Assembly (NCBI GenBank): GCA_022953095.1
Contig: JALJCR010000002.1
Coordinates: 434,001-498,000, forward strand
Direction: 5' to 3'
Origin: Qipengyuania sp. ABI-127-1
GTDB taxonomy: Bacteria > Pseudomonadota > Alphaproteobacteria > Sphingomonadales > Sphingomonadaceae
Length of the DNA: 64,000 nt
Shown here: piece by piece, positions 1 through 64,000 of the stretch
How the letters are laid out: every line of letters begins with the position of its first letter
Numbering within the stretch: position 1 is the first letter of the stretch
The notes under the pieces: generated by a model
Told to the model about the DNA's origin: nothing
The model's database searches: none
The model's input: only the letters and a program-made list of their open reading frames with translations
Made by a program: the position numbers and the translations under genes

Positions 1-480
1 GATCGCGCCGAGGTCGAGGTGGTTGGTCGGCTCGTCCATCAGCAGCAGGTCCGGGTCCTGCGCCAGCGCGCGGGCGATCGCGGCGCGGCGCTTCTCGCCG
101 CCGCTCGCGCCCTTGGTTTCGCGGCTCATATCGATGCCGAGCTGCCCGGCGATCGCCTCGACTTCGTGTTCCTGCGGCGCGTGTTCGCCCGCCAGCGCCC
201 AGTCCATCAGCGTGGCATGGCCGGTCAGGTCCGGGTCCTGTTCGAGCAACACGATGCGCATCGCGGGCTTGGTTTTGCGTGTTCCGGAATCGGTTTCGAT
301 CACCCCGTCGATCATACGGAACAATGTGGTTTTTCCGACGCCATTGCGGCCGATCAGTGCGATCCGGTCGCGCGGGCCGATATGGAGGTCGAGCGGATCG
401 TGATCCGGCCCGCCGAAAAGCCATTTGCCGCCCTGCTGCAGGGCCATGCCTTCGAGGCTGAGAATGGGAGGCTGTGCCAT
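1..480 (-). CDS. ABC-F family ATPase, N-terminal part (cut by window edge)
   Basis: These 160 codons encode the first ATP-binding cassette of a soluble ABC-F (Uup/EttA-like) protein, a family that acts on ribosomes or in DNA metabolism rather than in transport. A Walker A motif (GRNGVGKTT) lies at residues 44-52, the signature SGGEKRR at about 126-132, and Walker B followed by DEPTNHLDL at about 149-157. The DEPTNHLDL motif is typical of ABC-F proteins and there are no membrane segments. The start is the ATG at 480, just before the first beta strand. The linker and second cassette lie beyond position 1. The neighbouring amidohydrolase gene runs on the same strand but ends 42 bases upstream of this start and looks unrelated. 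Which ABC-F subfamily it belongs to cannot be decided from this half. Confidence 0.9.
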   Translation of the reverse strand, partial: MAQPPILSLEGMALQQGGKWLFGGPDHDPLDLHIGPRDRIALIGRNGVGKTTLFRMIDGVIETDSGTRKTKPAMRIVLLEQDPDLTGHATLMDWALAGEHAPQEHEVEAIAGQLGIDMSRETKGASGGEKRRAAIARALAQDPDLLLMDEPTNHLDLGAI

Positions 481-522
481 AGGCCGCGCGAGGTAGGCGC
501 GCGCGGCTCCGGCTGCAAGCGC

Positions 523-2082
523 CTAGCGTTCTGCGCGCTGCTGCTCGACCATGCGAGCAACGTCCGCGAGCAGGGCGGGCGCGTCGTAGACGATGCCGTC
601 CTTGATCGTCCAGCGCACGCCGCCGACCTGTTCGATCGCACCGGTCTCGTAATTGAGGCGCGTATGGCCAGTGCCGTAAAGCACCTTCAAGTTGGCGAGC
701 GGGTTTTCCGGCACGATCACGAGATCGGCGAGCTGGCCCACCGCGATCCGTCCCATCGGTGGTTCCGTTCCGCGCGGTTCGTAGATTTCGCGGGCGCCAT
801 CGATCGTGGCGGCCCGGATCACCGCGAGCGGGGAAAGCCCCGCCTCGCGCAGCATTTCGAGCTCACCGATATAGGCGAAGCCCCAGGTCTGGTAGATATA
901 GCCGGGATCCGATCCCGCCGTGACGCGCCCGCCGCGATCATGGAAATCCTTCGTCAGCCTGAGCCACTTGGCGTAGAAATTGCGCCAGGCGGTCTCGTCC
1001 TCGCTGGTCCAGTCCTTGTAATAGCTACCATGATTGGTCGCGCTGGGCGCGTAGAATTCCATCAAGGAAGGCAGGCTGTACTTCGCATGCCAATCGCGGT
1101 TTTTGGCCGCCATGACATCGCGGCTGGCAGAGTAGATATTGAACGTAGGGTTCAGCGTGACGCCGCTTTCGACGAGCGCATCGACATAGTCGTCCCATTT
1201 GTCGCTTCCCGGTTCGACGGCCTGCGGGGCAAGCCGGGCTACCCAACCGAAGCGCGACTGCTCGTCGAAATAATTGTAGTCTTCGGGGTAATAGGGAAGA
1301 CCCTCCTTCAGCAGACTTTCGAAGTGCCCGTAGAAATGGGTCACTCCGCCTAGGCCCAGTTCCACGGCCTTGCGGGCGTTCACTTCCGCCACGCCGGTCT
1401 GCGCAAGATGGGCGACCGTGCCCATCTGTTGTCGCTTCGCCTCATCCAGTGCGGCTTCGAGCACCGCTGGAGTGGCCGAATTGAAGAATTTGATGCCCCA
1501 ATAGCCCTGCGCCTTGGCCCAGCGGACCCATTCACGCGCCTTGGCGGGGGTGTCGGGATTTCCACCAGACCATTTGTCACCAAAGACGGCGTAAGGGATC
1601 AGGCGCGGGGCAACGATGGTGTTGGCGGCGCTGCGGCGGGCATCGGACAAATCCGGTTTTCCGGGACCGAAATAGAAGCTTACTCCGCGCACCGTGGTGA
1701 CACCATGAGCAAGCCAGAGTTTGTAGCCATAGGAGGGTTGGGGCGCCTTGGCCGGATCGCCATTATGTCCGTGCGTATCGACGAAGCCGGGCAGGACATA
1801 CATGCCCTTGGCATCGACAATGCGGTGGACTTCCCGGGCCTGGTCCTCGGGCGCGCCACCAGGGTAAAGCGCGGCAATCCGGTTGCCTTCGATCAGAATA
1901 TCGATCGGGCCGGCGGGAGGAGCGCCGGTTCCCTCGATCACGGTCGCGCCGCGGATCAGCAGTTTCTCGAAGGGGCCTTCGCCTTCCTGCGCCGAGCGGT
2001 CGGGTACGGCTTCCATCTGCGCGGCGAGCGGTTGCGCACCCATTGCGGCCAGCGATGCGAATACGACTTTCCAGAATTTCAT
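523..2082 (-). CDS. Secreted amidohydrolase (imidazolonepropionase-like)
   Basis: A 519-residue metal-dependent hydrolase of the amidohydrolase superfamily with an N-terminal signal peptide ending near LAAQ (residues ~1-20), so it is probably periplasmic. The metal-binding HxH is visible in VDTHGHNG, and later metal ligands in TVAHLAQ, THFYGHF and TAGSDPGY fit a TIM-barrel hydrolase. The reading frame stays open upstream, but the ATG at 2082 is chosen because it starts the signal peptide and the longer form would overlap the divergent SIMPL gene. Family members cleave cyclic amides or dipeptides (Xaa-Pro type); the substrate here is not evident. It stands alone, divergent from the SIMPL-domain gene. 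Confidence 0.85.
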   Translation of the reverse strand: MKFWKVVFASLAAMGAQPLAAQMEAVPDRSAQEGEGPFEKLLIRGATVIEGTGAPPAGPIDILIEGNRIAALYPGGAPEDQAREVHRIVDAKGMYVLPGFVDTHGHNGDPAKAPQPSYGYKLWLAHGVTTVRGVSFYFGPGKPDLSDARRSAANTIVAPRLIPYAVFGDKWSGGNPDTPAKAREWVRWAKAQGYWGIKFFNSATPAVLEAALDEAKRQQMGTVAHLAQTGVAEVNARKAVELGLGGVTHFYGHFESLLKEGLPYYPEDYNYFDEQSRFGWVARLAPQAVEPGSDKWDDYVDALVESGVTLNPTFNIYSASRDVMAAKNRDWHAKYSLPSLMEFYAPSATNHGSYYKDWTSEDETAWRNFYAKWLRLTKDFHDRGGRVTAGSDPGYIYQTWGFAYIGELEMLREAGLSPLAVIRAATIDGAREIYEPRGTEPPMGRIAVGQLADLVIVPENPLANLKVLYGTGHTRLNYETGAIEQVGGVRWTIKDGIVYDAPALLADVARMVEQQRAER

Positions 2083-2208
2083 CCGTTTCCCCTCTTTCGA
2101 TCCAGGGGCTAGCGGCATGTGCGTTTGGAGGAAAGCGGGAACACATCCGTTCAGCAAGCCGTAAAGCGGAAAGGCCGACAACCGGTTCGACCAGTGAGGA
2201 GCACCTTT

Positions 2209-2925
2209 ATGATCCGTTTCGCCATCCCCCTTCTTGCCGCCGCCGCCATGGCGCCGGGCGTTCAGGCCGCCGAAGTGCAGATCGCCAGCCAGGGGCCGGT
2301 CGTCGAGCTGACGGTCAACGAGATCGTTCACCGTGCACCCGACGTCGCGCAAATAGGCGCGGGGGTATCGACGCGCGCGCCCACTGCAAAGGCGGCGGTG
2401 CAAATGAACGCGCAGGCGATGGACAAACTGATCGCGCAACTGCGTGAGCTTGGGATCGAACGCCGCGACATCCAGACTTCGAATTTCAATCTGAACCCGA
2501 ATTACAATTACAACCGGGAGACGGGAGAGCAGACTTTCGCTGGCTACAACGTCAACAATCAGGTGAACGTGAAACTGCGCGATTTGAAGCGCGCGGGAGA
2601 GGTGCTCGATGCGCTGGTCGGCGCGGGCGCGAACAATATCTATGGCCCCAATTTCATGCTGGAGGACGATGTCGAGGCCAAGGCCGAAGCGCGTCGGGGC
2701 GCGTTCAAGAGCGGGCGCACCATGGCCGAAGACTATGCAAGGATGGCGGGTTATTCCGGTGTGCGCCTGCTCGAGATTTCGGAAAGCTTCCAGAGTTACG
2801 GCCCGCGCCCCGAAGCAATGGTCAAAATGGCAAGCGATGGTGCGTCAGATCAAGCAACACCTATCGAGCCGGGCGAGGTCGGCACTGGTGTTACCATCAC
2901 GGTCAAATACGAGATGACCCGATAG
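2209..2925 (+). CDS. SIMPL domain (DUF541) periplasmic protein
   Basis: A 238-residue exported protein. It has a signal peptide of about 20 residues ending at VQA-AEV, followed by a full SIMPL domain: the repeated beta-alpha units beginning VVELTVNEIVHRAPDVAQIGAG, a central NPNYNYN segment and a C-terminal GVTITVKYEM strand. SIMPL proteins form periplasmic or surface oligomers, and some are associated with oxidative stress or outer-membrane integrity. The ATG at 2209 follows the purine-rich GAGGAGC and starts the signal peptide; the frame upstream of it is not coding. It is divergent from the amidohydrolase and 67 bases from the next gene on the same strand. No specific partner is known from the sequence. 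Confidence 0.85.
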   Translation: MIRFAIPLLAAAAMAPGVQAAEVQIASQGPVVELTVNEIVHRAPDVAQIGAGVSTRAPTAKAAVQMNAQAMDKLIAQLRELGIERRDIQTSNFNLNPNYNYNRETGEQTFAGYNVNNQVNVKLRDLKRAGEVLDALVGAGANNIYGPNFMLEDDVEAKAEARRGAFKSGRTMAEDYARMAGYSGVRLLEISESFQSYGPRPEAMVKMASDGASDQATPIEPGEVGTGVTITVKYEMTR

Positions 2926-2992
2926 GCTGAATGCCGAGCGTCGTGGACATTCACACCTTGTTCAATGCGTCAGGCTTAGGCAGGGAGGCATC

Positions 2993-3298
2993 ATGAAACG
3001 CATTGCTACCTCCTTATTGGCCTTCGGGCTGATCGCGGGTCCGATCATGGCCGATCCTGCTTTCGCGCAGCGTCGTTCCGAACAGGGCGAGGCGCGTCGC
3101 GAGATGAGTGCGGGCAATATCATGCAGTTGCGCGATATCGAAGCGCGCATCCTGCCGACGATGCGGGGCGCGGAATATCTCGGCCCGGCTTACGACTCCA
3201 CGGCGATGGCCTACCGCCTCAAGTTCTTGCGTGACGGACGGGTCATGTATGTCGATGTCGATGCGCGCACCGGCAGGGTGCTGCGCCGCAGCCGCTGA
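2993..3298 (+). CDS. Small periplasmic PepSY-like protein
   Basis: A 101-residue exported protein with a signal peptide (to about AFA-Q, residue 25) and a single C-terminal domain resembling PepSY: a helix (NIMQLRDIEARILPTM) then three strands ending with DVDARTGRVLRRSR. The ending D-x-x-T-G-x-V-L is the usual PepSY finish. It lies directly upstream of a PhoP/PhoQ-type regulator and sensor, 84 bases ahead. Small PepSY proteins are often found beside such pairs and may modulate or be controlled by the sensor. An AGGGAGG-like ribosome site precedes the ATG at 2993. Confidence 0.8.
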   Translation: MKRIATSLLAFGLIAGPIMADPAFAQRRSEQGEARREMSAGNIMQLRDIEARILPTMRGAEYLGPAYDSTAMAYRLKFLRDGRVMYVDVDARTGRVLRRSR

Positions 3299-3382
3299 AC
3301 CGGTGCGGCGAAACTGCGTTCAGGTTGACGCGTTCATCTACATGAACGAAACGCAGACCAAACTATCCGAGGACGGACATAT

Positions 3383-4060
3383 ATGCGTATCCTGATCGTC
3401 GAGGACGAGCCCACGCTCGGCCAGCAACTCAAGTCGACGCTCGAACAGAACGGCTATGCGGTGGACCTGTCTACCGATGGCGAGGACGGTCACTTTCTCG
3501 GCAGTACCGAAGATTACGATGCGGTCATTCTCGACCTGGGCCTGCCGGAAATCGACGGGCTGACGGTGCTGGGCATGTGGCGCAAGGAAGGGCGGAAATT
3601 CCCTGTCCTGGTGCTTACCGCCCGTGATAGCTGGAGCGACAAGGTGGCCGGCCTCGACGCGGGCGCCGACGATTACCTCGCCAAACCCTTCCAGACCGAA
3701 GAGCTGATCGCCCGCTTGCGCGCGCTCATCCGCCGGGCATCGGGCAATACGTCGAGCGAGCTTACCGCAGGCGACGTGCGTCTCGATACGCGCTCGGGCC
3801 GCGTTACGCTGAAGGGCGAACCGGTCAAGCTGACCGCGCAGGAATACAAGCTGCTGAGCTATCTCATGCACCACAAGGGCAAGGTGGTCAGCCGAACCGA
3901 ACTGATCGAGCACATTTACGATCAGGATTTCGACCGCGATTCGAATACGATCGAGGTTTTCGTTACCCGCATCCGCAAGAAGCTGGGTGCGGAAGTGATC
4001 ACGACGATCCGTGGACTTGGGTACAGCCTCGACGACCCCGCCGACCAGCCGCGCGCCTGA
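3383..4060 (+). CDS. OmpR/PhoP-family response regulator
   Basis: A 225-residue transcriptional regulator. The receiver domain (residues 1-~115) has acidic residues E7, D8 and E9, the phosphoacceptor D51 in ILDLGLP, the T/S switch in VLTARD and the conserved lysine in LAKPF. A winged-helix DNA-binding domain follows (about 125-220, ending in TTIRGLGYSL). Length and motifs are full and normal. It is followed immediately by the cognate histidine kinase and preceded by a PepSY-like gene, a PhoP/PhoQ-like arrangement that usually senses envelope stress or cations. The actual signal is unknown. Confidence 0.93.
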   Translation: MRILIVEDEPTLGQQLKSTLEQNGYAVDLSTDGEDGHFLGSTEDYDAVILDLGLPEIDGLTVLGMWRKEGRKFPVLVLTARDSWSDKVAGLDAGADDYLAKPFQTEELIARLRALIRRASGNTSSELTAGDVRLDTRSGRVTLKGEPVKLTAQEYKLLSYLMHHKGKVVSRTELIEHIYDQDFDRDSNTIEVFVTRIRKKLGAEVITTIRGLGYSLDDPADQPRA

Positions 4061-4079
4061 AGGAGCGTCTGGCGGGCGG

Positions 4080-5489
4080 TTGATCGGCGGGCTGGCCCCG
4101 CCATCGGGCGCTGCTGCCGAAAATTCGGCGACCATCGTCACACCAAAGGCGAAACGCAGCCTCGCGCGGCGGATGATGGCGATTGCCGCGCTATGGATAG
4201 GCGTGTTGCTGCTTGCGGGTGGGTTTGCGCTCGATCGCACCCTGGTCCGACTGGTCGAGGACAATTTCGACGAGCAGCTCGAATATGTGCAGACGGCGCT
4301 GATTACCTCGGCAGAGATCGACAGTTTCGGCGACGTCCAGCTTTACCGCTCGCTCGGCGATCAGCGTTTCCTCGAACCCAATAGCGGCGTCTACTGGCAG
4401 ATCACGGGGGAAGGGCACCAGCCCTTTCCGAGCCGCAGCCTGTGGGATCGCAGTCTGGAGGTCGAGGGGGGGTATGTCGATAACGAGCCCCATTTCTACG
4501 ATTCCGATCAGTTTGAGGGAGAACCCCTGCGCGTGGTCGAACGTACGGTGATCCTGCCCGACAGCGATACGCGCTGGACCTTCGCGGTAGCATCCGCGCG
4601 GGGTGAACTCGACTTTCAGATCAGCCGTATTCGATCGATCCTGTTCTGGAGCTTTGCCGTACTGGGGATCGGCCTGCTGGCGATGGCGATGCTGCAGAGC
4701 TGGTATGGTCTTTCGCCTCTACGCCGCGTGCGTAATGCAATCCAGGCCATGCGCAATGAAGGGGCCAACCGGATTACCGAGCCGCTTCCGCTCGAAGTCG
4801 AACCCTTGGTCGACGAAATCAACGCGCTGCTTGCCCATACCGAACAGCAGGCTGAAGAAGCGCGAATGCATGCCGGCAACCTCGCCCATGCGCTCAAAAC
4901 TCCGCTGACAGTGCTCACCAATGCGGCAACCGCGCGCGATCCGAAACTGTCCGATCTTGTTTGCCGGGAAACCAAGACAATGCAGCGTCACGTCGAGCAT
5001 CATTTGGCGCGCGCGCGCGCCGTTGGCAGGCGTGCATCCGGACATTCGCGTGCCGAAGTCTGGCCGAGCGCGGAAAGCGTGCTGCGCGCCGTAACCCGTA
5101 TTTACGAGAACACCCGTTTCGACCTCGATGGCAATCGACAGGCTGCGGTTTCGATCGAACGGCAGGATCTCGACGAAATCCTTGGCAATCTGATCGAGAA
5201 TGCCGCCAAGTACGGCGGGGGGAGTGTGTTCGTCACCATCGATGCCGATCGCGAAGCGCAAGACTGCACAATCTGGATCGAGGATGACGGTACCGGAATT
5301 CCGGAAAACGAGCGGACGCGGATCTTCGATCGCGGCGCCCGGCTGGATACGGGCAAGCCCGGGACCGGGCTGGGGCTTGCCATCGTTCGCGATGTGGCCG
5401 AGATTTACGGCGGGTCGGTCGAGCTGGATACGAGCGAGGATTTGGGCGGCTTGCTGGTCAAGCTGACATTGCCGAGAAGTGCGCACTAA
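4080..5489 (+). CDS. PhoQ-like sensor histidine kinase
   Basis: A membrane sensor kinase of about 469 residues, partner of the regulator just upstream. A first membrane segment (IAALWIGVLLLAGGFAL) lies near residues 34-52, then a periplasmic sensor region of about 140 residues, a second membrane segment (VLGIGLLAMAMLQ) and a HAMP-like linker. The phosphoacceptor H270 sits in LAHALKTPL, a sequence typical of PhoQ-like kinases, and the ATPase domain has N-box NLIENAAKYG and G-boxes DDGTGIP and GTGLGLAI. The start is uncertain: TTG 4080 follows AAGGAG at 4060; GTG 4011 would overlap the regulator gene; ATG 4173 would lose the arginine-rich lead. Confidence 0.88.
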   Translation: MIGGLAPPSGAAAENSATIVTPKAKRSLARRMMAIAALWIGVLLLAGGFALDRTLVRLVEDNFDEQLEYVQTALITSAEIDSFGDVQLYRSLGDQRFLEPNSGVYWQITGEGHQPFPSRSLWDRSLEVEGGYVDNEPHFYDSDQFEGEPLRVVERTVILPDSDTRWTFAVASARGELDFQISRIRSILFWSFAVLGIGLLAMAMLQSWYGLSPLRRVRNAIQAMRNEGANRITEPLPLEVEPLVDEINALLAHTEQQAEEARMHAGNLAHALKTPLTVLTNAATARDPKLSDLVCRETKTMQRHVEHHLARARAVGRRASGHSRAEVWPSAESVLRAVTRIYENTRFDLDGNRQAAVSIERQDLDEILGNLIENAAKYGGGSVFVTIDADREAQDCTIWIEDDGTGIPENERTRIFDRGARLDTGKPGTGLGLAIVRDVAEIYGGSVELDTSEDLGGLLVKLTLPRSAH

Positions 5490-5533
5490 ACGGCTTGGCG
5501 CCGAACGAGTGCAGTCGCTTCCGACGAATCCCT

Positions 5534-5830
5534 TTAGCGCGCGGCTGCCTGCTCGTGGTGGCGGATTACCTCGTCGATGATGAAACGCAGGAATTTCTCG
5601 CTGAACTCGGGGTCGAGCTCGCTTTCCTCGGCGAGTCTGCGCAGCCGCGCGATCTGTTCCTGCTCGCGCGCAGGGTCGGCCGGGGGAAGAGTGACCTCGG
5701 CCTTATACTCGCCCACCGCCTGCGTAATCCGGAAGCGCTCGGCCAGCATGTGGATGAGCGCGGCATCGATATTGTCGATGCTCTTGCGAAAACGGGCGAG
5801 GATCGGATCGGGCTGGGACGATGTGGTCAT
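5534..5830 (-). CDS. Chorismate mutase (AroQ type)
   Basis: A 98-residue all-helical protein matching monofunctional AroQ chorismate mutases, which convert chorismate to prephenate for phenylalanine and tyrosine synthesis. Recognisable features are the first helix FRKSIDNIDAALIHMLAERF, with the conserved arginine and the D-x-I-D pattern, the RITQAVGEYKAE segment with the active-site lysine, and R-E-x-E-Q preceding the last helices. Length is normal for the family and no signal peptide is present, so it acts in the cytoplasm. It is convergent with the histidine kinase and its start is close to that of the divergent polyprenyl synthase gene. Confidence 0.9.
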   Translation of the reverse strand: MTTSSQPDPILARFRKSIDNIDAALIHMLAERFRITQAVGEYKAEVTLPPADPAREQEQIARLRRLAEESELDPEFSEKFLRFIIDEVIRHHEQAAAR

Positions 5831-5895
5831 GCGATCAGGCTAACACCAAATCCCAGCTTGCCAAGAAAGCTTGGGCAGACCATGGCCAAGCCGAA

Positions 5896-6912
5896 ATGTC
5901 TGCCGACGTAATCCCCCTGAAGCGCAAAGAGCCGGAAGGCTCCATCGAACCCATGCTGGCGTTGACCGCCAATGGGATGAACCAGGTCAATCAGGTCATC
6001 CTCGACCGGATGCAGAGCGAGGTGCCGCTGATACCGGCGTTGGCGGGTCATCTGATTTCGGGGGGCGGCAAGCGATTGCGCCCCATGCTCACGCTCGCCG
6101 GGGCGGAACTGGTGGGGTACAGCGGCGCGCGCCACCACAAGCTCGCCGCCGCGGTGGAGTTCATCCATACGGCAACGCTGCTTCACGACGACGTCGTCGA
6201 CGGCAGCGATTTGCGACGCGGCAAGGCGGCGGCCAATATCATCTACGGCAATCCCGCCACCGTGCTGGTGGGCGATTTCCTGTTCAGCCGCAGCTTCGAG
6301 CTGATGACCGAGGATGGCAGCCTCAAGGTCCTCAAAATTCTGTCGGGGGCCAGCGCGATCATCGCCGAAGGTGAGGTCGACCAGCTTACCGCCCAGCGCA
6401 AGATCGACACCAGCGAGGAGCGCTACCTCCACATCATCCGTGCCAAAACCGCAGCCTTGTTCGCCGCAGCCAGCCGGATTGCCGCCGTCGTAGCCGAATG
6501 CAGCGACGAGCAGGAACAGGCGCTCGACGAATACGGCCGCAATCTCGGCGTCGCCTTCCAGTTGGTCGACGATGCGCTCGATTACGATTCCAACGCTGCC
6601 GCCATGGGCAAGGATCGTGGCGACGATTTCCGCGAAGGCAAGATGACGCTGCCGGTGATCCTCGCCTATGCGCGCGGCAGCGAGGAGGAGCGCGCTTTCT
6701 GGAAAGCCGCTATCGGTGGTTTCAAGACGAGCGACGAGGACCTCGATCACGCCATCGCGCTTATCGAGCGCCACAACGCCGTAGACGATACCAAGGCCCG
6801 TGCTCGCCATTTTGCGCAGCGGGCAATCGATGCGCTGTCGATCTTCCCCGACTGCAAAGCGCGCCAGGCGATGACCCAGGCCGCGCTGTTTGCGGTAGCG
6901 CGCGGGTACTGA
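5896..6912 (+). CDS. Long-chain polyprenyl diphosphate synthase (IspB-like)
   Basis: A 338-residue trans-prenyltransferase that chains isopentenyl diphosphate units onto an allylic primer, probably making the octa- or decaprenyl side chain of ubiquinone. The first aspartate-rich motif is HDDVVDGS and the second is VDDALDYD; GGGKRLRP and the LRRGK-type arginines bind the diphosphates. The ATG at 5896 (start MSADVI) is preferred because upstream sequence in the frame does not look coding. It is divergent from chorismate mutase and is followed 20 bases later by hrpB. Chain length cannot be read with certainty. Confidence 0.9.
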   Translation: MSADVIPLKRKEPEGSIEPMLALTANGMNQVNQVILDRMQSEVPLIPALAGHLISGGGKRLRPMLTLAGAELVGYSGARHHKLAAAVEFIHTATLLHDDVVDGSDLRRGKAAANIIYGNPATVLVGDFLFSRSFELMTEDGSLKVLKILSGASAIIAEGEVDQLTAQRKIDTSEERYLHIIRAKTAALFAAASRIAAVVAECSDEQEQALDEYGRNLGVAFQLVDDALDYDSNAAAMGKDRGDDFREGKMTLPVILAYARGSEEERAFWKAAIGGFKTSDEDLDHAIALIERHNAVDDTKARARHFAQRAIDALSIFPDCKARQAMTQAALFAVARGY

Positions 6913-6932
6913 TCCGTCTTAGGGCCGCAGGC

Positions 6933-9359
6933 GTGCCCGATCTGCCCATCCATTCCGTCCTGCCCGAGCTGCTCGGGGTTGTGCGCCAGCAGACCGGAGC
7001 AGTCCTCGTCGCGCCTCCGGGGGCGGGCAAGACGACGGCGGTCGCCCCCGCGCTCTTGGGCGAAGACTGGTGCACGGGAACCATCATCCTGACATCGCCG
7101 CGCAGGGTCGCCGCGCGTGCCGCTGCCGAACGGATGGCCCAGATGCTTGGCGAAAAGCCCGGCGAGACGATTGGCTACCTTACCCGGCTCGACAGCAAGC
7201 GCTCCGCAAAAACGCGCGTTCTGGTCGTGACCGAGGCGATATTCGTGAACACGATCCTCGCCGATCCCGAACTTACGGGTATTTCCGCGGTGCTATTCGA
7301 TGAGGCGCATGAGCGGCATCTCGACAGCGACCTCGGCCTAGCGCTCGCGCTTGAGAGCCGCAGCATTCTGCGTGAAGATCTGCGCGTGCTGGTCATGTCG
7401 GCGACTATCGACGGCGCGCGATTCGCCGAACTGTTGGGCGCCGACGCACCAATCATCGAAAGCGAAGGCAGGGCACATCCGCTGCGTGTGGAATGGCTTG
7501 GTTCGTCGCCGCAAGTGCCGGTAGAGGATGCCATGGCGCAGGCCATCGCGACCGCATGGCGCGAGGAGGCGGGCGATATTCTCGCCTTCCTGCCCGGCGT
7601 GCGCGAAATTGAACGGACGCGCGAGCGGGTGGAGGCGCGCCTGCCATCTGCAATCGTGCTGCCGCTTCACGGGCAGATCGACCCGGCCGGTCAGCGCGCC
7701 GCGATCCGCCGCGATGCTGAGGGAAGGCGCCGGATCGTGCTGGCAACGGCCATCGCCGAAACGTCGCTGACGCTGGATGGCGTATCGGTTGTGGTCGATG
7801 CCGGATTATCGCGCCGGGCCGAGTTCGATCGGGCGGCGGGTACCACGCATCTCGTCACGCATCGCGCAAGCCAGGCGGCGGCTGCCCAGCGTGCCGGGCG
7901 CGCGGCGCGTCAAGGGCCGGGCGTAGCCTATCGGCTATGGGAAGAAGCCGGCCATGGCGGACGTCCCCGCTACGATCCACCCGAAATGCTGACCTCGGAC
8001 CTTGCGCCACTGGTGCTGGCACTCGCACAATGGGGGAGCACTGATCCCGCAGAGCTGGCGTGGCTCGATCCACCGCCCTCCGCATCGGTCAGCGCGGCGC
8101 GGGAGACATTATCGGCCTTGGCAGCGCTCGACGCGGACGGCCGGATCACCGAACGCGGCAGAAAGGTCGCGCAACTCCCGCTCGACCCGCAGGGAGCGGC
8201 GACCGTGCTGTTCGGTGCCGAGCATGGGGCTGCCGATCAGGCTGCGCGGATCGCCCTGTTGCTGCAGGAGCGCGGGCTTGGGGGGCGGGGCGACGATCTC
8301 GAAGCGCGCCTGTCTCGCTGGAATGCCGATCGCGGGGCGAGGGCGGAAGCGAGTCGGAAGCTGGCCGGGCGCTGGGCGAAACGTGCCCGGGCACTTGCGG
8401 AGAACCAGCGATCGACCACGCCGCCTCCACCCGGGATACTGCTCGCGGCAGGGCGACCGGAGTTCATCGCCAAGCGCCGCGACAAGTCGGGAGAGAACTG
8501 GGTCGCTGCCGGTGGGCGCGGTTTCGTGCTCGATACTGCATCGTCCCTGGCGCGGGCGGAGTTTCTGGTTATCGGCGATGCGCAGGGGCAGGCGAAAGGC
8601 GCGCGGATTACCTCGGCCATCGCGCTCGAGGAAAGCGATATCGAGCAATGGTTACCCGATCGGATCGAGCGCAGGCAGGTGCTCCGCTGGACCGGAGAGC
8701 GCGTCGAGGCGCTGCTCGAACGAAAGCTCGGCGCGATCACGCTTGCGCGCGGGCCAGACCCTGCGCCCGATCCCCAGGCGATTGTGGATATGCTTGTGGA
8801 AAAGGCTCTGGAGAATTCGGCAAAATTGCTTCCCGCCGAGTTGCTGGCTCGCGCGCGTTTCGCTGGTGTCGAGGGGCTGACAGGCACCGGGCTGACAGAC
8901 ACTGCGGAGATCTGGCTGGCGCCCTTGCTGCAAGGACAGCGCGATCTTGGCCTGTCCAAGGGAAAACTGCTCGATGCTCTGCTCGGTCAACTCGATTGGG
9001 ACAGCCGCCAGCGGCTCGACCGGCTGGCTCCGCGCGAATTCACTTCGCCTGCGGGAACCACGCACCGTATCGACTATACCGGCGACGATGCCCCCAGCGT
9101 CGAAGTCCGCGTACAGGCGCTGTTCGGGCTAGAGCGCCACCCGATGGTCGGCGACACGCCGCTTCTGCTGAAGCTCACCAGTCCCGCCGGGCGTCCGATC
9201 CAGTCGACTCGCGACTTGCCGGGTTTTTGGCGCGGAAGCTGGGCGGATGTGCGCAAGGATATGAAGGGGCGCTATCCGAAACATCGCTGGCCCGAGGAAC
9301 CCTGGGCGGAAAAGCCCAGTTTGAAGACGAAGAACGCCTTTTCACGTTCGGAAGGTTGA
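6933..9359 (+). CDS. hrpB: ATP-dependent helicase HrpB
   Basis: An 808-residue DEAH/RHA helicase. Walker A (APPGAGKTT) lies near residue 27 and the DEAH box (DEAHERHLD) near 122; SAT (MSATIDG) and the motif VI region (AAQRAGRAARQGPG) follow. Then come a helicase-associated domain and the long C-terminal HrpB extension ending with the family hallmark PGFWRGSW and RYPKHRWPEEPW. Length is normal. The GTG at 6933 fits because it begins the conserved start LPIHSVLPEL; the frame extends upstream only as an antisense-like shadow of the prenyl synthase. HrpB is widespread, but its cellular role is poorly defined. Confidence 0.92.
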   Translation: MPDLPIHSVLPELLGVVRQQTGAVLVAPPGAGKTTAVAPALLGEDWCTGTIILTSPRRVAARAAAERMAQMLGEKPGETIGYLTRLDSKRSAKTRVLVVTEAIFVNTILADPELTGISAVLFDEAHERHLDSDLGLALALESRSILREDLRVLVMSATIDGARFAELLGADAPIIESEGRAHPLRVEWLGSSPQVPVEDAMAQAIATAWREEAGDILAFLPGVREIERTRERVEARLPSAIVLPLHGQIDPAGQRAAIRRDAEGRRRIVLATAIAETSLTLDGVSVVVDAGLSRRAEFDRAAGTTHLVTHRASQAAAAQRAGRAARQGPGVAYRLWEEAGHGGRPRYDPPEMLTSDLAPLVLALAQWGSTDPAELAWLDPPPSASVSAARETLSALAALDADGRITERGRKVAQLPLDPQGAATVLFGAEHGAADQAARIALLLQERGLGGRGDDLEARLSRWNADRGARAEASRKLAGRWAKRARALAENQRSTTPPPPGILLAAGRPEFIAKRRDKSGENWVAAGGRGFVLDTASSLARAEFLVIGDAQGQAKGARITSAIALEESDIEQWLPDRIERRQVLRWTGERVEALLERKLGAITLARGPDPAPDPQAIVDMLVEKALENSAKLLPAELLARARFAGVEGLTGTGLTDTAEIWLAPLLQGQRDLGLSKGKLLDALLGQLDWDSRQRLDRLAPREFTSPAGTTHRIDYTGDDAPSVEVRVQALFGLERHPMVGDTPLLLKLTSPAGRPIQSTRDLPGFWRGSWADVRKDMKGRYPKHRWPEEPWAEKPSLKTKNAFSRSEG

Positions 9360-9375
9360 ATTACAGGGCAGTTCC

Positions 9376-9654
9376 ATGACCGCGAGAATCTACCAGCGAC
9401 CGAAAAACGCCATGCAGTCGGGCAAGGCCCGCACCGATGAATGGGTGCTCGAATTCGAGCAGTCCGAAGCGCGCCATGCCGATCCGCTGATGGGGTGGAC
9501 TGGCAGTGGCGATACGCAGGCGCAAGTCTCGCTGACCTTTCCGAGCAAGGACGAGGCGAGGGCTTATGCGGAGAAATACGGCATAGCTGCTCGGGTCCAC
9601 GCAACGCCGCCCAAGAGCCTCAAGCTCCAGGCTTACGCCGATAATTTTCGGTAG
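9376..9654 (+). CDS. Complex I NDUFS4-like accessory subunit (ETC complex I subunit)
   Basis: A 92-residue protein of the NDUFS4/ETC_C1 family, an accessory subunit of respiratory complex I kept by alphaproteobacteria and mitochondria. It shows the family pattern MTARIYQRPKNAMQSGKART, the W-L-F strand (EWVLEFE), the motif DPLMGWTGSGDT and the closing LKLQAYADNF. It starts 16 bases after hrpB and is probably cotranscribed. The other complex I genes are elsewhere, which is normal. It would sit on the cytoplasmic peripheral arm. Confidence 0.9.
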   Translation: MTARIYQRPKNAMQSGKARTDEWVLEFEQSEARHADPLMGWTGSGDTQAQVSLTFPSKDEARAYAEKYGIAARVHATPPKSLKLQAYADNFR

Positions 9655-9660
9655 CTCCTA

Positions 9661-9738
9661 GTCATTGCGAGGAGCCGAAAGGCGGCGCGGCAATCCAGTA
9701 AGCACAGGACTGGATTGCTTCGCTTTGCTCGCAATGAC
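9661..9738. repeat. REP-like palindromic intergenic element
   Basis: A 78-bp imperfect palindrome: GTCATTGCGAG at the left pairs with CTCGCAATGAC at the right, and GGCAATCCAGT pairs with ACTGGATTG nearer the centre. It lies between the complex I subunit and the SRP RNA. Dispersed elements beginning GTCATTGCGAG and containing GGCAATCC are common in many bacterial genomes. It could fold into one long hairpin in RNA and stabilise or end the upstream transcript. No second copy was noticed in this window. Confidence 0.75.
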
Positions 9739-9781
9739 TGAGAGCTTGAAACTGTGCCAACATACCGCCATATGGCGCTTC

Positions 9782-9873
9782 GGGAGTCGGTCGGACGTTA
9801 GCGTTCGCTCACCGGGTCAGGTCCGGAAGGAAGCAGCCCAGGTGGATTGCGGCGGGTCGGTCGGCTCCTTTTT
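9782..9873 (+). ncRNA. ffs: Signal recognition particle RNA (4.5S, small bacterial type)
   Basis: The apical SRP domain is recognisable by GGTCAGGTCCGGAAGGAAGC (about 9816-9835), which includes the symmetric-loop sequence bound by Ffh. The flanking strands GGAGTCGGTCGG and GGGTCGGTCGGCTCC pair with G-U wobbles to close the long hairpin, and a T-run at 9869-9873 would end transcription. Location just upstream of dnaX is the usual place for ffs in these bacteria. Exact ends are estimated from the pairing. Confidence 0.93.
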
Positions 9874-9935
9874 CACCCACAATTCGTAATGGCGACGGCA
9901 TGACTTTTGCCGCGCCAGTGCCTACCTAGAACGGC

Positions 9936-11747
9936 ATGGGTGATTCACCGGACAATCCAGATGGCCTGCCATGGCAAACCGAGGCCGACGCGCCGAGCGC
10001 CGCGGAGCTCGAAGAGGCCGGGCAGGAATCGATTTTCGGTGTGACGCCGACTTCGGGAACCGGCGCGCAACCCGTTCCCGAACCCGCAGGCGCTGATCGA
10101 GCCGATAGCGAGGCGCCGAAGGCCGCACCGGCGCAGCCCTACCGCGTGCTCGCTCGCAAATACCGCCCGCAGACCTTTGCCGAACTTATCGGCCAGGAGG
10201 CGATGGTGCGCACGCTGGCCAATGCCATCGCCCGTGACCGGCTGGCACATGCCTTCTTGATGACCGGTGTGCGCGGGGTGGGCAAGACTTCGACGGCACG
10301 CCTGATTGCCAAGGCACTCAACTGCATCGGTCCGGATGGGCAGGGTGGTCCGACAATCAGTCCCTGCGGCGAATGCGAGCCATGCCGTGCGATTGCGGAA
10401 GGCCGCCATATCGATGTGATCGAGATGGATGCCGCGAGCCACACGGGCGTCGACGATGTGCGCGAGATCATCGAGGCGGTGCGTTATGCTGCGGTTTCGG
10501 CGCGCTACAAGATCTATATCATCGACGAAGTTCACATGCTTTCGCGCAATGCGTTCAACGCATTGCTCAAAACCCTGGAAGAACCACCCGCGCATGTGAA
10601 ACTTCTGTTCGCGACGACCGAGGTCGAGAAGCTGCCCGTCACGGTTCTCAGCCGCACGCAGCGTTTCGATCTGCGGCGCATTCCGGTCGAATTGCTCGAA
10701 AGCCATTTCGCCGAAATCTGTCGCAAGGAAGGTGTCGAGGCCGATGCCGAAGCGCTGCATATCGTGGCCAATGCAGCCGAGGGTTCGGTTCGCGATGGAC
10801 TATCGATCCTCGATCAGGCGATCGCCCATGCCGATCTGGATACGGAAGGCAGGGTCACCGCGGAGCGTGTTCGCGACATGCTCGGCCTTGCGGACAAGGG
10901 GGCACAGCGTAGGCTCTTCGCGCATATCCTGGAGGGCGAGGGCAAGGCGCTTCTCGACGCGATCGACGAGCAGTATGCGCTGGGCGTCGAGCCTCTGGCG
11001 CTTATGCGCGCCCAGATGGACCTGGCCCACCGCATTACCGTGGCGCAGGTTTCTGGGGGCGAGCCCGAGGGTGTCAGTCCCGACGAACGCGGTCAGCTTG
11101 CGGGCTGGGCCAGCCGGGTCCCGGTGGCGCAGATGCACCGCCTGTGGCAGTTGCTGCTGAAAGGGCATGAAGAGGTACGCGTAGCGCCCGATCCCCTGGT
11201 CGCTTTGCGGATGGCGCTGTTGCGCACGCTGCATGCCGGACAGATGCCCGACCCCGGCAAGCTCGCGAAGAAAATCGAAGCGCTGGCCGAGGGAGGACCC
11301 GTGCCCGCGCCGGCGGGATCGGATACCGCCCCCGCCGATACGCCTCGGGCGTCACTCGACTGGGAGCGCCTTGTCGAGGCGATTGACGCATCCGGTCTGA
11401 TGCAGGAAGCCAGCATCATGCGCTTGCAGGTGCGCGTGGTCGAGCTTGAGGATGGCGTGTTGCGATACGGACGCGATGCCAAGTTTTCTGACGATATCGC
11501 TCCCGTGCTGAAAGAAACGCTGCACCGCCACACCGGCAGGCGCTGGACGGTGGAAGAAGTGCCCGACGGTGCCGGACGGCCATCGCTGGTCGAGGTGCAG
11601 CAGGCGGAGCGTGAAGCCGCTGCTGCTGCCACTCGTGCGCATCCGCTGGTAAAGGCCGCCTTCGATGCCTTTCCCGATGCCGAATTGATCGAAGACAGCG
11701 GCGCACCCCCCGAGCGCCGCGAAATACCATGGAGTAGAAAAGCATGA
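9936..11747 (+). CDS. dnaX: DNA polymerase III subunits gamma/tau
   Basis: A 603-residue clamp-loader ATPase. After a low-complexity leader of about 65 residues comes YRVLARKYRPQTFAELIGQE, the universal DnaX opening. Walker A (GVRGVGKTST) is near residue 111, a zinc module with four cysteines follows (CIGPDG...CGEC..C), then Walker B IIDEVHML and the SRC-equivalent SRTQRFD. The C-terminal third is the tau region that contacts polymerase and DnaB. It overlaps ybaB by four bases (ATGA), so translation is coupled. The unusual N-terminal leader is common in sphingomonads. Confidence 0.95.
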   Translation: MGDSPDNPDGLPWQTEADAPSAAELEEAGQESIFGVTPTSGTGAQPVPEPAGADRADSEAPKAAPAQPYRVLARKYRPQTFAELIGQEAMVRTLANAIARDRLAHAFLMTGVRGVGKTSTARLIAKALNCIGPDGQGGPTISPCGECEPCRAIAEGRHIDVIEMDAASHTGVDDVREIIEAVRYAAVSARYKIYIIDEVHMLSRNAFNALLKTLEEPPAHVKLLFATTEVEKLPVTVLSRTQRFDLRRIPVELLESHFAEICRKEGVEADAEALHIVANAAEGSVRDGLSILDQAIAHADLDTEGRVTAERVRDMLGLADKGAQRRLFAHILEGEGKALLDAIDEQYALGVEPLALMRAQMDLAHRITVAQVSGGEPEGVSPDERGQLAGWASRVPVAQMHRLWQLLLKGHEEVRVAPDPLVALRMALLRTLHAGQMPDPGKLAKKIEALAEGGPVPAPAGSDTAPADTPRASLDWERLVEAIDASGLMQEASIMRLQVRVVELEDGVLRYGRDAKFSDDIAPVLKETLHRHTGRRWTVEEVPDGAGRPSLVEVQQAEREAAAAATRAHPLVKAAFDAFPDAELIEDSGAPPERREIPWSRKA

Positions 11748-12079
11748 ACATGGAAGAGATGCTCGCGCAGGCTCAGAAGGCCGCGGAAACCATCCAAAAA
11801 CAGATGGGCGATGCCCAGGCCAAGCTCGACGAAATCGAAGTCGAGGGCACGGCCGGGGGCGGCCTTGTCAAGGTGCGCGCGACTGCACGTGGTCGCATTC
11901 TCGGCGTGACGATCGACGAGAGTCTGATGAAGCCCGAAGAGAAGCAGATCGTCGAAGATCTCGTAACGGCGGCGTTCAACGATGCGCGTGATCGGGCAGA
12001 CCGCGTATCGGGCGAAGAAATGGCCAAGATCCAGCAGGATGTCGGCCTGCCGCCGGGGTTCAAGCTTCCCGGCATGTAA
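11744..12079 (+). CDS. YbaB/EbfC nucleoid-associated protein
   Basis: A 111-residue YbaB/EbfC protein, a small dimeric DNA-binding factor that usually lies between dnaX and recR. It shows the N-terminal helix MLAQAQKAAETIQKQMGDAQ, the central G-x-V-K-V strand (AGGGLVKVRATARG) and the ending PPGFKLPGM. The start codon overlaps the end of dnaX. The expected recR does not follow: the next 265 bases are non-coding and the next gene is on the other strand, so the usual triad is broken here. Confidence 0.93.
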   Translation: MNMEEMLAQAQKAAETIQKQMGDAQAKLDEIEVEGTAGGGLVKVRATARGRILGVTIDESLMKPEEKQIVEDLVTAAFNDARDRADRVSGEEMAKIQQDVGLPPGFKLPGM

Positions 12080-12344
12080 GGCCGTGGGGGGCTGACGCTG
12101 CAAATTCCACGAAAATCGGCCCCTGCTTCACTCCGCCCCGCTACCGCGTCGACTCTGAAGCGCCGCGCACATCGATGCCGGGTGCACCCGCCTCACGGTT
12201 TGGCACGTCGACATGAACCTTGGCCCTGATGCGGAGGGTGCGCCGCGCCGTGTGCGCGACACATTGGGTCATTTTTTCCTTACGAAATCTACAGGAGTGA
12301 CCGTCAGCATCCCGGTCTGAAATGCTGACGGCTGTATCCGCTCC

Positions 12345-12545
12345 CTATGCGTTGCGCGGGTGGGGCTGACGCTCGAACGCGAGGTCGCGCTCTTCGTCGA
12401 AACGTCGCCATCCGTCCTTGGCATCGCGGATCAGAAGCGTATCACATCGTGTGCATTTGGTGCGAAAGTTCACCCCATCGTGCCAAACTCGGCGACGATT
12501 CACACGATGATCGCTGATCCTGCAAAACATCGAATCGAACATCAT
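12345..12545 (-). CDS. Small zinc-ribbon-like conserved protein
   Basis: A 66-residue protein with a CxxC knuckle (KCTRCDT) and the pattern RRVWHDGVNFRTKC...IRDAKDGWRRFDEERD. This type of small protein is familiar to me from sphingomonad genomes and resembles a one-knuckle zinc ribbon. Only one CxxC is present, so the second pair of ligands could be the preceding cysteine (position ~8) and a histidine, or the metal site may form between two molecules. The open frame extends further upstream, but ATG 12545 is preceded by GGAG at a good distance, which favours the short form. Function is unknown; it sits between ybaB and lon, divergent from lon. Confidence 0.65.
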   Translation of the reverse strand: MMFDSMFCRISDHRVNRRRVWHDGVNFRTKCTRCDTLLIRDAKDGWRRFDEERDLAFERQPHPRNA

Positions 12546-12727
12546 CCTGACTCCAAAAGGAAATTGAAATTTCCTCGCCCCTCCGACTAAAGTTAATAAA
12601 TGATAATTGTGTGGTCCGGATTGTAATTTCGCGTCATCCACATGACTCTAATTCCTGGCGTTGCGCTGTGGGACAGGGCTCACCATATTCCCGGCAACGG
12701 CCAGACCGGCCCCAACGGATTTGAGAC

Positions 12728-15115
12728 ATGACACAGACCTTTCCCCTCCTTCCTCTGCGCGACATCGTGGTCTTTCCAGGCATGGTGGTCCCCCTGTTTG
12801 TCGGGCGCGACAAATCGGTGGCCGCCCTTGAGGCAGCCATGGAAGGCAGCAAGGACATCTTCCTGCTCGCCCAGCTAGACCCTGGTTGCGACGACCCGGA
12901 ACGGGACGATCTGTTCGATGTCGGCGTAGTCGCGCAGGTCCTGCAACTTCTCAAGCTACCGGACGGAACCGTGCGCGTATTGGTGCAGGGAACCGCAAGG
13001 GGCGTGCTGGGAGAACTCACGCCGCGGGGCGGCTATGTCGAGGCTGCGGTATCGATTTCCGATGCCATGACGGCATCGGGCAGCGAAGTCGTGGCGATGA
13101 TGCGCCAGGTGATCGAACAATTCGGAGAATATGCCAAACTCAACAAGAAACTGGGCGAGGAAGCTGCCGAACAGTTGAGCGATATCGACGATGCGGGCGA
13201 ATTGGCCGATACGATCGCCGCGGCAATCAGCGCAAAGGTTTCCGACAAGCAGGCGCTGTTGGTCGAAAAAGACCCGCTGAAACGCCTCGAAATGGTGATG
13301 TCCTATATGGAGGGCGAGCTTTCGGTCTTGCAGGTCGAGCGCCGTATTCGGGGCCGCGTGAAGCGGCAGATGGAAAAGACCCAGCGCGAATATTACCTGA
13401 ACGAACAACTCAAGGCGATTCAGAACGAGCTTGGCGGCGACGATGACGGCAGCAACGAAATTGCCGAGCTGACCGAGAAGATCGCCAAGACCAAGCTCAG
13501 CAAGGAAGCGCGCGAAAAGGCCGAGGCCGAGCTCAAGAAGCTGCGCAGCATGCAACCGATGAGCGCCGAGGCGACGGTCATCCGTAACTATCTCGACGTT
13601 CTGCTCGGCTTGCCATGGGGTAAGAAGAGCAAGGTCAAAAAGGATATCGGCAAGGCGCAGGAAGTGCTCGATGCCGATCACTACGGCCTCGAGAAGGTCA
13701 AGGATCGGATCATCGAATATCTCGCGGTTCAGGCGCGCACGCGCAAGCTGAAGGGGCCGATTCTGTGCCTCGTGGGGCCGCCGGGCGTCGGCAAAACCTC
13801 GCTCGGCAAGAGCATCGCCAAGGCGACCGGGCGCGAATTCGTGCGGCAATCGCTGGGCGGTGTGCGCGACGAAGCGGAAATCCGGGGGCACCGGCGCACC
13901 TATATCGGTTCGCTGCCAGGCAAGATCGTCACCAATCTCAAGAAAGCAGGTAAGAGCAATCCGCTGTTCCTCCTCGACGAGATCGATAAGCTTGGACAGG
14001 ATTTCCGTGGCGATCCCGCTTCGGCGCTGCTCGAAGTGCTGGATCCGGAGCAGAACAACCGGTTCCAGGATCACTATCTCGAACTCGACCTGGACTTGTC
14101 GGACGTCATGTTCGTCACCACCGCGAACAGCCTCAATCTGCCGCAGCCCCTGCTGGACCGGATGGAGATCATCCGCCTGGAAGGGTATACGGAAGACGAG
14201 AAGGTCGAAATCGCCAAGCGCCATCTGCTGCCCAAGCAAATCAAGGAACACGGCCTCAAGAAGGGCGAGTTCGAGCTGACCGAGGACGGACTGCGCGACC
14301 TGATCCGGTTCTACACGCGCGAGGCGGGTGTCCGCACGCTCGAGCGCGAGCTGGCACGGCTGGCACGCAAATCTCTGCGCAAGATCCTCGAGAACGAGGT
14401 CGAGAGCGTCACGATCACGCCCGAAAATCTCAGCGACTTTGCCGGTGTCCGCAGGTTCAAGCACGGCATGGGCGAGGAAGAGCCGCAGGTCGGGGCCGTG
14501 ACCGGCCTCGCATGGACCGAGGTCGGCGGCGAACTGCTGACGATCGAAAGCGTGACGACCCCCGGCAAGGGCGAGATTAAGACGACCGGTAAGCTGGGCG
14601 AGGTGATGAACGAATCCGTTGCCGCCGCCTTCAGCTTCGTCAAGGCGCGCGCGCCGCATTACGGTATCAAGCCGAGCCTGTTTCACCGGCGCAATATTCA
14701 CATCCACCTTCCCGAGGGCGCAGTGCCCAAGGATGGGCCGAGCGCAGGTGTGGGAATGGTAACCTCCATCGTCTCGACGCTTTCGGGGATTCCGGTGAGG
14801 GCGGATGTCGCCATGACCGGCGAGGTAACCTTGCGGGGACGGGTGCTTGCCATCGGCGGCCTGAAAGAGAAGCTGCTGGCTGCCCTACGTGGTGGGATCA
14901 AGAAGGTTCTCATTCCGGAAGAGAATGTCAAAGACCTCGCCGAAATCCCGAGCAATGTGAAAGACGGTCTTGAAATTGTGCCGGTCGCTCACGTCGATGA
15001 GGTGCTGGCGCAAGCCTTGTGTCATGTGCCCGAGCCCATCGAATGGACCGAGGCGGACGATCTCGCCAGTCAACCAGACCATCCGCACCAGGCGCCATCG
15101 CCGACCGCGCATTAA
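12728..15115 (+). CDS. lon: ATP-dependent protease Lon
   Basis: A full-length 795-residue LonA. The N-terminal substrate-binding domain begins FPLLPLRDIVVFPGM, a coiled-coil follows, then the AAA+ domain with Walker A GPPGVGKTS (about residue 350) and LFLLDEIDKL. The C-terminal protease domain carries the catalytic serine in PKDGPSAGVGM (around residue 672) and a lysine in the following KEKLLAA region. It degrades misfolded and short-lived regulatory proteins in the cytoplasm. HU follows on the same strand, as in many proteobacteria, with a 255-base gap suggesting its own promoter. Confidence 0.96.
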   Translation: MTQTFPLLPLRDIVVFPGMVVPLFVGRDKSVAALEAAMEGSKDIFLLAQLDPGCDDPERDDLFDVGVVAQVLQLLKLPDGTVRVLVQGTARGVLGELTPRGGYVEAAVSISDAMTASGSEVVAMMRQVIEQFGEYAKLNKKLGEEAAEQLSDIDDAGELADTIAAAISAKVSDKQALLVEKDPLKRLEMVMSYMEGELSVLQVERRIRGRVKRQMEKTQREYYLNEQLKAIQNELGGDDDGSNEIAELTEKIAKTKLSKEAREKAEAELKKLRSMQPMSAEATVIRNYLDVLLGLPWGKKSKVKKDIGKAQEVLDADHYGLEKVKDRIIEYLAVQARTRKLKGPILCLVGPPGVGKTSLGKSIAKATGREFVRQSLGGVRDEAEIRGHRRTYIGSLPGKIVTNLKKAGKSNPLFLLDEIDKLGQDFRGDPASALLEVLDPEQNNRFQDHYLELDLDLSDVMFVTTANSLNLPQPLLDRMEIIRLEGYTEDEKVEIAKRHLLPKQIKEHGLKKGEFELTEDGLRDLIRFYTREAGVRTLERELARLARKSLRKILENEVESVTITPENLSDFAGVRRFKHGMGEEEPQVGAVTGLAWTEVGGELLTIESVTTPGKGEIKTTGKLGEVMNESVAAAFSFVKARAPHYGIKPSLFHRRNIHIHLPEGAVPKDGPSAGVGMVTSIVSTLSGIPVRADVAMTGEVTLRGRVLAIGGLKEKLLAALRGGIKKVLIPEENVKDLAEIPSNVKDGLEIVPVAHVDEVLAQALCHVPEPIEWTEADDLASQPDHPHQAPSPTAH

Positions 15116-15275
15116 CAAAGGATATGCTGCGCTGCAGCGAATCGTGAAGCTCGTTTCGGGGTTGCCGAGGCCCTTTTCACGGCGGTGCAGTGCAGCATTG
15201 TATGGTGAACCTGCGCTTCATCCTGTTTTTGTTCGGTCTGGCCCCGAAAACCGCCGGTTTTTACTGAATTTGCCT

Positions 15276-15304
15276 TTGACACTTCGACCAAAAAACTCTC
15301 AATT
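15276..15304 (+). promoter_or_regulatory. Possible housekeeping promoter for HU
   Basis: TTGACA at 15276-15281 is a perfect -35 hexamer, with TCAATT at 15299-15304 after 17 bases as a weak -10. It lies about 65 bases before the HU start in the lon–HU gap. The -10 match is poor, so this is only a candidate. Confidence 0.35.
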
Positions 15305-15370
15305 CGTCCGCCTTCACCGAGGCGATTCAGCCAATCCAATCTGACGATAAGAACAAGGGGGTTTCCACCG

Positions 15371-15643
15371 ATGAACAAGAACGACCTGATCAGCGCGGTT
15401 GCCGATTCCAGCGGCCTCTCCAAGAGCGATGCCTCGAGCGCCGTCGAAGGTGTTTTCGATGCAATCACCAAGGCCTTGTCGAGCGGCGACGAAGTGCGCT
15501 TGGTCGGCTTCGGCACATTCTCCGTTGCAAAGCGCAAGGCCTCGACCGGCCGCAATCCGCGCACTGGCGAGCCCATGACCATCAAGGCCTCGAACCAGCC
15601 GAAGTTCAAGGCAGGCAAGGGCCTGAAGGACGCTGTAAATTAA
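15371..15643 (+). CDS. HU-family DNA-binding protein
   Basis: A 90-residue histone-like protein: MNKNDLISAVADSSGLSKSD opening helices, the GFGTFSV strand and the DNA-clasping arm RKASTGRNPRTGEPM with its conserved RNP, ending with the K-A-G-K-x-L-K motif. It compacts and bends DNA as a dimer. It follows lon and is preceded by AAGGGG near the start. A strong hairpin with a T-run at 15704-15738 lies downstream. Confidence 0.95.
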   Translation: MNKNDLISAVADSSGLSKSDASSAVEGVFDAITKALSSGDEVRLVGFGTFSVAKRKASTGRNPRTGEPMTIKASNQPKFKAGKGLKDAVN

Positions 15644-15703
15644 GCCGGACCTCCTGACCGGCGCGCCGCCATGCCTCGTCGCGCCACGCTAGGGATCGAA
15701 CTT

Positions 15704-15738
15704 CGCCGCGCTTTCCATATCGGGAAGCGCGGCGTTTT
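15704..15738 (+). terminator. Rho-independent terminator after HU
   Basis: The arms CGCCGCGCTTTCC and GGGAAGCGCGGCG pair at 12 of 13 positions around a five-base loop and are followed by TTTT. It sits 60 bases after the HU stop, between convergent genes, and would end the HU transcript. Confidence 0.7.
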
Positions 15739-15760
15739 CGTCGGCATTGCGAGACTGACG

Positions 15761-16609
15761 CTAGTCGAAAGAAATTAGGGCCATGGGGGGCTGTTCGGTG
15801 CGTGGCGTGATTTCCCACGTCAGGACCTGACCGCCGGGATGATGGCTGGGACCGCCGTCGGTATTGTTCGCCAAAATACGTCCATCGGTGACGATCGAAA
15901 ACTGGCCCTCGGCGACTACGATCCGGGGAGGAGTTTCCCCGTCTTTCGGGGACAGGTCGGCTAGTCCGGCCATGCCGGCTACCATCCCCTGCATCGGATT
16001 GCCGCTGCCTTGCGCGGCAAAGCCCGGCGCATCGATCCGCACTTGCCTTTGGTCGCGCAAAATGACGCTGACGAAGGTATTCGCCATGGCGAAGCGTTCG
16101 ATCGTCGGAAACGAGAAGTCGTGTGTAAGTCGACCGGAGATCGCGAAATCGACCTCGAACAGCCCGTCGCCTTTATACTCCACAGTGTTCCAGCCGCGCT
16201 GACGTTCCAGCTTCTCGGCAAGCTCCTGCGCGGCGTCCGGATCCGACGGATCGATCCCGCCCAGAAACGCTTTCATCTGCTCGGCCTTGCGCTTCTTGTT
16301 GGCACGGCGGCTTTCGGCCTCTGCATCCCACTCGCGCTTTTGCTCGGCAATTTCCGCGCCGGTGCATTCGCGGGTTTCGTAATCGTCATCGAGGCATGCG
16401 GCCTCGAATGGTTCGTCCGTTTTGCTGCCCATCTCTGCCAGTTTGCTCAGCGCGAGCATCTGGATTTCCCCATCGTAGCGATAGAGAAAGCTACCGTCTT
16501 TCATGAGCTCCAGTTCGCTCGTGAACTGGCCTGGCGAGAGAAAGCAGCCTGACAGCGCCAGGCTCCCCACACCGGCGAGCGCGACCATGCGAAACCTTTT
16601 GGTCAACAT
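15761..16609 (-). CDS. Putative lipoprotein of unknown function
   Basis: A 282-residue predicted lipoprotein: a basic start and hydrophobic stretch (MVALAGVGSLAL) end in the lipobox LSGC at about residues 18-21. The mature part begins with a beta-rich segment (FTSELELMKDGSFLYRYDGEIQ), has a lysine/glutamate-rich helix in the middle (QKREWDAEAESRRANKKRK) and ends with more strands. I do not recognise a characterised family. The ATG at 16609 follows GGAAAC and begins the signal; the frame continues upstream without a better start. It starts 19 bases after rlmB and may be cotranscribed with it. Confidence 0.75.
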   Translation of the reverse strand: MLTKRFRMVALAGVGSLALSGCFLSPGQFTSELELMKDGSFLYRYDGEIQMLALSKLAEMGSKTDEPFEAACLDDDYETRECTGAEIAEQKREWDAEAESRRANKKRKAEQMKAFLGGIDPSDPDAAQELAEKLERQRGWNTVEYKGDGLFEVDFAISGRLTHDFSFPTIERFAMANTFVSVILRDQRQVRIDAPGFAAQGSGNPMQGMVAGMAGLADLSPKDGETPPRIVVAEGQFSIVTDGRILANNTDGGPSHHPGGQVLTWEITPRTEQPPMALISFD

Positions 16610-16628
16610 CGTTTCCTTCCCCAATAGA

Positions 16629-17420
16629 TTAGTCCCGCGTGGCCACGGCATAGAGCGCGATCGCGCTGGCATTGGAAACGTTCAGGCTTTCTATCCGGTC
16701 CCCGATTGGCAGTCTGGCCAGCGCATCGCAGTGCGATTCGATATTCTGGCGCATGCCCTCTCCTTCGGCGCCCAGTACGAGCGCGACGGGGCCTGCGGGC
16801 AGGGCTTCGGCCAGCGTAGCCTCGGCCGATCCGGTGAGGCCTATCCGCCAATATCCGGCCTCGGCCATCTGTTCGAGCGCACGGGCAAGGTTTACGACAC
16901 GCACCCAGGGCAGGATTTCGAGCGCACCCGAAGCGGCCTTGCCGATGACGCCTCCTTCGGGCGGGGCGTGGCGATCCTGCGTCACCAGCGCTGCGGCGCC
17001 GAAGGCCGCGGCGGAGCGCATGATCGCCCCGACATTGTGCGGATCGGTGACTTGGTCCAGCACGACGATGGGCCTGGAGGCGTCGCCATCGAGAACTTCG
17101 TCGAGATGCATGTCTTCCAGAGGCGCGCATTCGAGCACCAGCCCTTGATGCGGGGCATCCTTCGCTACCAGGCGTGCAAGATCCGTCACATCGGCATATT
17201 CGAGCGGGAAATCGTCGGGCAATTCTCCGTCGAGTGTCTCGATCGCTTCGCGGGTAGCCCATAGCTTGCGATGCACCCGGTCGGGATTTTTGAGAGCGGC
17301 CTCGACCGCGTGTCGCCCCCATAATCGGACCTGTCCCGTGCTCGCGCGCCCGCTCCCGCGACCGCCCTTCATCCGGCCTGCCCGTCCTCTCAGTGCGCGC
17401 TTGCGCTCACCCTTTGCCAT
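16629..17420 (-). CDS. rlmB: 23S rRNA (guanosine-2'-O-) methyltransferase RlmB
   Basis: A 263-residue SpoU/TrmH-family RNA methyltransferase. After a basic RNA-binding lead (KGGRGSGRASTG) comes the substrate-binding domain from LWGRHAVEAALKNP, then the knotted methyltransferase domain with the three SPOUT motifs: VLDQVTDPHNVGAIMRSA, ALVLGAEGEGMR and SLNVSNASAIALYA. RlmB methylates G2251 of 23S rRNA; other TrmH-family targets are possible. The start at 17420 follows AGGAC; a longer frame to 17513 lacks support. It is divergent from tRNA-Tyr. Confidence 0.88.
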   Translation of the reverse strand: MAKGERKRALRGRAGRMKGGRGSGRASTGQVRLWGRHAVEAALKNPDRVHRKLWATREAIETLDGELPDDFPLEYADVTDLARLVAKDAPHQGLVLECAPLEDMHLDEVLDGDASRPIVVLDQVTDPHNVGAIMRSAAAFGAAALVTQDRHAPPEGGVIGKAASGALEILPWVRVVNLARALEQMAEAGYWRIGLTGSAEATLAEALPAGPVALVLGAEGEGMRQNIESHCDALARLPIGDRIESLNVSNASAIALYAVATRD

Positions 17421-17561
17421 CGAATTCGTCCTGTCTGCAACTTTGGTTGCGCCTGTGCCAGCGAGGGCATTGACAGGCAAGGCTCGCTTCGCCAAAGGGG
17501 CGCCTCTCGGCACGGGATCGTCAACGCGATCCCTCGATTTCCTAAGCGAAATGGCCCGTGT

Positions 17562-17647
17562 GGACAGGTGGCCGAGTGGTTAAAGGCAGCAGACTGTAAA
17601 TCTGCCCGCGCAAGCGTACGCTGGTTCGAATCCAGCCCTGTCCACCA
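17562..17647 (+). tRNA. tRNA-Tyr (GTA)
   Basis: The acceptor GGACAGG pairs with CCTGTCC, followed by A and an encoded CCA. The anticodon GTA is at 17596-17598 within GACTGTAAATC, there is a long variable arm (class II), and the T arm is GCTGG-TTCGAAT-CCAGC. All features fit tRNA-Tyr. Its 3' end is the integration target of the neighbouring tyrosine recombinase and serves as the left attachment site. Confidence 0.95.
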
Positions 17648-17650
17648 CCA
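17623..17650 (+). repeat. Left attachment site (tRNA-Tyr 3' end)
   Basis: The T arm, acceptor and CCA end of tRNA-Tyr, ending in CCACCACCA. It resembles 42082-42107 with one indel and about three mismatches, and 44463-44479 with one missing base. The integrase 204 bases downstream makes it the likely att core. Confidence 0.65.
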
Positions 17651-17771
17651 CCCTTTCTTTTAGCATATATCTGCATCCCCAGAAATCCATAGAAACCCTT
17701 GGAATTCTGCGGTATATTGCGCCTGCTCCGTCCCTACATGACCATCGCGATCCACCCGCATCCGAGGTCTA

Positions 17772-17850
17772 GTGTGGGGAAGGTGTGGGGAAGGGCAGGT
17801 GCTTCCCCACACTTGTATTTTCCGGAACGGCCTGCGGAAATGTGGGGAAG
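17772..17850. promoter_or_regulatory. Integrase arm-type binding sites (GTGTGGGGAAG repeats)
   Basis: GTGTGGGGAAG occurs in tandem at 17772-17782 and 17783-17793, inverted at 17802-17812, and as TGTGGGGAAG at 17841-17850 just before the integrase ATG. A close variant is repeated twice at 42009-42031 near the proposed right end. Short repeats beside an integrase and near both att copies are typical arm sites. Binding here could also repress the integrase promoter. Confidence 0.6.
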
Positions 17851-17853
17851 GAA

Positions 17854-19065
17854 ATGGGCAAACTCACGGCAGTGGCGGTAAAGGCCGCTTTGGCGAATCC
17901 CGGCACTTATCAGGATGGCGAAGGACTTTTTCTCAAGGTTGGGAGAACCGGGTCAGCGTCATGGGTGATTCGACTCCAACAAGACGGCAAGCGACGGGAC
18001 ATAGGGATCGGGAGCGCCAAACTGGTCACGCTGGCTGAGGCACGCCAAAAAGCCAACGAACTGCGCAAAGCCGTGAAGGTCGAAAAGCGCGACGTTCTCA
18101 TAGAGCGCAAGGACGAGGCTGCCGCCAAGGTGACTTTCCGCGAAGCGGCCACCCAGTACCATTCCGACAACGAGGCGGGCTGGAAGAGCGCTGTCTACAC
18201 CCGTCAGTGGCTGGCCAGTCTGGAGAACTACGCTTTTCCCAAACTCGGTGACATGCCAACCGGCAGCATCACCGCAGCCGACATCATTGAAGTCCTCACC
18301 CCGATCTGGCAGGAAATCCCTGAAACCGCCCGCCAGGTACGCAACCGGATTTGTGCCGTGCTCGACTATGCGCACGCGAAGGGATGGCGATCTACCGAAG
18401 CACCGTCGGGCAATAGCAGCCTGAAAGCGGGTAGGGGCCTGCCACGACAGATCAAGAAACCGCAGAACCGCAAAGCGATGCCGTATGTCGCCATTCCAGC
18501 GTTTCTGACCGCCCTACGGCGCAAGCCATCCTTCGGACGTTTCGCGCTGGACCTCCTCATCCTGACCGGCACGCGCTCGCAGGAGGTCCGACTCGCGACC
18601 TGGGACGAATTCGATCTTGAGGAGCGCCTCTGGACCATCCCCGCCGAACATATGAAGCGAAGCAAGGCACATGTAGTCCCGCTCTCTGAGGCTGCACTGG
18701 GTGTCCTCGCAAAGGCTGATGCGTTTCGGGTCGAAGGTGCTGAAGTGGTCTTCTCCGGTGCAACGGGCAAAGCGATGTCCGACATGACGCTGCTCAAGGT
18801 GCTGCGCGACATGCAGGAGCCTTACCACGTCCACGGCTTCCGCTCGGCGTTCACGGACTGGGCGGCAAACGCGGGCTTCCCAAACGCGGTGGTCGAGGCC
18901 GCGCTCGCTCACAAGACGCCCGACGCGGTGCAGGCGGCGTATCGCCGCACAACCTATCTTGGCACCAAGGAGGATCCCGGTATGCGCGTGAAGCTCATGG
19001 ATGCATGGGGAGCCTATTGCTCCGGTACAGTCACAGTCAGCGAAGCTCTCAACGCGCACGACTAG
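17854..19065 (+). CDS. P4-type tyrosine integrase (DUF4102 / phage integrase)
   Basis: A 403-residue site-specific recombinase. The N-terminal arm-binding domain (DUF4102-like, residues ~1-85) contains YQDGEGLFLKV and IGIGSAKLVTLAEARQKA. A core-binding helix bundle follows, then the catalytic domain with R in LTGTRSQEV (~240), HGFR (~327) and the nucleophilic tyrosine in AYRRTTY (~363). All catalytic residues are present, so the enzyme looks intact. The ATG at 17854 is preceded by GGGGAAGG and starts the conserved MGKLTAVAV; earlier in-frame starts lie within the repeats. It should integrate and, with an excisionase, excise the island at tRNA-Tyr. Confidence 0.93.
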   Translation: MGKLTAVAVKAALANPGTYQDGEGLFLKVGRTGSASWVIRLQQDGKRRDIGIGSAKLVTLAEARQKANELRKAVKVEKRDVLIERKDEAAAKVTFREAATQYHSDNEAGWKSAVYTRQWLASLENYAFPKLGDMPTGSITAADIIEVLTPIWQEIPETARQVRNRICAVLDYAHAKGWRSTEAPSGNSSLKAGRGLPRQIKKPQNRKAMPYVAIPAFLTALRRKPSFGRFALDLLILTGTRSQEVRLATWDEFDLEERLWTIPAEHMKRSKAHVVPLSEAALGVLAKADAFRVEGAEVVFSGATGKAMSDMTLLKVLRDMQEPYHVHGFRSAFTDWAANAGFPNAVVEAALAHKTPDAVQAAYRRTTYLGTKEDPGMRVKLMDAWGAYCSGTVTVSEALNAHD

Positions 19066-19423
19066 CGCAACGCCCTCCACAAACAGACCACCAGCACCGC
19101 CGGCGCGCATGGCTCTGCCATGCCGCCTGCCTTCCGGCGAGGATGAGAGGGCAAACTGCAAATTGATGCCGTGGCACGGGCCAGCGGGCGTCAGAAGAGG
19201 ACCCGAACTTCAAGTTCAGTTATTGTTATATTTTTGAAGTTTGGGGGCTGAAGAAATTTGTCCCCGAGCCTTGCCCCAGGACCGTTTGTCGGGATTGATT
19301 TGACGCCAAAAATCGTCCCCATTCGTCCAGAAGAATTCGCCAAAATTCAGTCGAAGTAATCCTTTCCGCTCGCAAATTCCACGAACAGGCACGGCAAAAT
19401 TCGCAGTCCGGGAAAAGTCGGTT
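19066..19423. other. Non-coding stretch with left copy of the R-M flanking repeat
   Basis: No convincing gene. The first part contains the direct repeat described at 19102-19194. The rest (about 19200-19420) is AT-richer than its surroundings and has no recognisable RNA or terminator with a clear T-run. Confidence 0.5.
19102..19194 (+). repeat. Direct repeat, left copy, flanking the R-M genes
   Basis: Starts GGCGCGCATGGC, contains GCCATGCCGCCTGCCTTCCG and ends CCAGCGGGCGTCAG. It is about 85% identical to 22441-22540. The two copies bracket the restriction and modification genes, in the same orientation. Confidence 0.8.
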
Positions 19424-20494
19424 TCAATGCGAAGTACCCTTAATGCGTTTGACCTTCTCGCTGAATTGAATCAGCCGCTCTGGTTCCGAGGCAAACCATG
19501 CGTAGCTTCCCCACGCCAAGGTGCCGACTGTCTTCCGAAAGGTTGCCGATCCGCGATCGAGGAATGCCGTGACGAAAGCGACATTCACAGGTGCAAATCC
19601 TGCCTTGTCAGCTAGCTTGAGCAGTGCAGTCTTGCGCGCCTCATTTACCGGACCGTCAGTGTGAACCACTTCGACGAAAACCAGTAAGGGGTGAATTGGG
19701 CCGAGATCGACCAAAACAATGTCTGGCAAGTTCTTTTCCGCGGGGATGGTCAGCCCGATTGCTTTCGCCAATTCGTCATCCCGCGCAACGACCTTATTGC
19801 CGCTTTCGCTGAGCGTGATGACACCCGGCTTATCGAGGAATGTTGGAGCAAAAACCTCGATGACGGCTTTCGAAATATCGGAACTTGGTCCAGTAGACAT
19901 TCGTCGCGTTTCACCATTCGGGAAAGTGACCAGCTGGTGATCGCCTCCTGCCGCAGCTCCACGTCGAACGATGGCAATCCGCGCTAATGCGCCCGCGTTG
20001 AGATACCTCTTCTGCCAAGCATCGATTTTGGCTTTGAGCACTGCCTCAGACAGCGCCGGATCAAGCAAGTCAGCAAATTCTGATTGAAGAGCGTATCGCC
20101 CGGCTGGAGAAGTTACGGCCACCCTCGGTTTGTCTAGTACGGCGCCGTTCTCGATCAGAGCATATCGGATAGTGTCATCACGAATGGATTCACGGGTGTT
20201 AACAGCATACCAACGACCGGGAATGTCGGCCTTGCTGGGCTTCATGGAGTCCTTGGCCCATTGCTCTCTCACGGTGTCGGTTGTTTGTGCGGCCTGAGTG
20301 TCGGTCATTCTTGTGACCTGGTCAGGGCGTATCCACCGCTCTCTGCCTTCGACGGCGCCAACGTACTGCATGACAAATATGGTCTTTGCCGCGATCTCCC
20401 AAATCGAGTGCTCACGGTTTGGCGAACCCTCAGGGAATATCAGCGGAAGTCGGCGGTGAATTTCACTCCAAGTGGTAAGTGGCGGTAGGCTCAT
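19424..20494 (-). CDS. BsuBI/PstI-family type II restriction endonuclease
   Basis: A 356-residue endonuclease resembling the BsuBI/PstI family, whose known members cut CTGCAG. The N-terminal helical domain begins LTTWSEIHRRLPLIFPEG. The C-terminal nuclease core shows a PD-(D/E)xK-like arrangement: PDIVLVDLG followed by LLVFVEVVHTDG and a downstream lysine. Two bases separate it from the end of the upstream methylase gene, so the two form an operon and translation may be coupled. Specificity for CTGCAG is inferred from family only; CTGCAG sites are frequent in this window, as expected if they are methylated. Confidence 0.85.
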   Translation of the reverse strand: MSLPPLTTWSEIHRRLPLIFPEGSPNREHSIWEIAAKTIFVMQYVGAVEGRERWIRPDQVTRMTDTQAAQTTDTVREQWAKDSMKPSKADIPGRWYAVNTRESIRDDTIRYALIENGAVLDKPRVAVTSPAGRYALQSEFADLLDPALSEAVLKAKIDAWQKRYLNAGALARIAIVRRGAAAGGDHQLVTFPNGETRRMSTGPSSDISKAVIEVFAPTFLDKPGVITLSESGNKVVARDDELAKAIGLTIPAEKNLPDIVLVDLGPIHPLLVFVEVVHTDGPVNEARKTALLKLADKAGFAPVNVAFVTAFLDRGSATFRKTVGTLAWGSYAWFASEPERLIQFSEKVKRIKGTSH

Positions 20495-20496
20495 GA

Positions 20497-22287
20497 TTAG
20501 AGGCCATAAATCTGTCGCAGTGCTTTTTCCAGCTTGGCGCGAGATGCTCCGCTAGAAACCAGCTTCTCGATCTTTTTCATTTCTGATGCGGGAGGCAACG
20601 GGATGGCTTCCAGCTCGAATGCGGAGACTGCCACACTCCCACTGATGCAGCGAAACAATTGATCGACCACATCACTGTTTAGGATTGCAGCCACCGCAGC
20701 GGCGCAGACTTTGGCGACTGAAGTCGCACGAACCATGTTCAGGTGGTTTTCGACGATCACGCCGCCGTGCTTTTCCACGAACTCCTGCGGAAGTTCAGCA
20801 GCAATCAAACGTCGCGGCTGCTCTTTCGCCGTGGTTCGCTGAACGAGGACCGAGGGTTGATCGACAACTAGCCAATCATCCCCCACCTCAACCTTGAAAT
20901 AGGGAGCGTGATTCTTCTTCTCCGCGCGGAAGATAAACCGGCCATCTGCCGTTACCGCCTCGGCCCAAACTAGCGGCAACGCTCCTCGGACAGCCCGCTC
21001 ACGCAACTGCGGCTTGAACCTGTTCCAAACCAGCGGGCCAGTCGAAACACGATAACCCCAATCCGATAGACGAGCGGGCATCCTAGCTGCGGCTTTGATA
21101 ATGCCAACATGCTCGGGTTGTCGTGGTGCTAGCCATGGTGTGGAAGAGTCATCTGGTAGCGTGACCTTCCCATTCTTGGTCAATCGAGCTTCACGCTCAT
21201 TGTCGACATTCAGATAGTGAACTTGGAAAGGTCTCTGCTCACCGCCCTTGCGATAGAGCGCAAGCAAAGTCTCCTGCATCACATCTTCGAAAACGCCCCG
21301 GCGCGCGTGGACGAAGTCAATGGCTTCTGGCGGTGCTTCGCTGGCGAGCAATCGGCGCAGAGCTGTGTAGTATTGCCCGCCGAGGACGCTGGTTGGAGTA
21401 AGGTAGGCAATGACACCTCCTGGCTTGGTCCAACGCAAAGCAACATCGGTAAACAGACCATAGAGATTAGCGTGGCCGTAGAGGCTCCGCGCGAAGCGCT
21501 CTCGCTGCTCCGCCGAGAGGCGCACGCGGCCATAGGGCGGATTGCCGACCACCAAATCGAATTTGGGCGATGGCGTAACTTTGAGTGTGTCGCACACTTC
21601 TACGAACTTTGGTGCGGCACGACCGCTCGCATCGATCAGATCCGAAAGAAATATCTCAAGTGCAACCTGCGAAAGGGCTGCCGCATGGGGGTCAATTTCC
21701 ATACCGGATAGGCGCGCCCCAAGCTGCGCCAAGACAAACGCCGGTTCGCTGCCATCAAGCGCACTGCGCATCCGCGAAGCAGCTTCGAGCAAGAAAGCTC
21801 CGCCGCCACTTGCCGGATCGAGCACTCGCGCGGTCGTCCAATTGATGCCGCCCTCCTCAGCAAGATCGAGGAGCCGCTTGTTTAGCGACGCTGGTGTGTA
21901 GAAGGCTCCGAGATCGCTCCTTTGCTTGGAGGGAAGAAGCGCGGTGTAGAGGCTCGTCAGGAAGTGGCATCCTTCGAGCAATGGAAGGAAGGCTGCTTCG
22001 ATCCCGATTGATCGAGCGAGCTGTACGGTTGTCGTGTCCAGAGAGTGGCTCTTACCCGCCAGGTGGTCGGTAATATCTACATTTGGAGCGACCTGCTCGG
22101 CGAATGAACCCATTGCAACATGGGAGAAATCGGCAGCAAGTCGAGCTCGGCACTGGTCATGAAGGGTTTGCGCCCAAGCGCGCGCGACTGTCCGGGCACG
22201 GGCCAACTCATTTCGCTTCGAAACAAGCGAAAGCGATTGATCGACACGTTCGACCGAGTTCAGTTTTCGTGCCAAAATCGACGTCAA
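20497..22287 (-). CDS. N6-adenine DNA methyltransferase of the R-M pair (Eco57I-like domain)
   Basis: A 596-residue modification enzyme protecting host DNA from the endonuclease encoded just downstream. The AdoMet motif I is in LDPASGGGAFLLEA (about residue 157) and the catalytic NPPY in VVGNPPYGR (about 247). The C-terminal half, with VENHLNMVRAT, is a target-recognition region as in BsuBI/PstI-type methylases. The start is a TTG at 22287 with AAGGAG six bases before it, an unusual but well-supported start. A weak start codon could help balance the two enzymes when the system enters a new host. Confidence 0.88.
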   Translation of the reverse strand: MTSILARKLNSVERVDQSLSLVSKRNELARARTVARAWAQTLHDQCRARLAADFSHVAMGSFAEQVAPNVDITDHLAGKSHSLDTTTVQLARSIGIEAAFLPLLEGCHFLTSLYTALLPSKQRSDLGAFYTPASLNKRLLDLAEEGGINWTTARVLDPASGGGAFLLEAASRMRSALDGSEPAFVLAQLGARLSGMEIDPHAAALSQVALEIFLSDLIDASGRAAPKFVEVCDTLKVTPSPKFDLVVGNPPYGRVRLSAEQRERFARSLYGHANLYGLFTDVALRWTKPGGVIAYLTPTSVLGGQYYTALRRLLASEAPPEAIDFVHARRGVFEDVMQETLLALYRKGGEQRPFQVHYLNVDNEREARLTKNGKVTLPDDSSTPWLAPRQPEHVGIIKAAARMPARLSDWGYRVSTGPLVWNRFKPQLRERAVRGALPLVWAEAVTADGRFIFRAEKKNHAPYFKVEVGDDWLVVDQPSVLVQRTTAKEQPRRLIAAELPQEFVEKHGGVIVENHLNMVRATSVAKVCAAAVAAILNSDVVDQLFRCISGSVAVSAFELEAIPLPPASEMKKIEKLVSSGASRAKLEKALRQIYGL

Positions 22288-22428
22288 AGGGCTCTCCTTC
22301 GTCTCTGATTAGCGAAATCCCGCTCAAAGAGAACCTTGATTTTATGTTCTCTCTTTGTTCTATTTGCAACCACTAATTCCCTCCCCACAAAATGCATTCT
22401 GCGCGGTTGGAGAGGCTTGGCAGCTTGA

Positions 22429-22827
<399 letters not shown>

Positions 22828-23110
22828 TGATCGTCACCCGAATGGGCCGGGACTACAGGCCCGGTCCGCGCAGCCGGATAGAGCAGGTCGCCCCCGGGGG
22901 CAGCGCGAAAACCGCCTCAAGGTAAAGTGAAGCTCACGGCGAGGTCGGGGGGCGGAAGCGGTCCGTCCGGTTTTACTGGTCTCTACCTCCGAGCTAACCT
23001 CAAACAATCGCCTCGTCAGACACACGCCCGTGTTCGCGTGTCGTGCATCGCCGGGCTGCGTCTGACATGCTCCAACACAGATCAAAATCTCAGCCTAATT
23101 GCGTACAGTT

Positions 23111-23632
23111 TCAAAACCTCAGACTGTCGAGGACTACCCTCGCATCTGCGCAACCGCTTTCGCTCTCACACTGGCCGAACACAGTGAGGCGCGGATCGAC
23201 TACTTCAAGGCCATCCAAGCTAGAAGCATCGAGAACGGCCGTGAGAACCGGAATTTCGCCTGTCCCGGGTTTCAGCGCTGTTGACCTGACCGTCACCCGA
23301 TCAATTGAGGTTCTGCTCGAACCCGGCAGATCGGGTGCGGGTTCGAGCGACGCCCCGTAGCTGAAAACGAGCTCAAAACTGTCACCACTGACTTTCCAGC
23401 CCCGGAAATCTCCAAAAAGCTCCTCGACAGCATGATCACCGGGCGCAAATGAGCAGCAACCTTCCAGCACCACATCGCCTCGCGACGGGGGTATCTGGGG
23501 CCGCTGGGTAACGTCCGCGCCAGCAGGTCCAACCACCTTGTGCTGCGTCGGCTCGGGCTCGGAAGCGTCCTGGCACGACGAAGCCGCCAGCAACATGCCA
23601 GAAAGGAGGAGAACTCTTTTCAGGTCGGACAT
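23111..23632 (-). CDS. Putative lipoprotein, unknown family
   Basis: A 173-residue protein with a lipoprotein signal: hydrophobic segment LLLSGMLLA and lipobox AASSC near residue 20. The mature part is acidic, contains paired cysteines (EGCCS; CESESGC) and ends in a beta-like strand. I recognise no family. It is the last gene of a run of three same-strand genes, all exported: a secreted protein, a metzincin protease and this lipoprotein, with only five bases after the protease gene. The close spacing suggests it is co-expressed and might be a partner, anchor or inhibitor of the protease, which is inference. Confidence 0.7.
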   Translation of the reverse strand: MSDLKRVLLLSGMLLAASSCQDASEPEPTQHKVVGPAGADVTQRPQIPPSRGDVVLEGCCSFAPGDHAVEELFGDFRGWKVSGDSFELVFSYGASLEPAPDLPGSSRTSIDRVTVRSTALKPGTGEIPVLTAVLDASSLDGLEVVDPRLTVFGQCESESGCADARVVLDSLRF

Positions 23633-23637
23633 GACAG

Positions 23638-24279
23638 CTACCTTGTCCCGTAAAAGCCGAGCATCAAACCTTCTTCGTCACCGCAAAAATCACGCTTGAT
23701 CTGCCCCTGAGTAATGTATCGGGACATGACGCAAGGGCCAGTGGTACCGTCGGAGCGGTGGTACATCCCCATAAAGTGACCGAACTCGTGCAGCATCGCA
23801 GATTCGTAGTCGATCCGTTGCCGTATGTTGGACGAGGTGACCGTCCCGCAGGCAAAGTCGCCTGCCTGCTCTTCCCGAACCGAATAGTAAAATCTGTTCG
23901 CGTTTACTACGACGCGCGCACCGTAGTACGGGACCGGACGCGACCCATTATCTACCCACCAAATCTCAGTCGACATGACCGACGTCGATCCTGGAACGAT
24001 ATCAAGGAATTCGGGGTCGTCGGTATAGCTGGGCTTGGTGCCGTATTTGAAGTGATCTCCTGCGCCAGTAAGCACAAACTCCGAACCGATTTCATTCACC
24101 GTCGTGGCGGCGCGAATTGTATCGCCGTCGCAAATGGGCGGTAATTCTTCGTGAATCCGAACGTACTGCACCTGGTTGTCGACGATACGTTTCACATATC
24201 CTTGCTGCTGAATACTCTGTGCCGACACGGCGGTGCCGAGGCCGAAACAGACTGCTGCGATACCGAGTTGAATTCTCAT
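23638..24279 (-). CDS. Secreted metzincin metalloprotease
   Basis: A 213-residue exported protein (signal peptide ending near VSA-Q, residue 21). The zinc site HEFGHFMGMYH (H164, E165, H168, H174) matches HExxHxxGxxH, and a Met-turn (CVMSRY, M185) follows, which together define metzincins. The fold most resembles small matrixin-like or archaemetzincin-like bacterial proteases. Cysteines at about 50, 144, 183 and 199 could form disulfides. There is no obvious cleavable propeptide with a cysteine switch. It is cotranscribed with a lipoprotein and another secreted protein. Substrate and role are unknown. Confidence 0.8.
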   Translation of the reverse strand: MRIQLGIAAVCFGLGTAVSAQSIQQQGYVKRIVDNQVQYVRIHEELPPICDGDTIRAATTVNEIGSEFVLTGAGDHFKYGTKPSYTDDPEFLDIVPGSTSVMSTEIWWVDNGSRPVPYYGARVVVNANRFYYSVREEQAGDFACGTVTSSNIRQRIDYESAMLHEFGHFMGMYHRSDGTTGPCVMSRYITQGQIKRDFCGDEEGLMLGFYGTR

Positions 24280-24311
24280 TACTGTGCCTTTCGCAGAAAA
24301 TTGCGCGATAG

Positions 24312-25103
24312 TTAGAGCGACGAAAGATCAACGTTGAACGATGGCGGCGCGGTCGAGGTCGCCCTATCCCCATCAACGACGAGCGCGGGGATCAGCTCGA
24401 CAATGCAGTTCTTGCATTGGCCTCGATTCCCCGAAAACTCGGACTGATAAAGGGATCTCGATCCAATGATCAGATATGATTGTCCGTCTTCCAACGGGAC
24501 TTCCGTCGATATGCGAAGGTTTTCGCCACCTGCACCGGCGCCTGACCTTCGGCGCAGATCAATCGTGTCTTTCAAATTAGGCGGGACCTTGATTTCACGG
24601 GTGATCTGGAAACCGACCGTGGTGCGGTGTTGGTCGTCGAGAAGTTGGTTGGTCTCGGACTGTTTTGTGCCCACGAAGACTGTATCAGCGAGCATAAGGT
24701 AGTCGTCGACAGAAGCCGTTCCCCGGAGCGTATTGCCCATAGCCTCGACAATGGCGGAGCCGCCGTCCGCACTGGATCGCAAATCGCCTGGCTTGAAGCC
24801 GTAACTGGCCAACCCTTGTGCGATATCCACCAGATAGAGATTGCGGATGGCCTCCAACTGCACCGGATTGTCGATAGCGGACGGATGCGGCAGGACCACA
24901 TCTATTGCACGGACCATTCCATTCAACTCCCGCAACTCATTTGGGGCTACTGATCTTTGAGCCCTTTCGCGTTGTTCGTTAGTCTTACGCTCTATGAAGG
25001 CGGCAGTCGCCTGCTCTTGAGTCCGGGGTACCGTTTCCTGGGCTATCGCAACTGTAGCCGTCATAAGAAATAGGGAGCCCAATCCTAATCGGATGTATGA
25101 CAT
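24312..25103 (-). CDS. Exported protein of unknown function
   Basis: A 263-residue protein with a clear signal peptide (LGSLFLMTATVAIA-Q, residues ~1-21), so probably periplasmic or secreted. A charged helical segment rich in R/E/Q (about residues 28-55) is followed by mixed alpha/beta sequence and a CKNC pair near residue 233. I recognise no domain. It is the first gene of the three-gene exported cassette, 32 bases ahead of the metzincin. A possible role as chaperone, substrate or inhibitor of the protease is only inference. Confidence 0.65.
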   Translation of the reverse strand: MSYIRLGLGSLFLMTATVAIAQETVPRTQEQATAAFIERKTNEQRERAQRSVAPNELRELNGMVRAIDVVLPHPSAIDNPVQLEAIRNLYLVDIAQGLASYGFKPGDLRSSADGGSAIVEAMGNTLRGTASVDDYLMLADTVFVGTKQSETNQLLDDQHRTTVGFQITREIKVPPNLKDTIDLRRRSGAGAGGENLRISTEVPLEDGQSYLIIGSRSLYQSEFSGNRGQCKNCIVELIPALVVDGDRATSTAPPSFNVDLSSL

Positions 25104-25581
25104 CTTGTTTCTCCATCAACGTTCAGTTCCTACTAATAGGCAACGGACGGGTTCCCATTCACACGAATAGAATGAATTACTGAGGGCGGAGAATGTTCGG
25201 TAAGTATGATCAGCTGTAAATACGCGGTATGACCTGGGTGGTCTGCTAATGACCAATGGTGTCACCAGAAACGCACCGCCAGTCTTCCATGCCGATCCGT
25301 CGCGAGGTGGGCCGGTAGCGGTCGGTCTGTTTTTCGGCGGTATGGTACAGCAAGTGGGCATTCAGCTTCCGATACAGTTTGCGCGTGCGAAATTAGCTGC
25401 GGTTGATTTAAGCGTCGCAGCCTGGAACCGGGCAGACGCAAATTAACAAATATGAGGCACCGCCAACGCCGCGTATTGATTTACAATCTCATCGAATTCT
25501 GCAACGAACATGGGTTGAACAAAAGGTCGTTTCGACTCTCTTTCGGGCCGATTTTAACAGGGTGAGGCAGGCGGGTCGCAT
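25104..25581. other. Stretch without a recognisable gene
   Basis: Short open frames exist on both strands but show no family resemblance, ribosome site or normal codon pattern. It separates the minus-strand exported cassette from the plus-strand kinase gene, so promoters of both should lie here; none could be identified with confidence. Confidence 0.4.
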
Positions 25582-26658
25582 ATGGGCGAGCAAGAGATCA
25601 CGAACTTCAAGTTGGGTGAGCGGGAAAGTGTTGCCGCGTCTGACGCTCTGCCTCTTGCAGAAGAATACGCTTTGCAATCAGCGGGCGCGGCTTTTCACGC
25701 GCTTGCCGATACGATGCCGCAGATGGTGTGGTCCACGCTTCCCGACGGCTCCCACGATTATTACAACGCGCGGTGGTATGAATTCACTGGCGTTCCCTTT
25801 GGCTCTACCGACGGGGAGGGGTGGGCTGGTATGTTCCATGAGGACGATCAGCCCGGTGCATGGGAACGGTGGCGGCACAGTCTTGCGACCGGCGAACCTT
25901 ACGAGGTCGAATATCGGCTGCGCCATCGGTCGGGCGAATATCGCTGGATGATCGGTCGAGCGCTTCCGATCCTGAACGACGATGGCGAAATACAGCGCTG
26001 GATCGGCACCTGCACCGATATCGAGGAACAGAAGCGAACGGCTCTCCAGAACGAGATACTGAGTCAGGAGCTCAGCCATCGCATCAAGAACATTTTTGCG
26101 ATCATTTCCGGCCTGGTCAGTCTGACTGCTCGAACCAGTGAAGCGTTCGCTGAGACCGCCAAGGAACTCCTCGGCCGCATCTCCGCATTGGGGCGGGCGC
26201 ATGAATTCGTGCGCCCTCATTCCGAAAAATCCCGGCCTTTCGTGAAAGACGCGACGTTGCTGACGCTGCTAGCGACGATCTTCGAAAGCTACCCTGCATA
26301 TTCGGACGGTCGCCTCGTCATAACGGGCTCGGACGTGGATATCGATAGTCGGGCGGCTACGCCGATAGCTCTGATATTCCATGAACTCGCAACCAACGCG
26401 ATGAAATACGGTGCATTGGCTACCGAAAACGGCCGGGTCGCACTCGAAGTCGAGCAGACCGACAGCGAAGTTGAGTTTTCCTGGACCGAAAGCGGCGTAA
26501 AACTGGATCGAGATGCGGGGGCCGAGCCGGGCTTTGGAAGCCGTCTGATCGATATGGCAATCCGGCAGCAACTGGGCGGCAGTTTCGAACGTCAATGGAA
26601 TCCGGATGGGCTCACGTTAAAAATGCGGGTTAAGCGCTCGCGACTGCATACCGTCTAG
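25582..26658 (+). CDS. PAS-domain HRXXN (HWE/HisKA2) sensor histidine kinase
   Basis: A 358-residue soluble kinase. The N-terminal PAS domain (about residues 33-150) has ADTMPQMVWSTLPDGSHDYYN and ends with the PAC-type GTCTDIEEQK. The dimerisation helix carries the phosphoacceptor H166 in LSHRIKNIF, which fits the HRXXN signature used by alphaproteobacterial general-stress kinases. The ATPase domain has HELATNAMKYG and GFGSRLIDMAI. No membrane segment is present, so it senses a cytoplasmic cue, perhaps light or redox through PAS; the conserved cysteine of LOV domains is not seen. Its end overlaps that of a convergent receiver gene by four bases. Confidence 0.9.
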   Translation: MGEQEITNFKLGERESVAASDALPLAEEYALQSAGAAFHALADTMPQMVWSTLPDGSHDYYNARWYEFTGVPFGSTDGEGWAGMFHEDDQPGAWERWRHSLATGEPYEVEYRLRHRSGEYRWMIGRALPILNDDGEIQRWIGTCTDIEEQKRTALQNEILSQELSHRIKNIFAIISGLVSLTARTSEAFAETAKELLGRISALGRAHEFVRPHSEKSRPFVKDATLLTLLATIFESYPAYSDGRLVITGSDVDIDSRAATPIALIFHELATNAMKYGALATENGRVALEVEQTDSEVEFSWTESGVKLDRDAGAEPGFGSRLIDMAIRQQLGGSFERQWNPDGLTLKMRVKRSRLHTV

Positions 26659-27059
26659 TTTCCGAACGTCCGCAAGTGGGCGGGAGGTTGGACATCAGCG
26701 CCCTGTCGGACGGCAATGACGTAGTCCAGCACCTCTCCCAATACCGCAAGGTCGACTGGTTTTTCCAAGGCCCCGATCGCCCCTTCCACACCTTCATCGA
26801 GTTGGGTAGGATTGGCCGTGACGAAGATCACTTCGATCCCCAAATTTTTAGCGAGGTGTTCGCCAATACGCGGACCGGTTGCGCCGTCAGCGAGATTGAC
26901 GTCGACCAAGGCTAGATCAACCGACGACGTGGCTTTTTCAAGGGCTGACTCCATGTCGTCCGCTATCCCGACCGAGCGATAACCAAGGTCGTGCAAGACC
27001 TCTTCCATTTCCATTGCGATAAGGAATTCGTCTTCGACAATCAAAACAGAGAGAGGCAT
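26655..27059 (-). CDS. Single-domain response regulator (receiver)
   Basis: A 134-residue stand-alone receiver with acidic pocket residues E9, D10 and E11, phosphoacceptor D53 (LALVDVNLADG), T in FVTANP and K in ALEKPVD. There is no output domain, so it may act as a phosphate shuttle or sink, as SdrG-type regulators do in the sphingomonad general stress response. It is convergent with, and overlaps by four bases, a gene for an HRXXN kinase, the likely partner. A GGAAC-N16-CGTC promoter candidate for the stress sigma factor EcfG lies just upstream. Confidence 0.88.
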   Translation of the reverse strand: MPLSVLIVEDEFLIAMEMEEVLHDLGYRSVGIADDMESALEKATSSVDLALVDVNLADGATGPRIGEHLAKNLGIEVIFVTANPTQLDEGVEGAIGALEKPVDLAVLGEVLDYVIAVRQGADVQPPAHLRTFGN

Positions 27060-27093
27060 CTTATTAACTTTAGATAATCACGGATGTCTGATT

Positions 27094-27118
27094 GACGTTC
27101 GCCTCCCCGTTCGGTTCC
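27094..27118 (-). promoter_or_regulatory. Candidate EcfG (general stress sigma factor) promoter
   Basis: On the minus strand GGAAC (27118-27114) is followed after exactly 16 bases by CGTC (27097-27094), close to the alphaproteobacterial EcfG consensus GGAAC-N16/17-CGTT. It lies 35 bases before the receiver start codon, a proper distance. One base in the -10 differs. Confidence 0.5.
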
Positions 27119-27199
27119 GCCAATTTGCTGTAGGTCGATCTTACGAAAACGGCAGGGCCGACAAGTTGCCGGCCCCGCCGGATCGCTAGGCGATCAAGC

Positions 27200-27628
27200 T
27201 CAATCGTATTGCTGGGCGATTTGGTCGCCGAAGGCTTCGCCTTGGCATACTTCATCGTAGCATTGCTGGATGACCGCCCGTTCACCTGCATCAAGACCGT
27301 CGGCGTCAAGCGCCGCTTCGAACTTACCCTTGAGATAGTCCTCGCCCTCTTCGACACGCTCGGCGGCGGCTTCGTCGCCGCGTTCGAACAAGTCGGCAAT
27401 GCTCATCCACATCTGGTGTAGTTCGCCCGTGACCGTGCCTTTCGTCACCAGCTCTTCCCCATGGCGTTGCAGTTCGGCGTTAAGTGTCTGCAACGTCTGC
27501 TCTCGCTGTTGCAAACGATCGTTGAGCGCGGCCTTCAACTGGGGATTTTCGGCCTTTTCTGATGCTTTCCGATAGCCCTCCACCGAATCGTATACGGTGT
27601 CGGTGAGCGTCTTGAGAACCTTGGTCAT
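27200..27628 (-). CDS. PA2169-family four-helix-bundle protein (DUF2383)
   Basis: A 142-residue ferritin-like helical protein of the PA2169/DUF2383 family: KTLTDTVYDSVEGYRKASEK in helix 1, acidic residues and histidine spaced along later helices (ELQRHGEEL, EGEDYLKGKF), ending CYDEVCQGE. Members are often induced under stress and may bind metal, but no biochemical role is agreed. It stands between the receiver and the SDR gene on the same strand with moderate gaps. Such proteins are frequent in stress-gene neighbourhoods of alphaproteobacteria. Confidence 0.85.
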   Translation of the reverse strand: MTKVLKTLTDTVYDSVEGYRKASEKAENPQLKAALNDRLQQREQTLQTLNAELQRHGEELVTKGTVTGELHQMWMSIADLFERGDEAAAERVEEGEDYLKGKFEAALDADGLDAGERAVIQQCYDEVCQGEAFGDQIAQQYD

Positions 27629-27681
27629 AATGCGTCCCTTTTTTTGGTAACTAGCGAGCGGACGGAATTCCTGGCCGTGCC

Positions 27682-28548
27682 TTAACTCCCAACGACAATG
27701 CCGCCGTTGGGGTGAAGCACCTGTCCGCTCATGTAGCTTGAATCTTCACAGGCCAGGAAAAGGAAACTTGGGGCGACTTCGTTGGGTTGGCCCGGCCGAC
27801 CCATCGGCGTATCCTCGCCGAAGTCATCCATCTCGTCGCGCGGCTGTCCGCCACTCGGATTGAGGGGAGTCCAGATCGGACCGGGCGCGACCGCGTTCAC
27901 TCTTATTCCGTCTTCGATCAGGTTTCCCGAGAGCGAGCGAGTGAAGGCCGTGATCGCTCCCTTGGTAGCGGAATAATCGAGAAGATTGTCGGAGCCCTTA
28001 TACATCGTAACGCTCGTGCAGTTCACGATGGCGGCGCCGCGCTCGAGATGGGGCCGCGCAGCTTGGACGAGATAGAACATCGAGAATATGTTCGTCTGGA
28101 ACGTCCGCCGAAGTTGCTCTTCAGTGATGTTCTCGACCTCGTCGTCTGGGTGCTGTTCACCGGCGTTATTGACGACCACGTCGATCCTGCCGAATTCAGC
28201 TATCGTTTTGGTGACGACCTGGTCAGCGAACTCGCGTCGCCCGAGATCGCCCTTAATGCAGACGGCCCTGCGGCCCTCATCTTCGACGATCGACTTCGTC
28301 TTATCGGCGTCTTCGGTCTCTTCGTCGGCATAGTAGACAATGACGATATCGGCGCCTTCGCGAGCGAAGAGCGCCGCCACTGCGCGACCAATGCCGCTAT
28401 CCGCCCCGGTGACGATAGCGACCTTGCCTCGCAACCGGTCAGAACCATCATACTTCGGTCGCCAGTGCGGCTTGTCGTCCATTTCCGATTCAGCGCCAGG
28501 CAGGCGCGGTTCTTCATTGATCTCGGGTTCGAAATTTTCGTCGCTCAT
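27682..28548 (-). CDS. SDR-family oxidoreductase (YghA-like)
   Basis: A 288-residue short-chain dehydrogenase/reductase. After an acidic tail of about 40 residues, the nucleotide-binding GADSGIGRA (TGxxxGxG), the structural NNAG, the catalytic serine in NCTSVTMY and YSATK (Y-x3-K) are all intact. The N-terminal tail and the sequence LPGAESEMDDKPHW place it with the YghA-type enzymes common in stress operons, which reduce small aldehydes or sugars. NADP(H) is likely. It is downstream-adjacent to the DUF2383 gene and divergent from the DUF421 gene. Confidence 0.9.
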   Translation of the reverse strand: MSDENFEPEINEEPRLPGAESEMDDKPHWRPKYDGSDRLRGKVAIVTGADSGIGRAVAALFAREGADIVIVYYADEETEDADKTKSIVEDEGRRAVCIKGDLGRREFADQVVTKTIAEFGRIDVVVNNAGEQHPDDEVENITEEQLRRTFQTNIFSMFYLVQAARPHLERGAAIVNCTSVTMYKGSDNLLDYSATKGAITAFTRSLSGNLIEDGIRVNAVAPGPIWTPLNPSGGQPRDEMDDFGEDTPMGRPGQPNEVAPSFLFLACEDSSYMSGQVLHPNGGIVVGS

Positions 28549-28732
28549 AATCGGGACTACTTACCGGGTCATGGTGGGTTCCGCCCGCGGGAGGCGTAAG
28601 TTGCAAAACTATCGGAGCCGGAACTTAGGCGCTGTTTAAAAGACGCACGTCCGGTCGCGGAAGTTTCGCCATGCAACATTTATCAGGTCGGTTGGATTGG
28701 GCGGACTTGGCATTGAAGCCTTAGGTGTTCGC

Positions 28733-29257
28733 ATGCTTATCGACCACACCTTAGCCGACGCGATCCTACGCGGGTCGGTCTTGACCACTATGGCCATGAC
28801 GTGGGTCGTCGTCTTGGTACGCATCGTCGGATTGCGGTCCCTCTCGAAAATGACGCCGTTCGACTTCGTAATGACGGTGGCCACGGGTTCACTGCTGGCT
28901 GGTGCAGGACAATCCGAAGAATGGACCGGGTTCCTGCAAGCCACCGTCGGCCTCGCCGCCTTATTTGTGGTGCAGTATTTCGCTGCGCGCATGCGCAAGA
29001 GTTCGGATGTGGTGGAAGACGTGATGCAGAACGAGCCCATCTTCCTCATGCGGAGTGGGGAGATGATCGACGAGGCGCTGGCGGAAACCCGTGTCGCCGC
29101 GAGCGATGTCTACGCGAAGCTCCGGGAGGCGAATGCGCTAGACCTATCGAGGGTTCATGCCGTGGTCCTGGAAACGACCGGTGACGTCTCCGTACTCCAT
29201 GGCGAGCGTAAACCGGACGATCGGTTGTTGGCGGGTGTTCGAACGACCTCCGAGTGA
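28733..29257 (+). CDS. DUF421 (YetF-like) membrane protein
   Basis: A 174-residue protein with two to three N-terminal membrane helices (TTMAMTWVVVLVRIVG; VATGSLLAGAG; ATVGLAALFVVQYFAA) and a cytoplasmic DUF421 domain with the family motif NEPIFLMRSGEMIDEAL and SRVHAVVLETTGDVSVL. YetF-type proteins occur in spore-formers and in many stress islands; function is not established. The ATG at 28733 is preferred over the upstream TTG because it directly precedes the first hydrophobic helix region. Confidence 0.82.
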   Translation: MLIDHTLADAILRGSVLTTMAMTWVVVLVRIVGLRSLSKMTPFDFVMTVATGSLLAGAGQSEEWTGFLQATVGLAALFVVQYFAARMRKSSDVVEDVMQNEPIFLMRSGEMIDEALAETRVAASDVYAKLREANALDLSRVHAVVLETTGDVSVLHGERKPDDRLLAGVRTTSE

Positions 29258-29265
29258 GCGCTTAG

Positions 29266-29589
29266 CCGAAACGGAACTGGATAGGCCGTTCGCGACTTGG
29301 CATGGCCGAGCCCGATCGCTTCGCCGCTACGATGAGCAAGGCTAAGCGGATGGGCAAGATCTTTATCGACTGGCTGCGCAACCACCGGGGGAGCACCGCC
29401 GTTCTTCCCTATTCGGTCCGAGCTCGCAGCGGCGCTCCCGTCGCTATTCCGATCGCGTGGAGCGGGCTCGCCGCAATGAAGCACGCGAAGCCCTACGACA
29501 TCGGGAGCGTCGAGCGATTGATTGAGAGGGCTGCTGCGAAGCAGCTCAAAGGTTGGGGTTTCGCTTCGCAAAACCTTCCCGACCTGTGA
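29266..29589 (+). pseudogene. Remnant of LigD polymerase/primase domain (NHEJ)
   Basis: An open frame of about 108 codons, preceded by a stop at 29263, that matches only the C-terminal part of the LigD polymerase domain: DRFAATMSKAKRMGKIFIDW, then LRNHRGSTAVLPYS and RARSGAPVAIPIAW. In intact LigD this follows the catalytic aspartates, which are absent here, so the product could not polymerise. Neither the ligase nor a Ku gene is in the window. An ATG at 29302 could still give a 95-residue product, but it is best read as a decayed end-joining gene left beside stress genes. Confidence 0.7.
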
Positions 29590-29592
29590 GCA

Positions 29593-29967
29593 CTACAGCA
29601 AAAACCACATTCCGCCCATGAGAACCGCAGATCCGATCCCCATCAGGCTAGCCACCAATCGCAGGTTCATCCGGCGAAGCGGCTGCACCGAATGGGCATC
29701 AAGTCGCTCCAGGACGCTGCAGGAGTTGCGTTCGGCCAGATAGAAGATGACCATACCTGATACGATGAAGCAGCTCGCGATCGCCTTGGGCAGCCACGTC
29801 GGCTCCATCTTCCCGAACAGCGCGTTGAAACCGAGTCCGATGCCGACTGCGGCGAGTCCGGTTCGCATCCATCCGGCGAACGTGCGTTCGTTCGCCAAGA
29901 CGGTGCGATCCTCTGCAAGGTCGGTGCGTTCGCCTGCGAGCTCCGTTCGATCGGTAGAGTGTTCCAT
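29593..29967 (-). CDS. DUF202 small membrane protein
   Basis: A 124-residue protein of the DUF202 family. The charged N-terminus (LAGERTDLAEDRTVLANERT) with its repeated E-R-T/D-R-T units and the FAGWMRTGLAAVGIG segment are diagnostic. It has three predicted membrane helices: about 35-50, 62-80 and 100-122. Members are often small inner-membrane proteins of unknown function. The ATG at 29967 begins the charged repeat; an upstream in-frame ATG at 30009 would add a cysteine-containing lead. It is convergent with the LigD remnant. Confidence 0.82.
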   Translation of the reverse strand: MEHSTDRTELAGERTDLAEDRTVLANERTFAGWMRTGLAAVGIGLGFNALFGKMEPTWLPKAIASCFIVSGMVIFYLAERNSCSVLERLDAHSVQPLRRMNLRLVASLMGIGSAVLMGGMWFLL

Positions 29968-30097
29968 GACGACCCACTCGCACGGGAGGTAGTGGTTCTC
30001 GCACAACATAGGTTGAGTCCCTTTTAAGAGCACAGCGCGCAGGGCACTGAAGAATCGGGCTAACCTTTGTTGGGTGCCTGCAACCATTTGCGTAGAA

Positions 30098-30817
30098 ATG
30101 CGCTTGCTGACCATGGCGGGTCAAAAATTCGATCACAGAGATGTTCTGGACGTGGACCACGGGCGCCTCGAAGCGTCTTTGCGCGATCACATTGCCGAAC
30201 GGGGCTTCCCATGTGTCGGTGCAAAATCCGCACTTGCGAACGAGAAGCTCGAAGTTTTGGCGGGTTGGCGACTTACGAGTGCATGGAACGACGTGATGAT
30301 CCATGATCGGCTCCTCGATTGGAGCGATCGGTATGAGGCCGACCCGTCCGGTCTTCGTAGCTTGGCGGTCGTCTTCGACGGACCTGTAGATCTCACCGAA
30401 GAGGCATTCGAAGCTGCAATGTGGGAGCGGCTTCAATCGCTAGCGGATAAGGACAGCTGGCGCGGTCAGAGCTATTGCGAGAATGTCAGCAGTGATCCTG
30501 CCGATCCCCACTTCTCGCTGAGCTTCGGGCGGCAAGCCTATTTCGTCGTGGGTCTCCACCCCAACGCATCTCGCACAGCTCGCCGCACGCCCTACCCGAC
30601 GCTTGTGTTCAATCTCCATGACCAGTTCGAGCAGCTACGCGAGAGTCAGCGATACGAGCGCATGCGCGAGGCTATCTTGAAGCGAGACGAAGCGCTCGAT
30701 GGGAGCATAAACCCGATGCTGGCACGGCATGGCGAGGCCAGTGAAGCAAAGCAGTACAGCGGACGGGTCGTCGGTTCCGATTGGCAATGTCCCTTCCACG
30801 ATCAGAGGACTGCATGA
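30098..30817 (+). CDS. YqcI/YcgG-family protein (GntA-like, possible heme-dependent N-oxygenase)
   Basis: A protein of about 239 residues in the YqcI/YcgG family. Family marks include FPCVGAKSA, the central FSLSFGRQAYFVVGLHP, RTPYPTLVFNLHDQFEQLR and the C-terminal CPFH. The family includes GntA, which hydroxylates the guanidino group of enduracididine with a heme cofactor in guanitoxin synthesis; whether all members do similar chemistry is not known. Histidines and the cysteine near the end could bind metal. The start is unclear (GTG 30074, ATG 30098 or ATG 30113). It overlaps the following DUF1989 gene by four bases (ATGA). Confidence 0.8.
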   Translation: MRLLTMAGQKFDHRDVLDVDHGRLEASLRDHIAERGFPCVGAKSALANEKLEVLAGWRLTSAWNDVMIHDRLLDWSDRYEADPSGLRSLAVVFDGPVDLTEEAFEAAMWERLQSLADKDSWRGQSYCENVSSDPADPHFSLSFGRQAYFVVGLHPNASRTARRTPYPTLVFNLHDQFEQLRESQRYERMREAILKRDEALDGSINPMLARHGEASEAKQYSGRVVGSDWQCPFHDQRTA

Positions 30818-31398
30818 CCAATCGAATACAACCACGGACCGGGGTGGCAGTAGAGCTGTCCGTCGGCGACCTTCTCACCGTCATCGATCCCGAGGGAAGC
30901 CAGGTCAGTGATTTAGTCGCGGTGTCCAGGCGGGACCCACGGGAAATTCTCTCGAATGGCCGAACCTTTGACTACGAAGAGACGATCCGCCTGACGACTG
31001 GTGCGCGGCTGTGGTCGAACCGCTCCAATCCAATGCTTTCTATCGTCGAGGATACGGTCGGCCTGCACGACTTCCTGCTCACGCCCTGTTCGCAAGCGAC
31101 ATTCGAGCACTTCTATCCCGACGAACCCGTCCATCGCGGATGTTTCGGCAACCTCGCGGCAGCATTGGAACCATACGGTGTGGAACCGGACGGCATCCCG
31201 ACCGCATTCAACGTCTTTATGAACGTGCCTCTCGCCAAGGACGGTCGACTAACGGTCGAACCGCCGAAAAGCACGGCTGGAGACTTCATCCGCTTTCGTG
31301 CCGAGATGAATCTGATCGTGGGGCTGACCGCCTGCTCGGCCTACGCCTCCAACGGTGGATCGTTCAAGCCGATCGACTACGCGATCGAGCGCGTCTGA
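30814..31398 (+). CDS. DUF1989 protein (urea/guanidine carboxylase-associated family)
   Basis: A 194-residue DUF1989 protein. The family core is visible: SDLVAVSR, LWSNRSNPML, HDFLLTPCS, RGCFGNLAAAL, FNVFMNVPL and the C-terminal CSAYASNGGSFKPIDY. Paired members (CgdA/CgdB) form the carboxyguanidine deiminase that works with guanidine carboxylase; single members occur with other pathways. The cysteine near the end and H/C in HDFLLTPC probably bind a metal. It is translationally coupled to the YqcI/YcgG gene before it and to a small membrane-protein gene after it. No carboxylase is nearby, so the standard guanidine pathway is not present here. Confidence 0.85.
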   Translation: MTNRIQPRTGVAVELSVGDLLTVIDPEGSQVSDLVAVSRRDPREILSNGRTFDYEETIRLTTGARLWSNRSNPMLSIVEDTVGLHDFLLTPCSQATFEHFYPDEPVHRGCFGNLAAALEPYGVEPDGIPTAFNVFMNVPLAKDGRLTVEPPKSTAGDFIRFRAEMNLIVGLTACSAYASNGGSFKPIDYAIERV

Positions 31399-31676
31399 TG
31401 CTCGACGTTCTCGAATGGTATGGCGCCATCTCCGCCGTGGTGGCCGCGCTCGTCGTCGCATCCAACATCAGCCCCCGCGTGTCGGGCTGGGCGTTCGTCC
31501 TGTTCGTCACATCGTCCTGCGCACTGGTGGCATGGGGATTCATGAGCGAGGACGCCGAGGGCATCGGTTGGCAGAACATCTGCTTGCTGCTGATCAACCT
31601 GTGGGGCGTCTATCGCTACCTCATCCGTCCGGACCGCGCCGCGGTCAGTGAAGCCGAGTTGTCGGAGCCGGCATGA
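31398..31676 (+). CDS. Small membrane protein, unknown
   Basis: A 92-residue protein with two to three hydrophobic helices (GAISAVVAALVVASNI; WAFVLFVTSSCALVAWGFM; NICLLLINLWGVYRYL). The ATG shares one base with the stop of the DUF1989 gene (TGATG), and its own end overlaps the next gene (ATGA), so it belongs firmly to the operon. No family is recognised. Confidence 0.75.
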   Translation: MLDVLEWYGAISAVVAALVVASNISPRVSGWAFVLFVTSSCALVAWGFMSEDAEGIGWQNICLLLINLWGVYRYLIRPDRAAVSEAELSEPA

Positions 31677-32164
31677 GGCTGCCATACCTCGCACCACTGG
31701 CAGCAATCGGGGTGATCGCCGTCGGAGTGGCAGGTCACCTCGCGAACGGGGCGATCTACTCAGCTCTCCACGCTCGCGAGATGATCGAGGCGCTAAGCCA
31801 ACCCGCGCTCTATCTCGGTAGCGCGATCGCCGCCAGTGCGGCCACCACGATGGCCTTGATGCTGACGCTGCTGGGTCTCGTCCGGCGTGTCGACGCGGAC
31901 TTCGACCGCTCGATGTATCGCCGGGTCTACCACATCAGTATGTTGAGTGCTTGGTTGCTGGCCGGGTCGGTCATCATGCTGCTCGTGATGACAATGCCGA
32001 TCGGCGAGTTCGACGAGGTTCCCCAAACCTGGTTCCCGACTCTCTACACGGTCCTCTATTGGATGGTCGTGCTTCTCAGCGCCTTATTAGTGGCAATGGT
32101 GACCCTTCTATTCTCGACGATCAGGACCCTCATCGCCAACGTGACGCCGCATGACGATATCTGA
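31673..32164 (+). CDS. Four-helix membrane protein, unknown
   Basis: A 163-residue inner-membrane protein with four predicted helices: about 5-25, 46-68, 88-110 and 122-150. Between helices 2 and 3 is a basic/acidic stretch (RRVDADFDRSMYRRVYH). I cannot assign a family. It overlaps the previous gene by four bases and is 21 bases before the next, continuing the coupled operon. Together with the 92-residue protein it could form a membrane complex, which is inference from coupling alone. Confidence 0.72.
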   Translation: MRLPYLAPLAAIGVIAVGVAGHLANGAIYSALHAREMIEALSQPALYLGSAIAASAATTMALMLTLLGLVRRVDADFDRSMYRRVYHISMLSAWLLAGSVIMLLVMTMPIGEFDEVPQTWFPTLYTVLYWMVVLLSALLVAMVTLLFSTIRTLIANVTPHDDI

Positions 32165-32185
32165 CAAGAATGAGGAGCGTGACGT

Positions 32186-32437
32186 ATGTTCACCCAACTG
32201 ACGACGCCGGTCCCCGTGCATGTGATCGACAAGGGTTCGGGGCTGGCCTTCGCCGTGATCGACTACGGTATCGAGCACAACCTGATCTGGGTCACCGCCC
32301 TCGACGAAGGCGGCGAGATATGGTGCGCGCCCAATCCAAAGGTGCGCGTCGCGGAGAATTGGACCGCCGGGCGCCGTAGGGATCCTGTCGGCGTGGACCA
32401 GGACTCCGCCGATGAGAATAGGGAGGGCCGAGGATGA
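32186..32437 (+). CDS. Small conserved-looking cytoplasmic protein, unknown
   Basis: An 83-residue protein with beta-rich N-terminal half (VPVHVIDKGSGLAFAVIDYG; HNLIWVTALDEGGEIWCAPN) and a charged tail. No signal peptide or membrane segment. Its stop overlaps the next gene's start by four bases (ATGA), so it is translated with the glycosyltransferase. It resembles the short proteins often seen in sphingomonad stress islands, but I cannot name a family. Confidence 0.65.
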   Translation: MFTQLTTPVPVHVIDKGSGLAFAVIDYGIEHNLIWVTALDEGGEIWCAPNPKVRVAENWTAGRRRDPVGVDQDSADENREGRG

Positions 32438-33534
32438 CAAATAAGCCGATCGCATTCTTCGCGCATCACCAAGGACGTGGCCATGCAAACCGCATCATGG
32501 CGATAGCGAAGCACATTCCGGCGTCCCGTCCGCTACATATCCTGACAGCCAAACCGGACCAGTTCGAGGGGATGTCGCGCGAGGCGGAGATCACCCAGCT
32601 TCCGAACATGATCGGCGCTCCTTCACGCAGCAAGGTCCTGCACGGAGAACCTACACCTTCCGTCCTGCATTGCGTCCCAGTCGGCGTTGACGAGATGCGC
32701 GAGCATATGGGTATCATCGCAGCGACATTGCTAGAGATCGACCCGGCAATCTTCGTAATCGATGTATCCGCCGAGATCGCCTTGCTTTCGCGGATCATGA
32801 GCGTGCCGGCCATCACGATCAGGATGCATGGCGATCGATCGGATGCCGGACATCTGGCTGGATACGAGGCGGGTGTCGGAATGCTTGCGCCCTTCGACAA
32901 AGCGATTGAGCAGGTGGACTATCCCGATTGGGCGCGTGCCCGCACCTTCTACACCGGCGGATTATGTACGACGAAGGACCCAATCGTCCCGCGCGACGAG
33001 GCTCGGCAATTGCTGGGCCTACCGCTCGACAAGCCAATCACCCTGGTAATTGCCGGAGGCGGTGGTTCCGGCACACCTTACGCTCCGCTCACAGTTGCCG
33101 CGCGAGCGGAGCCGGACGCACTCTGGCTGGTTGCGGGTCCTGTCCATAGGGAAGGTCACGAAACCGATTTCGGCAATTTGCGCGAATTGGGCTGGGTGGA
33201 CAACTTGACCCAATATCTCTGCGCCGCCGATCGCGTAGTGGCCTCCGCTGGTGACAACACGGTCCACGAAATCGCTCGCGCGAGCAAACCGTTCCTCTGC
33301 ATTCCTGAATGGCGTTATTTTGACGAGCAACAGGCTAAGGCGGCCGAACTCGCCCGCGTCGGCGCTGCTATTCATCTCAATACGTGGCCGGCGTCTATTC
33401 CCGAATGGCGGCGCGTGTTGGCCGACACCGATGCCCTCGACGTGTCGAAGTTAGCCAAATTGCATGATCCCGATGCAGCACAAAAGGCCGCCGAATGGCT
33501 GGAATCGGAAGCGGTCCGGCTTTGGGCTAACTGA
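32434..33534 (+). CDS. GT-B glycosyltransferase (UGT/MurG-like)
   Basis: A 366-residue GT-B fold enzyme. The N-terminal domain opens with IAFFAHHQGRGHANRIMAIA, in which G-R-G-H is the usual acceptor-side motif. The C-terminal domain has VIAGGGGSGTPYAPL and the donor-binding sequence VASAGDNTVHEIARASKPFLCIP, resembling MurG and teichuronic/UDP-hexose transferases. It likely adds a sugar to an unidentified acceptor in the cytoplasm. It is the last gene of a six-gene coupled operon and runs convergently, with an eight-base overlap, into the GT2 gene. Confidence 0.85.
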   Translation: MTNKPIAFFAHHQGRGHANRIMAIAKHIPASRPLHILTAKPDQFEGMSREAEITQLPNMIGAPSRSKVLHGEPTPSVLHCVPVGVDEMREHMGIIAATLLEIDPAIFVIDVSAEIALLSRIMSVPAITIRMHGDRSDAGHLAGYEAGVGMLAPFDKAIEQVDYPDWARARTFYTGGLCTTKDPIVPRDEARQLLGLPLDKPITLVIAGGGGSGTPYAPLTVAARAEPDALWLVAGPVHREGHETDFGNLRELGWVDNLTQYLCAADRVVASAGDNTVHEIARASKPFLCIPEWRYFDEQQAKAAELARVGAAIHLNTWPASIPEWRRVLADTDALDVSKLAKLHDPDAAQKAAEWLESEAVRLWAN

Positions 33535-34420
33535 ACCGCACATGCGGACCTTGCTCGGTCGCATTAATTTCGGCAGGCGTCGGTGGGCGCAGGACGCGTA
33601 GTTCGCCGCCCGAACGATCCACCAAGCCGCGTCGCTCGAAATCGTCCAGCCAATAGTCCATGCACCACTCGCCCCACCGGCGCCGGAAAAGCCGAGCATT
33701 GCGGACGATGCTTTCGAAATGCTGCAAGGGCGGTTTGTGGACCACGTGATGCTGGTGGTAACAGATGGTCCCGCCCAGCCAGAAAAGTTCAGCGCCGCAG
33801 CCTTCGAGCCGGCGTCCGAAATCGGTTTCTTCCGCGCCATACCCAACGTATTCTTCGTCCATTCCGCCAGCTGCGGTCCAGGTCGACTTCGCTAAAATAA
33901 ACGCCAGCCCCCAAAGCTCCCCGAAATCGCCGATTGGCTCGATCGACACATTTGTGAGGTCTCGCTTTGCCGGGTGACGGCGACCAGCCCATTGCAGGCT
34001 TGCATAGTCCGTCGTTCGTCCGTCCGACTCCAGCCACCCGCGTCGAGCGCCGGGAAGATACCGCACCTCAGGCAGGAACACGCCGTGCGGAACTTCGTGG
34101 ATGGCTTCTATGGCTCGTTTCACGAAATGTTCGTCGGGTATGCAATCGACGTCCAGGAATGCCAGCAGGTCCCCATGCGCCGCCGTCGCGGCGCGGTTGC
34201 GAGCCGCAGCCAGCGGCATCGGCTCCCCTTCCACGTGAATACAACGAATTATGAAGGGGCATCCATCCGGAACTTGCGGGGGGTCGTCCTGCATGTAGGC
34301 GATGACGAGCTCGTCCGGTCTTCTGCTCTGCGAACGGAGGCCCGCAATAAGATGCGTGAGATGCTCCTGTCGCCCTCTGACCAGCGTAAGGACGGACACT
34401 GGGCGATAGTCCATCACCAC
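33527..34420 (-). CDS. GT2-family glycosyltransferase
   Basis: A 297-residue GT-A enzyme. It has the nucleotide-sugar fold start VSVLTLVRGRQEHLTHLI, the DxD-type LAFLDVDCIPD, and the C-terminal galactosyltransferase-like motif VGYGAEETDFGRRL, where E-E/D act in acceptor binding. No membrane helices, so it is cytoplasmic or peripheral. Its start overlaps the end of the sucrose-phosphate synthase-like gene by seven bases, so both are in one operon. The acceptor could be sucrose, a related disaccharide or a lipid carrier; the sequence does not decide. Confidence 0.87.
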   Translation of the reverse strand: MVMDYRPVSVLTLVRGRQEHLTHLIAGLRSQSRRPDELVIAYMQDDPPQVPDGCPFIIRCIHVEGEPMPLAAARNRAATAAHGDLLAFLDVDCIPDEHFVKRAIEAIHEVPHGVFLPEVRYLPGARRGWLESDGRTTDYASLQWAGRRHPAKRDLTNVSIEPIGDFGELWGLAFILAKSTWTAAGGMDEEYVGYGAEETDFGRRLEGCGAELFWLGGTICYHQHHVVHKPPLQHFESIVRNARLFRRRWGEWCMDYWLDDFERRGLVDRSGGELRVLRPPTPAEINATEQGPHVRFS

Positions 34421-36456
34421 CCCCCCGCGTCGCGGTAATGCTGAACGCCTTCAAGAATACCGGCAGCATGAGTAGCGGACGCCTTGTATGCGTGGGAAAG
34501 AGCCGGATCGTCACCGAGGCCGTCACTCCAGTTCCCTACGATGATCGGTCGGGGGCAGGCGCGAAGCATTGCCCGATCGTTGCCGCTGTCACCAGCAACC
34601 ACGACTTTTGCCTGGGTCATCCCCAACCGGTCGGCAACATGTAGCACCGCCGCGTGCTTTCCGATTCCGGAAGCCAAGATATCCAAGTAGAGACCGTGGC
34701 TGGAAACCACTTCCACGGCGACCTCGGCATCCCTGAACGCGTTCGCGATCTTTTCGGGATCATGACCGTCCAAGAAGTAGCTCGCCTTACCAATCCGCTG
34801 TTCGAGTGCCGCCTGGGTGCGCAGTCCCAACGAAGCGGCCACCTGTTCGACAGTTTCACGGTCCCAATTCCGAGATACGCGCTTGGCCCATTCCCGATCT
34901 TCGACAAATCGACGCTTTTCTCTGTCATACCAGTGGACCTGCGCACCTACGTTGCTGATTATGACATCCGGCGTCGGGACCGCTTCCGCCGCAAGAATGG
35001 ACTGCGCACTATGGAAGCTGCGACCGGTGGCGATGCCCAAGGCGGTCGACGAACTGTTCTGGCGCTGCCAATCCAGAAATTCTCGCAAAGCGTCCCTGTC
35101 ACCGAGCAGAGTGTTGTCGATGTCGCAGACAAGGAGCCGCTCGAAATAACCAGACGATGTTCGAGGCTTCGCGATTTCTTCGATGAGCCGATGGTAAATT
35201 CGGCAGTGGGCTTTCCAATCGTATGCGGCCACCGCGTCTCCCCCTGCGGAGGCATAGCGAATCCAAATGCGTCGATTGGAAATAACGTCCTTACAGGCTT
35301 GCGCGATCGCTTGTGGGTCTCGAGGGCAAACGAGTAGTCCGTTCTTGCAGCGCTCGACGATGTCGTTCGGACCACCACTGTCCGTCGCGACGACTGGCAG
35401 GCGAGCGGCAGCCGCTTCCAGCAACGTCAGTCCGAATGGCTCGTTCAGAGCCGGATTGACGAACACACCGCCGCTCTCACGGGCCAAGGCATAGTAGGCG
35501 GGAATGTCGTCGGGGTCATGCGACTTGGGATAGGCAACCTTCCCATATAGATCGTACGCATCGACGGCACGGATCAATTCCTCGCAGACTTCCCGGCATT
35601 CGGGTTCGAGTCGGCTGAGTTTGTCGCGGCAGCCAGCCACGACCACCAGATTTGCCCTCTCCTGCAGTTCAGGATCGCCGGCGTAGGCCTCGACCAGTCC
35701 TAGCAGGTTCTTCTTCCGAACTGGACGTGCAATCGCGAGGATGATCGGTTTCGACGGTTCCCGCAGGAAACGCTCGACATCCTGCTGCACCTTTGTGGAG
35801 GGCGCTGCACCTTCAAAACGGTCGAGTTCGCAACCGGGTGGGATCACGCGAATGCGACCAGCCTCGATGGAGCGATAATGTGCGTATTGCGCCTCCGCCT
35901 CGTCTCTCGAGCTGGCGATGACGGCGTCTGCCTTCGCGAGTGCATTCTCCTCGATCGCGATGCGCCGCTCCAGCTCTTTGTCGCCACCACCGTTCGCTTG
36001 ACGTTTGACCGCGCCCAACGAATGACCCGTGAAGACATAGGGAATTCCAAGCATCTCCTTGGCGCTTCGCGCGAGCACACCCGCGTCGGCGTAATGGGCA
36101 TGGATCAGGTCGGGAAGCCGATCCAGGTTCTCCAAGTATGCGAGAAACGCATCGCACAAAGGGTCGTGTCGTTCGTGAAGCTCCTCCTTCGGAAGATAGG
36201 ACGCTTCTCCGTCGTCGAGGCGAACAAGTCGAAGCTTGCCGCTCATCTCACCTACATCTGGTTCGTATTGCGCTCCGAGTTTTGGATCGACGAAGCCGCG
36301 CGTAACCAGATCGATGCGTTCGACCGCCGGGTCCTTCGCACTGGTCTCCGCGAGTTCTAGAAGATACTTGATGTGACCACCCGTGTCGGCGGTCAGTCCG
36401 TAAGGAACGTCTCGCAAGGTCAAGCAGCCTTGCAAGGCAACGTGGCAGATGAACAT
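34414..36456 (-). CDS. Bifunctional sucrose-phosphate synthase / sucrose-phosphatase
   Basis: A 680-residue fusion. Residues 1 to about 435 are a GT4-type sucrose-phosphate synthase: GHIKYLLELAE, HAHYADAG, FTGHSLGAVKR and the donor site NPALNEPFGLTLLEAAA. From about residue 443 a HAD phosphatase follows with LVCDIDNTLLGD (nucleophile and acid/base aspartates), GIATGR and VVAGDSGNDRAML. The predicted reactions are UDP- or ADP-glucose plus fructose-6-phosphate to sucrose-6-phosphate, then to sucrose, a compatible solute. Such fusions are known from cyanobacteria and some proteobacteria. Glucosyl-glycerate or mannosyl products remain possible for this family. Confidence 0.9.
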   Translation of the reverse strand: MFICHVALQGCLTLRDVPYGLTADTGGHIKYLLELAETSAKDPAVERIDLVTRGFVDPKLGAQYEPDVGEMSGKLRLVRLDDGEASYLPKEELHERHDPLCDAFLAYLENLDRLPDLIHAHYADAGVLARSAKEMLGIPYVFTGHSLGAVKRQANGGGDKELERRIAIEENALAKADAVIASSRDEAEAQYAHYRSIEAGRIRVIPPGCELDRFEGAAPSTKVQQDVERFLREPSKPIILAIARPVRKKNLLGLVEAYAGDPELQERANLVVVAGCRDKLSRLEPECREVCEELIRAVDAYDLYGKVAYPKSHDPDDIPAYYALARESGGVFVNPALNEPFGLTLLEAAAARLPVVATDSGGPNDIVERCKNGLLVCPRDPQAIAQACKDVISNRRIWIRYASAGGDAVAAYDWKAHCRIYHRLIEEIAKPRTSSGYFERLLVCDIDNTLLGDRDALREFLDWQRQNSSSTALGIATGRSFHSAQSILAAEAVPTPDVIISNVGAQVHWYDREKRRFVEDREWAKRVSRNWDRETVEQVAASLGLRTQAALEQRIGKASYFLDGHDPEKIANAFRDAEVAVEVVSSHGLYLDILASGIGKHAAVLHVADRLGMTQAKVVVAGDSGNDRAMLRACPRPIIVGNWSDGLGDDPALSHAYKASATHAAGILEGVQHYRDAGGW

Positions 36457-36536
36457 GGATTATTACCCTTTCCACCACAATGGATTCCTCTATAGGTTCT
36501 AAGTTCCTGAAATAGCACGCAATCTATGTTAGCTCG

Positions 36537-37568
36537 ATGCGGATCGCCCACGTTTCTCCGGTAATTTATCCCGTCCCGCCCGAGACTTACGGGGGAACCG
36601 AGCGCGTGGTCGCGGATCTCGCGACGGCGCAATCTCGGCGAGGCCACGACGTTACGGTGTTCGGTCCTGCCGATAGCAGGCTTCCGGGGGTCCGGGTGCT
36701 GGGCGAGTATCGCTCGCTGACGGCTCTCGCTGCCGAGCGAGGCGAATTGCCTCCAGGTTTCCCTGCCGAGCTAGAAGCCGAGCAGCTCAGTGACCTAGTC
36801 CGGCACGCGCGGGACTTCGATGTGGTTCATCTGCATGGGTCGGCCCACGCAAGCGGCGTATGCGCTGGCCTAAATGTCCCCACCTTCAGGACGATACACT
36901 GGCGTGCCGATGAAGCCGATCACATCCGCCACTTCGAACGGTTCCCACATGAGCGGGTAATTGCGATTTCCCGTCGTCAAGCGGCCGATGTTCCGAAGGG
37001 CAATCTTGCCGGTACCGTCCACCATGGCATTCCCGTCGACCGATATAAACTGACCGATGCCAGACGTGACCGCCTGGTCTTCATCGGTAGAATGACCGAC
37101 CAGAAAAGACCGGACCGCGCCATCGAACTCGCGCAACGGGTGGGTCTTCCTCTAGAGCTGGCTGGCCCGGTCGACGTCGGCAATCCAGACTACTTCCGCA
37201 AAGTCGTGGAGCCGTATCTCGATGACGACATACGCCATGTCGGGAGCCTGACGGACAGCGAGAAGCAGGCCTTCTTCGACAAGGCTATCGCCTTGGTATT
37301 CCCGATCGACTGGCCCGAGCCGTTCGGTCTGGTGATGATCGAGGCCATGGCCTGCGGGGTCCCAGTCATCGCTTGGGATCAGGGCAGCGCGGGGGAGGTC
37401 GTGAGCGATGGGACCACCGGGATCGTCGTGAATTCCATGGGGGAAGCGGTCGCTCGCCTGCCGGAGGTGCGAGAACTGTCACCATCGACCGTTCGACGGG
37501 TGTTCGAGGAAAAGTACTCAGTCGAACGGATGGCGAGCGAGGTCACGAACCTCTACCAGGAATCCTAG
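36537..37568 (+). CDS. GT4-family glycosyltransferase
   Basis: A 343-residue GT-B enzyme beginning MRIAHVSPVIYPVPPETYGG with the glycine-rich TERVVADLATA acceptor loop. It has HLHGSAHASG, VHHGIP, FIGRMTDQKRPDRAI and the donor motif EPFGLVMIEAMACGVPVIA (E-x7-E). It is divergent from the sucrose-phosphate synthase gene, with an 80-base shared promoter region, and convergent by one base with the Crp-type regulator. Acceptor unknown; the neighbourhood suggests soluble or surface sugar synthesis under stress. Confidence 0.88.
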   Translation: MRIAHVSPVIYPVPPETYGGTERVVADLATAQSRRGHDVTVFGPADSRLPGVRVLGEYRSLTALAAERGELPPGFPAELEAEQLSDLVRHARDFDVVHLHGSAHASGVCAGLNVPTFRTIHWRADEADHIRHFERFPHERVIAISRRQAADVPKGNLAGTVHHGIPVDRYKLTDARRDRLVFIGRMTDQKRPDRAIELAQRVGLPLELAGPVDVGNPDYFRKVVEPYLDDDIRHVGSLTDSEKQAFFDKAIALVFPIDWPEPFGLVMIEAMACGVPVIAWDQGSAGEVVSDGTTGIVVNSMGEAVARLPEVRELSPSTVRRVFEEKYSVERMASEVTNLYQES

Positions 37569-37569
37569 G

Positions 37570-38346
37570 TCACCGGTCGTCCAGGGACTCCAGCGCCAGA
37601 TCACCGTCGCCATAAAGATAATCGCCGTCGAACTCGCCAAGCTTGTTGAGGGCCCGCTCGTCTAATATCGCTATCTTGCCATCGCCTTGCGGGTCGAGAA
37701 TACCCCGCTCGCGCAGATTGCGAAAACTGCGGTTCGCATGGACGGACGTTATGCCGCAGGCCTCCGCGTAGTCCCGTTGCAGCAGGGGCACGGGAAGGTT
37801 CGTGCCATCGTAGCGTCCGACGAACTTCAACCTTTCGATGATCTCGGAGACGAGATGGGCGATGCGACCTTCGGCGTTGAGACGTCCGAGGCGAAAGATC
37901 CACTCGCGGTGCATGGCTGCATCGAGCAGTGTGGAGAACCACATCGCGCGGGCAAGATGAGGAAACCGGTCAACCAGTTCGGCGATGGCTTTGTGAGGAA
38001 CCTTCGCAAGCGTGACCCGATCCAAAGATGCGACGTTGTGATCGAGACGCTTCATCGGGAAGCCATGGAGGTCAACGAAATCGCCAACCACGTTAAGACC
38101 AACCAACTGCCGCTCGCCACGCTGATCATCCAAATGCCTCATCATCGTGCCCTCGATGATGTAAAAGGAATTCTCGATTCGCTCACCACGTTCGACCAGT
38201 GTGGTGCGAGGTTTCAATGTTACTACGTCAACAACGGAATCTTCTAGAGCACGCTTCTCCTCTAGACTGAGATCGTGCCGTAAACGGCCCTTCAGAAAGA
38301 GTTCTGTTTTCAATTTGGACCCCATTTGTTCTAATTGGTTAGCCAT
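37570..38346 (-). CDS. Crp/Fnr-family transcriptional regulator
   Basis: A 258-residue regulator. A cyclic-nucleotide-binding-type beta barrel (about 30-150) precedes a winged helix (about 175-240) with the recognition region QRDYAEACGITSVHANRSFRN. The RRYF-like iron-sulfur cysteines of FNR are absent, and the arginine/serine that bind cAMP in Crp are not obvious, so the signal is unknown. It closes the sugar and stress region and is a candidate regulator of it. An unusual long N-terminal lead (MANQLEQMGSKLKTELFLKG) may be an alternative start. Confidence 0.88.
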   Translation of the reverse strand: MANQLEQMGSKLKTELFLKGRLRHDLSLEEKRALEDSVVDVVTLKPRTTLVERGERIENSFYIIEGTMMRHLDDQRGERQLVGLNVVGDFVDLHGFPMKRLDHNVASLDRVTLAKVPHKAIAELVDRFPHLARAMWFSTLLDAAMHREWIFRLGRLNAEGRIAHLVSEIIERLKFVGRYDGTNLPVPLLQRDYAEACGITSVHANRSFRNLRERGILDPQGDGKIAILDERALNKLGEFDGDYLYGDGDLALESLDDR

Positions 38347-38749
38347 TGCACTTCATTGTGTCAAAGGCTCGTCGGCTAACTTATGTAGGATCGACGTGAT
38401 GGACAACAAAGATGCTGTTTCGCGAGACACAAAATCCCCAAGAGCATTCCAAAAGAAAGTGCGCATCTTTCGTTCGCAAGGTCGTAGGAACGAAGGTTTG
38501 TGATAAGCGGATCAAACGACGCGTAGCGTCGATCATGAAGAAACGCACGTATAACACCGCGGCCGACCGCCGTCGTCGGCGTAGAGTTGTTGCCGCTTTT
38601 TAGAAGTCGCGGTGGCCTGAAACCTGGAATGAAGTGGATGTTGAAAACATTGAGCTAAGTGAACATCGGCTTTTGAGCAACGACTCCAACTGTTTAAATG
38701 TCGGTAGTTGGGGCGCGAAGCGGACGCGCTTCGCCATACGAAAAGACCG
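38347..38749. other. Stretch without a recognisable gene
   Basis: Only short basic open frames are present and none resembles a family. A hairpin GCGAAGCG/CGCTTCGC lies at 38715-38734, downstream of the 54-residue minus-strand gene, and may be a weak terminator without a T-run. Confidence 0.4.
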
Positions 38750-38914
38750 TCATTGCCTCTGTGCGAGCGCCACCACGATGCTAGCTGCGATGACGTCTTC
38801 GGCTTGCTCGCGACGCTCGGGCACTTTCGAGATTAGTCTGCGCTTCGTGCCATCCGGAGCCTTCGTGAGCGCGGCCAGGACGATCGCGTGAGCGAGGTCG
38901 GGGTGCATATTCAT
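38750..38914 (-). CDS. 54-residue protein coupled to the AlpA-like gene
   Basis: A short gene below usual length cut-offs. The ATG overlaps the stop of the HTH gene (ATGA), which is the best evidence that it is real. The product is helical and charged: MNMHPDLAHAIVLAALTK near the start, then KRRLISKVPERREQAEDV and a hydrophobic end IAASIVVALAQRQ. No family is recognised. Being coupled to an excisionase-like regulator, it may assist in the control of the island. Confidence 0.6.
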   Translation of the reverse strand: MNMHPDLAHAIVLAALTKAPDGTKRRLISKVPERREQAEDVIAASIVVALAQRQ

Positions 38915-39165
38915 GTAGGTGAGCTTTCGGCCCGATCCCGCGCAACGCGCCTTCTCTCCACCAGGCTCTTGAGACTTGCGGTCAGCACCAGCGTCGAACT
39001 GCCCAGCTTGATGTACTCAAGCTCGCCTTGGCCGATGAGCACGTAAAGTGTGCTGCGACCGATCCCGAGATAGCGGCAGGCTTCGGGTACGCGCATTGCG
39101 ATCGGCTCGATATTTGCCAGGCCTTGTTCGCTCGCTCGCTGGTCGTTCGCGCCTGATATCGACAT
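38911..39165 (-). CDS. AlpA/excisionase-like helix-turn-helix protein
   Basis: An 84-residue DNA-binding protein with a MerR-like excisionase domain: MRVPEACRYLGIGRSTLYVL (HTH) followed by the wing GELEYIKLGSSTLVLTASLK and a basic tail. Such proteins (AlpA, Xis-like) activate integrase genes or direct excision of P4-like islands, so it is a natural partner of the integrase at 17.9 kb despite the distance. ATG 39165 follows GGAAGGA; a longer frame to 39282 lacks a ribosome site. A 54-residue gene follows with an ATGA overlap. Confidence 0.8.
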   Translation of the reverse strand: MSISGANDQRASEQGLANIEPIAMRVPEACRYLGIGRSTLYVLIGQGELEYIKLGSSTLVLTASLKSLVERRRVARDRAESSPT

Positions 39166-39730
39166 GCCGGTCGGTCCTTCCATCTTTGGGGTGATGACGG
39201 ACCGACCTAGGGGACATGGGGGGAGCAGGTCAGGCCCGCCATCGAAATAGATTATCGGCGACCTGGCCAGATCGCGCCACATGACGTTGCCACGCTAGGC
39301 TTATCGTCTTTACGCCATTGCGCCGATGCCCGAAAATGTCTGAGCGGAATGCATCCGCACACATCCTAGCGAACGAGCGAGGACCAGCTCTCTTCCGCAT
39401 TTCATGACCGCTTAGTGTGCTATGCGGCCAAGCGCCGTCGCTAAATCGATTGAAATGAAAGGGAATTCTCTGCACGCCGCCGCCGGGCTGTTTCGCGTGC
39501 CGTCGCAGATTACTCAACAAAACCAACCACCTGCAACCCGACCGACGGCGGCTCTTTTATCTCGCCCTCGTTTCCTCACCTAAAATCATATGCGTACGGA
39601 CCCATCTGTTTTCCCCGCTCCCTAGCAACACGCTTGCAGATCGCGTGCATGATATCTGCATTCCCTTTTCCTTCTGGTTGCAAGGTTCGCGATGTCCGCA
39701 TGGCGTTGCGAACGTATCGCGCTAATGCCG
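39166..39730. other. Stretch without a recognisable gene
   Basis: About 565 bases with only shadow-like open frames. It should contain the promoter of the AlpA-like gene on the minus strand, but no sequence could be assigned with confidence. Confidence 0.4.
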
Positions 39731-40327
39731 CTACCAACGCTGATCCGTGCGTTCGATTGCGAGTTCATCGGTCCACGGCTTGCAAAGACGGCGCGCTTCG
39801 GTTGGCGTGCCATCGGTCCATTGTGACCAGTCATCTTGTGCCAACAGAACCGGCATGCGCGCGTGACATTCTGCAGCACGGCCCGCACTGTCGGTCATCA
39901 CCATTGTGTAGACCAGACCCCATTCGTCGCTGTTGCGCCATAGCCCCGCAGTTGCAAACAACTCGGCATCGGGACGGCTAAGCCAGGTCCGCGTTTTGCT
40001 GCCCGGCTTGCCTTCGGCTTCGGCCCAGGCCGTCAGCGGAATGAGGCAGCGCCGTTCTTCAAAGCTGTATCGCCACATATAGCTGTCGAGCTTGTCGGTG
40101 CGCGCATTGTTGACCGGCTTTGGCTTGAGCGCCTCACCGGTTCGCTTGCTCTTCAGCGTCAGCGGAAAGCCCCATGTCATCTGCATGAGTTTGCCATCGG
40201 CGATGACCGCGCCCGGATATCCCGGAAACACTTCCTCTCCGAAATTGGCGTTGCCAAGCTTATCGATCGCGCTGAACCAGCGCGCGACCTCGTCGTGCGT
40301 CTTGGTCATTCGGTAGAGATTGCACAT
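39731..40327 (-). CDS. HMCES/YedK (SOS response-associated peptidase, DUF159)
   Basis: A 198-residue SRAP-domain protein that caps abasic sites in single-stranded DNA by forming a covalent bond through Cys2. The start MCNLYRMTK puts the catalytic cysteine at position 2, so it is exposed after Met removal; this fixes ATG 40327 over the longer frame. The conserved asparagine (KPVNNARTD), the glutamate in LTAWAEAEG and the histidine in CHARMPVLL complete the active site. A perfect LexA-type box lies 72 bases upstream, matching SOS control. Its place in the island suggests protection of single-stranded DNA during transfer. Confidence 0.92.
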   Translation of the reverse strand: MCNLYRMTKTHDEVARWFSAIDKLGNANFGEEVFPGYPGAVIADGKLMQMTWGFPLTLKSKRTGEALKPKPVNNARTDKLDSYMWRYSFEERRCLIPLTAWAEAEGKPGSKTRTWLSRPDAELFATAGLWRNSDEWGLVYTMVMTDSAGRAAECHARMPVLLAQDDWSQWTDGTPTEARRLCKPWTDELAIERTDQRW

Positions 40328-40398
40328 CGGGAAAGCGCTGCCGGGAGCGCGTTGGAGTGTCAATCTCTCGCAGACCAACAAATTCCGGTTGGCACAAA

Positions 40399-40413
40399 GT
40401 TCCCCTTATGTTC
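40399..40413. promoter_or_regulatory. LexA (SOS) box, alphaproteobacterial type
   Basis: GTTC-N7-GTTC, an exact match to the alphaproteobacterial LexA site. It lies between the divergent HMCES gene (start 40327, minus) and a small plus-strand gene (start 40425), so LexA could repress both. Confidence 0.75.
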
Positions 40414-40424
40414 TAGATGTCAGA

Positions 40425-40673
40425 ATGATGATTCGAGCCAATGATGATGAACTGGCACAAGCTATTAAGATCGCGCTGGTGACGGCTAAGGCGTACGCCA
40501 TCCGCGACGTGTTTTCCGCAACGAGAGCGCTCAACCGGCGGGTTGCAGTCGAAACGCTGACTGCGCGGATTGTGGCAGCGCTTCGGCCTTACGAGATCAT
40601 GCGAGAGGCAAGGGATTCCGATCTGGTCGAGAAGACTTTGCCGCTGTTCCCCGACTTTGAAGGTCGGAAATAG
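40425..40673 (+). CDS. Small hypothetical protein possibly under SOS control
   Basis: An 82-residue, mostly helical protein (NDDELAQAIKIALVTAKAY; ALNRRVAVETLTARIVAALR; EARDSDLVEKTLPLFPDF). The frame extends upstream to 40320, but the ATG pair at 40425 sits 12 bases after a LexA box and the upstream part overlaps the HMCES start, so the short form is preferred. No family is recognised and the ribosome site is weak. A leaderless or very short-leader transcript is possible. Confidence 0.5.
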   Translation: MMIRANDDELAQAIKIALVTAKAYAIRDVFSATRALNRRVAVETLTARIVAALRPYEIMREARDSDLVEKTLPLFPDFEGRK

Positions 40674-40760
40674 CGTCGCGACGGAAACATGGGATGTGGG
40701 TCCAGTGTCAGAAGTGGCCTGTCCAAATGTTCTAGAATCTAGACCGCAGCGTATCGCTGT

Positions 40761-41702
40761 TTATTCCTTGTCGGGTTTCGCCTTTGCCTCGGCCTTGAGC
40801 TTTTCAAGCCGCTCGGAACACACCTCGTGAACCACTCGGCCAAGCTCCTCGACCTGTTGGCCGAGCCATTCGAGCTCTTCCTTGGTGATGCGGTAGTGCT
40901 TCGAGTAGCGCGCCTTGACGTAGGCTTCCTTGAGTTTTTCGAAGCGCGCGCGATCGCGTTTGGTGTCACGTGGCCAGACGAATGTAAGGCGTGCATCTAT
41001 GCGTTCGGCTTGGGTGCGCAGGAAGCCGAGATTGTGCACGTGGGGGGTGTAGAAAGTGCAGACCAGTAAGACTGTATGGTAGAGGCGCTCGCAAGCTTGG
41101 TGCAAATCGAAGGCAGCCTTCTTCAGATCTCCATCGTTAACGGCGTGGCCGTATCCGCGCATGAAACTCTGAGCGCTTGGTAGCCAGTCCTCGAAATACT
41201 CCTTCGCCATCGCAAGTGCTTGCTCCGGCGTCTTTGGTTTCGGCGTATGGAGCTCGGTGTCGTCGGACTGGTAGAGCGCCACCCCGTCCTGCTTCACGTC
41301 CATGAAGAAGTAGCGGCCGTGCGCGAGCCCGTCGTTCACTTCCTGCAGAGTATGGACGATAAAATTGACCGGTGTCTTGAGCGACTTCGTAACGCCGTAT
41401 TCGCGCATCAGCCGGTCATCGAGCTTCGACCAGTACTTGACCCGATCAACCAGCCGCTTGTCGTTGACGATGATCAGAAGGTCATAGTCCGACTGGTAGC
41501 CTTTGGCCGTATGCGGTTCATCGACCCAGGTGCCGCGAGCATAACTTCCGTAGAGAATTACCTTGAGGATGCGCCCGGCCTTCTTCCATTCGTGCCTGGC
41601 GAGCGCAAAGGCGTCATCGAACTCCTCGAAGATCAGCTGCAACACGCGTTCCAGTTCGCGCTGCTTTTGCGGCGGCAGATGATCGAGGTCGGTCTTCATC
41701 AC
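40761..41702 (-). CDS. Nucleotidyltransferase–HEPN fusion protein
   Basis: A 313-residue two-domain protein. The N-terminal part is a MNT-type nucleotidyltransferase with GSYARGTW (G52, S53) and the metal-binding pair D72/D74 in SDYDLLII. The C-terminal part (about 155-300) is a HEPN-like helical bundle that begins AMAKEYFEDWLPSAQSF and contains RYSKHY (R265, H269), not a canonical Rx4-6H motif. Separate MNT and HEPN genes form toxin–antitoxin pairs in which the MNT adenylylates the HEPN RNase; here both are on one chain, as in several transposon- or island-borne resistance-like genes. It is close to the right end of the island. Confidence 0.82.
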   Translation of the reverse strand: MMKTDLDHLPPQKQRELERVLQLIFEEFDDAFALARHEWKKAGRILKVILYGSYARGTWVDEPHTAKGYQSDYDLLIIVNDKRLVDRVKYWSKLDDRLMREYGVTKSLKTPVNFIVHTLQEVNDGLAHGRYFFMDVKQDGVALYQSDDTELHTPKPKTPEQALAMAKEYFEDWLPSAQSFMRGYGHAVNDGDLKKAAFDLHQACERLYHTVLLVCTFYTPHVHNLGFLRTQAERIDARLTFVWPRDTKRDRARFEKLKEAYVKARYSKHYRITKEELEWLGQQVEELGRVVHEVCSERLEKLKAEAKAKPDKE

Positions 41703-42008
41703 TCAGTTCCTAGCAAGCTGCTGGAATGGTTGCACCTGCTGACCATCATTCATCCGCAATACTCGCTCATAGCGCACAGTGATTCAGCGTCATCCGCATA
41801 CGTCAATACCAAGAAATGGGGATGGGCGCTCATCGACCCACTCCCACGTGATGAAACGTTGGTGCGCAACAGCAAAGAACCGCTTCTGAGGAGCGTTTCT
41901 TGGCGTTTCGAACGGGCCGGGATATGTAGAAAAGGCGCTCTACCAAACGCCGAAAAATTCAGCTTCAAAGCTTAAAAGCTGAACCGAACTACCCTTATAT
42001 GAACAAAA

Positions 42009-42031
42009 GTGTGGGGGAGAGTGTGGGGGAG
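42009..42031. promoter_or_regulatory. Arm-type motifs near the right island end
   Basis: GTGTGGGGGAG occurs twice (42009-42019 and 42021-42031), differing by one base from the GTGTGGGGAAG repeats next to the integrase. The two copies face the att-like sequence 50 bases downstream. Confidence 0.6.
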
Positions 42032-42081
42032 CATTCGCGCCGATCTCAAAGACAGAATTGATTTCAAAGCGTTATTTTCGC

Positions 42082-42107
42082 GGTTCGATTCAAGCCCTGC
42101 CACCACA
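42082..42107 (+). repeat. Degenerate right attachment site (tRNA-Tyr 3' end copy)
   Basis: Reads GGTTCGATTCAAGCCCTG then CCACCACA, matching the T arm and acceptor end of tRNA-Tyr with one missing base and a few mismatches. The preceding arm motifs support it as an att remnant. It is not a tRNA, as no D or anticodon arm precedes it. Confidence 0.55.
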
Positions 42108-42568
42108 AACTTCCGAAAAATTCTTATAATTTAAGGACTTGAAGAAGGTTCGCCATTTGGGCCGTTTTTCCACCTCGGTAAATCGCTGAGAACTTGTCCA
42201 ATCAGCCCAGGCCCCAGGCTCGGCAGTCGGAGCTTCATTGGAAGTTTGCGGATCGCGAAAAGCCGCAGAGCGGACAGGCCGCTTTCTCGCTTTCCTGCCA
42301 GAAAGCGGTAGTTCTGCTAACGACCCCAGTTTCGGCCGTTCAGTCTATCTTCGGCGATGCCCGATAGCAGACATTTCCCGCTGAAAAACAGCCATTCGAA
42401 ATCGCATTGTTCACGCGTATGGATTCGAGTACATAAGGAGAGGTTCTGGAAGTGAATTCCGAGGTCAAAATGATCAGGTCAGTATTTACCGCTTAGCGGC
42501 GCAAACAAGCGACTGAACGCGCGCGCTTATCCGCGCGACCTCTCCATATCTGATCATCGGGACTTACC

Positions 42569-43411
42569 ATGTTACTCGAACTTGCGCGCGTCCATCGCCG
42601 ACGCCTCTTCTCTGCCTATTGTCTTACGGCCAGCGGCATGATTGCCGCGCTGCTCTATCCATTGGCAACTGGCTTCGCCATCGACGGCGTGTTGGCCGGT
42701 GAGTACGAAGCGGTGCTGTGGCTTGTGGGCTGCCATACCGCACAGCTAATTCTGACGGTTGCGTCCAAGCGATACGACACCCGCGTATTCACGAGGGTCT
42801 ATAGCGGGCTGGCTGCGAGCGTTGTTGCCCGGTCTCGCGCTGACGGGCTTGAGCCAGCCCGCGTTGCCGCACGCGTAGCGCTTTCCCGCGAGTACACGGT
42901 CTTTCTGGAAGAAGACGTGCCTCGGATACTCTATGCCTTCATAGCCTTGACCGTTTCGTTGTCCGCACTTGTGTTCCTGGAACCATTGCTCGCTCTTGCC
43001 TGCCTAGCGCTTGGCGTTCCGCTGCTTCTTGTAGGCGGTTGGTTGGGACGAAGGTCCGGTGTTCTGAACATAGGTCTGAACAACCGCCTTGAAAACGAGG
43101 TGAGGCTGCTTTCGAATGGCAATGAAAACCGGGTCCGGCGTCACTTCGAGGCATTGGCTGGCTGGCGGATCAAGCTTTCAGATGCTGAGGCCACCGCTTT
43201 CAGCCTAATGGAAATGCTCGTTATCGTTCTCTTCGTCGTCGCTCTCTGGCAGGTGGGCACTGCTCAGGAAAAGCCGCAAGCGGGCGATGTCTTCGCGATG
43301 TTCTCATATCTTTGGCGTTTTGTCGAAAGCCTCGATCAGGCACCGATCCTTATCCAGAAATCCGCGAAGCTCAGAGATTTGGATCGACGCCTTGCATCAG
43401 CTACCGCCTAA
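42569..43411 (+). CDS. Solitary ABC-transporter membrane domain
   Basis: A 280-residue protein with about six hydrophobic helices and the layout of an ABC exporter membrane domain: AYCLTASGMIAALLYPLATG, IAFIALTVSLSALVFL-like segments, and a family loop GRRSGVLNIGLNNRLENEVR. The usual fused ATP-binding domain is missing and no ATPase gene is adjacent, so it either pairs with a distant ATPase or is a repurposed membrane protein. It lies between two att-like copies and may belong to a small separate cassette. Substrate unknown. Confidence 0.72.
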   Translation: MLLELARVHRRRLFSAYCLTASGMIAALLYPLATGFAIDGVLAGEYEAVLWLVGCHTAQLILTVASKRYDTRVFTRVYSGLAASVVARSRADGLEPARVAARVALSREYTVFLEEDVPRILYAFIALTVSLSALVFLEPLLALACLALGVPLLLVGGWLGRRSGVLNIGLNNRLENEVRLLSNGNENRVRRHFEALAGWRIKLSDAEATAFSLMEMLVIVLFVVALWQVGTAQEKPQAGDVFAMFSYLWRFVESLDQAPILIQKSAKLRDLDRRLASATA

Positions 43412-43591
43412 TTGCGAATTCTCGATGCTGGTCCGAAAATTGGCGCAATTGCCCAAAAGCCGATAGTCAGAAAACCACCCATCTGGCGACGCTTTCACGG
43501 AACTAGCAATGCGCCAGGAGCGGACGGCCTGCTAACGACCCGATTGTGGACGTCAATCGCGGTTTGAGAACAGCCCGAAAGCAGTCGAACC

Positions 43592-44218
43592 TCAGCGAGT
43601 CGGAGATTGATCCAGCAAGCTGCTGCGGCGGACTATGGATTTCTTATCGAGTAGCGCGCCTGGCGCGATGACTGCGTTTGCTCCGACTTTCGCATCGTCG
43701 CCAATAAGCGCACCGAACTTCTCAACGCCGGTCTCAATGACTTGACCATCCGATTGGATACGTATCAGCTTGTCTTCGAGTTCGTTTCGATAATTTGCAA
43801 TGACTGCACCAGCCTCGATGTTGGCCCTCGAACCAATGATTGAATCACCGACAAAGCTGAGGTGCGCAACCTTCGATCCTGAAAACATGAAAGTCGTCTT
43901 CAATTCGCAAGAAGGCCCTACGGTACAATCGTTTCCAAGAAAGACACCGCCGCGCAGGTAAGCATTTGCAGCAACGAGAGATCTTGGTCCGATTATGGCA
44001 GGGCCTTTGATAACAGCACCATCTTCGACCGTAGCCGTCACGTGGACAGCAATCGTGCCGGAGACTTCGTATTCTTCGTCCAATTGAGCGAGCTGCTCGA
44101 TGATGCAGCGTTCCGCTCGCTGGGTCGCTTCCCACGGAATCGTTGTTATCGAACCAAAGAGGGATGAGGACCAGTCATCTATGAAGGATGATATGGTCGG
44201 GCCATGTTGGATTTGCAT
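43592..44218 (-). CDS. Left-handed beta-helix (LpxA/GlmU-like) protein
   Basis: A 208-residue protein with a hexapeptide-repeat beta-helix over most of its length: VHVTATVEDGAVIKGPAIIG, GGVFLGNDCTVGPSCELK, VGDSIIGSRANIEAGAVIAN and ALIGDDAKVGANAVIAPGAL. It resembles the C-terminal part of GlmU-type proteins, which bind acetyl-CoA or act as sugar acyltransferases. No nucleotidyltransferase domain is present. The ATG at 44218 is taken because upstream sequence in the frame is unlike the family. Reaction unknown. Confidence 0.75.
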   Translation of the reverse strand: MQIQHGPTISSFIDDWSSSLFGSITTIPWEATQRAERCIIEQLAQLDEEYEVSGTIAVHVTATVEDGAVIKGPAIIGPRSLVAANAYLRGGVFLGNDCTVGPSCELKTTFMFSGSKVAHLSFVGDSIIGSRANIEAGAVIANYRNELEDKLIRIQSDGQVIETGVEKFGALIGDDAKVGANAVIAPGALLDKKSIVRRSSLLDQSPTR

Positions 44219-44652
44219 CGTCACCGGATGGCGAACCGCAGCATCTTGGTCAATGTCGGCTTTTGCAACCACTGCGCAGCAACCGGACAGTCGCAAAACC
44301 ACCCCAAATTGGACATTCTCGTTCGCCAAAATAGGCTCTGAAAGCGGCCGAAAATGATCGCATTTTAGGTTAGGCAATAAGCCCTAAATGCCGCAGAACT
44401 CCGTGGGTCAGAATGGCTAGGTTTACCAACGCAAGTACCTGAAAAATAACAGATAGCGTATACCAGCCCTGTCACCACCGCCCTTCAAAAAAACCCTGTG
44501 ATTTGAAGGATGTTCGCCCTTCGCTCGGTTTCCACCTGCGCAAGTTGCTCAGAATTTCGTCGCTCGCGCAGGATACAGTGACCTCGCTAGTTGGGGGCTC
44601 GTCGCACATTCCTGGATGCTGAATGGTTTCACGGCAGACAGCTCCCGTCTCG
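44219..44652. other. Non-coding stretch with the second att-like copy
   Basis: Holds the tRNA-end-like sequence at 44463-44479 and, after it, a block (about 44480-44590) similar to that after 42107, including TTCGCC and TTTCCACCT. No gene is seen. This may be the true right end of a composite island. Confidence 0.5.
44463..44479 (+). repeat. Second degenerate att-like copy
   Basis: CCAGCCCTGTCACCACC matches the tRNA-Tyr 3' end CCAGCCCTGTCCACCACC with one base missing. Its downstream flank resembles that of the 42082 copy, suggesting tandem integration events. Confidence 0.5.
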
Positions 44653-45546
44653 CTATTCTGCCTCGAGCGATTGCCAGATACGCTGCACGGTCGGGCGCTT
44701 ATTGTGGCGCGAGCAGAAAATCATGATCTCGAGTTCTGCCGTATGGTCCTGAGAGATCGGCTCGAGTGTCGTTTCGCTGCGAATGTGCTGCGCGATCGAT
44801 TCGGGAAGCCAGGCTATGCCGAGGCCTTCGCGCGCAGCCGTGGCTAGGCTTTCGGCTAGCGTAGCCCGGTAGACGGTCCGCAATCGCCGCTCAAACTCGG
44901 CATTGCTGATCACGTTTCGCAGCACGCGCGACATGATCGACGTCGGACCATATTCCAGAAGAGGTATCGGCTCGTCGTTGCCGGGTTCGAGAATGCCGGT
45001 GTACTTCGCCGGGTTGCCATAGGGCAAGACGCGATCGCGCGAGATGACCAGCCGCGGATAGTCGTCGACATCGACGTCGAAGGGAATGGCCGCGTGATTG
45101 TAGCAGATGAAAAAGTCGCACGTGCCGTTGCGCAAGGCGTAGAGATACTCCTCGATGGTGCGCGTTTCCGGAACGACGGCTGCTTCGAAGGGGGAGACCT
45201 TGCGGTGAAGCTCCGCCACCAGGCGTGGAAGGAAGTTCAGCGCCAGCGTGTGCAGGCAGGCGATCGTTATGCCGCGCTCGCTGATACGGGCATAATTGGC
45301 TGCCGCAGCCTGCGCCTCGCTCGCCTGTTTTATGATCGCGCTTGCGCTGCTCATGAATTCGGTTCCGGCGGCAGTCAGGCGGATCGGATGCTCGGTCCGG
45401 TCGACCAGTTCCGCACCCGCCCAGGCCTCGAGGGCCTTAATGCGCCGACTGAGCGCTGATTGGGTAACGTAGCGTGCTTCCGCAGCTCTGGCGAAGTGGC
45501 CAAGTCGCGCCACCGCAGCCAGGTCTTCCAACCATTTTAGCTCCAA
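44653..45546 (-). CDS. LysR-family transcriptional regulator
   Basis: A 297-residue LysR regulator. The N-terminal HTH (LEDLAAVARLGHFARAAEARYVTQSALSRRIKALE region) is followed by a linker and an effector-binding domain from about residue 92. It is divergent from the S9 peptidase gene with 132 bases between, the usual position for a LysR protein that controls the divergent gene with a co-inducer. The inducer may be a peptide or amino acid given the neighbours, which is inference. Confidence 0.9.
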   Translation of the reverse strand: MELKWLEDLAAVARLGHFARAAEARYVTQSALSRRIKALEAWAGAELVDRTEHPIRLTAAGTEFMSSASAIIKQASEAQAAAANYARISERGITIACLHTLALNFLPRLVAELHRKVSPFEAAVVPETRTIEEYLYALRNGTCDFFICYNHAAIPFDVDVDDYPRLVISRDRVLPYGNPAKYTGILEPGNDEPIPLLEYGPTSIMSRVLRNVISNAEFERRLRTVYRATLAESLATAAREGLGIAWLPESIAQHIRSETTLEPISQDHTAELEIMIFCSRHNKRPTVQRIWQSLEAE

Positions 45547-45678
45547 AGCCCTTGCCTTTCATAATCTTGCATTTTTGGCATTGAAGGTAACGAAATCGGA
45601 ACTGGAAGTCGATTTCAATTTGCTGCCTCGTTCAGACCGGATCGGCGGATTAGCGCCGCACCCAAACGGAGGGGGCAA

Positions 45679-47751
45679 ATGGGGAAATTTTCGTCAATTC
45701 GCGGCTCGTTGACGGTCCTTTCGATGTCGGCGATGGCCATGTCGTTTCAGACCTACGCTCAGGACGCGACGCAGGGCGACAACAGTCTGGATCCGGTCGA
45801 ATTCCTGGAACTGCCACGCGTGGCGAGCGTATCGGCGTCACACGACGGCCGCTATCTGAGCTATGTCCTCTCGGCGCCCGACTGGGCCGAGGACGAGACG
45901 GTCGAGACGCTCCGAATCCTGCGCTGCGGAGATGACGGATGTGCCGGGATGGCGCTGAACAATCTGCCCGAAAGCCCTGAGACCGAAGCGATTTGGCGCC
46001 CCCGATCGCATCAATTCGTCGTCGTTGCCGAAGTGGAGGAGGAGGGTGGTGACCAAATCCACCTCTTCGACCCGGAAACGGGCGGAGCATCGCAGGTCAC
46101 CAATCATCCAGGTGGTGTCCGTCAGGTGAGCTGGCTACCCGACGGGAGCGCGCTGATCTACGAAAGCGATGCCGAGGCCGATGACGACGCGGCAAACGAA
46201 TGGCGCATCGAACCGTTCGGGAGCGCCGATGCCGACGCGCTCTACCGGATCGACATGACGAGCGGGGAAACCAGCGTGATATTCGCGAGCGCTGGCCTGA
46301 TCGAGGGCTATTCGTTTTCCGAAAATGGCCGCTACCTGATCGTGCGCCAACGGTTCGACCCTGTTGCGGAAGACCGCGATGCGGCCGAACTTTGGCGGAT
46401 CGACTTGCGCAGCGGCGAATCGCGCCAGCTTACCGAAAACCGTGTCCGGGAAAATGGCGCCCGTCTCGCACCCGATGGCGAGACGTTCGCTTACATCGCC
46501 TCCGTCAATGCGGGGGGAGAGCCCTATTACGAAGACAACCTGTTTGTGCAGGCGGTTGGCGAGGAGGCGCCTCGTCTGCTGTTTCCGCATGAGCGACTAG
46601 AGGTGGAGGCCTTCGCATGGGACCGCTCGGGGGACTCGATTTGGGTGGTCGGCAACAGCGGATTGCGTTCGCAGCTCTATCGCGTAAGCCTGAGGGGGGG
46701 CGCGCTGACTCAAGTAACCTTCGGCGATCACTCGCTGAGCGATTGGACCTATGACTCGGAGAGTGGGCGGCATTTCGGGCGCTTCGCCAACGAGCACAGC
46801 CCGGGTGAAATCCATGAGATCGACCCGAGGACAGGCGCCTTGCGGCAAAGGTCGGCAATCTACTCGACTGCGCTCAGTGGGTTGACGCTACCCAAACAGC
46901 GGGCGTTCACGTGGTCGGCGGCCGACGGACAAAAGCTCGAGGGACTGTTGGTGTATCCGGTCGGATACCAAGCGGGCCAACGCTATCCCCTGGTGACGAT
47001 CACTCATGGCGGCCCGCGCTCTTCGGCGCAGTTCGGAAGCTGGAATGCATCGCGTTATGTGCCGGTGCTCGCCGGGCAAGGTTACGCCGTTTTCCTGCCC
47101 AACCATAGGGGCGGCACTGGCTATGGCGATGCATTCATGCGTGCAATGGTCGGGAATTACTTCCGCAATGCGCATACCGATGTGCTGAGCGGAGTGGACA
47201 CATTGGTCGCGAACGGGATCGCGGACCCGGACCGCCTGATCAAAATGGGCTGGAGTGCGGGCGGTCACATGACCAACCGGCTGATCACCATGACCAACCG
47301 CTTCGTGGCGGCATCGTCCGGTGCCGGCGTTGCCGACTGGGTTTCGTTGTTCGGTGAGAGCGACCGCAGGTCGGGCAGGATACCCTGGTTCGGCGGGACT
47401 CCCTGGCAGGAGAACGCCCCGTTGCAATCCTACCGTTCGCAATCGCCGGTGTTCGACGCCTGGAAAGTCCGCACGCCGACATTGTTCTGGAGCGGCGGAG
47501 ATGACGAGCGCGTACCCCCTACTCAGGCGATACTGATGTTTCGTGCAGTGCGTGACACGGGAACACCGACTGCGCTCTATCTGGGTAAGGGCGAACCGCA
47601 CAATTTCCGGCGACCGTCGCATAAGCTGTTCAAGATTAATCGCGAACTTGCGTGGTATGCGGAGCATCTTGGACGGGACGCCTACGAAGCGGACCTTCCG
47701 GCAATCGATCCCCGCACCGAAGACAGCGGCGGCGATGGGACCGCGCCATGA
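45679..47751 (+). CDS. Exported S9-family prolyl oligopeptidase-like peptidase
   Basis: A 690-residue serine peptidase with a signal peptide (to about YAQ-D, residue 27). A seven-bladed beta-propeller (about 40-390) precedes the alpha/beta-hydrolase domain with S526 in GWSAGG, an aspartate in GGDDERVP (about 608-609) and H641 in GEPHNF, a complete triad. S9 enzymes cleave small peptides, often dipeptidyl or acyl-aminoacyl, and some sphingomonad members hydrolyse lasso-peptide isopeptide bonds; no lasso genes are seen here. It overlaps the next small gene by four bases and leads a locus with an S51-like peptidase and a TonB receptor. Confidence 0.9.
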   Translation: MGKFSSIRGSLTVLSMSAMAMSFQTYAQDATQGDNSLDPVEFLELPRVASVSASHDGRYLSYVLSAPDWAEDETVETLRILRCGDDGCAGMALNNLPESPETEAIWRPRSHQFVVVAEVEEEGGDQIHLFDPETGGASQVTNHPGGVRQVSWLPDGSALIYESDAEADDDAANEWRIEPFGSADADALYRIDMTSGETSVIFASAGLIEGYSFSENGRYLIVRQRFDPVAEDRDAAELWRIDLRSGESRQLTENRVRENGARLAPDGETFAYIASVNAGGEPYYEDNLFVQAVGEEAPRLLFPHERLEVEAFAWDRSGDSIWVVGNSGLRSQLYRVSLRGGALTQVTFGDHSLSDWTYDSESGRHFGRFANEHSPGEIHEIDPRTGALRQRSAIYSTALSGLTLPKQRAFTWSAADGQKLEGLLVYPVGYQAGQRYPLVTITHGGPRSSAQFGSWNASRYVPVLAGQGYAVFLPNHRGGTGYGDAFMRAMVGNYFRNAHTDVLSGVDTLVANGIADPDRLIKMGWSAGGHMTNRLITMTNRFVAASSGAGVADWVSLFGESDRRSGRIPWFGGTPWQENAPLQSYRSQSPVFDAWKVRTPTLFWSGGDDERVPPTQAILMFRAVRDTGTPTALYLGKGEPHNFRRPSHKLFKINRELAWYAEHLGRDAYEADLPAIDPRTEDSGGDGTAP

Positions 47752-47909
47752 TAGCTGACTACAGCGTGATCCTCGGCCTTGGGCAGAGGGCGCTCATCAT
47801 GGTGTTCTTCACCGCCACGGTCGGTGTCATGCGGGTGGTGCTTGGCTATGCCTTGGGTACCTACGCGGCGATCCTGACAGCCGAGTTGATGGGCATGATC
47901 GGCGGATAG
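47748..47909 (+). CDS. 53-residue membrane protein in the peptidase locus
   Basis: One or two hydrophobic helices (LGQRALIMVFFTATVGVMRVV; GTYAAILTAELMGMIGG). Its ATG overlaps the stop of the S9 peptidase gene (ATGA) and 14 bases separate it from the next gene, so it is part of the operon. Too short to assign to a family; may be a membrane anchor or small transporter-associated peptide. Confidence 0.6.
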   Translation: MIADYSVILGLGQRALIMVFFTATVGVMRVVLGYALGTYAAILTAELMGMIGG

Positions 47910-47923
47910 GCTGACGAATCATT

Positions 47924-48652
47924 ATGCAGAAACGCAAACAGATCCTGGCGATGAGCAACTCGTCCGCGTTCTTTGTGGAACCGCCGGATACACCCTGTCT
48001 TGCCCGCTATCTCGTCGGGCTAACAGGCAAGGAACGCCCGGTCATCGTCCATGTCGGCGCGGCGAACGGCGACTCATCGGAAAAGGTCAGCAAATTTTGC
48101 GACCTTGGCAGGCGCGCCGGTTTCGACCCACGCCATCTCAATCTTTTCGCGCTGGAGGACGACAATCCAGACACGTTCTTCAAAGGCGTAGATGCAGTAT
48201 ACGTCGATGGCGGTTCGACACGGAATCTCCGCACGTTGCTTCGCGAATGGTCTGCCGACGACGCATTGAGGCGCGCTTATGAAAGGGGGGTAGTGCTGTC
48301 GGGGGCAAGTGCGGGCGCGAACATCATGTTCGAATGGGGAATGACGGACTCGGTCAAAACACGGATCGAAGCGATACGCGGGATGGGCCTGCTCAAGGGA
48401 ACGATCTCGGTCCATTCCGACGCGCGCAGCGATCGCGGCGAGGCGCTCGAAAGGCACCTCCGCGGCGCGGATGCGACCTATCCGGCCTATGCCCTCGAAG
48501 ACGGCACGGCGCTGCATTTCGAGGATAACGCTTTTGCGCGGGCGCTAGCCATAAAAACCGGCGCCCGCGTGTCGATCGACGAATATGGTAACGGCGCCAC
48601 GCCCGCACAGGTCGAAGACCTGTCGCTTATCAGTGCTGCAGACATATTATGA
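47924..48652 (+). CDS. S51-family peptidase-like protein (cyanophycinase/PepE-like)
   Basis: A 242-residue class I glutamine-amidotransferase-like protein of the S51 family. The nucleophile S129 lies in SGASAGAN, with H164 in VHSDAR as a plausible second member of the triad. Family enzymes are aspartyl dipeptidases (PepE) or cyanophycinases that cleave cyanophycin or beta-Asp-containing peptides. No signal peptide is visible, so it probably acts in the cytoplasm. It is in an operon with a periplasmic S9 peptidase and beside a TonB receptor, consistent with uptake and digestion of peptides. Substrate is not settled. Confidence 0.82.
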   Translation: MQKRKQILAMSNSSAFFVEPPDTPCLARYLVGLTGKERPVIVHVGAANGDSSEKVSKFCDLGRRAGFDPRHLNLFALEDDNPDTFFKGVDAVYVDGGSTRNLRTLLREWSADDALRRAYERGVVLSGASAGANIMFEWGMTDSVKTRIEAIRGMGLLKGTISVHSDARSDRGEALERHLRGADATYPAYALEDGTALHFEDNAFARALAIKTGARVSIDEYGNGATPAQVEDLSLISAADIL

Positions 48653-48864
48653 CAAATTTGTCGCAGGTAACGTATTTTCACCCACTCCTAGCCGCATTGC
48701 CGGGATATTATCTTTCAATTTGAGTGTCTTGCGTTTCCTGCATCACCTTCCGCTTTTTCGGAATTAGATGAGGTTCAGGGTTTTGGTCAGTCTTGTTCGG
48801 ACGGAACCAGCGACGGGTTCCGTTCGGGGCTGGCCAATGAATGTCGGACAGGGAGTATAGTAAG

Positions 48865-51800
48865 ATGAAACGATCGCATACGGTAGCTGTAAGCACATCG
48901 GCGCTTGCGCTCGCATTGTGCATGGGTGGGCAGGCTTCGGCGCAGGACGCCACGGTGGTCACCGATCAGTCGACGCTCGCGACGGATCCAACGCAGAACA
49001 GGATCGTCGTCACCGGCAGTCGTATCGAACGCACGATCGAAGAAAGCGCCGTGCCGATCCAGGTGCTCGGCGCCCAGGATCTGGACGAGTCCGGCACCAC
49101 CGACCTTGCCGAAGCTGTGCTGCAACTGCCCGGCGTCTCTGAATCGATTTCGCCGCAGAGCTCCAACAATCTGATCCAGACGAGTGGTCTGTCGACGATC
49201 AGCCTGCGACGCCTTGGGGACGATCGCACCCTCGTCCTCATCAACGGCAAGCGCGCCGTCTCGAACTCGGGCAATTCGGATCGCGTCAGCCTCTCGACGC
49301 TTCCGGCCGGCTTTGTAAAACGTACCGAGGTGCTTACCGGCGGGATGTCGGCAGTCTACGGCTCCGACGCGATCGCGGGTGTGGCGAACTTTATCCTGGA
49401 GGACAATTTCTCCGGCCTGCAGATCGATGGACGTTTCTCGACCCCTGATGCGAGCGGTGGCGAGGAATTCCGGATTAATGGCCTCGCCGGCACGGAATTC
49501 GCCGATGGCAGGGGTTACGTCCTGTTCGGTGTTGAATATCGGACGGAGAACGAAGTCGCCGCCGACAGCACGCGGCCGCTGACGGTCGCCGCTCTCGAGT
49601 TCGACGACCCGATCCCGTCGACCGGAAGTGACGGTTGGACCGACGAAATCAATTATCCCGGCTGTTTCGGAGTTGACACCGACCGCCATTGCCTGCTGCC
49701 AAGCTTCAGTAGCTCCACCCCCGGCGGCGTGTTCGAAGGTGATGCCTGGTTCGTCGACGGGCAGTGGTTTAACGACCTATCGCTGCGCCCATCGAACCGG
49801 CCGGCTGGTTCGGATTTCTACACCGATTTCGATGGCTGGAACTTCCGTCCGGGACGGTCCAATTTGCCGGAACGTGAGATACTCAATCTGGCGCTGACTA
49901 CCTCGTTCGATTTCTCCGAGGCTGCGGCATTTTCGTTTACGGCCGCTTATTCGGACGTGGATACGACCTATTACACGGGCTACGAAACGCTCAACAATGG
50001 TGACACGCTGGGCGATGGGACAACGATCGGCAATATGGCGTCGGACCACCCGTTTATTCCGCCAGAAGTGGAGGAAACCCGCAGCGGGTCGGTTAGCTTC
50101 AACCGGCGCCTGATCGAGCTGGGCGAGCAGGCGCGCATCAACGACCGGCAAACGATCCGCCTAATTGCCGATGTCAGCGGAGACCTGAGCGACAACCTGA
50201 AGTACGAAATCTTCGGTACCTACGGGCGTTTCGATCAGAAGCAGAACAATCCAAACGAGTATAATTTTCAGAAAGCGCGCTTCGCGCTCGACATCGAGCC
50301 CGACGGTTCAGGTGGTTTCCGTTGTGCCGATGCGGCCGCCCGTGCCGACGGCTGCGTCCCGCTCAACATCTTCGGTGAAGGCACGATCAGCGACGCCGCT
50401 GCAGATTACATTCGCTACAACGGTTACGGGGAACAGACCCGCAAGCAGTACACGGCGGGCGGCTTCATCTCCGGGACGCTGTTCGAAATGCCCGCCGGCG
50501 ACGTCAAGTTCGCCGCGGGTGTGGAATGGCGCCGCGAAAGTCAGACCACCGACGGCGATCCCGACGGCGATCTTTTCGTCGGCGCCAACGGTGTGCGCGA
50601 TCTCAATGACGGCGCCACGCGCGATACCCCGAACTTCGCGCCCGATACCGACTTCGACGTCACGTCGCTGGCGACCTTCCCGAGCGTATCGGCAAGCTAT
50701 GAGGTCGTGGAGGCCTATGCCGAACTCGACATTCCGGTATTCGATGGCTTCAATGTCCAGATTGCCGGGCGCATCGGGGATTACAACACGGTTGGCACGA
50801 TCCTGAGCTACAATGCCGGGGCGGTCTGGCAAGTCAGCGACGACTTCGGCCTGCGTGCGCAATATTCGCGTTCGCAGCGTGCGCCCAACCTAACGGAGAT
50901 CTTCTCGCCTCCGCGGCCGGATGCGGACGGGTTGTCCGATCCATGTGAAGGACTGCTGCCCGACGGGTCGGGCATCACCGGCATTGTCGGCGACGGCGCC
51001 GAGAACGCTGATTTGGCTGTAGTAGCAGCAAACTGCCTGACCGAACCGGGTATTCAGGCATTCTTTGCCGATCCGGACAATGCCGGTGATCCTTTTACCG
51101 ACAACCAAACCGGCACCCAGGGGCCGAATGCGGGCAATCCGAACGTGCAGGAAGAAACTGCCGACACGATCACGGCAGGCTTTGCGTTCACGCCTTCGTT
51201 CATTCCCGGGCTGACGATTGTGGCCGATTACTATCGGATCAAGATCAAGGACGCGATCACTTCCATCTCGACGCAGAACACGGTTTCGCTGTGTTATTCG
51301 GCCTCCGATTTTCCCAACAACAAATTCTGCGACGTCATCACTCGCGATGGGGTTGGGGCGATTACGGAGGTGATCAACTTCCAAGAGAATCTGGATACCG
51401 AAGTGGTCTCCGGCATCGATGCGCAGGTCCTTTATCGCGTGGATCCGGAATTCATTCCGGGCCGGTTCGATCTCGACTTCCGCTACACGCACTATTTCGA
51501 GCAGGAAGTGTCCTTCGAAGGGATCGGTGGGCAGACGATCACATCGTCGCCCCTGGGCGAGATCGGTTCGGGCAAGGACGAGTTCCGGCTCCGTCTCGGC
51601 TATCGCAATGGCGGCTTCCGGTTCAGCTACACGATGACTTTCCTCGGCGGCGGGGTCGACGATATCGCGCAGAACGCCAATCCGACGGATGATCGCTACT
51701 TCAAGGTCGGCAATCAGGACTTCCACCGGATCTACATGGCCTACGACTTCGGCAAGGACGACAGGTTCCGCATTTATGGCGGGGTCAACAACCTCTTCGA

Positions 51801-51918
51801 CGATTTCGGCGCATTTGTCCCGACCGGGGCGAATTACGGGTCCAGCTACAATCTCTCGAACAGCCTTGCCGATGTTCTGGGCCGCGAATTTTACGTGGGT
51901 GCGCGAGTCCGGTTCTGA
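48865..51918 (+). CDS. TonB-dependent outer-membrane receptor
   Basis: A receptor of 1017 residues with signal peptide (to about GQASAQ-D, residue 27), a TonB box-like RIVVTGSRIERT, a plug domain (about 45-165, with LINGKRAV and YGSDAIAGV) and a long 22-stranded barrel ending with the outer-membrane C-terminal phenylalanine (GARVRF). Cysteines and long acidic extracellular loops are present. ATG 48865 starts the signal; an ATG at 48841 would add eight residues. Following two peptidase genes, it probably imports peptides rather than siderophores, which is inference. Confidence 0.92.
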   Translation: MKRSHTVAVSTSALALALCMGGQASAQDATVVTDQSTLATDPTQNRIVVTGSRIERTIEESAVPIQVLGAQDLDESGTTDLAEAVLQLPGVSESISPQSSNNLIQTSGLSTISLRRLGDDRTLVLINGKRAVSNSGNSDRVSLSTLPAGFVKRTEVLTGGMSAVYGSDAIAGVANFILEDNFSGLQIDGRFSTPDASGGEEFRINGLAGTEFADGRGYVLFGVEYRTENEVAADSTRPLTVAALEFDDPIPSTGSDGWTDEINYPGCFGVDTDRHCLLPSFSSSTPGGVFEGDAWFVDGQWFNDLSLRPSNRPAGSDFYTDFDGWNFRPGRSNLPEREILNLALTTSFDFSEAAAFSFTAAYSDVDTTYYTGYETLNNGDTLGDGTTIGNMASDHPFIPPEVEETRSGSVSFNRRLIELGEQARINDRQTIRLIADVSGDLSDNLKYEIFGTYGRFDQKQNNPNEYNFQKARFALDIEPDGSGGFRCADAAARADGCVPLNIFGEGTISDAAADYIRYNGYGEQTRKQYTAGGFISGTLFEMPAGDVKFAAGVEWRRESQTTDGDPDGDLFVGANGVRDLNDGATRDTPNFAPDTDFDVTSLATFPSVSASYEVVEAYAELDIPVFDGFNVQIAGRIGDYNTVGTILSYNAGAVWQVSDDFGLRAQYSRSQRAPNLTEIFSPPRPDADGLSDPCEGLLPDGSGITGIVGDGAENADLAVVAANCLTEPGIQAFFADPDNAGDPFTDNQTGTQGPNAGNPNVQEETADTITAGFAFTPSFIPGLTIVADYYRIKIKDAITSISTQNTVSLCYSASDFPNNKFCDVITRDGVGAITEVINFQENLDTEVVSGIDAQVLYRVDPEFIPGRFDLDFRYTHYFEQEVSFEGIGGQTITSSPLGEIGSGKDEFRLRLGYRNGGFRFSYTMTFLGGGVDDIAQNANPTDDRYFKVGNQDFHRIYMAYDFGKDDRFRIYGGVNNLFDDFGAFVPTGANYGSSYNLSNSLADVLGREFYVGARVRF

Positions 51919-52158
51919 GGCTTCTTGGCGTTTCTTTCCTGTGCGCTCCGTCGGTGTCGAGTCGGCGGGGCGTTTTCTTCTTCAACGTTCGCGCAGATAG
52001 GAAAATGTCGGTGCGGGCGTCGATGCGGATCGGAACCGGAATTCGCCATTTCGGATTGAAATTGAGGGGGATGCGGTGCCCTGCGGCAGGACGGTAGCAT
52101 TCCGGGTATCCCGTTCGTCTCCGACCACCTTCGCATTTCCAGCGTGGCGAGACCGGGC

Positions 52159-53550
52159 TTAGTTCCGTTCGAACCAGTAGAGTGTGCGGGTGGGCAGGAC
52201 ATCGACTGTCTTGACGATCCGAGCGCGCGCGGAAAGCACTTTGGCGAATATGTCGCTCCGGTATTCTGGAAATATATCCGGCCGTTGAGAGAGCAGCACC
52301 TGCACCATCGGGTCGTCCTTATGGGGAAACTCGATCACTCCGGTCGGGGCGAGCGAGAGCAGCCAGTCGACGGCCATATCCAGGGGGACGTTTCGTCCGA
52401 TCGCGATATGATGGATGAACGCCAGGGCGAGGAGGGCGTCGGGTTTGGCTCTTTGCGCGAGGCCCTTGCGCTCTGCCTGGCCCCAGCCCTGGTTCGGACT
52501 GGGATTCGCCGCGTCCAGCCATACCGGGAGTAGATCGAGACCCTCGGATTGGGCACGGCGATAGGCGACTTCCAGCGCACCGTGGTCGAAATCGAGACCG
52601 ATCACTTTCTTCGCACCCGCATTTAGCGCGGCTTTCGAATAGTCCCCGCTGTTGCATCCCAGATCGTACAACAGGCCGGGTTCGACCTTGGCGACCATTT
52701 CCTGGACGAATTCATGCTTGGCCTGCGTTTCGGGCGCGGCATAGCTGGTATTCTGGGCGTAATCGTTCCAGACCGTCTTGTGAGACGGCACATCCAGTTT
52801 CGCGATCGTCGACCGCAAGCCGCGCAGCATCGCTTCGAAACTTTGCTTTGGCAGCCGCGATTTGCCGTACTTTGCCGAACTGGCGGCCGAATTCGAATAT
52901 CTGCGCTGCATCGCCGCCTGGGCAATTACGTGGGTCAGAATTGTCCAGTTGAACCGCTTGCTCCACGGGAGGAGCTTAGCCAGATCCTCGGGGGCTATCC
53001 CCTCCAGTGAACCGCGAAACCAGTGATTGGGCTGCACGTCGAGCACGGCCCACATGAGCAGGGGATTGAGAAACTGCATGCAGAACTGACGGTGCCCCGC
53101 CCAGATTTCTCCGTCCTCGTAAGGTCGGATGGAAAGGTGGTCGATGAACTTCGGTCTGACGCCATCGAACTGGATATTGTATGCCGTTGCATCGCTGAGC
53201 GTGAACCCCGAGTTCAGCAGGTCCAAATGCAAGTCCAGATGCGCCAGTGCGGCTGCTTTGTGCAGGCTGAAGCTCCATTCGTATGGGTACGATACGAAGG
53301 GGAGGCGGGGGTGCTCCAGAAGCATGTCGGCTTGTTCGAGGCCCCATGCCGGAGCCTGGTCGGTTATATCTACGAAGTCGACCAGCATCCCATCGGCGAT
53401 GAGCTTGCGAAAAATGCCCGATTTCTCAGCCTGGCGAAAGCTATCGGCAGCGGCCCCCATGACCGTGCGAAACACCCGTTCATCCGCATAAATTACCCGG
53501 CCGCTGGGATCGCGAAACGATCCCGCTTCGACACTGACTGCCGGATTCAT
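52159..53550 (-). CDS. SAM-dependent methyltransferase (NoeA-like)
   Basis: A 463-residue protein. The N-terminal half is a kinase/choline-kinase-like fold related to nodulation protein NoeA-type proteins (DATAYNIQFDGVRPKFIDHLS). The C-terminal half is a class I methyltransferase with motif I LLYDLGCNSGDYSK and IGLDFD as acidic loop. Its start overlaps the small upstream gene by four bases (ATGA). With a sulfatase-like membrane protein in the same operon it probably modifies a surface glycan or lipid. The acceptor is unknown. Confidence 0.82.
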   Translation of the reverse strand: MNPAVSVEAGSFRDPSGRVIYADERVFRTVMGAAADSFRQAEKSGIFRKLIADGMLVDFVDITDQAPAWGLEQADMLLEHPRLPFVSYPYEWSFSLHKAAALAHLDLHLDLLNSGFTLSDATAYNIQFDGVRPKFIDHLSIRPYEDGEIWAGHRQFCMQFLNPLLMWAVLDVQPNHWFRGSLEGIAPEDLAKLLPWSKRFNWTILTHVIAQAAMQRRYSNSAASSAKYGKSRLPKQSFEAMLRGLRSTIAKLDVPSHKTVWNDYAQNTSYAAPETQAKHEFVQEMVAKVEPGLLYDLGCNSGDYSKAALNAGAKKVIGLDFDHGALEVAYRRAQSEGLDLLPVWLDAANPSPNQGWGQAERKGLAQRAKPDALLALAFIHHIAIGRNVPLDMAVDWLLSLAPTGVIEFPHKDDPMVQVLLSQRPDIFPEYRSDIFAKVLSARARIVKTVDVLPTRTLYWFERN

Positions 53551-53756
53551 TCATCGACACTCGTGTCTTTGCGTGAAAACAGCGCTTTGACTTTGAAAAG
53601 CGATGTTCGGAAAAACAGGGTTGCGCCGGCGACTGCCCCGATCGCGGCTTGCAGAATAATGCTGCCGGTCGCGGGATCGATATAGGCATGAGCCGGAGAA
53701 GAGAGACTCAAGATTGCCATGCCGCCCGTGATCGAGATTAGAGCTTTAGTCTGCAT
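53547..53756 (-). CDS. Small membrane/exported protein, conserved in surface operons
   Basis: A 69-residue protein with a signal-like start (GGMAILSLSSPAHA) and one membrane segment (GSIILQAAIGAVAGATLFF), ending in a charged tail. The sequence YIDPATGSIILQ is typical of small proteins near methyltransferase and sulfatase-like genes. It overlaps the methyltransferase gene by four bases. No biochemical role is known. Confidence 0.75.
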   Translation of the reverse strand: MQTKALISITGGMAILSLSSPAHAYIDPATGSIILQAAIGAVAGATLFFRTSLFKVKALFSRKDTSVDE

Positions 53757-53824
53757 TGGAAACCCCGTTGGAACAGTTCGAATTCGCCCGAAATGTGAAC
53801 GAAATCACCTAACATTTCCTTAAA

Positions 53825-55408
53825 TCAGGGTTCGAAACTCGGTAATTCGCGCCACTCTTTCGGTGTACCCATTGGGTCGATATGGGCGGCGCGCGGCGCG
53901 GTGGTGGGTGGCCGTGGGGCGGATGCGAAATCACGGCTTCTGAAGTCCGCCATCAGCTCGTCGAGCGCATGGGTGCCCGGGATTTCGCCGGACGCTTCGC
54001 CGGGGATACGAATTGCCCATAATGTCGAAAACGACATGATCTCTTCGCGCGGTGAGAGTGGGGGCGCGTCGACTATCGGCTGGCTAGGCGCGATCCGCGA
54101 CCCGTGATCCCCATGAAACAGGATTATGGCCTCGCGTCCCGCCGGTGTTCGGTCGAGTTCGTTCAGAAGGTCGCCTAGCTTTGTCTGCAGGCAGCGGACC
54201 TGGTCGGCATAAGCGCGTTCTCTGGCGCTCGTTGCGCCCGGGCCATGTTCGTCCAGCCATTCGGATTCCGGTTTGACCGTGCAATCGGGCCGGAGGATAT
54301 AGGGATCATGGGGCAATAGAATATGAGCGAAGCGTGCCTCGCCACGGCGCAAGGTCGCCAGGTCGTCGATGAAGGTATCGAGCATTTTGAGCGATGCGAG
54401 GGGAAACAGCTCACTGCGATTTGTTAGCAGTCGGGTGTTATTTCCACCCCGGTTTTCTTTGAGGGCCTCGAACACGCGTACAGCCATTCTGACGGTCTGG
54501 GAGAGGTTGAGGATGGTGTATCCGAAAACCTTGACGCGATCCGCCATGCTCAAATCGGTATCGAGCATCGACGTGAGACCCGAACTTTCGAAGGTCCGGC
54601 ACTGGCTCATCTTCTGATTTACGCAAAGGTCGAAATAGGCCGGAAGGACTGCGCTGATAGCGTAATCGCGCTGATCGAGGTCGGTGAAATACGGCAATCG
54701 GGCAGGAGCGACATACTGCACGCCGGCTGCAAATTCGGAATCTTTCTGCGCCCCATAGGTAAAGAGAGTGGGGAGGGAGTTCAGGGTCCTGGCATGACGG
54801 CTGTAGGCACGGGGATAGACCTGGAACCCCTCGCGGATGAAGAAATCCGCCTGCTCGTCCCGGAGATCCCTGTAATATTGCGGGCCTAAGGCCATCCCGT
54901 CCAAACCGAGGTAGGAATCGAAAATGATGTGGATCAGGGCAGGGCGATCCGCCGACCCTTTTCCCAGTTGCTGGGTGGGTGCCATCTCGCTGGAAGGATC
55001 ATCGGCACCGGGATCGGCGAACGCCATGCCGAACGCCTGAAACACGATGACCGATAGCGACGCAGAGAAGAAGACCGTCAGGAAGAGATCGTACCAAAGG
55101 TAGGAAATCAGCGCGAGGGCAGCAAACGCAATAAAGAAATGAAACGGATCGATCCCAAAGCCGAGGTCGATCGCTATCGTTGCGAAAAGGGGAGTCAAAA
55201 CGTGTCTGAGAACTGGCCCGAGTTCTTGAGTGAGCACTCCGAGCACGGCACCGATGGCGCCAAACCCCAGAAAAGCCAATGCGACTTCGCCTGTATCGAT
55301 CGGATATCCATTGAAGGTCAACAGGTTGAGCAGAATGGCCCAAAGGGCCAAGACCCAAACGATATAACCCATCATTCGCGCTCGCCGGGGCCTGGCGCTG
55401 GTGCTCAT
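53825..55408 (-). CDS. Sulfatase/alkaline-phosphatase-superfamily membrane protein
   Basis: A 527-residue protein with about four N-terminal membrane helices (residues ~12-150: WVLALWAILLNLLTF, VALAFLGFGAIGAVLGVL and others) and a large periplasmic alkaline-phosphatase-fold domain. IHIIFDSYLGLDG marks the first metal aspartate, HILLPHDPYI an active-site histidine, and HGDHGSR a late metal-binding motif. Such proteins transfer phospho-groups (ethanolamine or glycerol phosphate) or hydrolyse sulfate esters on surface polymers. ATG 55408 lacks a strong ribosome site, and 55375 is an alternative. It leads the minus-strand operon with the small protein and methyltransferase. Confidence 0.83.
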   Translation of the reverse strand: MSTSARPRRARMMGYIVWVLALWAILLNLLTFNGYPIDTGEVALAFLGFGAIGAVLGVLTQELGPVLRHVLTPLFATIAIDLGFGIDPFHFFIAFAALALISYLWYDLFLTVFFSASLSVIVFQAFGMAFADPGADDPSSEMAPTQQLGKGSADRPALIHIIFDSYLGLDGMALGPQYYRDLRDEQADFFIREGFQVYPRAYSRHARTLNSLPTLFTYGAQKDSEFAAGVQYVAPARLPYFTDLDQRDYAISAVLPAYFDLCVNQKMSQCRTFESSGLTSMLDTDLSMADRVKVFGYTILNLSQTVRMAVRVFEALKENRGGNNTRLLTNRSELFPLASLKMLDTFIDDLATLRRGEARFAHILLPHDPYILRPDCTVKPESEWLDEHGPGATSARERAYADQVRCLQTKLGDLLNELDRTPAGREAIILFHGDHGSRIAPSQPIVDAPPLSPREEIMSFSTLWAIRIPGEASGEIPGTHALDELMADFRSRDFASAPRPPTTAPRAAHIDPMGTPKEWRELPSFEP

Positions 55409-55576
55409 GGCTTTGGCCCCGGTGATGCAGGGAGATTTTGCTTTCGCCACCTTCTTGAAGGCGCCGGTAGGTAGGCGTGGGTTGGACCTTCGGTCGACAT
55501 TGTGCCGCTGTCGCGAAACTTGGTTAATTTCGCGTTGATCGCCCCGCATCCCATCGGTGCGGCAACGAATATCGGG

Positions 55577-56290
55577 TCAGCCCGCTCGCGCTTCCAGATC
55601 GGCCGTGTCGCGCAGGACGATTTCCCGGCGGGAAGGCAAATCGATCGCCCCGGCATTGCGCAATCGGGTCAGTTGCCGACTGACCGTTTCGATCGTGAGG
55701 CCGAGCACATCGGCGATCTGCTGCCGCGACAGTGGCAGGGCGACTGTGGTTTCCGGCCCCGAAGCCTGGTTCGTGCCGAGCCGTTCGGCCATTTCCAGCA
55801 GGAAGCTGGCGACTTTCTGTTCGGCATTCATTCGCCCCAGAAGCAGCATCCAGCGCCGAGTACGGTCGAGTTCGCTCAGGGTTCTTTCGAGCAATTTATG
55901 CTCGAGACGCGGATGTTCGCGGGCAAAACGGTCGAAATCCGTCCGTTCGAAAACGCAGATATGAGCATCGGTCAGCGCCTCGACCCCATATGGTGAGGTT
56001 TTGCCGAAAGGACGCCCGAGGAAATCGGAAGGATAGACGAGCCCCAGGATCTGTTCCTTGCCATCGGCGGAATGCGAAGAGAGCTTCAAAACGCCTTCGA
56101 TCACATTGGCCACGAGAACCGCCTCGTCGCCTTCCCACATCAACTGCTCACCGGCAGTCAGCCTCCGGCGACGCCCGATTCCGTTGAGCAGGGCTATCTC
56201 GTGCTCGTCGAGATCGGCGCAGATCGCCCGGTTGCGAATGGCACAGGCGTCGCAATAGCTCTTGGGAAGGGGATTCTGCATGTCGTGCAT
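55577..56290 (-). CDS. FNR-type oxygen-sensing Crp/Fnr regulator
   Basis: A 237-residue regulator with the cysteines of a [4Fe-4S] oxygen sensor: C13, C16, C24 (YCDACAIRNRAIC) and C112 (HICVFER), as in FnrL/AadR. The effector barrel is followed by the HTH QQIADVLGLTIETVSRQLTRL, which recognises TTGAT-N4-ATCAA sites. It likely switches respiration genes at low oxygen. It is divergent from the FabH-like gene and stands alone. Confidence 0.92.
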   Translation of the reverse strand: MHDMQNPLPKSYCDACAIRNRAICADLDEHEIALLNGIGRRRRLTAGEQLMWEGDEAVLVANVIEGVLKLSSHSADGKEQILGLVYPSDFLGRPFGKTSPYGVEALTDAHICVFERTDFDRFAREHPRLEHKLLERTLSELDRTRRWMLLLGRMNAEQKVASFLLEMAERLGTNQASGPETTVALPLSRQQIADVLGLTIETVSRQLTRLRNAGAIDLPSRREIVLRDTADLEARAG

Positions 56291-56392
56291 CGTCCCAGCA
56301 ATATCCGTTGCCCACAGCTATGTGAAGTGGGTGTTTCGGATCGCGCGTTCCTCATGCTTGCGGGCGGGCCAGAGCGCGCCTAGTCAACCGTC

Positions 56393-57535
56393 ATGACCAA
56401 AAACATCGAATTAACCGGGCGCCCCGTCATATCTTCCACCGGGCTTTTCACGCCTGAAGAGACCATCACGAACGAAGAGCTGGTCGAAAGCTTCAATGCC
56501 TATGTCGAACGGTTCAATGCGCAAAATGCGCAAGCGATCGATGCAGGCGAGATGGAACCGCTCCAGACAAGTTCGGTCGAATTCATCGAAAAGGCCAGCG
56601 GCATCAAGGCGCGCCACGTGATGGCGAAAGAGCCGATCCTCGATCCCGAGATCATGGCGCCGCGCTGGCCCGAACGGTCGAACGAGGACCTTTCGATTTT
56701 GGCCGAAATCGGGATGAAGGCTGCGCGTCAGGCACTGGAACGCGCCGGACGCGATGCGGCCGATGTCGATGCCGTGCTGTGCGCCGCATCGAATATGGAG
56801 CGGCCCTATCCCGCCATGGCGATAGAGATCCAGCGGGAGCTGGGCATCGACGGCTTCGGATTCGACATGAATGTGGCCTGTTCCTCTGCCACCTTCGGTA
56901 TTCAGACGGCGGCGGATTACGTGCGTTCGGGCAATGCCAGAAGCGTCCTGGTCGTGAGCCCGGAAATTACCAGCGGGCACCTCAATTGGCGCGATCGTGA
57001 CAGCCATTTCATTTTCGGCGATGTGGCGACGGCGGTTCTGGTCGAAGATGCCGCAATGGCTCCGGACGAGCACTGGGATATTCTCGGTACCAGGCTCAAA
57101 ACGGTCTTTTCCAACAACATCCGCAACAATTTCGGCTTCCTCAATCGCGCCTCTCCTGAAGGACAGGGGAAGGCGGACAAGCTATTCGTCCAGGAAGGGC
57201 GCAAGGTGTTCAAGGAAGTCGTTCCGATGGTCGCCGAGATGATCGTGACCGAGGCGGACAAGCTCGGCCTCAACCCCCGGGGGCTCCGGCGTTTGTGGTT
57301 GCACCAGGCCAATGCAGGGATGAACCGCCTGATAGCGCAGCGCGTTTTGGGGCACGAGGCGAGCGCCGACGAAAGCCCGACCGTACTCGACACCTATGCC
57401 AATACGTCGAGTGCAGGCTCGATCATCGCCTTCCACAAGCACAATGAAGACCTTGCAGAAGGCGATATCGGCCTGATCTGCAGTTTCGGGGCCGGCTATT
57501 CCGCCGGTGCGGTGTTCGTGCGCAAGATGGCATGA
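56393..57535 (+). CDS. FabH-like beta-ketoacyl-ACP synthase III
   Basis: A 380-residue KAS III-type thiolase-fold enzyme. The triad is C163 (NVACSSATFG), H304 (WLHQANAGMN) and N337 (YANTSSAGS). It is longer than housekeeping FabH by an N-terminal insertion (about residues 30-70) and lacks adjacent plsX or acpP genes, so it is probably a specialised condensing enzyme, for example for a branched or quorum-related acyl chain, or an alternative FabH. No cofactor or partner gene is nearby. Start ATG 56393. Confidence 0.85.
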   Translation: MTKNIELTGRPVISSTGLFTPEETITNEELVESFNAYVERFNAQNAQAIDAGEMEPLQTSSVEFIEKASGIKARHVMAKEPILDPEIMAPRWPERSNEDLSILAEIGMKAARQALERAGRDAADVDAVLCAASNMERPYPAMAIEIQRELGIDGFGFDMNVACSSATFGIQTAADYVRSGNARSVLVVSPEITSGHLNWRDRDSHFIFGDVATAVLVEDAAMAPDEHWDILGTRLKTVFSNNIRNNFGFLNRASPEGQGKADKLFVQEGRKVFKEVVPMVAEMIVTEADKLGLNPRGLRRLWLHQANAGMNRLIAQRVLGHEASADESPTVLDTYANTSSAGSIIAFHKHNEDLAEGDIGLICSFGAGYSAGAVFVRKMA

Positions 57536-57574
57536 CACCTTGTGAGCCCTCGCCACAGGGCCTAGGTCTTGGCA

Positions 57575-58327
57575 ATGGCAGGTAACCTTCTCGACAATCG
57601 TGGCCGTGGCGATGTTCGCTGGTCATGGCCTCCGATTCATCCCGAGGGGCGGAAGTTCGGCATCATTGCCGTGGTCATCAGCCTGGTGTTCCTGATCGGC
57701 CTAGACTGGGAAATTGTGGGCTGGCCGCTGTTGCTGCTGTCGCTGGGCGTGTTCGCCTTCTTTCGCGACCCCGAACGGGTGGTTCCGCAGGATGATGGTT
57801 TGATCGTCGCGCCGGCCGATGGGCTCGTGACCCTGATTGCCGAAGTCGATCCTCCCACGGAAATGATCGTCGATGATGGCAGCGGGCATGCCGGACTCGA
57901 ACCGGGCAAGGTTACCCGTATTTCGATTTTCATGTCGGTATTCGACGTTCACATCAACCGCGCGCCGATCGCCGGGACAGTCCTGCGGACGGTCTATATA
58001 CCGGGCAGCTTCGTCGATGCCGGTCTCGACAAGGCGAGCGAGGAAAACGAACGGCAGCACATTCTGATCGAGCGGACGGACGGGCTCAAGATCGGTTTCA
58101 CGCAGATCGCCGGACTCCTGGCCCGGCGGATCGTGCCCTTCGTGAAACCCGGCGATATGGTCGGCATTGGCCAGCGCGTCGGACTGATCCGTTTTGGTAG
58201 CCGGGTCGATGTCTATCTTCCCGCCGGCACCGCTTCCAAGGTCCTGCTCGGCCAGAGGACCGTCGCGGGCGAGACGGTTCTGGCGGAGATCGGCTCGCAA
58301 AAACTGATCGAAGGTGTTTCTCAATGA
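57575..58327 (+). CDS. psd: Phosphatidylserine decarboxylase
   Basis: A 250-residue type II-like PSD that makes phosphatidylethanolamine. It has an N-terminal hydrophobic segment ([18 protein letters not shown]), [29 protein letters not shown], and the self-cleavage site GS in [12 protein letters not shown], where the serine becomes the pyruvoyl group. The ATG at 57575 is preferred over TTG 57569. It overlaps the next gene, phosphatidylserine synthase, by four bases (ATGA), so the two steps of PE synthesis are cotranslated. Confidence 0.93.
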
Positions 58328-59136
58328 ATGGACTGTCGGACGATCCACACGGCGGTAGCCGGCTCGGGCCGAAGGCGAGCGAGGACGAGCAGCCGACCCA
58401 GGTTCACACGCGCGCATTGACGCTGCGCGCCATGATACCCAACGCGATCACGGCTGCCGCATTGGGGTCCGGGTTGACCGGAATCCGGTTTGCCATCGAC
58501 GCCAACTGGGGCGCCGCCGTAGTGGCGGTGATCATTGCGGGCTTGCTCGATGGCCTCGACGGCCGGATCGCCCGGGCGCTCAAGGCGCAATCGCGCTTCG
58601 GGGCCGAACTCGACAGCCTTGCCGACTCGTTGAGTTTCGGCACGGCGCCCGCCATCATCATCTTTCTCTGGTCGCTATCGGCGGAGCCGCGCATCGGGTG
58701 GTTCGCCGCATTGGCGTTCGCGATCTGCTGTGCTTTGCGGCTCGCGCGGTTCAATGCGCAGATCGACGTGTCTGAGCAGCCGCACAAATCGCTCGGCTTT
58801 CTGACCGGTGTACCGGCGCCGTTGGGGGCGGGGTTGGCTTTTGCGCCGTTCTATCTGTGGATGGCAACCGGTGTTGATGATTTCCGCAATCCGGTTTTCG
58901 TCGGCGTCTGGCTGGTCGCTATCGCGCTGCTGATGATTTCGAACATGGCGACACCCAGTTGGACATCGATTCGTCCGCGACGCGGCATCAGGCTTGAGGT
59001 GCTGGCATTTGTCGGATTGCTCTTCGCCGCTCTGCTGGTCGAGCCATGGTGGACGCTCAGCGCTATTTGCGCGGGCTACCTTCTGCTCTTGCCCTATACG
59101 TTGTTTCGCTACGCGCGGATCAAGCGGCGCGGCTGA
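58324..59136 (+). CDS. pssA: CDP-diacylglycerol–serine O-phosphatidyltransferase
   Basis: A 270-residue membrane enzyme with about seven helices. The CDP-alcohol phosphotransferase motif DG-x2-AR-x8-G-x3-D-x3-D is complete in [12 protein letters not shown] followed by GAELDSLAD. It makes phosphatidylserine, the substrate of the decarboxylase encoded immediately upstream. The N-terminal 30 residues are charged and probably cytoplasmic. It overlaps the convergent small membrane gene by 17 bases. Confidence 0.93.
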
Positions 59137-59359
59137 CTCTGCCTGTCGGACTGCGCGCTGGCGCGAAGCGGTTGGCGGTACTGGAGCCGCAAACCGGCAT
59201 TGCCGGGCGCAAGCTGGGCAGAAGGGGGGCGTTTTCGCCGTTCAATTCACGCCGAAGCGTGCCGAAAGCGGACCACCAGCGCAATCCGCTGTCGGCAAGC
59301 ACGCCCGCAACCACCACCGCGGCGGCGAAGAAGAGGGTGATGAGCAACAGTGCGAACAT
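59120..59359 (-). CDS. Small single-helix membrane protein
   Basis: A 79-residue protein with an N-terminal membrane helix (MFALLLITLFFAAAVVVAGVL) and a basic, proline-rich cytoplasmic tail. ATG 59359 is preceded by AGGAG seven bases away, which supports a real gene; a much longer frame upstream lacks such a signal. Its 3' end overlaps the phosphatidylserine synthase gene convergently. Function unknown. Confidence 0.6.
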   Translation of the reverse strand: MFALLLITLFFAAAVVVAGVLADSGLRWWSAFGTLRRELNGENAPLLPSLRPAMPVCGSSTANRFAPARSPTGRVSRAA

Positions 59360-59709
59360 TTCAATTCTCCTTTCCCGGCTGTCGACAAAGCTGTTGACAG
59401 TACGGGGAAACTTGGTGGACAAATCCGTCATCGCCGCCGCCAGTTCCGGCGAGGAAAGCAATGTTCTCTTTTTGTTCCGATGTGTCAAGCGCTTTTCGCG
59501 CCGGGATTTCAGATTTTTGCGGTGAATCGAGGGTGGATTTCTCTCTTCGACGAGGCTAAAGGCGCGCGGTCCGCAGAGAATGGGTCGATTCCCGACCGGT
59601 TTTATACGGGCAAATCCACATGGAAGGCGCACATACCGGTGCCCGCCGCGGGACATGACCGCATTCGGGTTCCAGCTTTCCAGAGGTATAACCGGAAAGG
59701 AATATGATT
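59360..59709. other. Intergenic region upstream of rpsB
   Basis: About 350 bases between the small membrane gene and rpsB. It must contain the rpsB–tsf promoter and may hold an S2-binding leader, but no structure could be assigned by eye. Confidence 0.4.
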
Positions 59710-60462
<753 letters not shown>

Positions 60463-60514
60463 GCCCTCCAAGGATGGGTGCTCTCACGCGCCCGTCACAA
60501 AGCGGAGTTACGCG

Positions 60515-60543
60515 CCGGGCCGCTTCTGTTGAAGCAGGCCCGG
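60515..60543 (+). promoter_or_regulatory. Hairpin between rpsB and tsf
   Basis: CGGGCC and CTTC pair with GAAG and GGCCCG around TGTT, giving a strong stem without a T-run. It may adjust the ratio of tsf to rpsB mRNA by stabilising or partly ending the transcript. Confidence 0.5.
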
Positions 60544-60576
60544 TGCCCGCACACCAAACCCAAGAAGGATACTATC

Positions 60577-61503
60577 ATGGCTGCATTCACTGCCGCTGAC
60601 GTTAAGGCCCTGCGCGAAAAGACCGGCGCGGGCATGATGGACGCCAAGAAGGCCCTCGAAGGCGCCAATGGCGATATCGAAGCCGCTGTCGACGCGCTGC
60701 GCGCCAAGGGCCTCGCCACCGCTCAGAAAAAGTCGAGCCGTACCGCCGCCGAAGGTCTCGTCGGCGTTGCCGTCGAGGCGACCCGCGGCGTTGCCGTCGA
60801 AGTGAACTCGGAAACCGACTTCGTCGCCAAGAACGACAAGTTCCAGGACTTCGTCCGCAAGACCACGCAGGTCGCGCTCAACGCATCGAATGACGACGTC
60901 GAAGCACTCAAGGCCTCGGCTTATCCCGATGGCGGAACCGTTGCCGACAAGCTGACCGACAATGTCGCGACCATCGGCGAGAACCAGCAGGTCCGCCGGA
61001 TGAAGAGCGTTTCGGTCACCAACGGCGTGATCGTGCCCTACATGCACAATGCCGTCGCGCCCGACCTCGGCAAGATCGGTGTGCTGGTGGCGCTCGAGAG
61101 CGAAGGCGATGCCGCCAAGCTCGAAGAGCTCGGCAAGAAGCTCGCCATGCACATCGCCGCGGCCTTCCCGCAGGCGCTGACCGCCGAAGGTCTGGACCCG
61201 GCCGTGATCGAGCGCGAGCGCGCGATCGCCAAGGAGAAAGCTGCCGAAAGCGGCAAGCCCGAAAACGTCCAGGAAAAGATGGTCGAAGGCGCGATCGCCA
61301 AATACGCCAAGGAAAACGCGCTGCTCAGCCAGATCTTCGTGATGGATAACAAAACCCCCATAGCGCAGGTCGTCGAGCAGGCCGCTAAGGATATCGGCGC
61401 GAAAGTCGAACTGGTGGACTATGTCCGTTTCCAGCTCGGTGAAGGCATCGAGAAGGAAGAAGCGGACTTCGCAGCGGAAGTTGCTGCGGCAGTTGCTGGA
61501 TAA
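60577..61503 (+). CDS. tsf: Elongation factor Ts
   Basis: A 308-residue nucleotide-exchange factor for EF-Tu. The N-terminal domain [19 protein letters not shown] is diagnostic, the core repeats contain [12 protein letters not shown] (the TDFV motif that contacts EF-Tu), and the length is normal. The ATG at 60577 starts the UBA-like domain; the upstream open frame is not coding. Follows rpsB as usual. Confidence 0.95.
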
Positions 61504-61866
61504 TCTTGGGCACTGTGTAAAATACCGGACTGGAAAAAAGACTCCGAGTATGACCAATTAGCCTGGCCCGTACTTTTCGGGTCGCTCGTATTCGGGAACG
61601 GTCGTCGTGCTTTGGCGCGGCGGCCGTTTTCGTGTTTATGGGCGGATTGATGCGGGTTTTGCCGTCGCTTTCGACCTGCAACCTTACGCAGTTCGCTTGG
61701 AGTTCACCGAGCCAACAGCGAATCGCAACCGGCGAAAAACGCCGGAATCATTGTATGCGCGGGGATCGGGAAATCGTCCGGCCCATAGTCCACTTACTGC
61801 TGGCGCACTTGGCAGCAGCCCGCTGGGGCTCTAAGGCCGCGCAAACTTGATGCCGAGCGAGAATCC
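61504..61866. other. Intergenic region between tsf and pyrH
   Basis: About 360 bases with no gene or clear terminator. It likely contains a promoter for the pyrH–frr–uppS transcript, but no confident motif was seen. Confidence 0.4.
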
Positions 61867-62583
61867 ATGCCCTTATCGACCATGAAACGTGTCCTGCTGA
61901 AGCTTTCGGGCGAGGTACTGATGGGCGATCAGCAGTTCGGTATCGATCCGGCCTTTGTCATGGAGCTGGCTAGGGAAGTAAAGGCGGCCAAGGAAACCGG
62001 GCTGGAAATCTGCCTCGTCATCGGCGGGGGCAATATCTTTCGTGGGATGGCCGGCGCGGCCCAGGGGATGGACCGCGCCCAGGCCGACTACATGGGAATG
62101 CTGGCCACGGTGATGAATGCGCTGGCGATGCAGAGCGCGCTGGAGCAGCTCGGGGTTCAAACCCGCGTGCAGAGCGCCGTGCAGATGGATCAGGTCTGCG
62201 AGCCGGTGATCCGCCGCCGCGCCGAACGTCACCTTGAAAAAGGGCGCATCGTGATTTTCGCCGCAGGGGTCGGCGCCCCCTATTTCACGACCGACAGCGG
62301 TGCCGCGCTGCGTGCGGCGGAAATGAATTGCGACGCGTTGCTCAAGGGAACCAGCGTCGATGGGGTCTACGACAGCGATCCCAAGAAGAACGCCGACGCC
62401 AAGCGCTTCGAATCCGTCAGTTACGGAAAGGTTCTGGCCGATGACCTCAAGGTCATGGATGCCAGCGCGGTCGCCCTGTGCCGCGACAACAATATCCCGA
62501 TCGTCGTTTTCTCGATCCGCGAGAAGGGCAACCTTGCCCGGGTCATCGCGGGTGAGGGCACGCAGACGATCGTGCAGAACTGA
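61867..62583 (+). CDS. pyrH: UMP kinase
   Basis: A 238-residue amino-acid-kinase-fold enzyme that phosphorylates UMP to UDP. Motifs: [42 protein letters not shown] and [14 protein letters not shown]. The first ATG is at 61867; ATG 61882 is an alternative that begins the conserved [11 protein letters not shown]. It is 29 bases before frr. Confidence 0.95.
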
Positions 62584-62612
62584 GACAAGTCAGAGAGATA
62601 GAGGAAACCGCC

Positions 62613-63170
62613 ATGGCAAAATACGACAAGACCGATATCGAGCGCCGCATGAAGGGCGCCGTGGAAAGCCTGAAGGGCGATTTGTCGGGCCTGAGGACGG
62701 GGCGGGCGAATACCAGCCTTCTCGATCCCGTGGTGGTCGAGGTCTATGGATCGATGATGCCGCTCAATCAGGTCGCCACGGTCAGCGCGCCCGAACCCCG
62801 CATGCTCAGCGTGCAGGTGTGGGACAAAGCGAATGTGACTGCGGTCGAAAAGGGTATCGCCAAGGCCAATCTCGGCCTCAATCCGATGATCGACGGGCAG
62901 AATGTGCGCCTGCCGATGCCGGATCTGACCGAGGAACGCCGCAAGGAACTCGCCAAGGTCGCCGGAGAATACGGGGAAAAGGCCAAGATCGCGATCCGCA
63001 ATGTACGCCGCGACGGTATGGAAGCGCTGAAGGAAGACGAGAAGAAAAAGGAAATCTCGGAAGACGAGCAGAAGCGCGGCGAGACCGAGGTGCAGAAGCT
63101 CACCGATCAATATGTCGCCGAATGCGATGCAACGGTGCAAAAGAAAGAGCAGGAAATCCTGTCGCAGTGA
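62613..63170 (+). CDS. frr: Ribosome recycling factor
   Basis: A 185-residue RRF that splits the post-termination ribosome with EF-G. Typical elements are [52 protein letters not shown] and the long C-terminal helices with [19 protein letters not shown]. Length and order after pyrH are normal. Confidence 0.96.
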
Positions 63171-63288
63171 ACGGTTTGCTCCCCGCCTCCGTTCGCCTCG
63201 GGCGAAGCCGAGAGGCGTCGGCGCAAATGTGTCTCGAGTTCCACTCGAGGCCGTGTTTCGCAACCGCTCGATACGAACGGAAATTTGC

Positions 63289-63972
63289 GTGAGGTCCCCT
63301 GACAGAACCGCTCGTCACGTCGCCATCATCATGGATGGCAATGGCCGCTGGGCAAAGCGCAAGCACCTCCCGCGGGCGATGGGGCATCGCAAGGGTGTGG
63401 AGGCGGTGCGCGAACTCGTGCGCAGCCTTAAGGACACGTCGATCGAGTGCCTGACACTCTACGCGTTTTCGTCCGAAAACTGGAAGCGACCCGAAGACGA
63501 GGTCGATGATTTGATGAACCTGATGCGCAAGTTCATCAAATCCGATCTGCCCGAGTTCCTTGCCAATGATGTGAAGCTTCATATTCTTGGCGATTGGCAG
63601 GGGCTTGCGCCGGATATTGTCGAGATGCTCGAGGATGCGCTGCAAAAGACTTCGAAAGGGTCACGCACGCTTGCAGTCGCCTTGAACTACGGTTCTCAGG
63701 CCGAAATCGCGCAGGCGGCGCGCAAGGCCGCCGAAGCAGGCGAAGTGACCGAGGAGGCGATTGAGCGTCACCTCTACAGTGCGCCGCTCCCCCCGCTCGA
63801 CCTGCTGATCCGCACCAGCGGCGAAGTGCGCCTGTCGAATTTCCTCTTGTGGCAGGCGGCTTACGCGGAGATGCTGTTCCTCGACGTGCTGTGGCCGGAC
63901 TTCACGCCCGATCACCTGAAGCGCGCACTGGCCGATTTCGCGGAGAGGGAGAGGCGATTTGGCGGACGTTGA
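63289..63972 (+). CDS. uppS: Undecaprenyl diphosphate synthase (UppS)
   Basis: A 227-residue cis-prenyltransferase making the lipid carrier of peptidoglycan and polysaccharide synthesis. It has VAIIMDGNGRWAKRK with the catalytic aspartate, SSENWKRPEDEV, LAVALNYGSQAEI and LLIRTSGEVRLSNFLLWQAAY. The GTG at 63289 is the best start; the frame extends further up but does not resemble UppS. It overlaps the next probable gene (cdsA) by 14 bases. Confidence 0.93.
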   Translation: MRSPDRTARHVAIIMDGNGRWAKRKHLPRAMGHRKGVEAVRELVRSLKDTSIECLTLYAFSSENWKRPEDEVDDLMNLMRKFIKSDLPEFLANDVKLHILGDWQGLAPDIVEMLEDALQKTSKGSRTLAVALNYGSQAEIAQAARKAAEAGEVTEEAIERHLYSAPLPPLDLLIRTSGEVRLSNFLLWQAAYAEMLFLDVLWPDFTPDHLKRALADFAERERRFGGR

Positions 63973-64000
63973 GACAGGGACGGAAGGGACCGTCCGGAAA
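63959..64000 (+). CDS. cdsA: Probable cdsA, first codons only
   Basis: A TTG at 63959 preceded by GAGAGGGAGAGG opens a frame (LADVETGTEGTVRK) that runs off the window. Position after uppS is the standard place of phosphatidate cytidylyltransferase, so the name rests on gene order alone. Confidence 0.4.
   Translation, partial: MADVETGTEGTVRK

Follow-up and report, generated by a model that had tools for sequence, protein, structure and literature searches.

A recurrent YqcI/YcgG–DUF1989 gene pair in Qipengyuania sp. ABI-127-1 and a predicted two-step route for guanidino compounds

A six-gene run with a YqcI/YcgG and a DUF1989 gene at its head

The window, the whole 64,000-nucleotide stretch of the Qipengyuania sp. 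ABI-127-1 genome analysed here, carries six co-directional open reading frames on the + strand at positions 30098-33534 (Table 1). Consecutive frames overlap by 4, 1, 4 and 4 bases and are interrupted by a single gap of 21 bases, so that the ORF coordinates agree with a preliminary description of the locus as six genes with 1-4 base overlaps and one gap. No Pfam match over cut-off was obtained for membrane protein A, membrane protein B or the 83-aa small protein. A PADLOC scan of the six proteins gave no defence-system match, and a defence system was rejected on this basis.

Table 1. Genes of the six-gene run and of its downstream surroundings (positions within the window).
Feature	Coordinates	Strand	Evidence
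YqcI/YcgG family protein, predicted thiolate-heme guanidino N-hydroxylase	30098..30817	+	239 aa; Pfam YqcI_YcgG E 7.6e-57
DUF1989 protein, YqcI-paired clade	30814..31398	+	194 aa; Pfam DUF1989 E 1.8e-56
Small membrane protein A	31398..31676	+	92 aa; ~2 hydrophobic segments (hydropathy); no family over cut-off
Membrane protein B	31673..32164	+	163 aa; ~4 hydrophobic segments; no family over cut-off
Small protein without hydrophobic segments	32186..32437	+	83 aa; no family match
GT28/MurG-like glycosyltransferase	32434..33534	+	366 aa; Pfam Glyco_tran_28_C 9e-7
GT2 glycosyltransferase, companion cluster	33527..34420	-	Pfam Glycos_transf_2 1.1e-8
Sucrose-phosphate synthase/phosphatase-like (SPS-like), companion cluster	34414..36456	-	TIGR02472 458.1 bits, below cut-off 576; S6PP 4.9e-53
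GT4 glycosyltransferase, companion cluster	36537..37568	+	Pfam Glycos_transf_1 9.2e-21
Crp/Fnr-type regulator	37570..38346	-	HTH_Crp_2 2.5e-10; relative near YqcI-DUF1989 pair in 32/71 loci

The conserved core is the YqcI-DUF1989 pair

The preliminary description had suggested a gene-neighbourhood survey for recurrent YqcI-DUF1989 pairs, and the survey showed that they recur. Among 147 related genomes, 46 carried both genes, one carried YqcI alone and none carried a DUF1989 gene of the YqcI-paired type alone. The two genes were adjacent in 26 of the 27 YqcI-bearing genomes found in a survey of 397 Pseudomonadota genomes. In 132 of 136 loci YqcI was followed on the same strand by a DUF1989 gene, with the computed gap lying between -5 and 58 bases; these are the loci, out of 137, in which YqcI was identified by tblastn, with the window's own gene counted twice, and they are mostly from Sphingomonadales and were nearly all retrieved via YqcI itself. 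The two-gene module is also present in Betaproteobacteria, Deinococcota and Bacteroidota, and a pairing unique to one genome is thus excluded. Adjacency of YqcI and DUF1989 is far above chance expectation. Bacillus subtilis also has members of both families. The YqcI proteins of Rahnella, Streptomyces and G530 are unpaired, which indicates that YqcI chemistry can do without DUF1989.

The conserved core, YqcI/YcgG plus DUF1989, is smaller than the six-gene run, and the full six-gene arrangement is local. Relatives of membrane protein A were found in 13 of 71 loci, where they sometimes adjoin the pair, and relatives of membrane protein B in 9 of 71; both are local additions. The 83-aa small protein has relatives in 14 of 71 loci. 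Its place in other relatives is immediately 5' of yqcI, and in 15 loci it was found upstream within 600 bases.

YqcI has the marks of a thiolate-heme guanidine N-hydroxylase

The YqcI protein matches the PF08892 profile and has the AglA sandwich fold. AglA, from argolaphos biosynthesis, belongs with ChmN, GntA and DcsA to the YqcI/YcgG heme guanidine N-oxygenases, which have the same fold as the window YqcI; structural alignment with AglA gave 17% identity. The two proteins have in common the proximal Cys, the heme-propionate Arg, the pair of phenylalanines that sandwich arginine in AglA and an equivalent of AglA Gln228. The predicted proximal heme ligand, Cys39, is kept in 142 of 143 family rows and the heme-propionate Arg, R162, in all 143. 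The predicted pocket consists of F149, F177, H174, E216 and Q219, and a Glu occupies the site at which the introduction of Glu by engineering enables AglA to act on free arginine as a hydroxylase. AglA Arg179 and Gln177, in contrast, are His and Asn in the window YqcI and in nearly all family rows, so that regiochemistry, and perhaps the substrate, would be different. Unlike AglA, the window YqcI has a DUF1989 protein as its partner and lies outside any recognised antibiotic cluster. Family scans recognised no reductase gene beside the pair in the window.

According to the AglA paper, the bacterial YqcI/YcgG enzymes characterised so far number six and belong to natural-product pathways; those described hydroxylate guanidines. 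The family has more than 4,000 members. The activity of DcsA was not confirmed in vitro. The likening of the window YqcI to guanidino N-hydroxylases is upheld by its sequence and fold marks, and it is probably a thiolate-heme enzyme that N-oxygenates an arginine-like compound.

The paired DUF1989 proteins form a clade of predicted zinc enzymes

Predicted zinc ligands in the DUF1989 protein are C92, C110 and C174, together with H107. The three cysteines are kept in 139, 139 and 138 of 140 rows of paired DUF1989 proteins, the remainder being gaps, and this makes a catalytic role more likely. The His near the zinc site is Val in about 10% of sampled paired rows. Fold and zinc cysteines agree with the preliminary assignment of the protein as a relative of the carboxyguanidine deiminase family, and it is probably a zinc enzyme that processes the YqcI product.

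The paired proteins share the DUF1989 family and the three zinc cysteines with CgdB of CgdAB (UAAP1/UAAP2), but they do not have the CgdB C-P-Q motif. In a tree the sampled paired proteins formed a single clade apart from both carboxyguanidine deiminase and TMAO demethylase (Tdm); when the window's own row was included, CgdB was not one group (2 changes). Scores against the UAAP1 and UAAP2 models were below both cut-offs (100.4 vs 284.7 and 74.4 vs 205.95 bits), and a genome search found only one DUF1989 gene and no CgdAB-like tandem. None of 12 genome matches to the guanidine/urea carboxylase model TIGR02712 was over cut-off, and the best three span the first ~440 of its 1201 positions. On this basis a guanidine carboxylase elsewhere in the genome was rejected, in line with the preliminary description, which had stated that none is present. 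With Tdm the paired proteins share the DUF1989 domain, the zinc cysteines and the nearby His, but they form a separate clade, have no GcvT-like domain and do not have the Tdm acidic residue that follows the last Cys. The window protein, of 194 aa only, scored 81.8 bits against the full-length Tdm model (cut-off 1100). The Tdm structures 9q59, 9q5l and 9q5a were matched by sequence; they were absent among the fold-search matches listed, which carries no weight against a relation to Tdm.

Upstream elements and riboswitch searches

The EcfG general-stress motif GGAAC-N16/17-CGTT was present upstream of the first gene in 20 of 144 relatives, some of them near-copies, against 0.38 expected. The strict motif was absent from the other 124 loci, among them the window and all 15 of the window-type relatives listed. 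A text search by gene and family terms found neither gene named in the main texts of two EcfG regulon papers. No guanidine riboswitch was found in the window at gathering score, a further difference from CgdAB, and control by such a riboswitch was rejected. With the threshold relaxed to E 1, the region 29000-34500 gave a single match, a weak ROSE_2 inside the glycosyltransferase gene (E 0.11).

A TGATC-N2-TGTT element is conserved upstream of yqcI in window-type relatives, and a similar sequence lies 5' of the GT4 gene. This element may serve as a promoter or as the binding site of a regulator. The window itself has no copy upstream of yqcI with one mismatch allowed.

A candidate two-enzyme module

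On present evidence YqcI-DUF1989 looks like an undescribed two-step pathway. In its first step YqcI, acting as a Cys-ligated heme monooxygenase with electrons from an unlinked ferredoxin/reductase, would N-hydroxylate a guanidino group, as its fold and conserved residues suggest. The most likely substrate would be L-arginine in its free form, or a closely related compound whose amino group is free. The DUF1989 protein, as a relative of the carboxyguanidine deiminase catalytic subunit, would then act as a zinc enzyme that hydrolyses or otherwise cleaves the hydroxyguanidine, and would do so without a second subunit. We give roughly even odds to a module of this kind, in which an arginine-like guanidine is hydroxylated and opened under stress. 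A role in stress, rather than in nitrogen catabolism, is the weakest part of the proposal.

If hydroxylation is followed by DUF1989 cleavage, N-hydroxylation would stand where the known pathway activates guanidine by ATP-dependent carboxylation. The more specific chemistry, an O2-dependent opening in which heme N-hydroxylation stands in for ATP-/biotin-dependent carboxylation and a stand-alone DUF1989 performs the hydrolysis, is offered tentatively and is rather doubtful. DcsB has an arginase fold, in which it differs from the DUF1989 protein that is the second enzyme here. D-cycloserine synthesis nevertheless follows a like logic, with the YqcI-type heme protein DcsA followed by the hydroxyarginase DcsB, a metal hydrolase acting on a hydroxyguanidine. 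The literature search found no paper that names YqcI and DUF1989 together, that contains both 'guanitoxin' and 'urea carboxylase-associated family', or that jointly treats ycgG, ycgI and Bacillus subtilis; among the matches listed, none names YcgG and DUF1989 together.

Alternative explanations

The preliminary description had taken all six genes as one pathway, in which the membrane proteins would possibly export the guanidino product or the GT28-like protein would glycosylate it. The overlapping frames throughout the run are consistent with this, as is the same arrangement in nine relatives (the GT28-like gene is directly in the yqcI operon in 9 of 71 long-flank relatives). Both queries were run against 37 genomes of the same genus, this one among them, and YqcI was present in 17 of the 18 that carry the glycosyltransferase. 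However, the glycosyltransferase was missing from 5 of 22 same-genus YqcI genomes, and the membrane genes are rarer still. The GT28-like gene was absent within the flanks examined in 51 of 71 loci; in all 20 of 20 loci that have it, SPS-like and GT2 genes were present with it, and in 11 of these 20 it lay away from the yqcI operon. The GT28-like protein thus belongs to a separable SPS-GT2-GT4 cluster and not to the YqcI-DUF1989 module. Because the glycosyltransferase tracks the SPS/GT2 genes, the six-gene pathway was rejected as a general rule, and we consider it quite unlikely at this locus. Export or glycosylation of the product is unsupported. What stands of the earlier interpretation is the recurrent YqcI-DUF1989 unit with its expected family marks; the placing of the membrane and glycosyltransferase genes in the pathway does not.

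Other explanations accept the pair and assign it a different function. In one, the DUF1989 protein would act like Tdm: YqcI would yield an N-oxygenated amine, which DUF1989 would cleave to aldehyde plus amine with no change of redox state. The paired proteins are related in sequence to the Tdm domain, the substrate of Tdm is an N-oxide, and they match Tdm in the zinc cysteines and in the His that stands three positions ahead of the second Cys, where 91% of CgdB rows have Met. Such an activity nonetheless seems unlikely, given that the proposed iron-ligand Asp and the GcvT-like domain of Tdm are both missing and that the characterised YqcI enzymes act on guanidines. We likewise think it improbable that the two proteins make up a single complex, with DUF1989 in a structural or gating role such as CgdA may have towards CgdB, and with the pathway ending at the N-hydroxylated compound, which might be a metal ligand or a signal. 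A complex would fit the strict co-inheritance and the overlap or closeness of the genes, and the DUF1989 family has known hetero-complexes with an inactive cognate, but the near-invariant zinc cysteines argue against it. Synthesis of guanitoxin, as the NCBI name implies, is scarcely credible. The window YqcI exceeds the cut-off of the NCBIfam GntA equivalog NF041366 (252.4 bits, cut-off 145), but all 63 aligned family members, from many ordinary sphingomonads, match this model at E up to 1e-10, and no further guanitoxin family was found among ten window proteins scanned with NCBIfam. The GntA name looks over-propagated.

Implications

YqcI relatives in ordinary bacteria bear a name derived from a toxin. 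The strictly co-inherited pair supplies a large unexplained part of the YqcI family with a partner, points to a predicted class of substrates and suggests a possible setting in physiology. If the doubtful carboxylase-free route holds and is kept as a stress module in at least three phyla, it could give bacteria a way to form hydroxylamine- or NO-type species from arginine without NOS, or could alternatively yield hydroxyurea or hydroxyornithine from arginine. The reason for guanidine N-hydroxylation in ordinary bacteria becomes directly testable with two small proteins.

A recurrent gene pair at the head of a six-gene run

The claimed run of six genes was borne out at 30098-33534: neighbouring genes overlap by 4, 1, 4 and 4 bases, except at one junction where 21 bases lie between them. 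The three small proteins gave no match over cut-off in a profile search that included Pfam among others. Rfam matches in the window were a Small SRP RNA and a tRNA, at 9780-9874 and 17562-17644.

Genes of the run, with best family match
Gene	Position	Strand	Match
YqcI/YcgG	30098-30817	+	Pfam YqcI_YcgG, E 7.6e-57
DUF1989	30814-31398	+	Pfam DUF1989, E 1.8e-56
Membrane protein A	31398-31676	+	small; no family above cut-off
Membrane protein B	31673-32164	+	small; no family above cut-off
Small protein	32186-32437	+	no family above cut-off
GT28-like glycosyltransferase	32434-33534	+	Pfam Glyco_tran_28_C, E 9e-7

The gene-neighbourhood survey proposed in the preliminary description found that the YqcI-DUF1989 pairing recurs. 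Using tblastn with the window proteins, YqcI was present in 136 of 137 loci, a set that was fetched nearly entirely by YqcI similarity, is mostly from Sphingomonadales and counts the window's own gene twice (L001, L112). DUF1989 followed YqcI on the same strand in 132 of the 136, at a computed gap of -5 to 58 bases, although the DUF1989 match at one of these (L011) spans just 59 residues. The four loci without an adjacent DUF1989 on tblastn were L070 and L088, whose assemblies also yield an adjacent pair (L077, L033), L137, which is the second YqcI copy of genome G288, and L095, where DUF1989 lies about 3.5 kb upstream. In 397 Pseudomonadota genomes, a sample with a weaker tie to close relatives, YqcI was present in 27 and a DUF1989 of whatever type in 135; all 27 YqcI genomes carried DUF1989, which adjoined YqcI in 26 (26 of 28 matches; exception, G530). 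Among 147 relatives including the genome itself, with relatedness left uncorrected, YqcI occurred in 47 and window-type DUF1989 (E up to 1e-25, chosen to exclude other DUF1989 types) in 46: both genes in 46, YqcI alone in one (G098), DUF1989 alone in none and neither in 100. The lone YqcI of G098 (C12:51260-51880) is a domain within a 3451-residue open frame, possibly part of a megasynthase. Pairwise distances of YqcI and DUF1989 were correlated (r 0.876, 106 non-redundant loci).

YqcI was also found on 19 plasmid records. Nine regions were opened, and seven had an adjoining DUF1989 (Hymenobacter, where the tblastn match comes in two pieces, Deinococcus, Chryseobacterium, Comamonas, Skermanella, Novosphingobium and a Comamonadaceae); those of Rahnella and Streptomyces did not. 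On the Chryseobacterium plasmid (L140, 8180-8630) a gene for synthetase of cyanophycin, a polymer rich in arginine, lies about 3 kb from the pair. The unpaired Rahnella YqcI (L141, 3992-8657) comes first in what seems to be an operon, along with genes for an SDR, a 2Fe-2S protein, a LysE exporter and a PheRS-beta-like protein; the whole resembles a biosynthetic cluster not yet described.

YqcI and DUF1989 are each a known family. No account of the two as a pair turned up in the literature searched, which left most subscription papers and bioRxiv outside its scope: there was no joint mention of YqcI with DUF1989 or of 'guanitoxin' with 'urea carboxylase-associated family', and none of YcgG with DUF1989 among the papers listed. 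The NCBI GntA 'guanitoxin' equivalog matched 63 of 63 YqcI proteins in the alignment of the window protein's family, and this toxin-derived product name has probably been over-propagated to ordinary bacteria.

The paired DUF1989 and its predicted zinc site

A first tree of 120 DUF1989 domains comprised 48 paired, 32 CgdB, 32 CgdA, 3 Tdm (TMAO demethylase) and 5 single rows. The paired rows were drawn from 139 rows of YqcI-bearing loci (all 30 distant ones plus 18 taken at random from the remainder). The labels for the carboxyguanidine deiminase subunits CgdA and CgdB are our own, assigned by tandem position and score; record names give UAAP1/UAAP2 or urea carboxylase on 2 of 32 tandems. The paired rows formed one group (support 96/95), and did so again (99/98) when the window row was added, three long single rows were dropped and half of the Cgd rows were kept, a tree in which CgdB splits and is no longer one group. 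By sequence, the YqcI-paired DUF1989 is a clade of its own.

In Tdm three cysteines are reported to bind zinc (PMC12560246, partial text). C92, C110 and C174 of the window protein align with these by spacing. The three are invariant in the paired rows (the third gapped in 2%), as well as in CgdB and in all three Tdm rows, whereas most CgdA rows have lost the first two and 44% keep the third. Three residues before the second cysteine, paired rows have His (88%) or Val (10%) and Tdm has His, but 91% of CgdB rows have Met; residues after the third cysteine also differ among the groups.

The predicted YqcI active site

AglA, a characterised heme guanidine N-oxygenase (residues 20-244, from a PDB alignment), was aligned with 145 YqcI proteins and L113. 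Counts cover 143 rows, with L141, L142 and L113 excluded, the window gene counted twice and the four non-adjacent copies included.

AglA residues and their counterparts in the paired YqcI family
AglA	Window	Rows
C44	C39	142/143
F152	F149	141 F, 2 Y of 143
R166	R162	143/143
F182	F177	143/143
Q228	Q219	142/143
R200	R190	132/143
K225	E216	135/143
R179	H174	142/143
Q177	N172	143/143
K196	Y186	135/143

According to the partial text of PMC12866846, the heme is ligated by Cys44, the arginine chain is sandwiched between F152 and F182 (Ala mutants of either are dead), and K225E AglA hydroxylates free arginine at N-delta, the Glu holding the amino group. From this one position, at which the paired family naturally has Glu, one would infer that the substrate is the guanidine of a free amino acid, for example arginine. 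Glu is also present in L113, which is AglA-like without a DUF1989 partner, and in the unpaired L141 and L142. It is therefore not specific to the pair, and the Lys of AglA looks like the exception.

The glycosyltransferase and its cluster

Neighbours were counted at 71 long-flank loci (out of 80; match over 45 bits): DUF1989 at 69, a Crp-type gene at 32, GT2 and GT4 at 21 each, GT28 and SPS (sucrose-phosphate-synthase-like) at 20 each, the small protein at 14, and membrane proteins A and B at 13 and 9. The sugar transferase had been coupled to the pathway in the preliminary description, a claim that found no support: GT28 was accompanied by SPS and GT2 in 20/20 loci, of which 9 have it right after the pair, the window's arrangement, and 11 have it about 4-6 kb off. 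Among 37 same-genus genomes, GT28 occurred in 18, 17 of them with YqcI, and 5 of 22 YqcI genomes were without it. Thus, the glycosyltransferase is a member of the SPS-like cluster, which is associated with the pair in this genus. The cluster of SPS-like, GT2, GT28, GT4 and Crp-type regulator genes (window 33527-38346 and relatives) is near the pair in about 20/71 loci, in varied orientations; its product is perhaps a sucrose-derived solute.

Upstream motifs

Of 144 loci, 20 carry strict GGAAC-N16/17-CGTT upstream of yqcI, vs 0.38 expected from the remainder of the same loci. The motif is reported as a general-stress promoter in Sphingopyxis granuli and is near that of Sphingomonas melonis (partial texts). 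In two couples among the 20 loci the motifs are identical, and some of the 144 come from non-alphaproteobacteria, in which EcfG of the general-stress regulon is not expected. Measured from the position that aligns with residue 1 of the window protein, the motif begins 11-42 bases ahead in 19 loci and 124 ahead in L137. It was absent upstream of yqcI in the window and 15 window-type relatives displayed with it, and 15 loci with the small protein first were without it even by a looser pattern. Among the terms searched, the main texts on the two stress regulons contained no 'urea' genes, YqcI or DUF names.

A second element, TGAT-N3-TGTT, was found upstream of yqcI in 20/144 loci vs 0.33 expected. 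In 18 window-type loci (e.g. L032, L034, L040) its distance from the aligned start is 35-42 bases, and a similar sequence precedes GT4 in 8/12; the window lacks the element upstream of yqcI. The window's flank genes encode an HWE histidine kinase, a response regulator, DUF2383, SDR, YetF/DUF421 and DUF202 proteins, which we would class as a stress-type set.

Proposed mechanism

N-hydroxylation activates guanidines. D-cycloserine synthesis offers a precedent (partial text) in which the heme protein DcsA is reportedly succeeded by the hydroxyarginase DcsB. Guanidine is chemically stable (PMC11410670, partial text), and its known route is carboxylation, after which carboxyguanidine deaminase frees ammonium (PMC12186494, partial text). 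In line with the preliminary description, which saw no guanidine carboxylase, the genome has no urea or guanidine carboxylase over cut-off, and its one DUF1989 gene is the window's. YqcI followed by DUF1989 would keep to the known guanidine plan with another activating step, N-hydroxylation in place of carboxylation.
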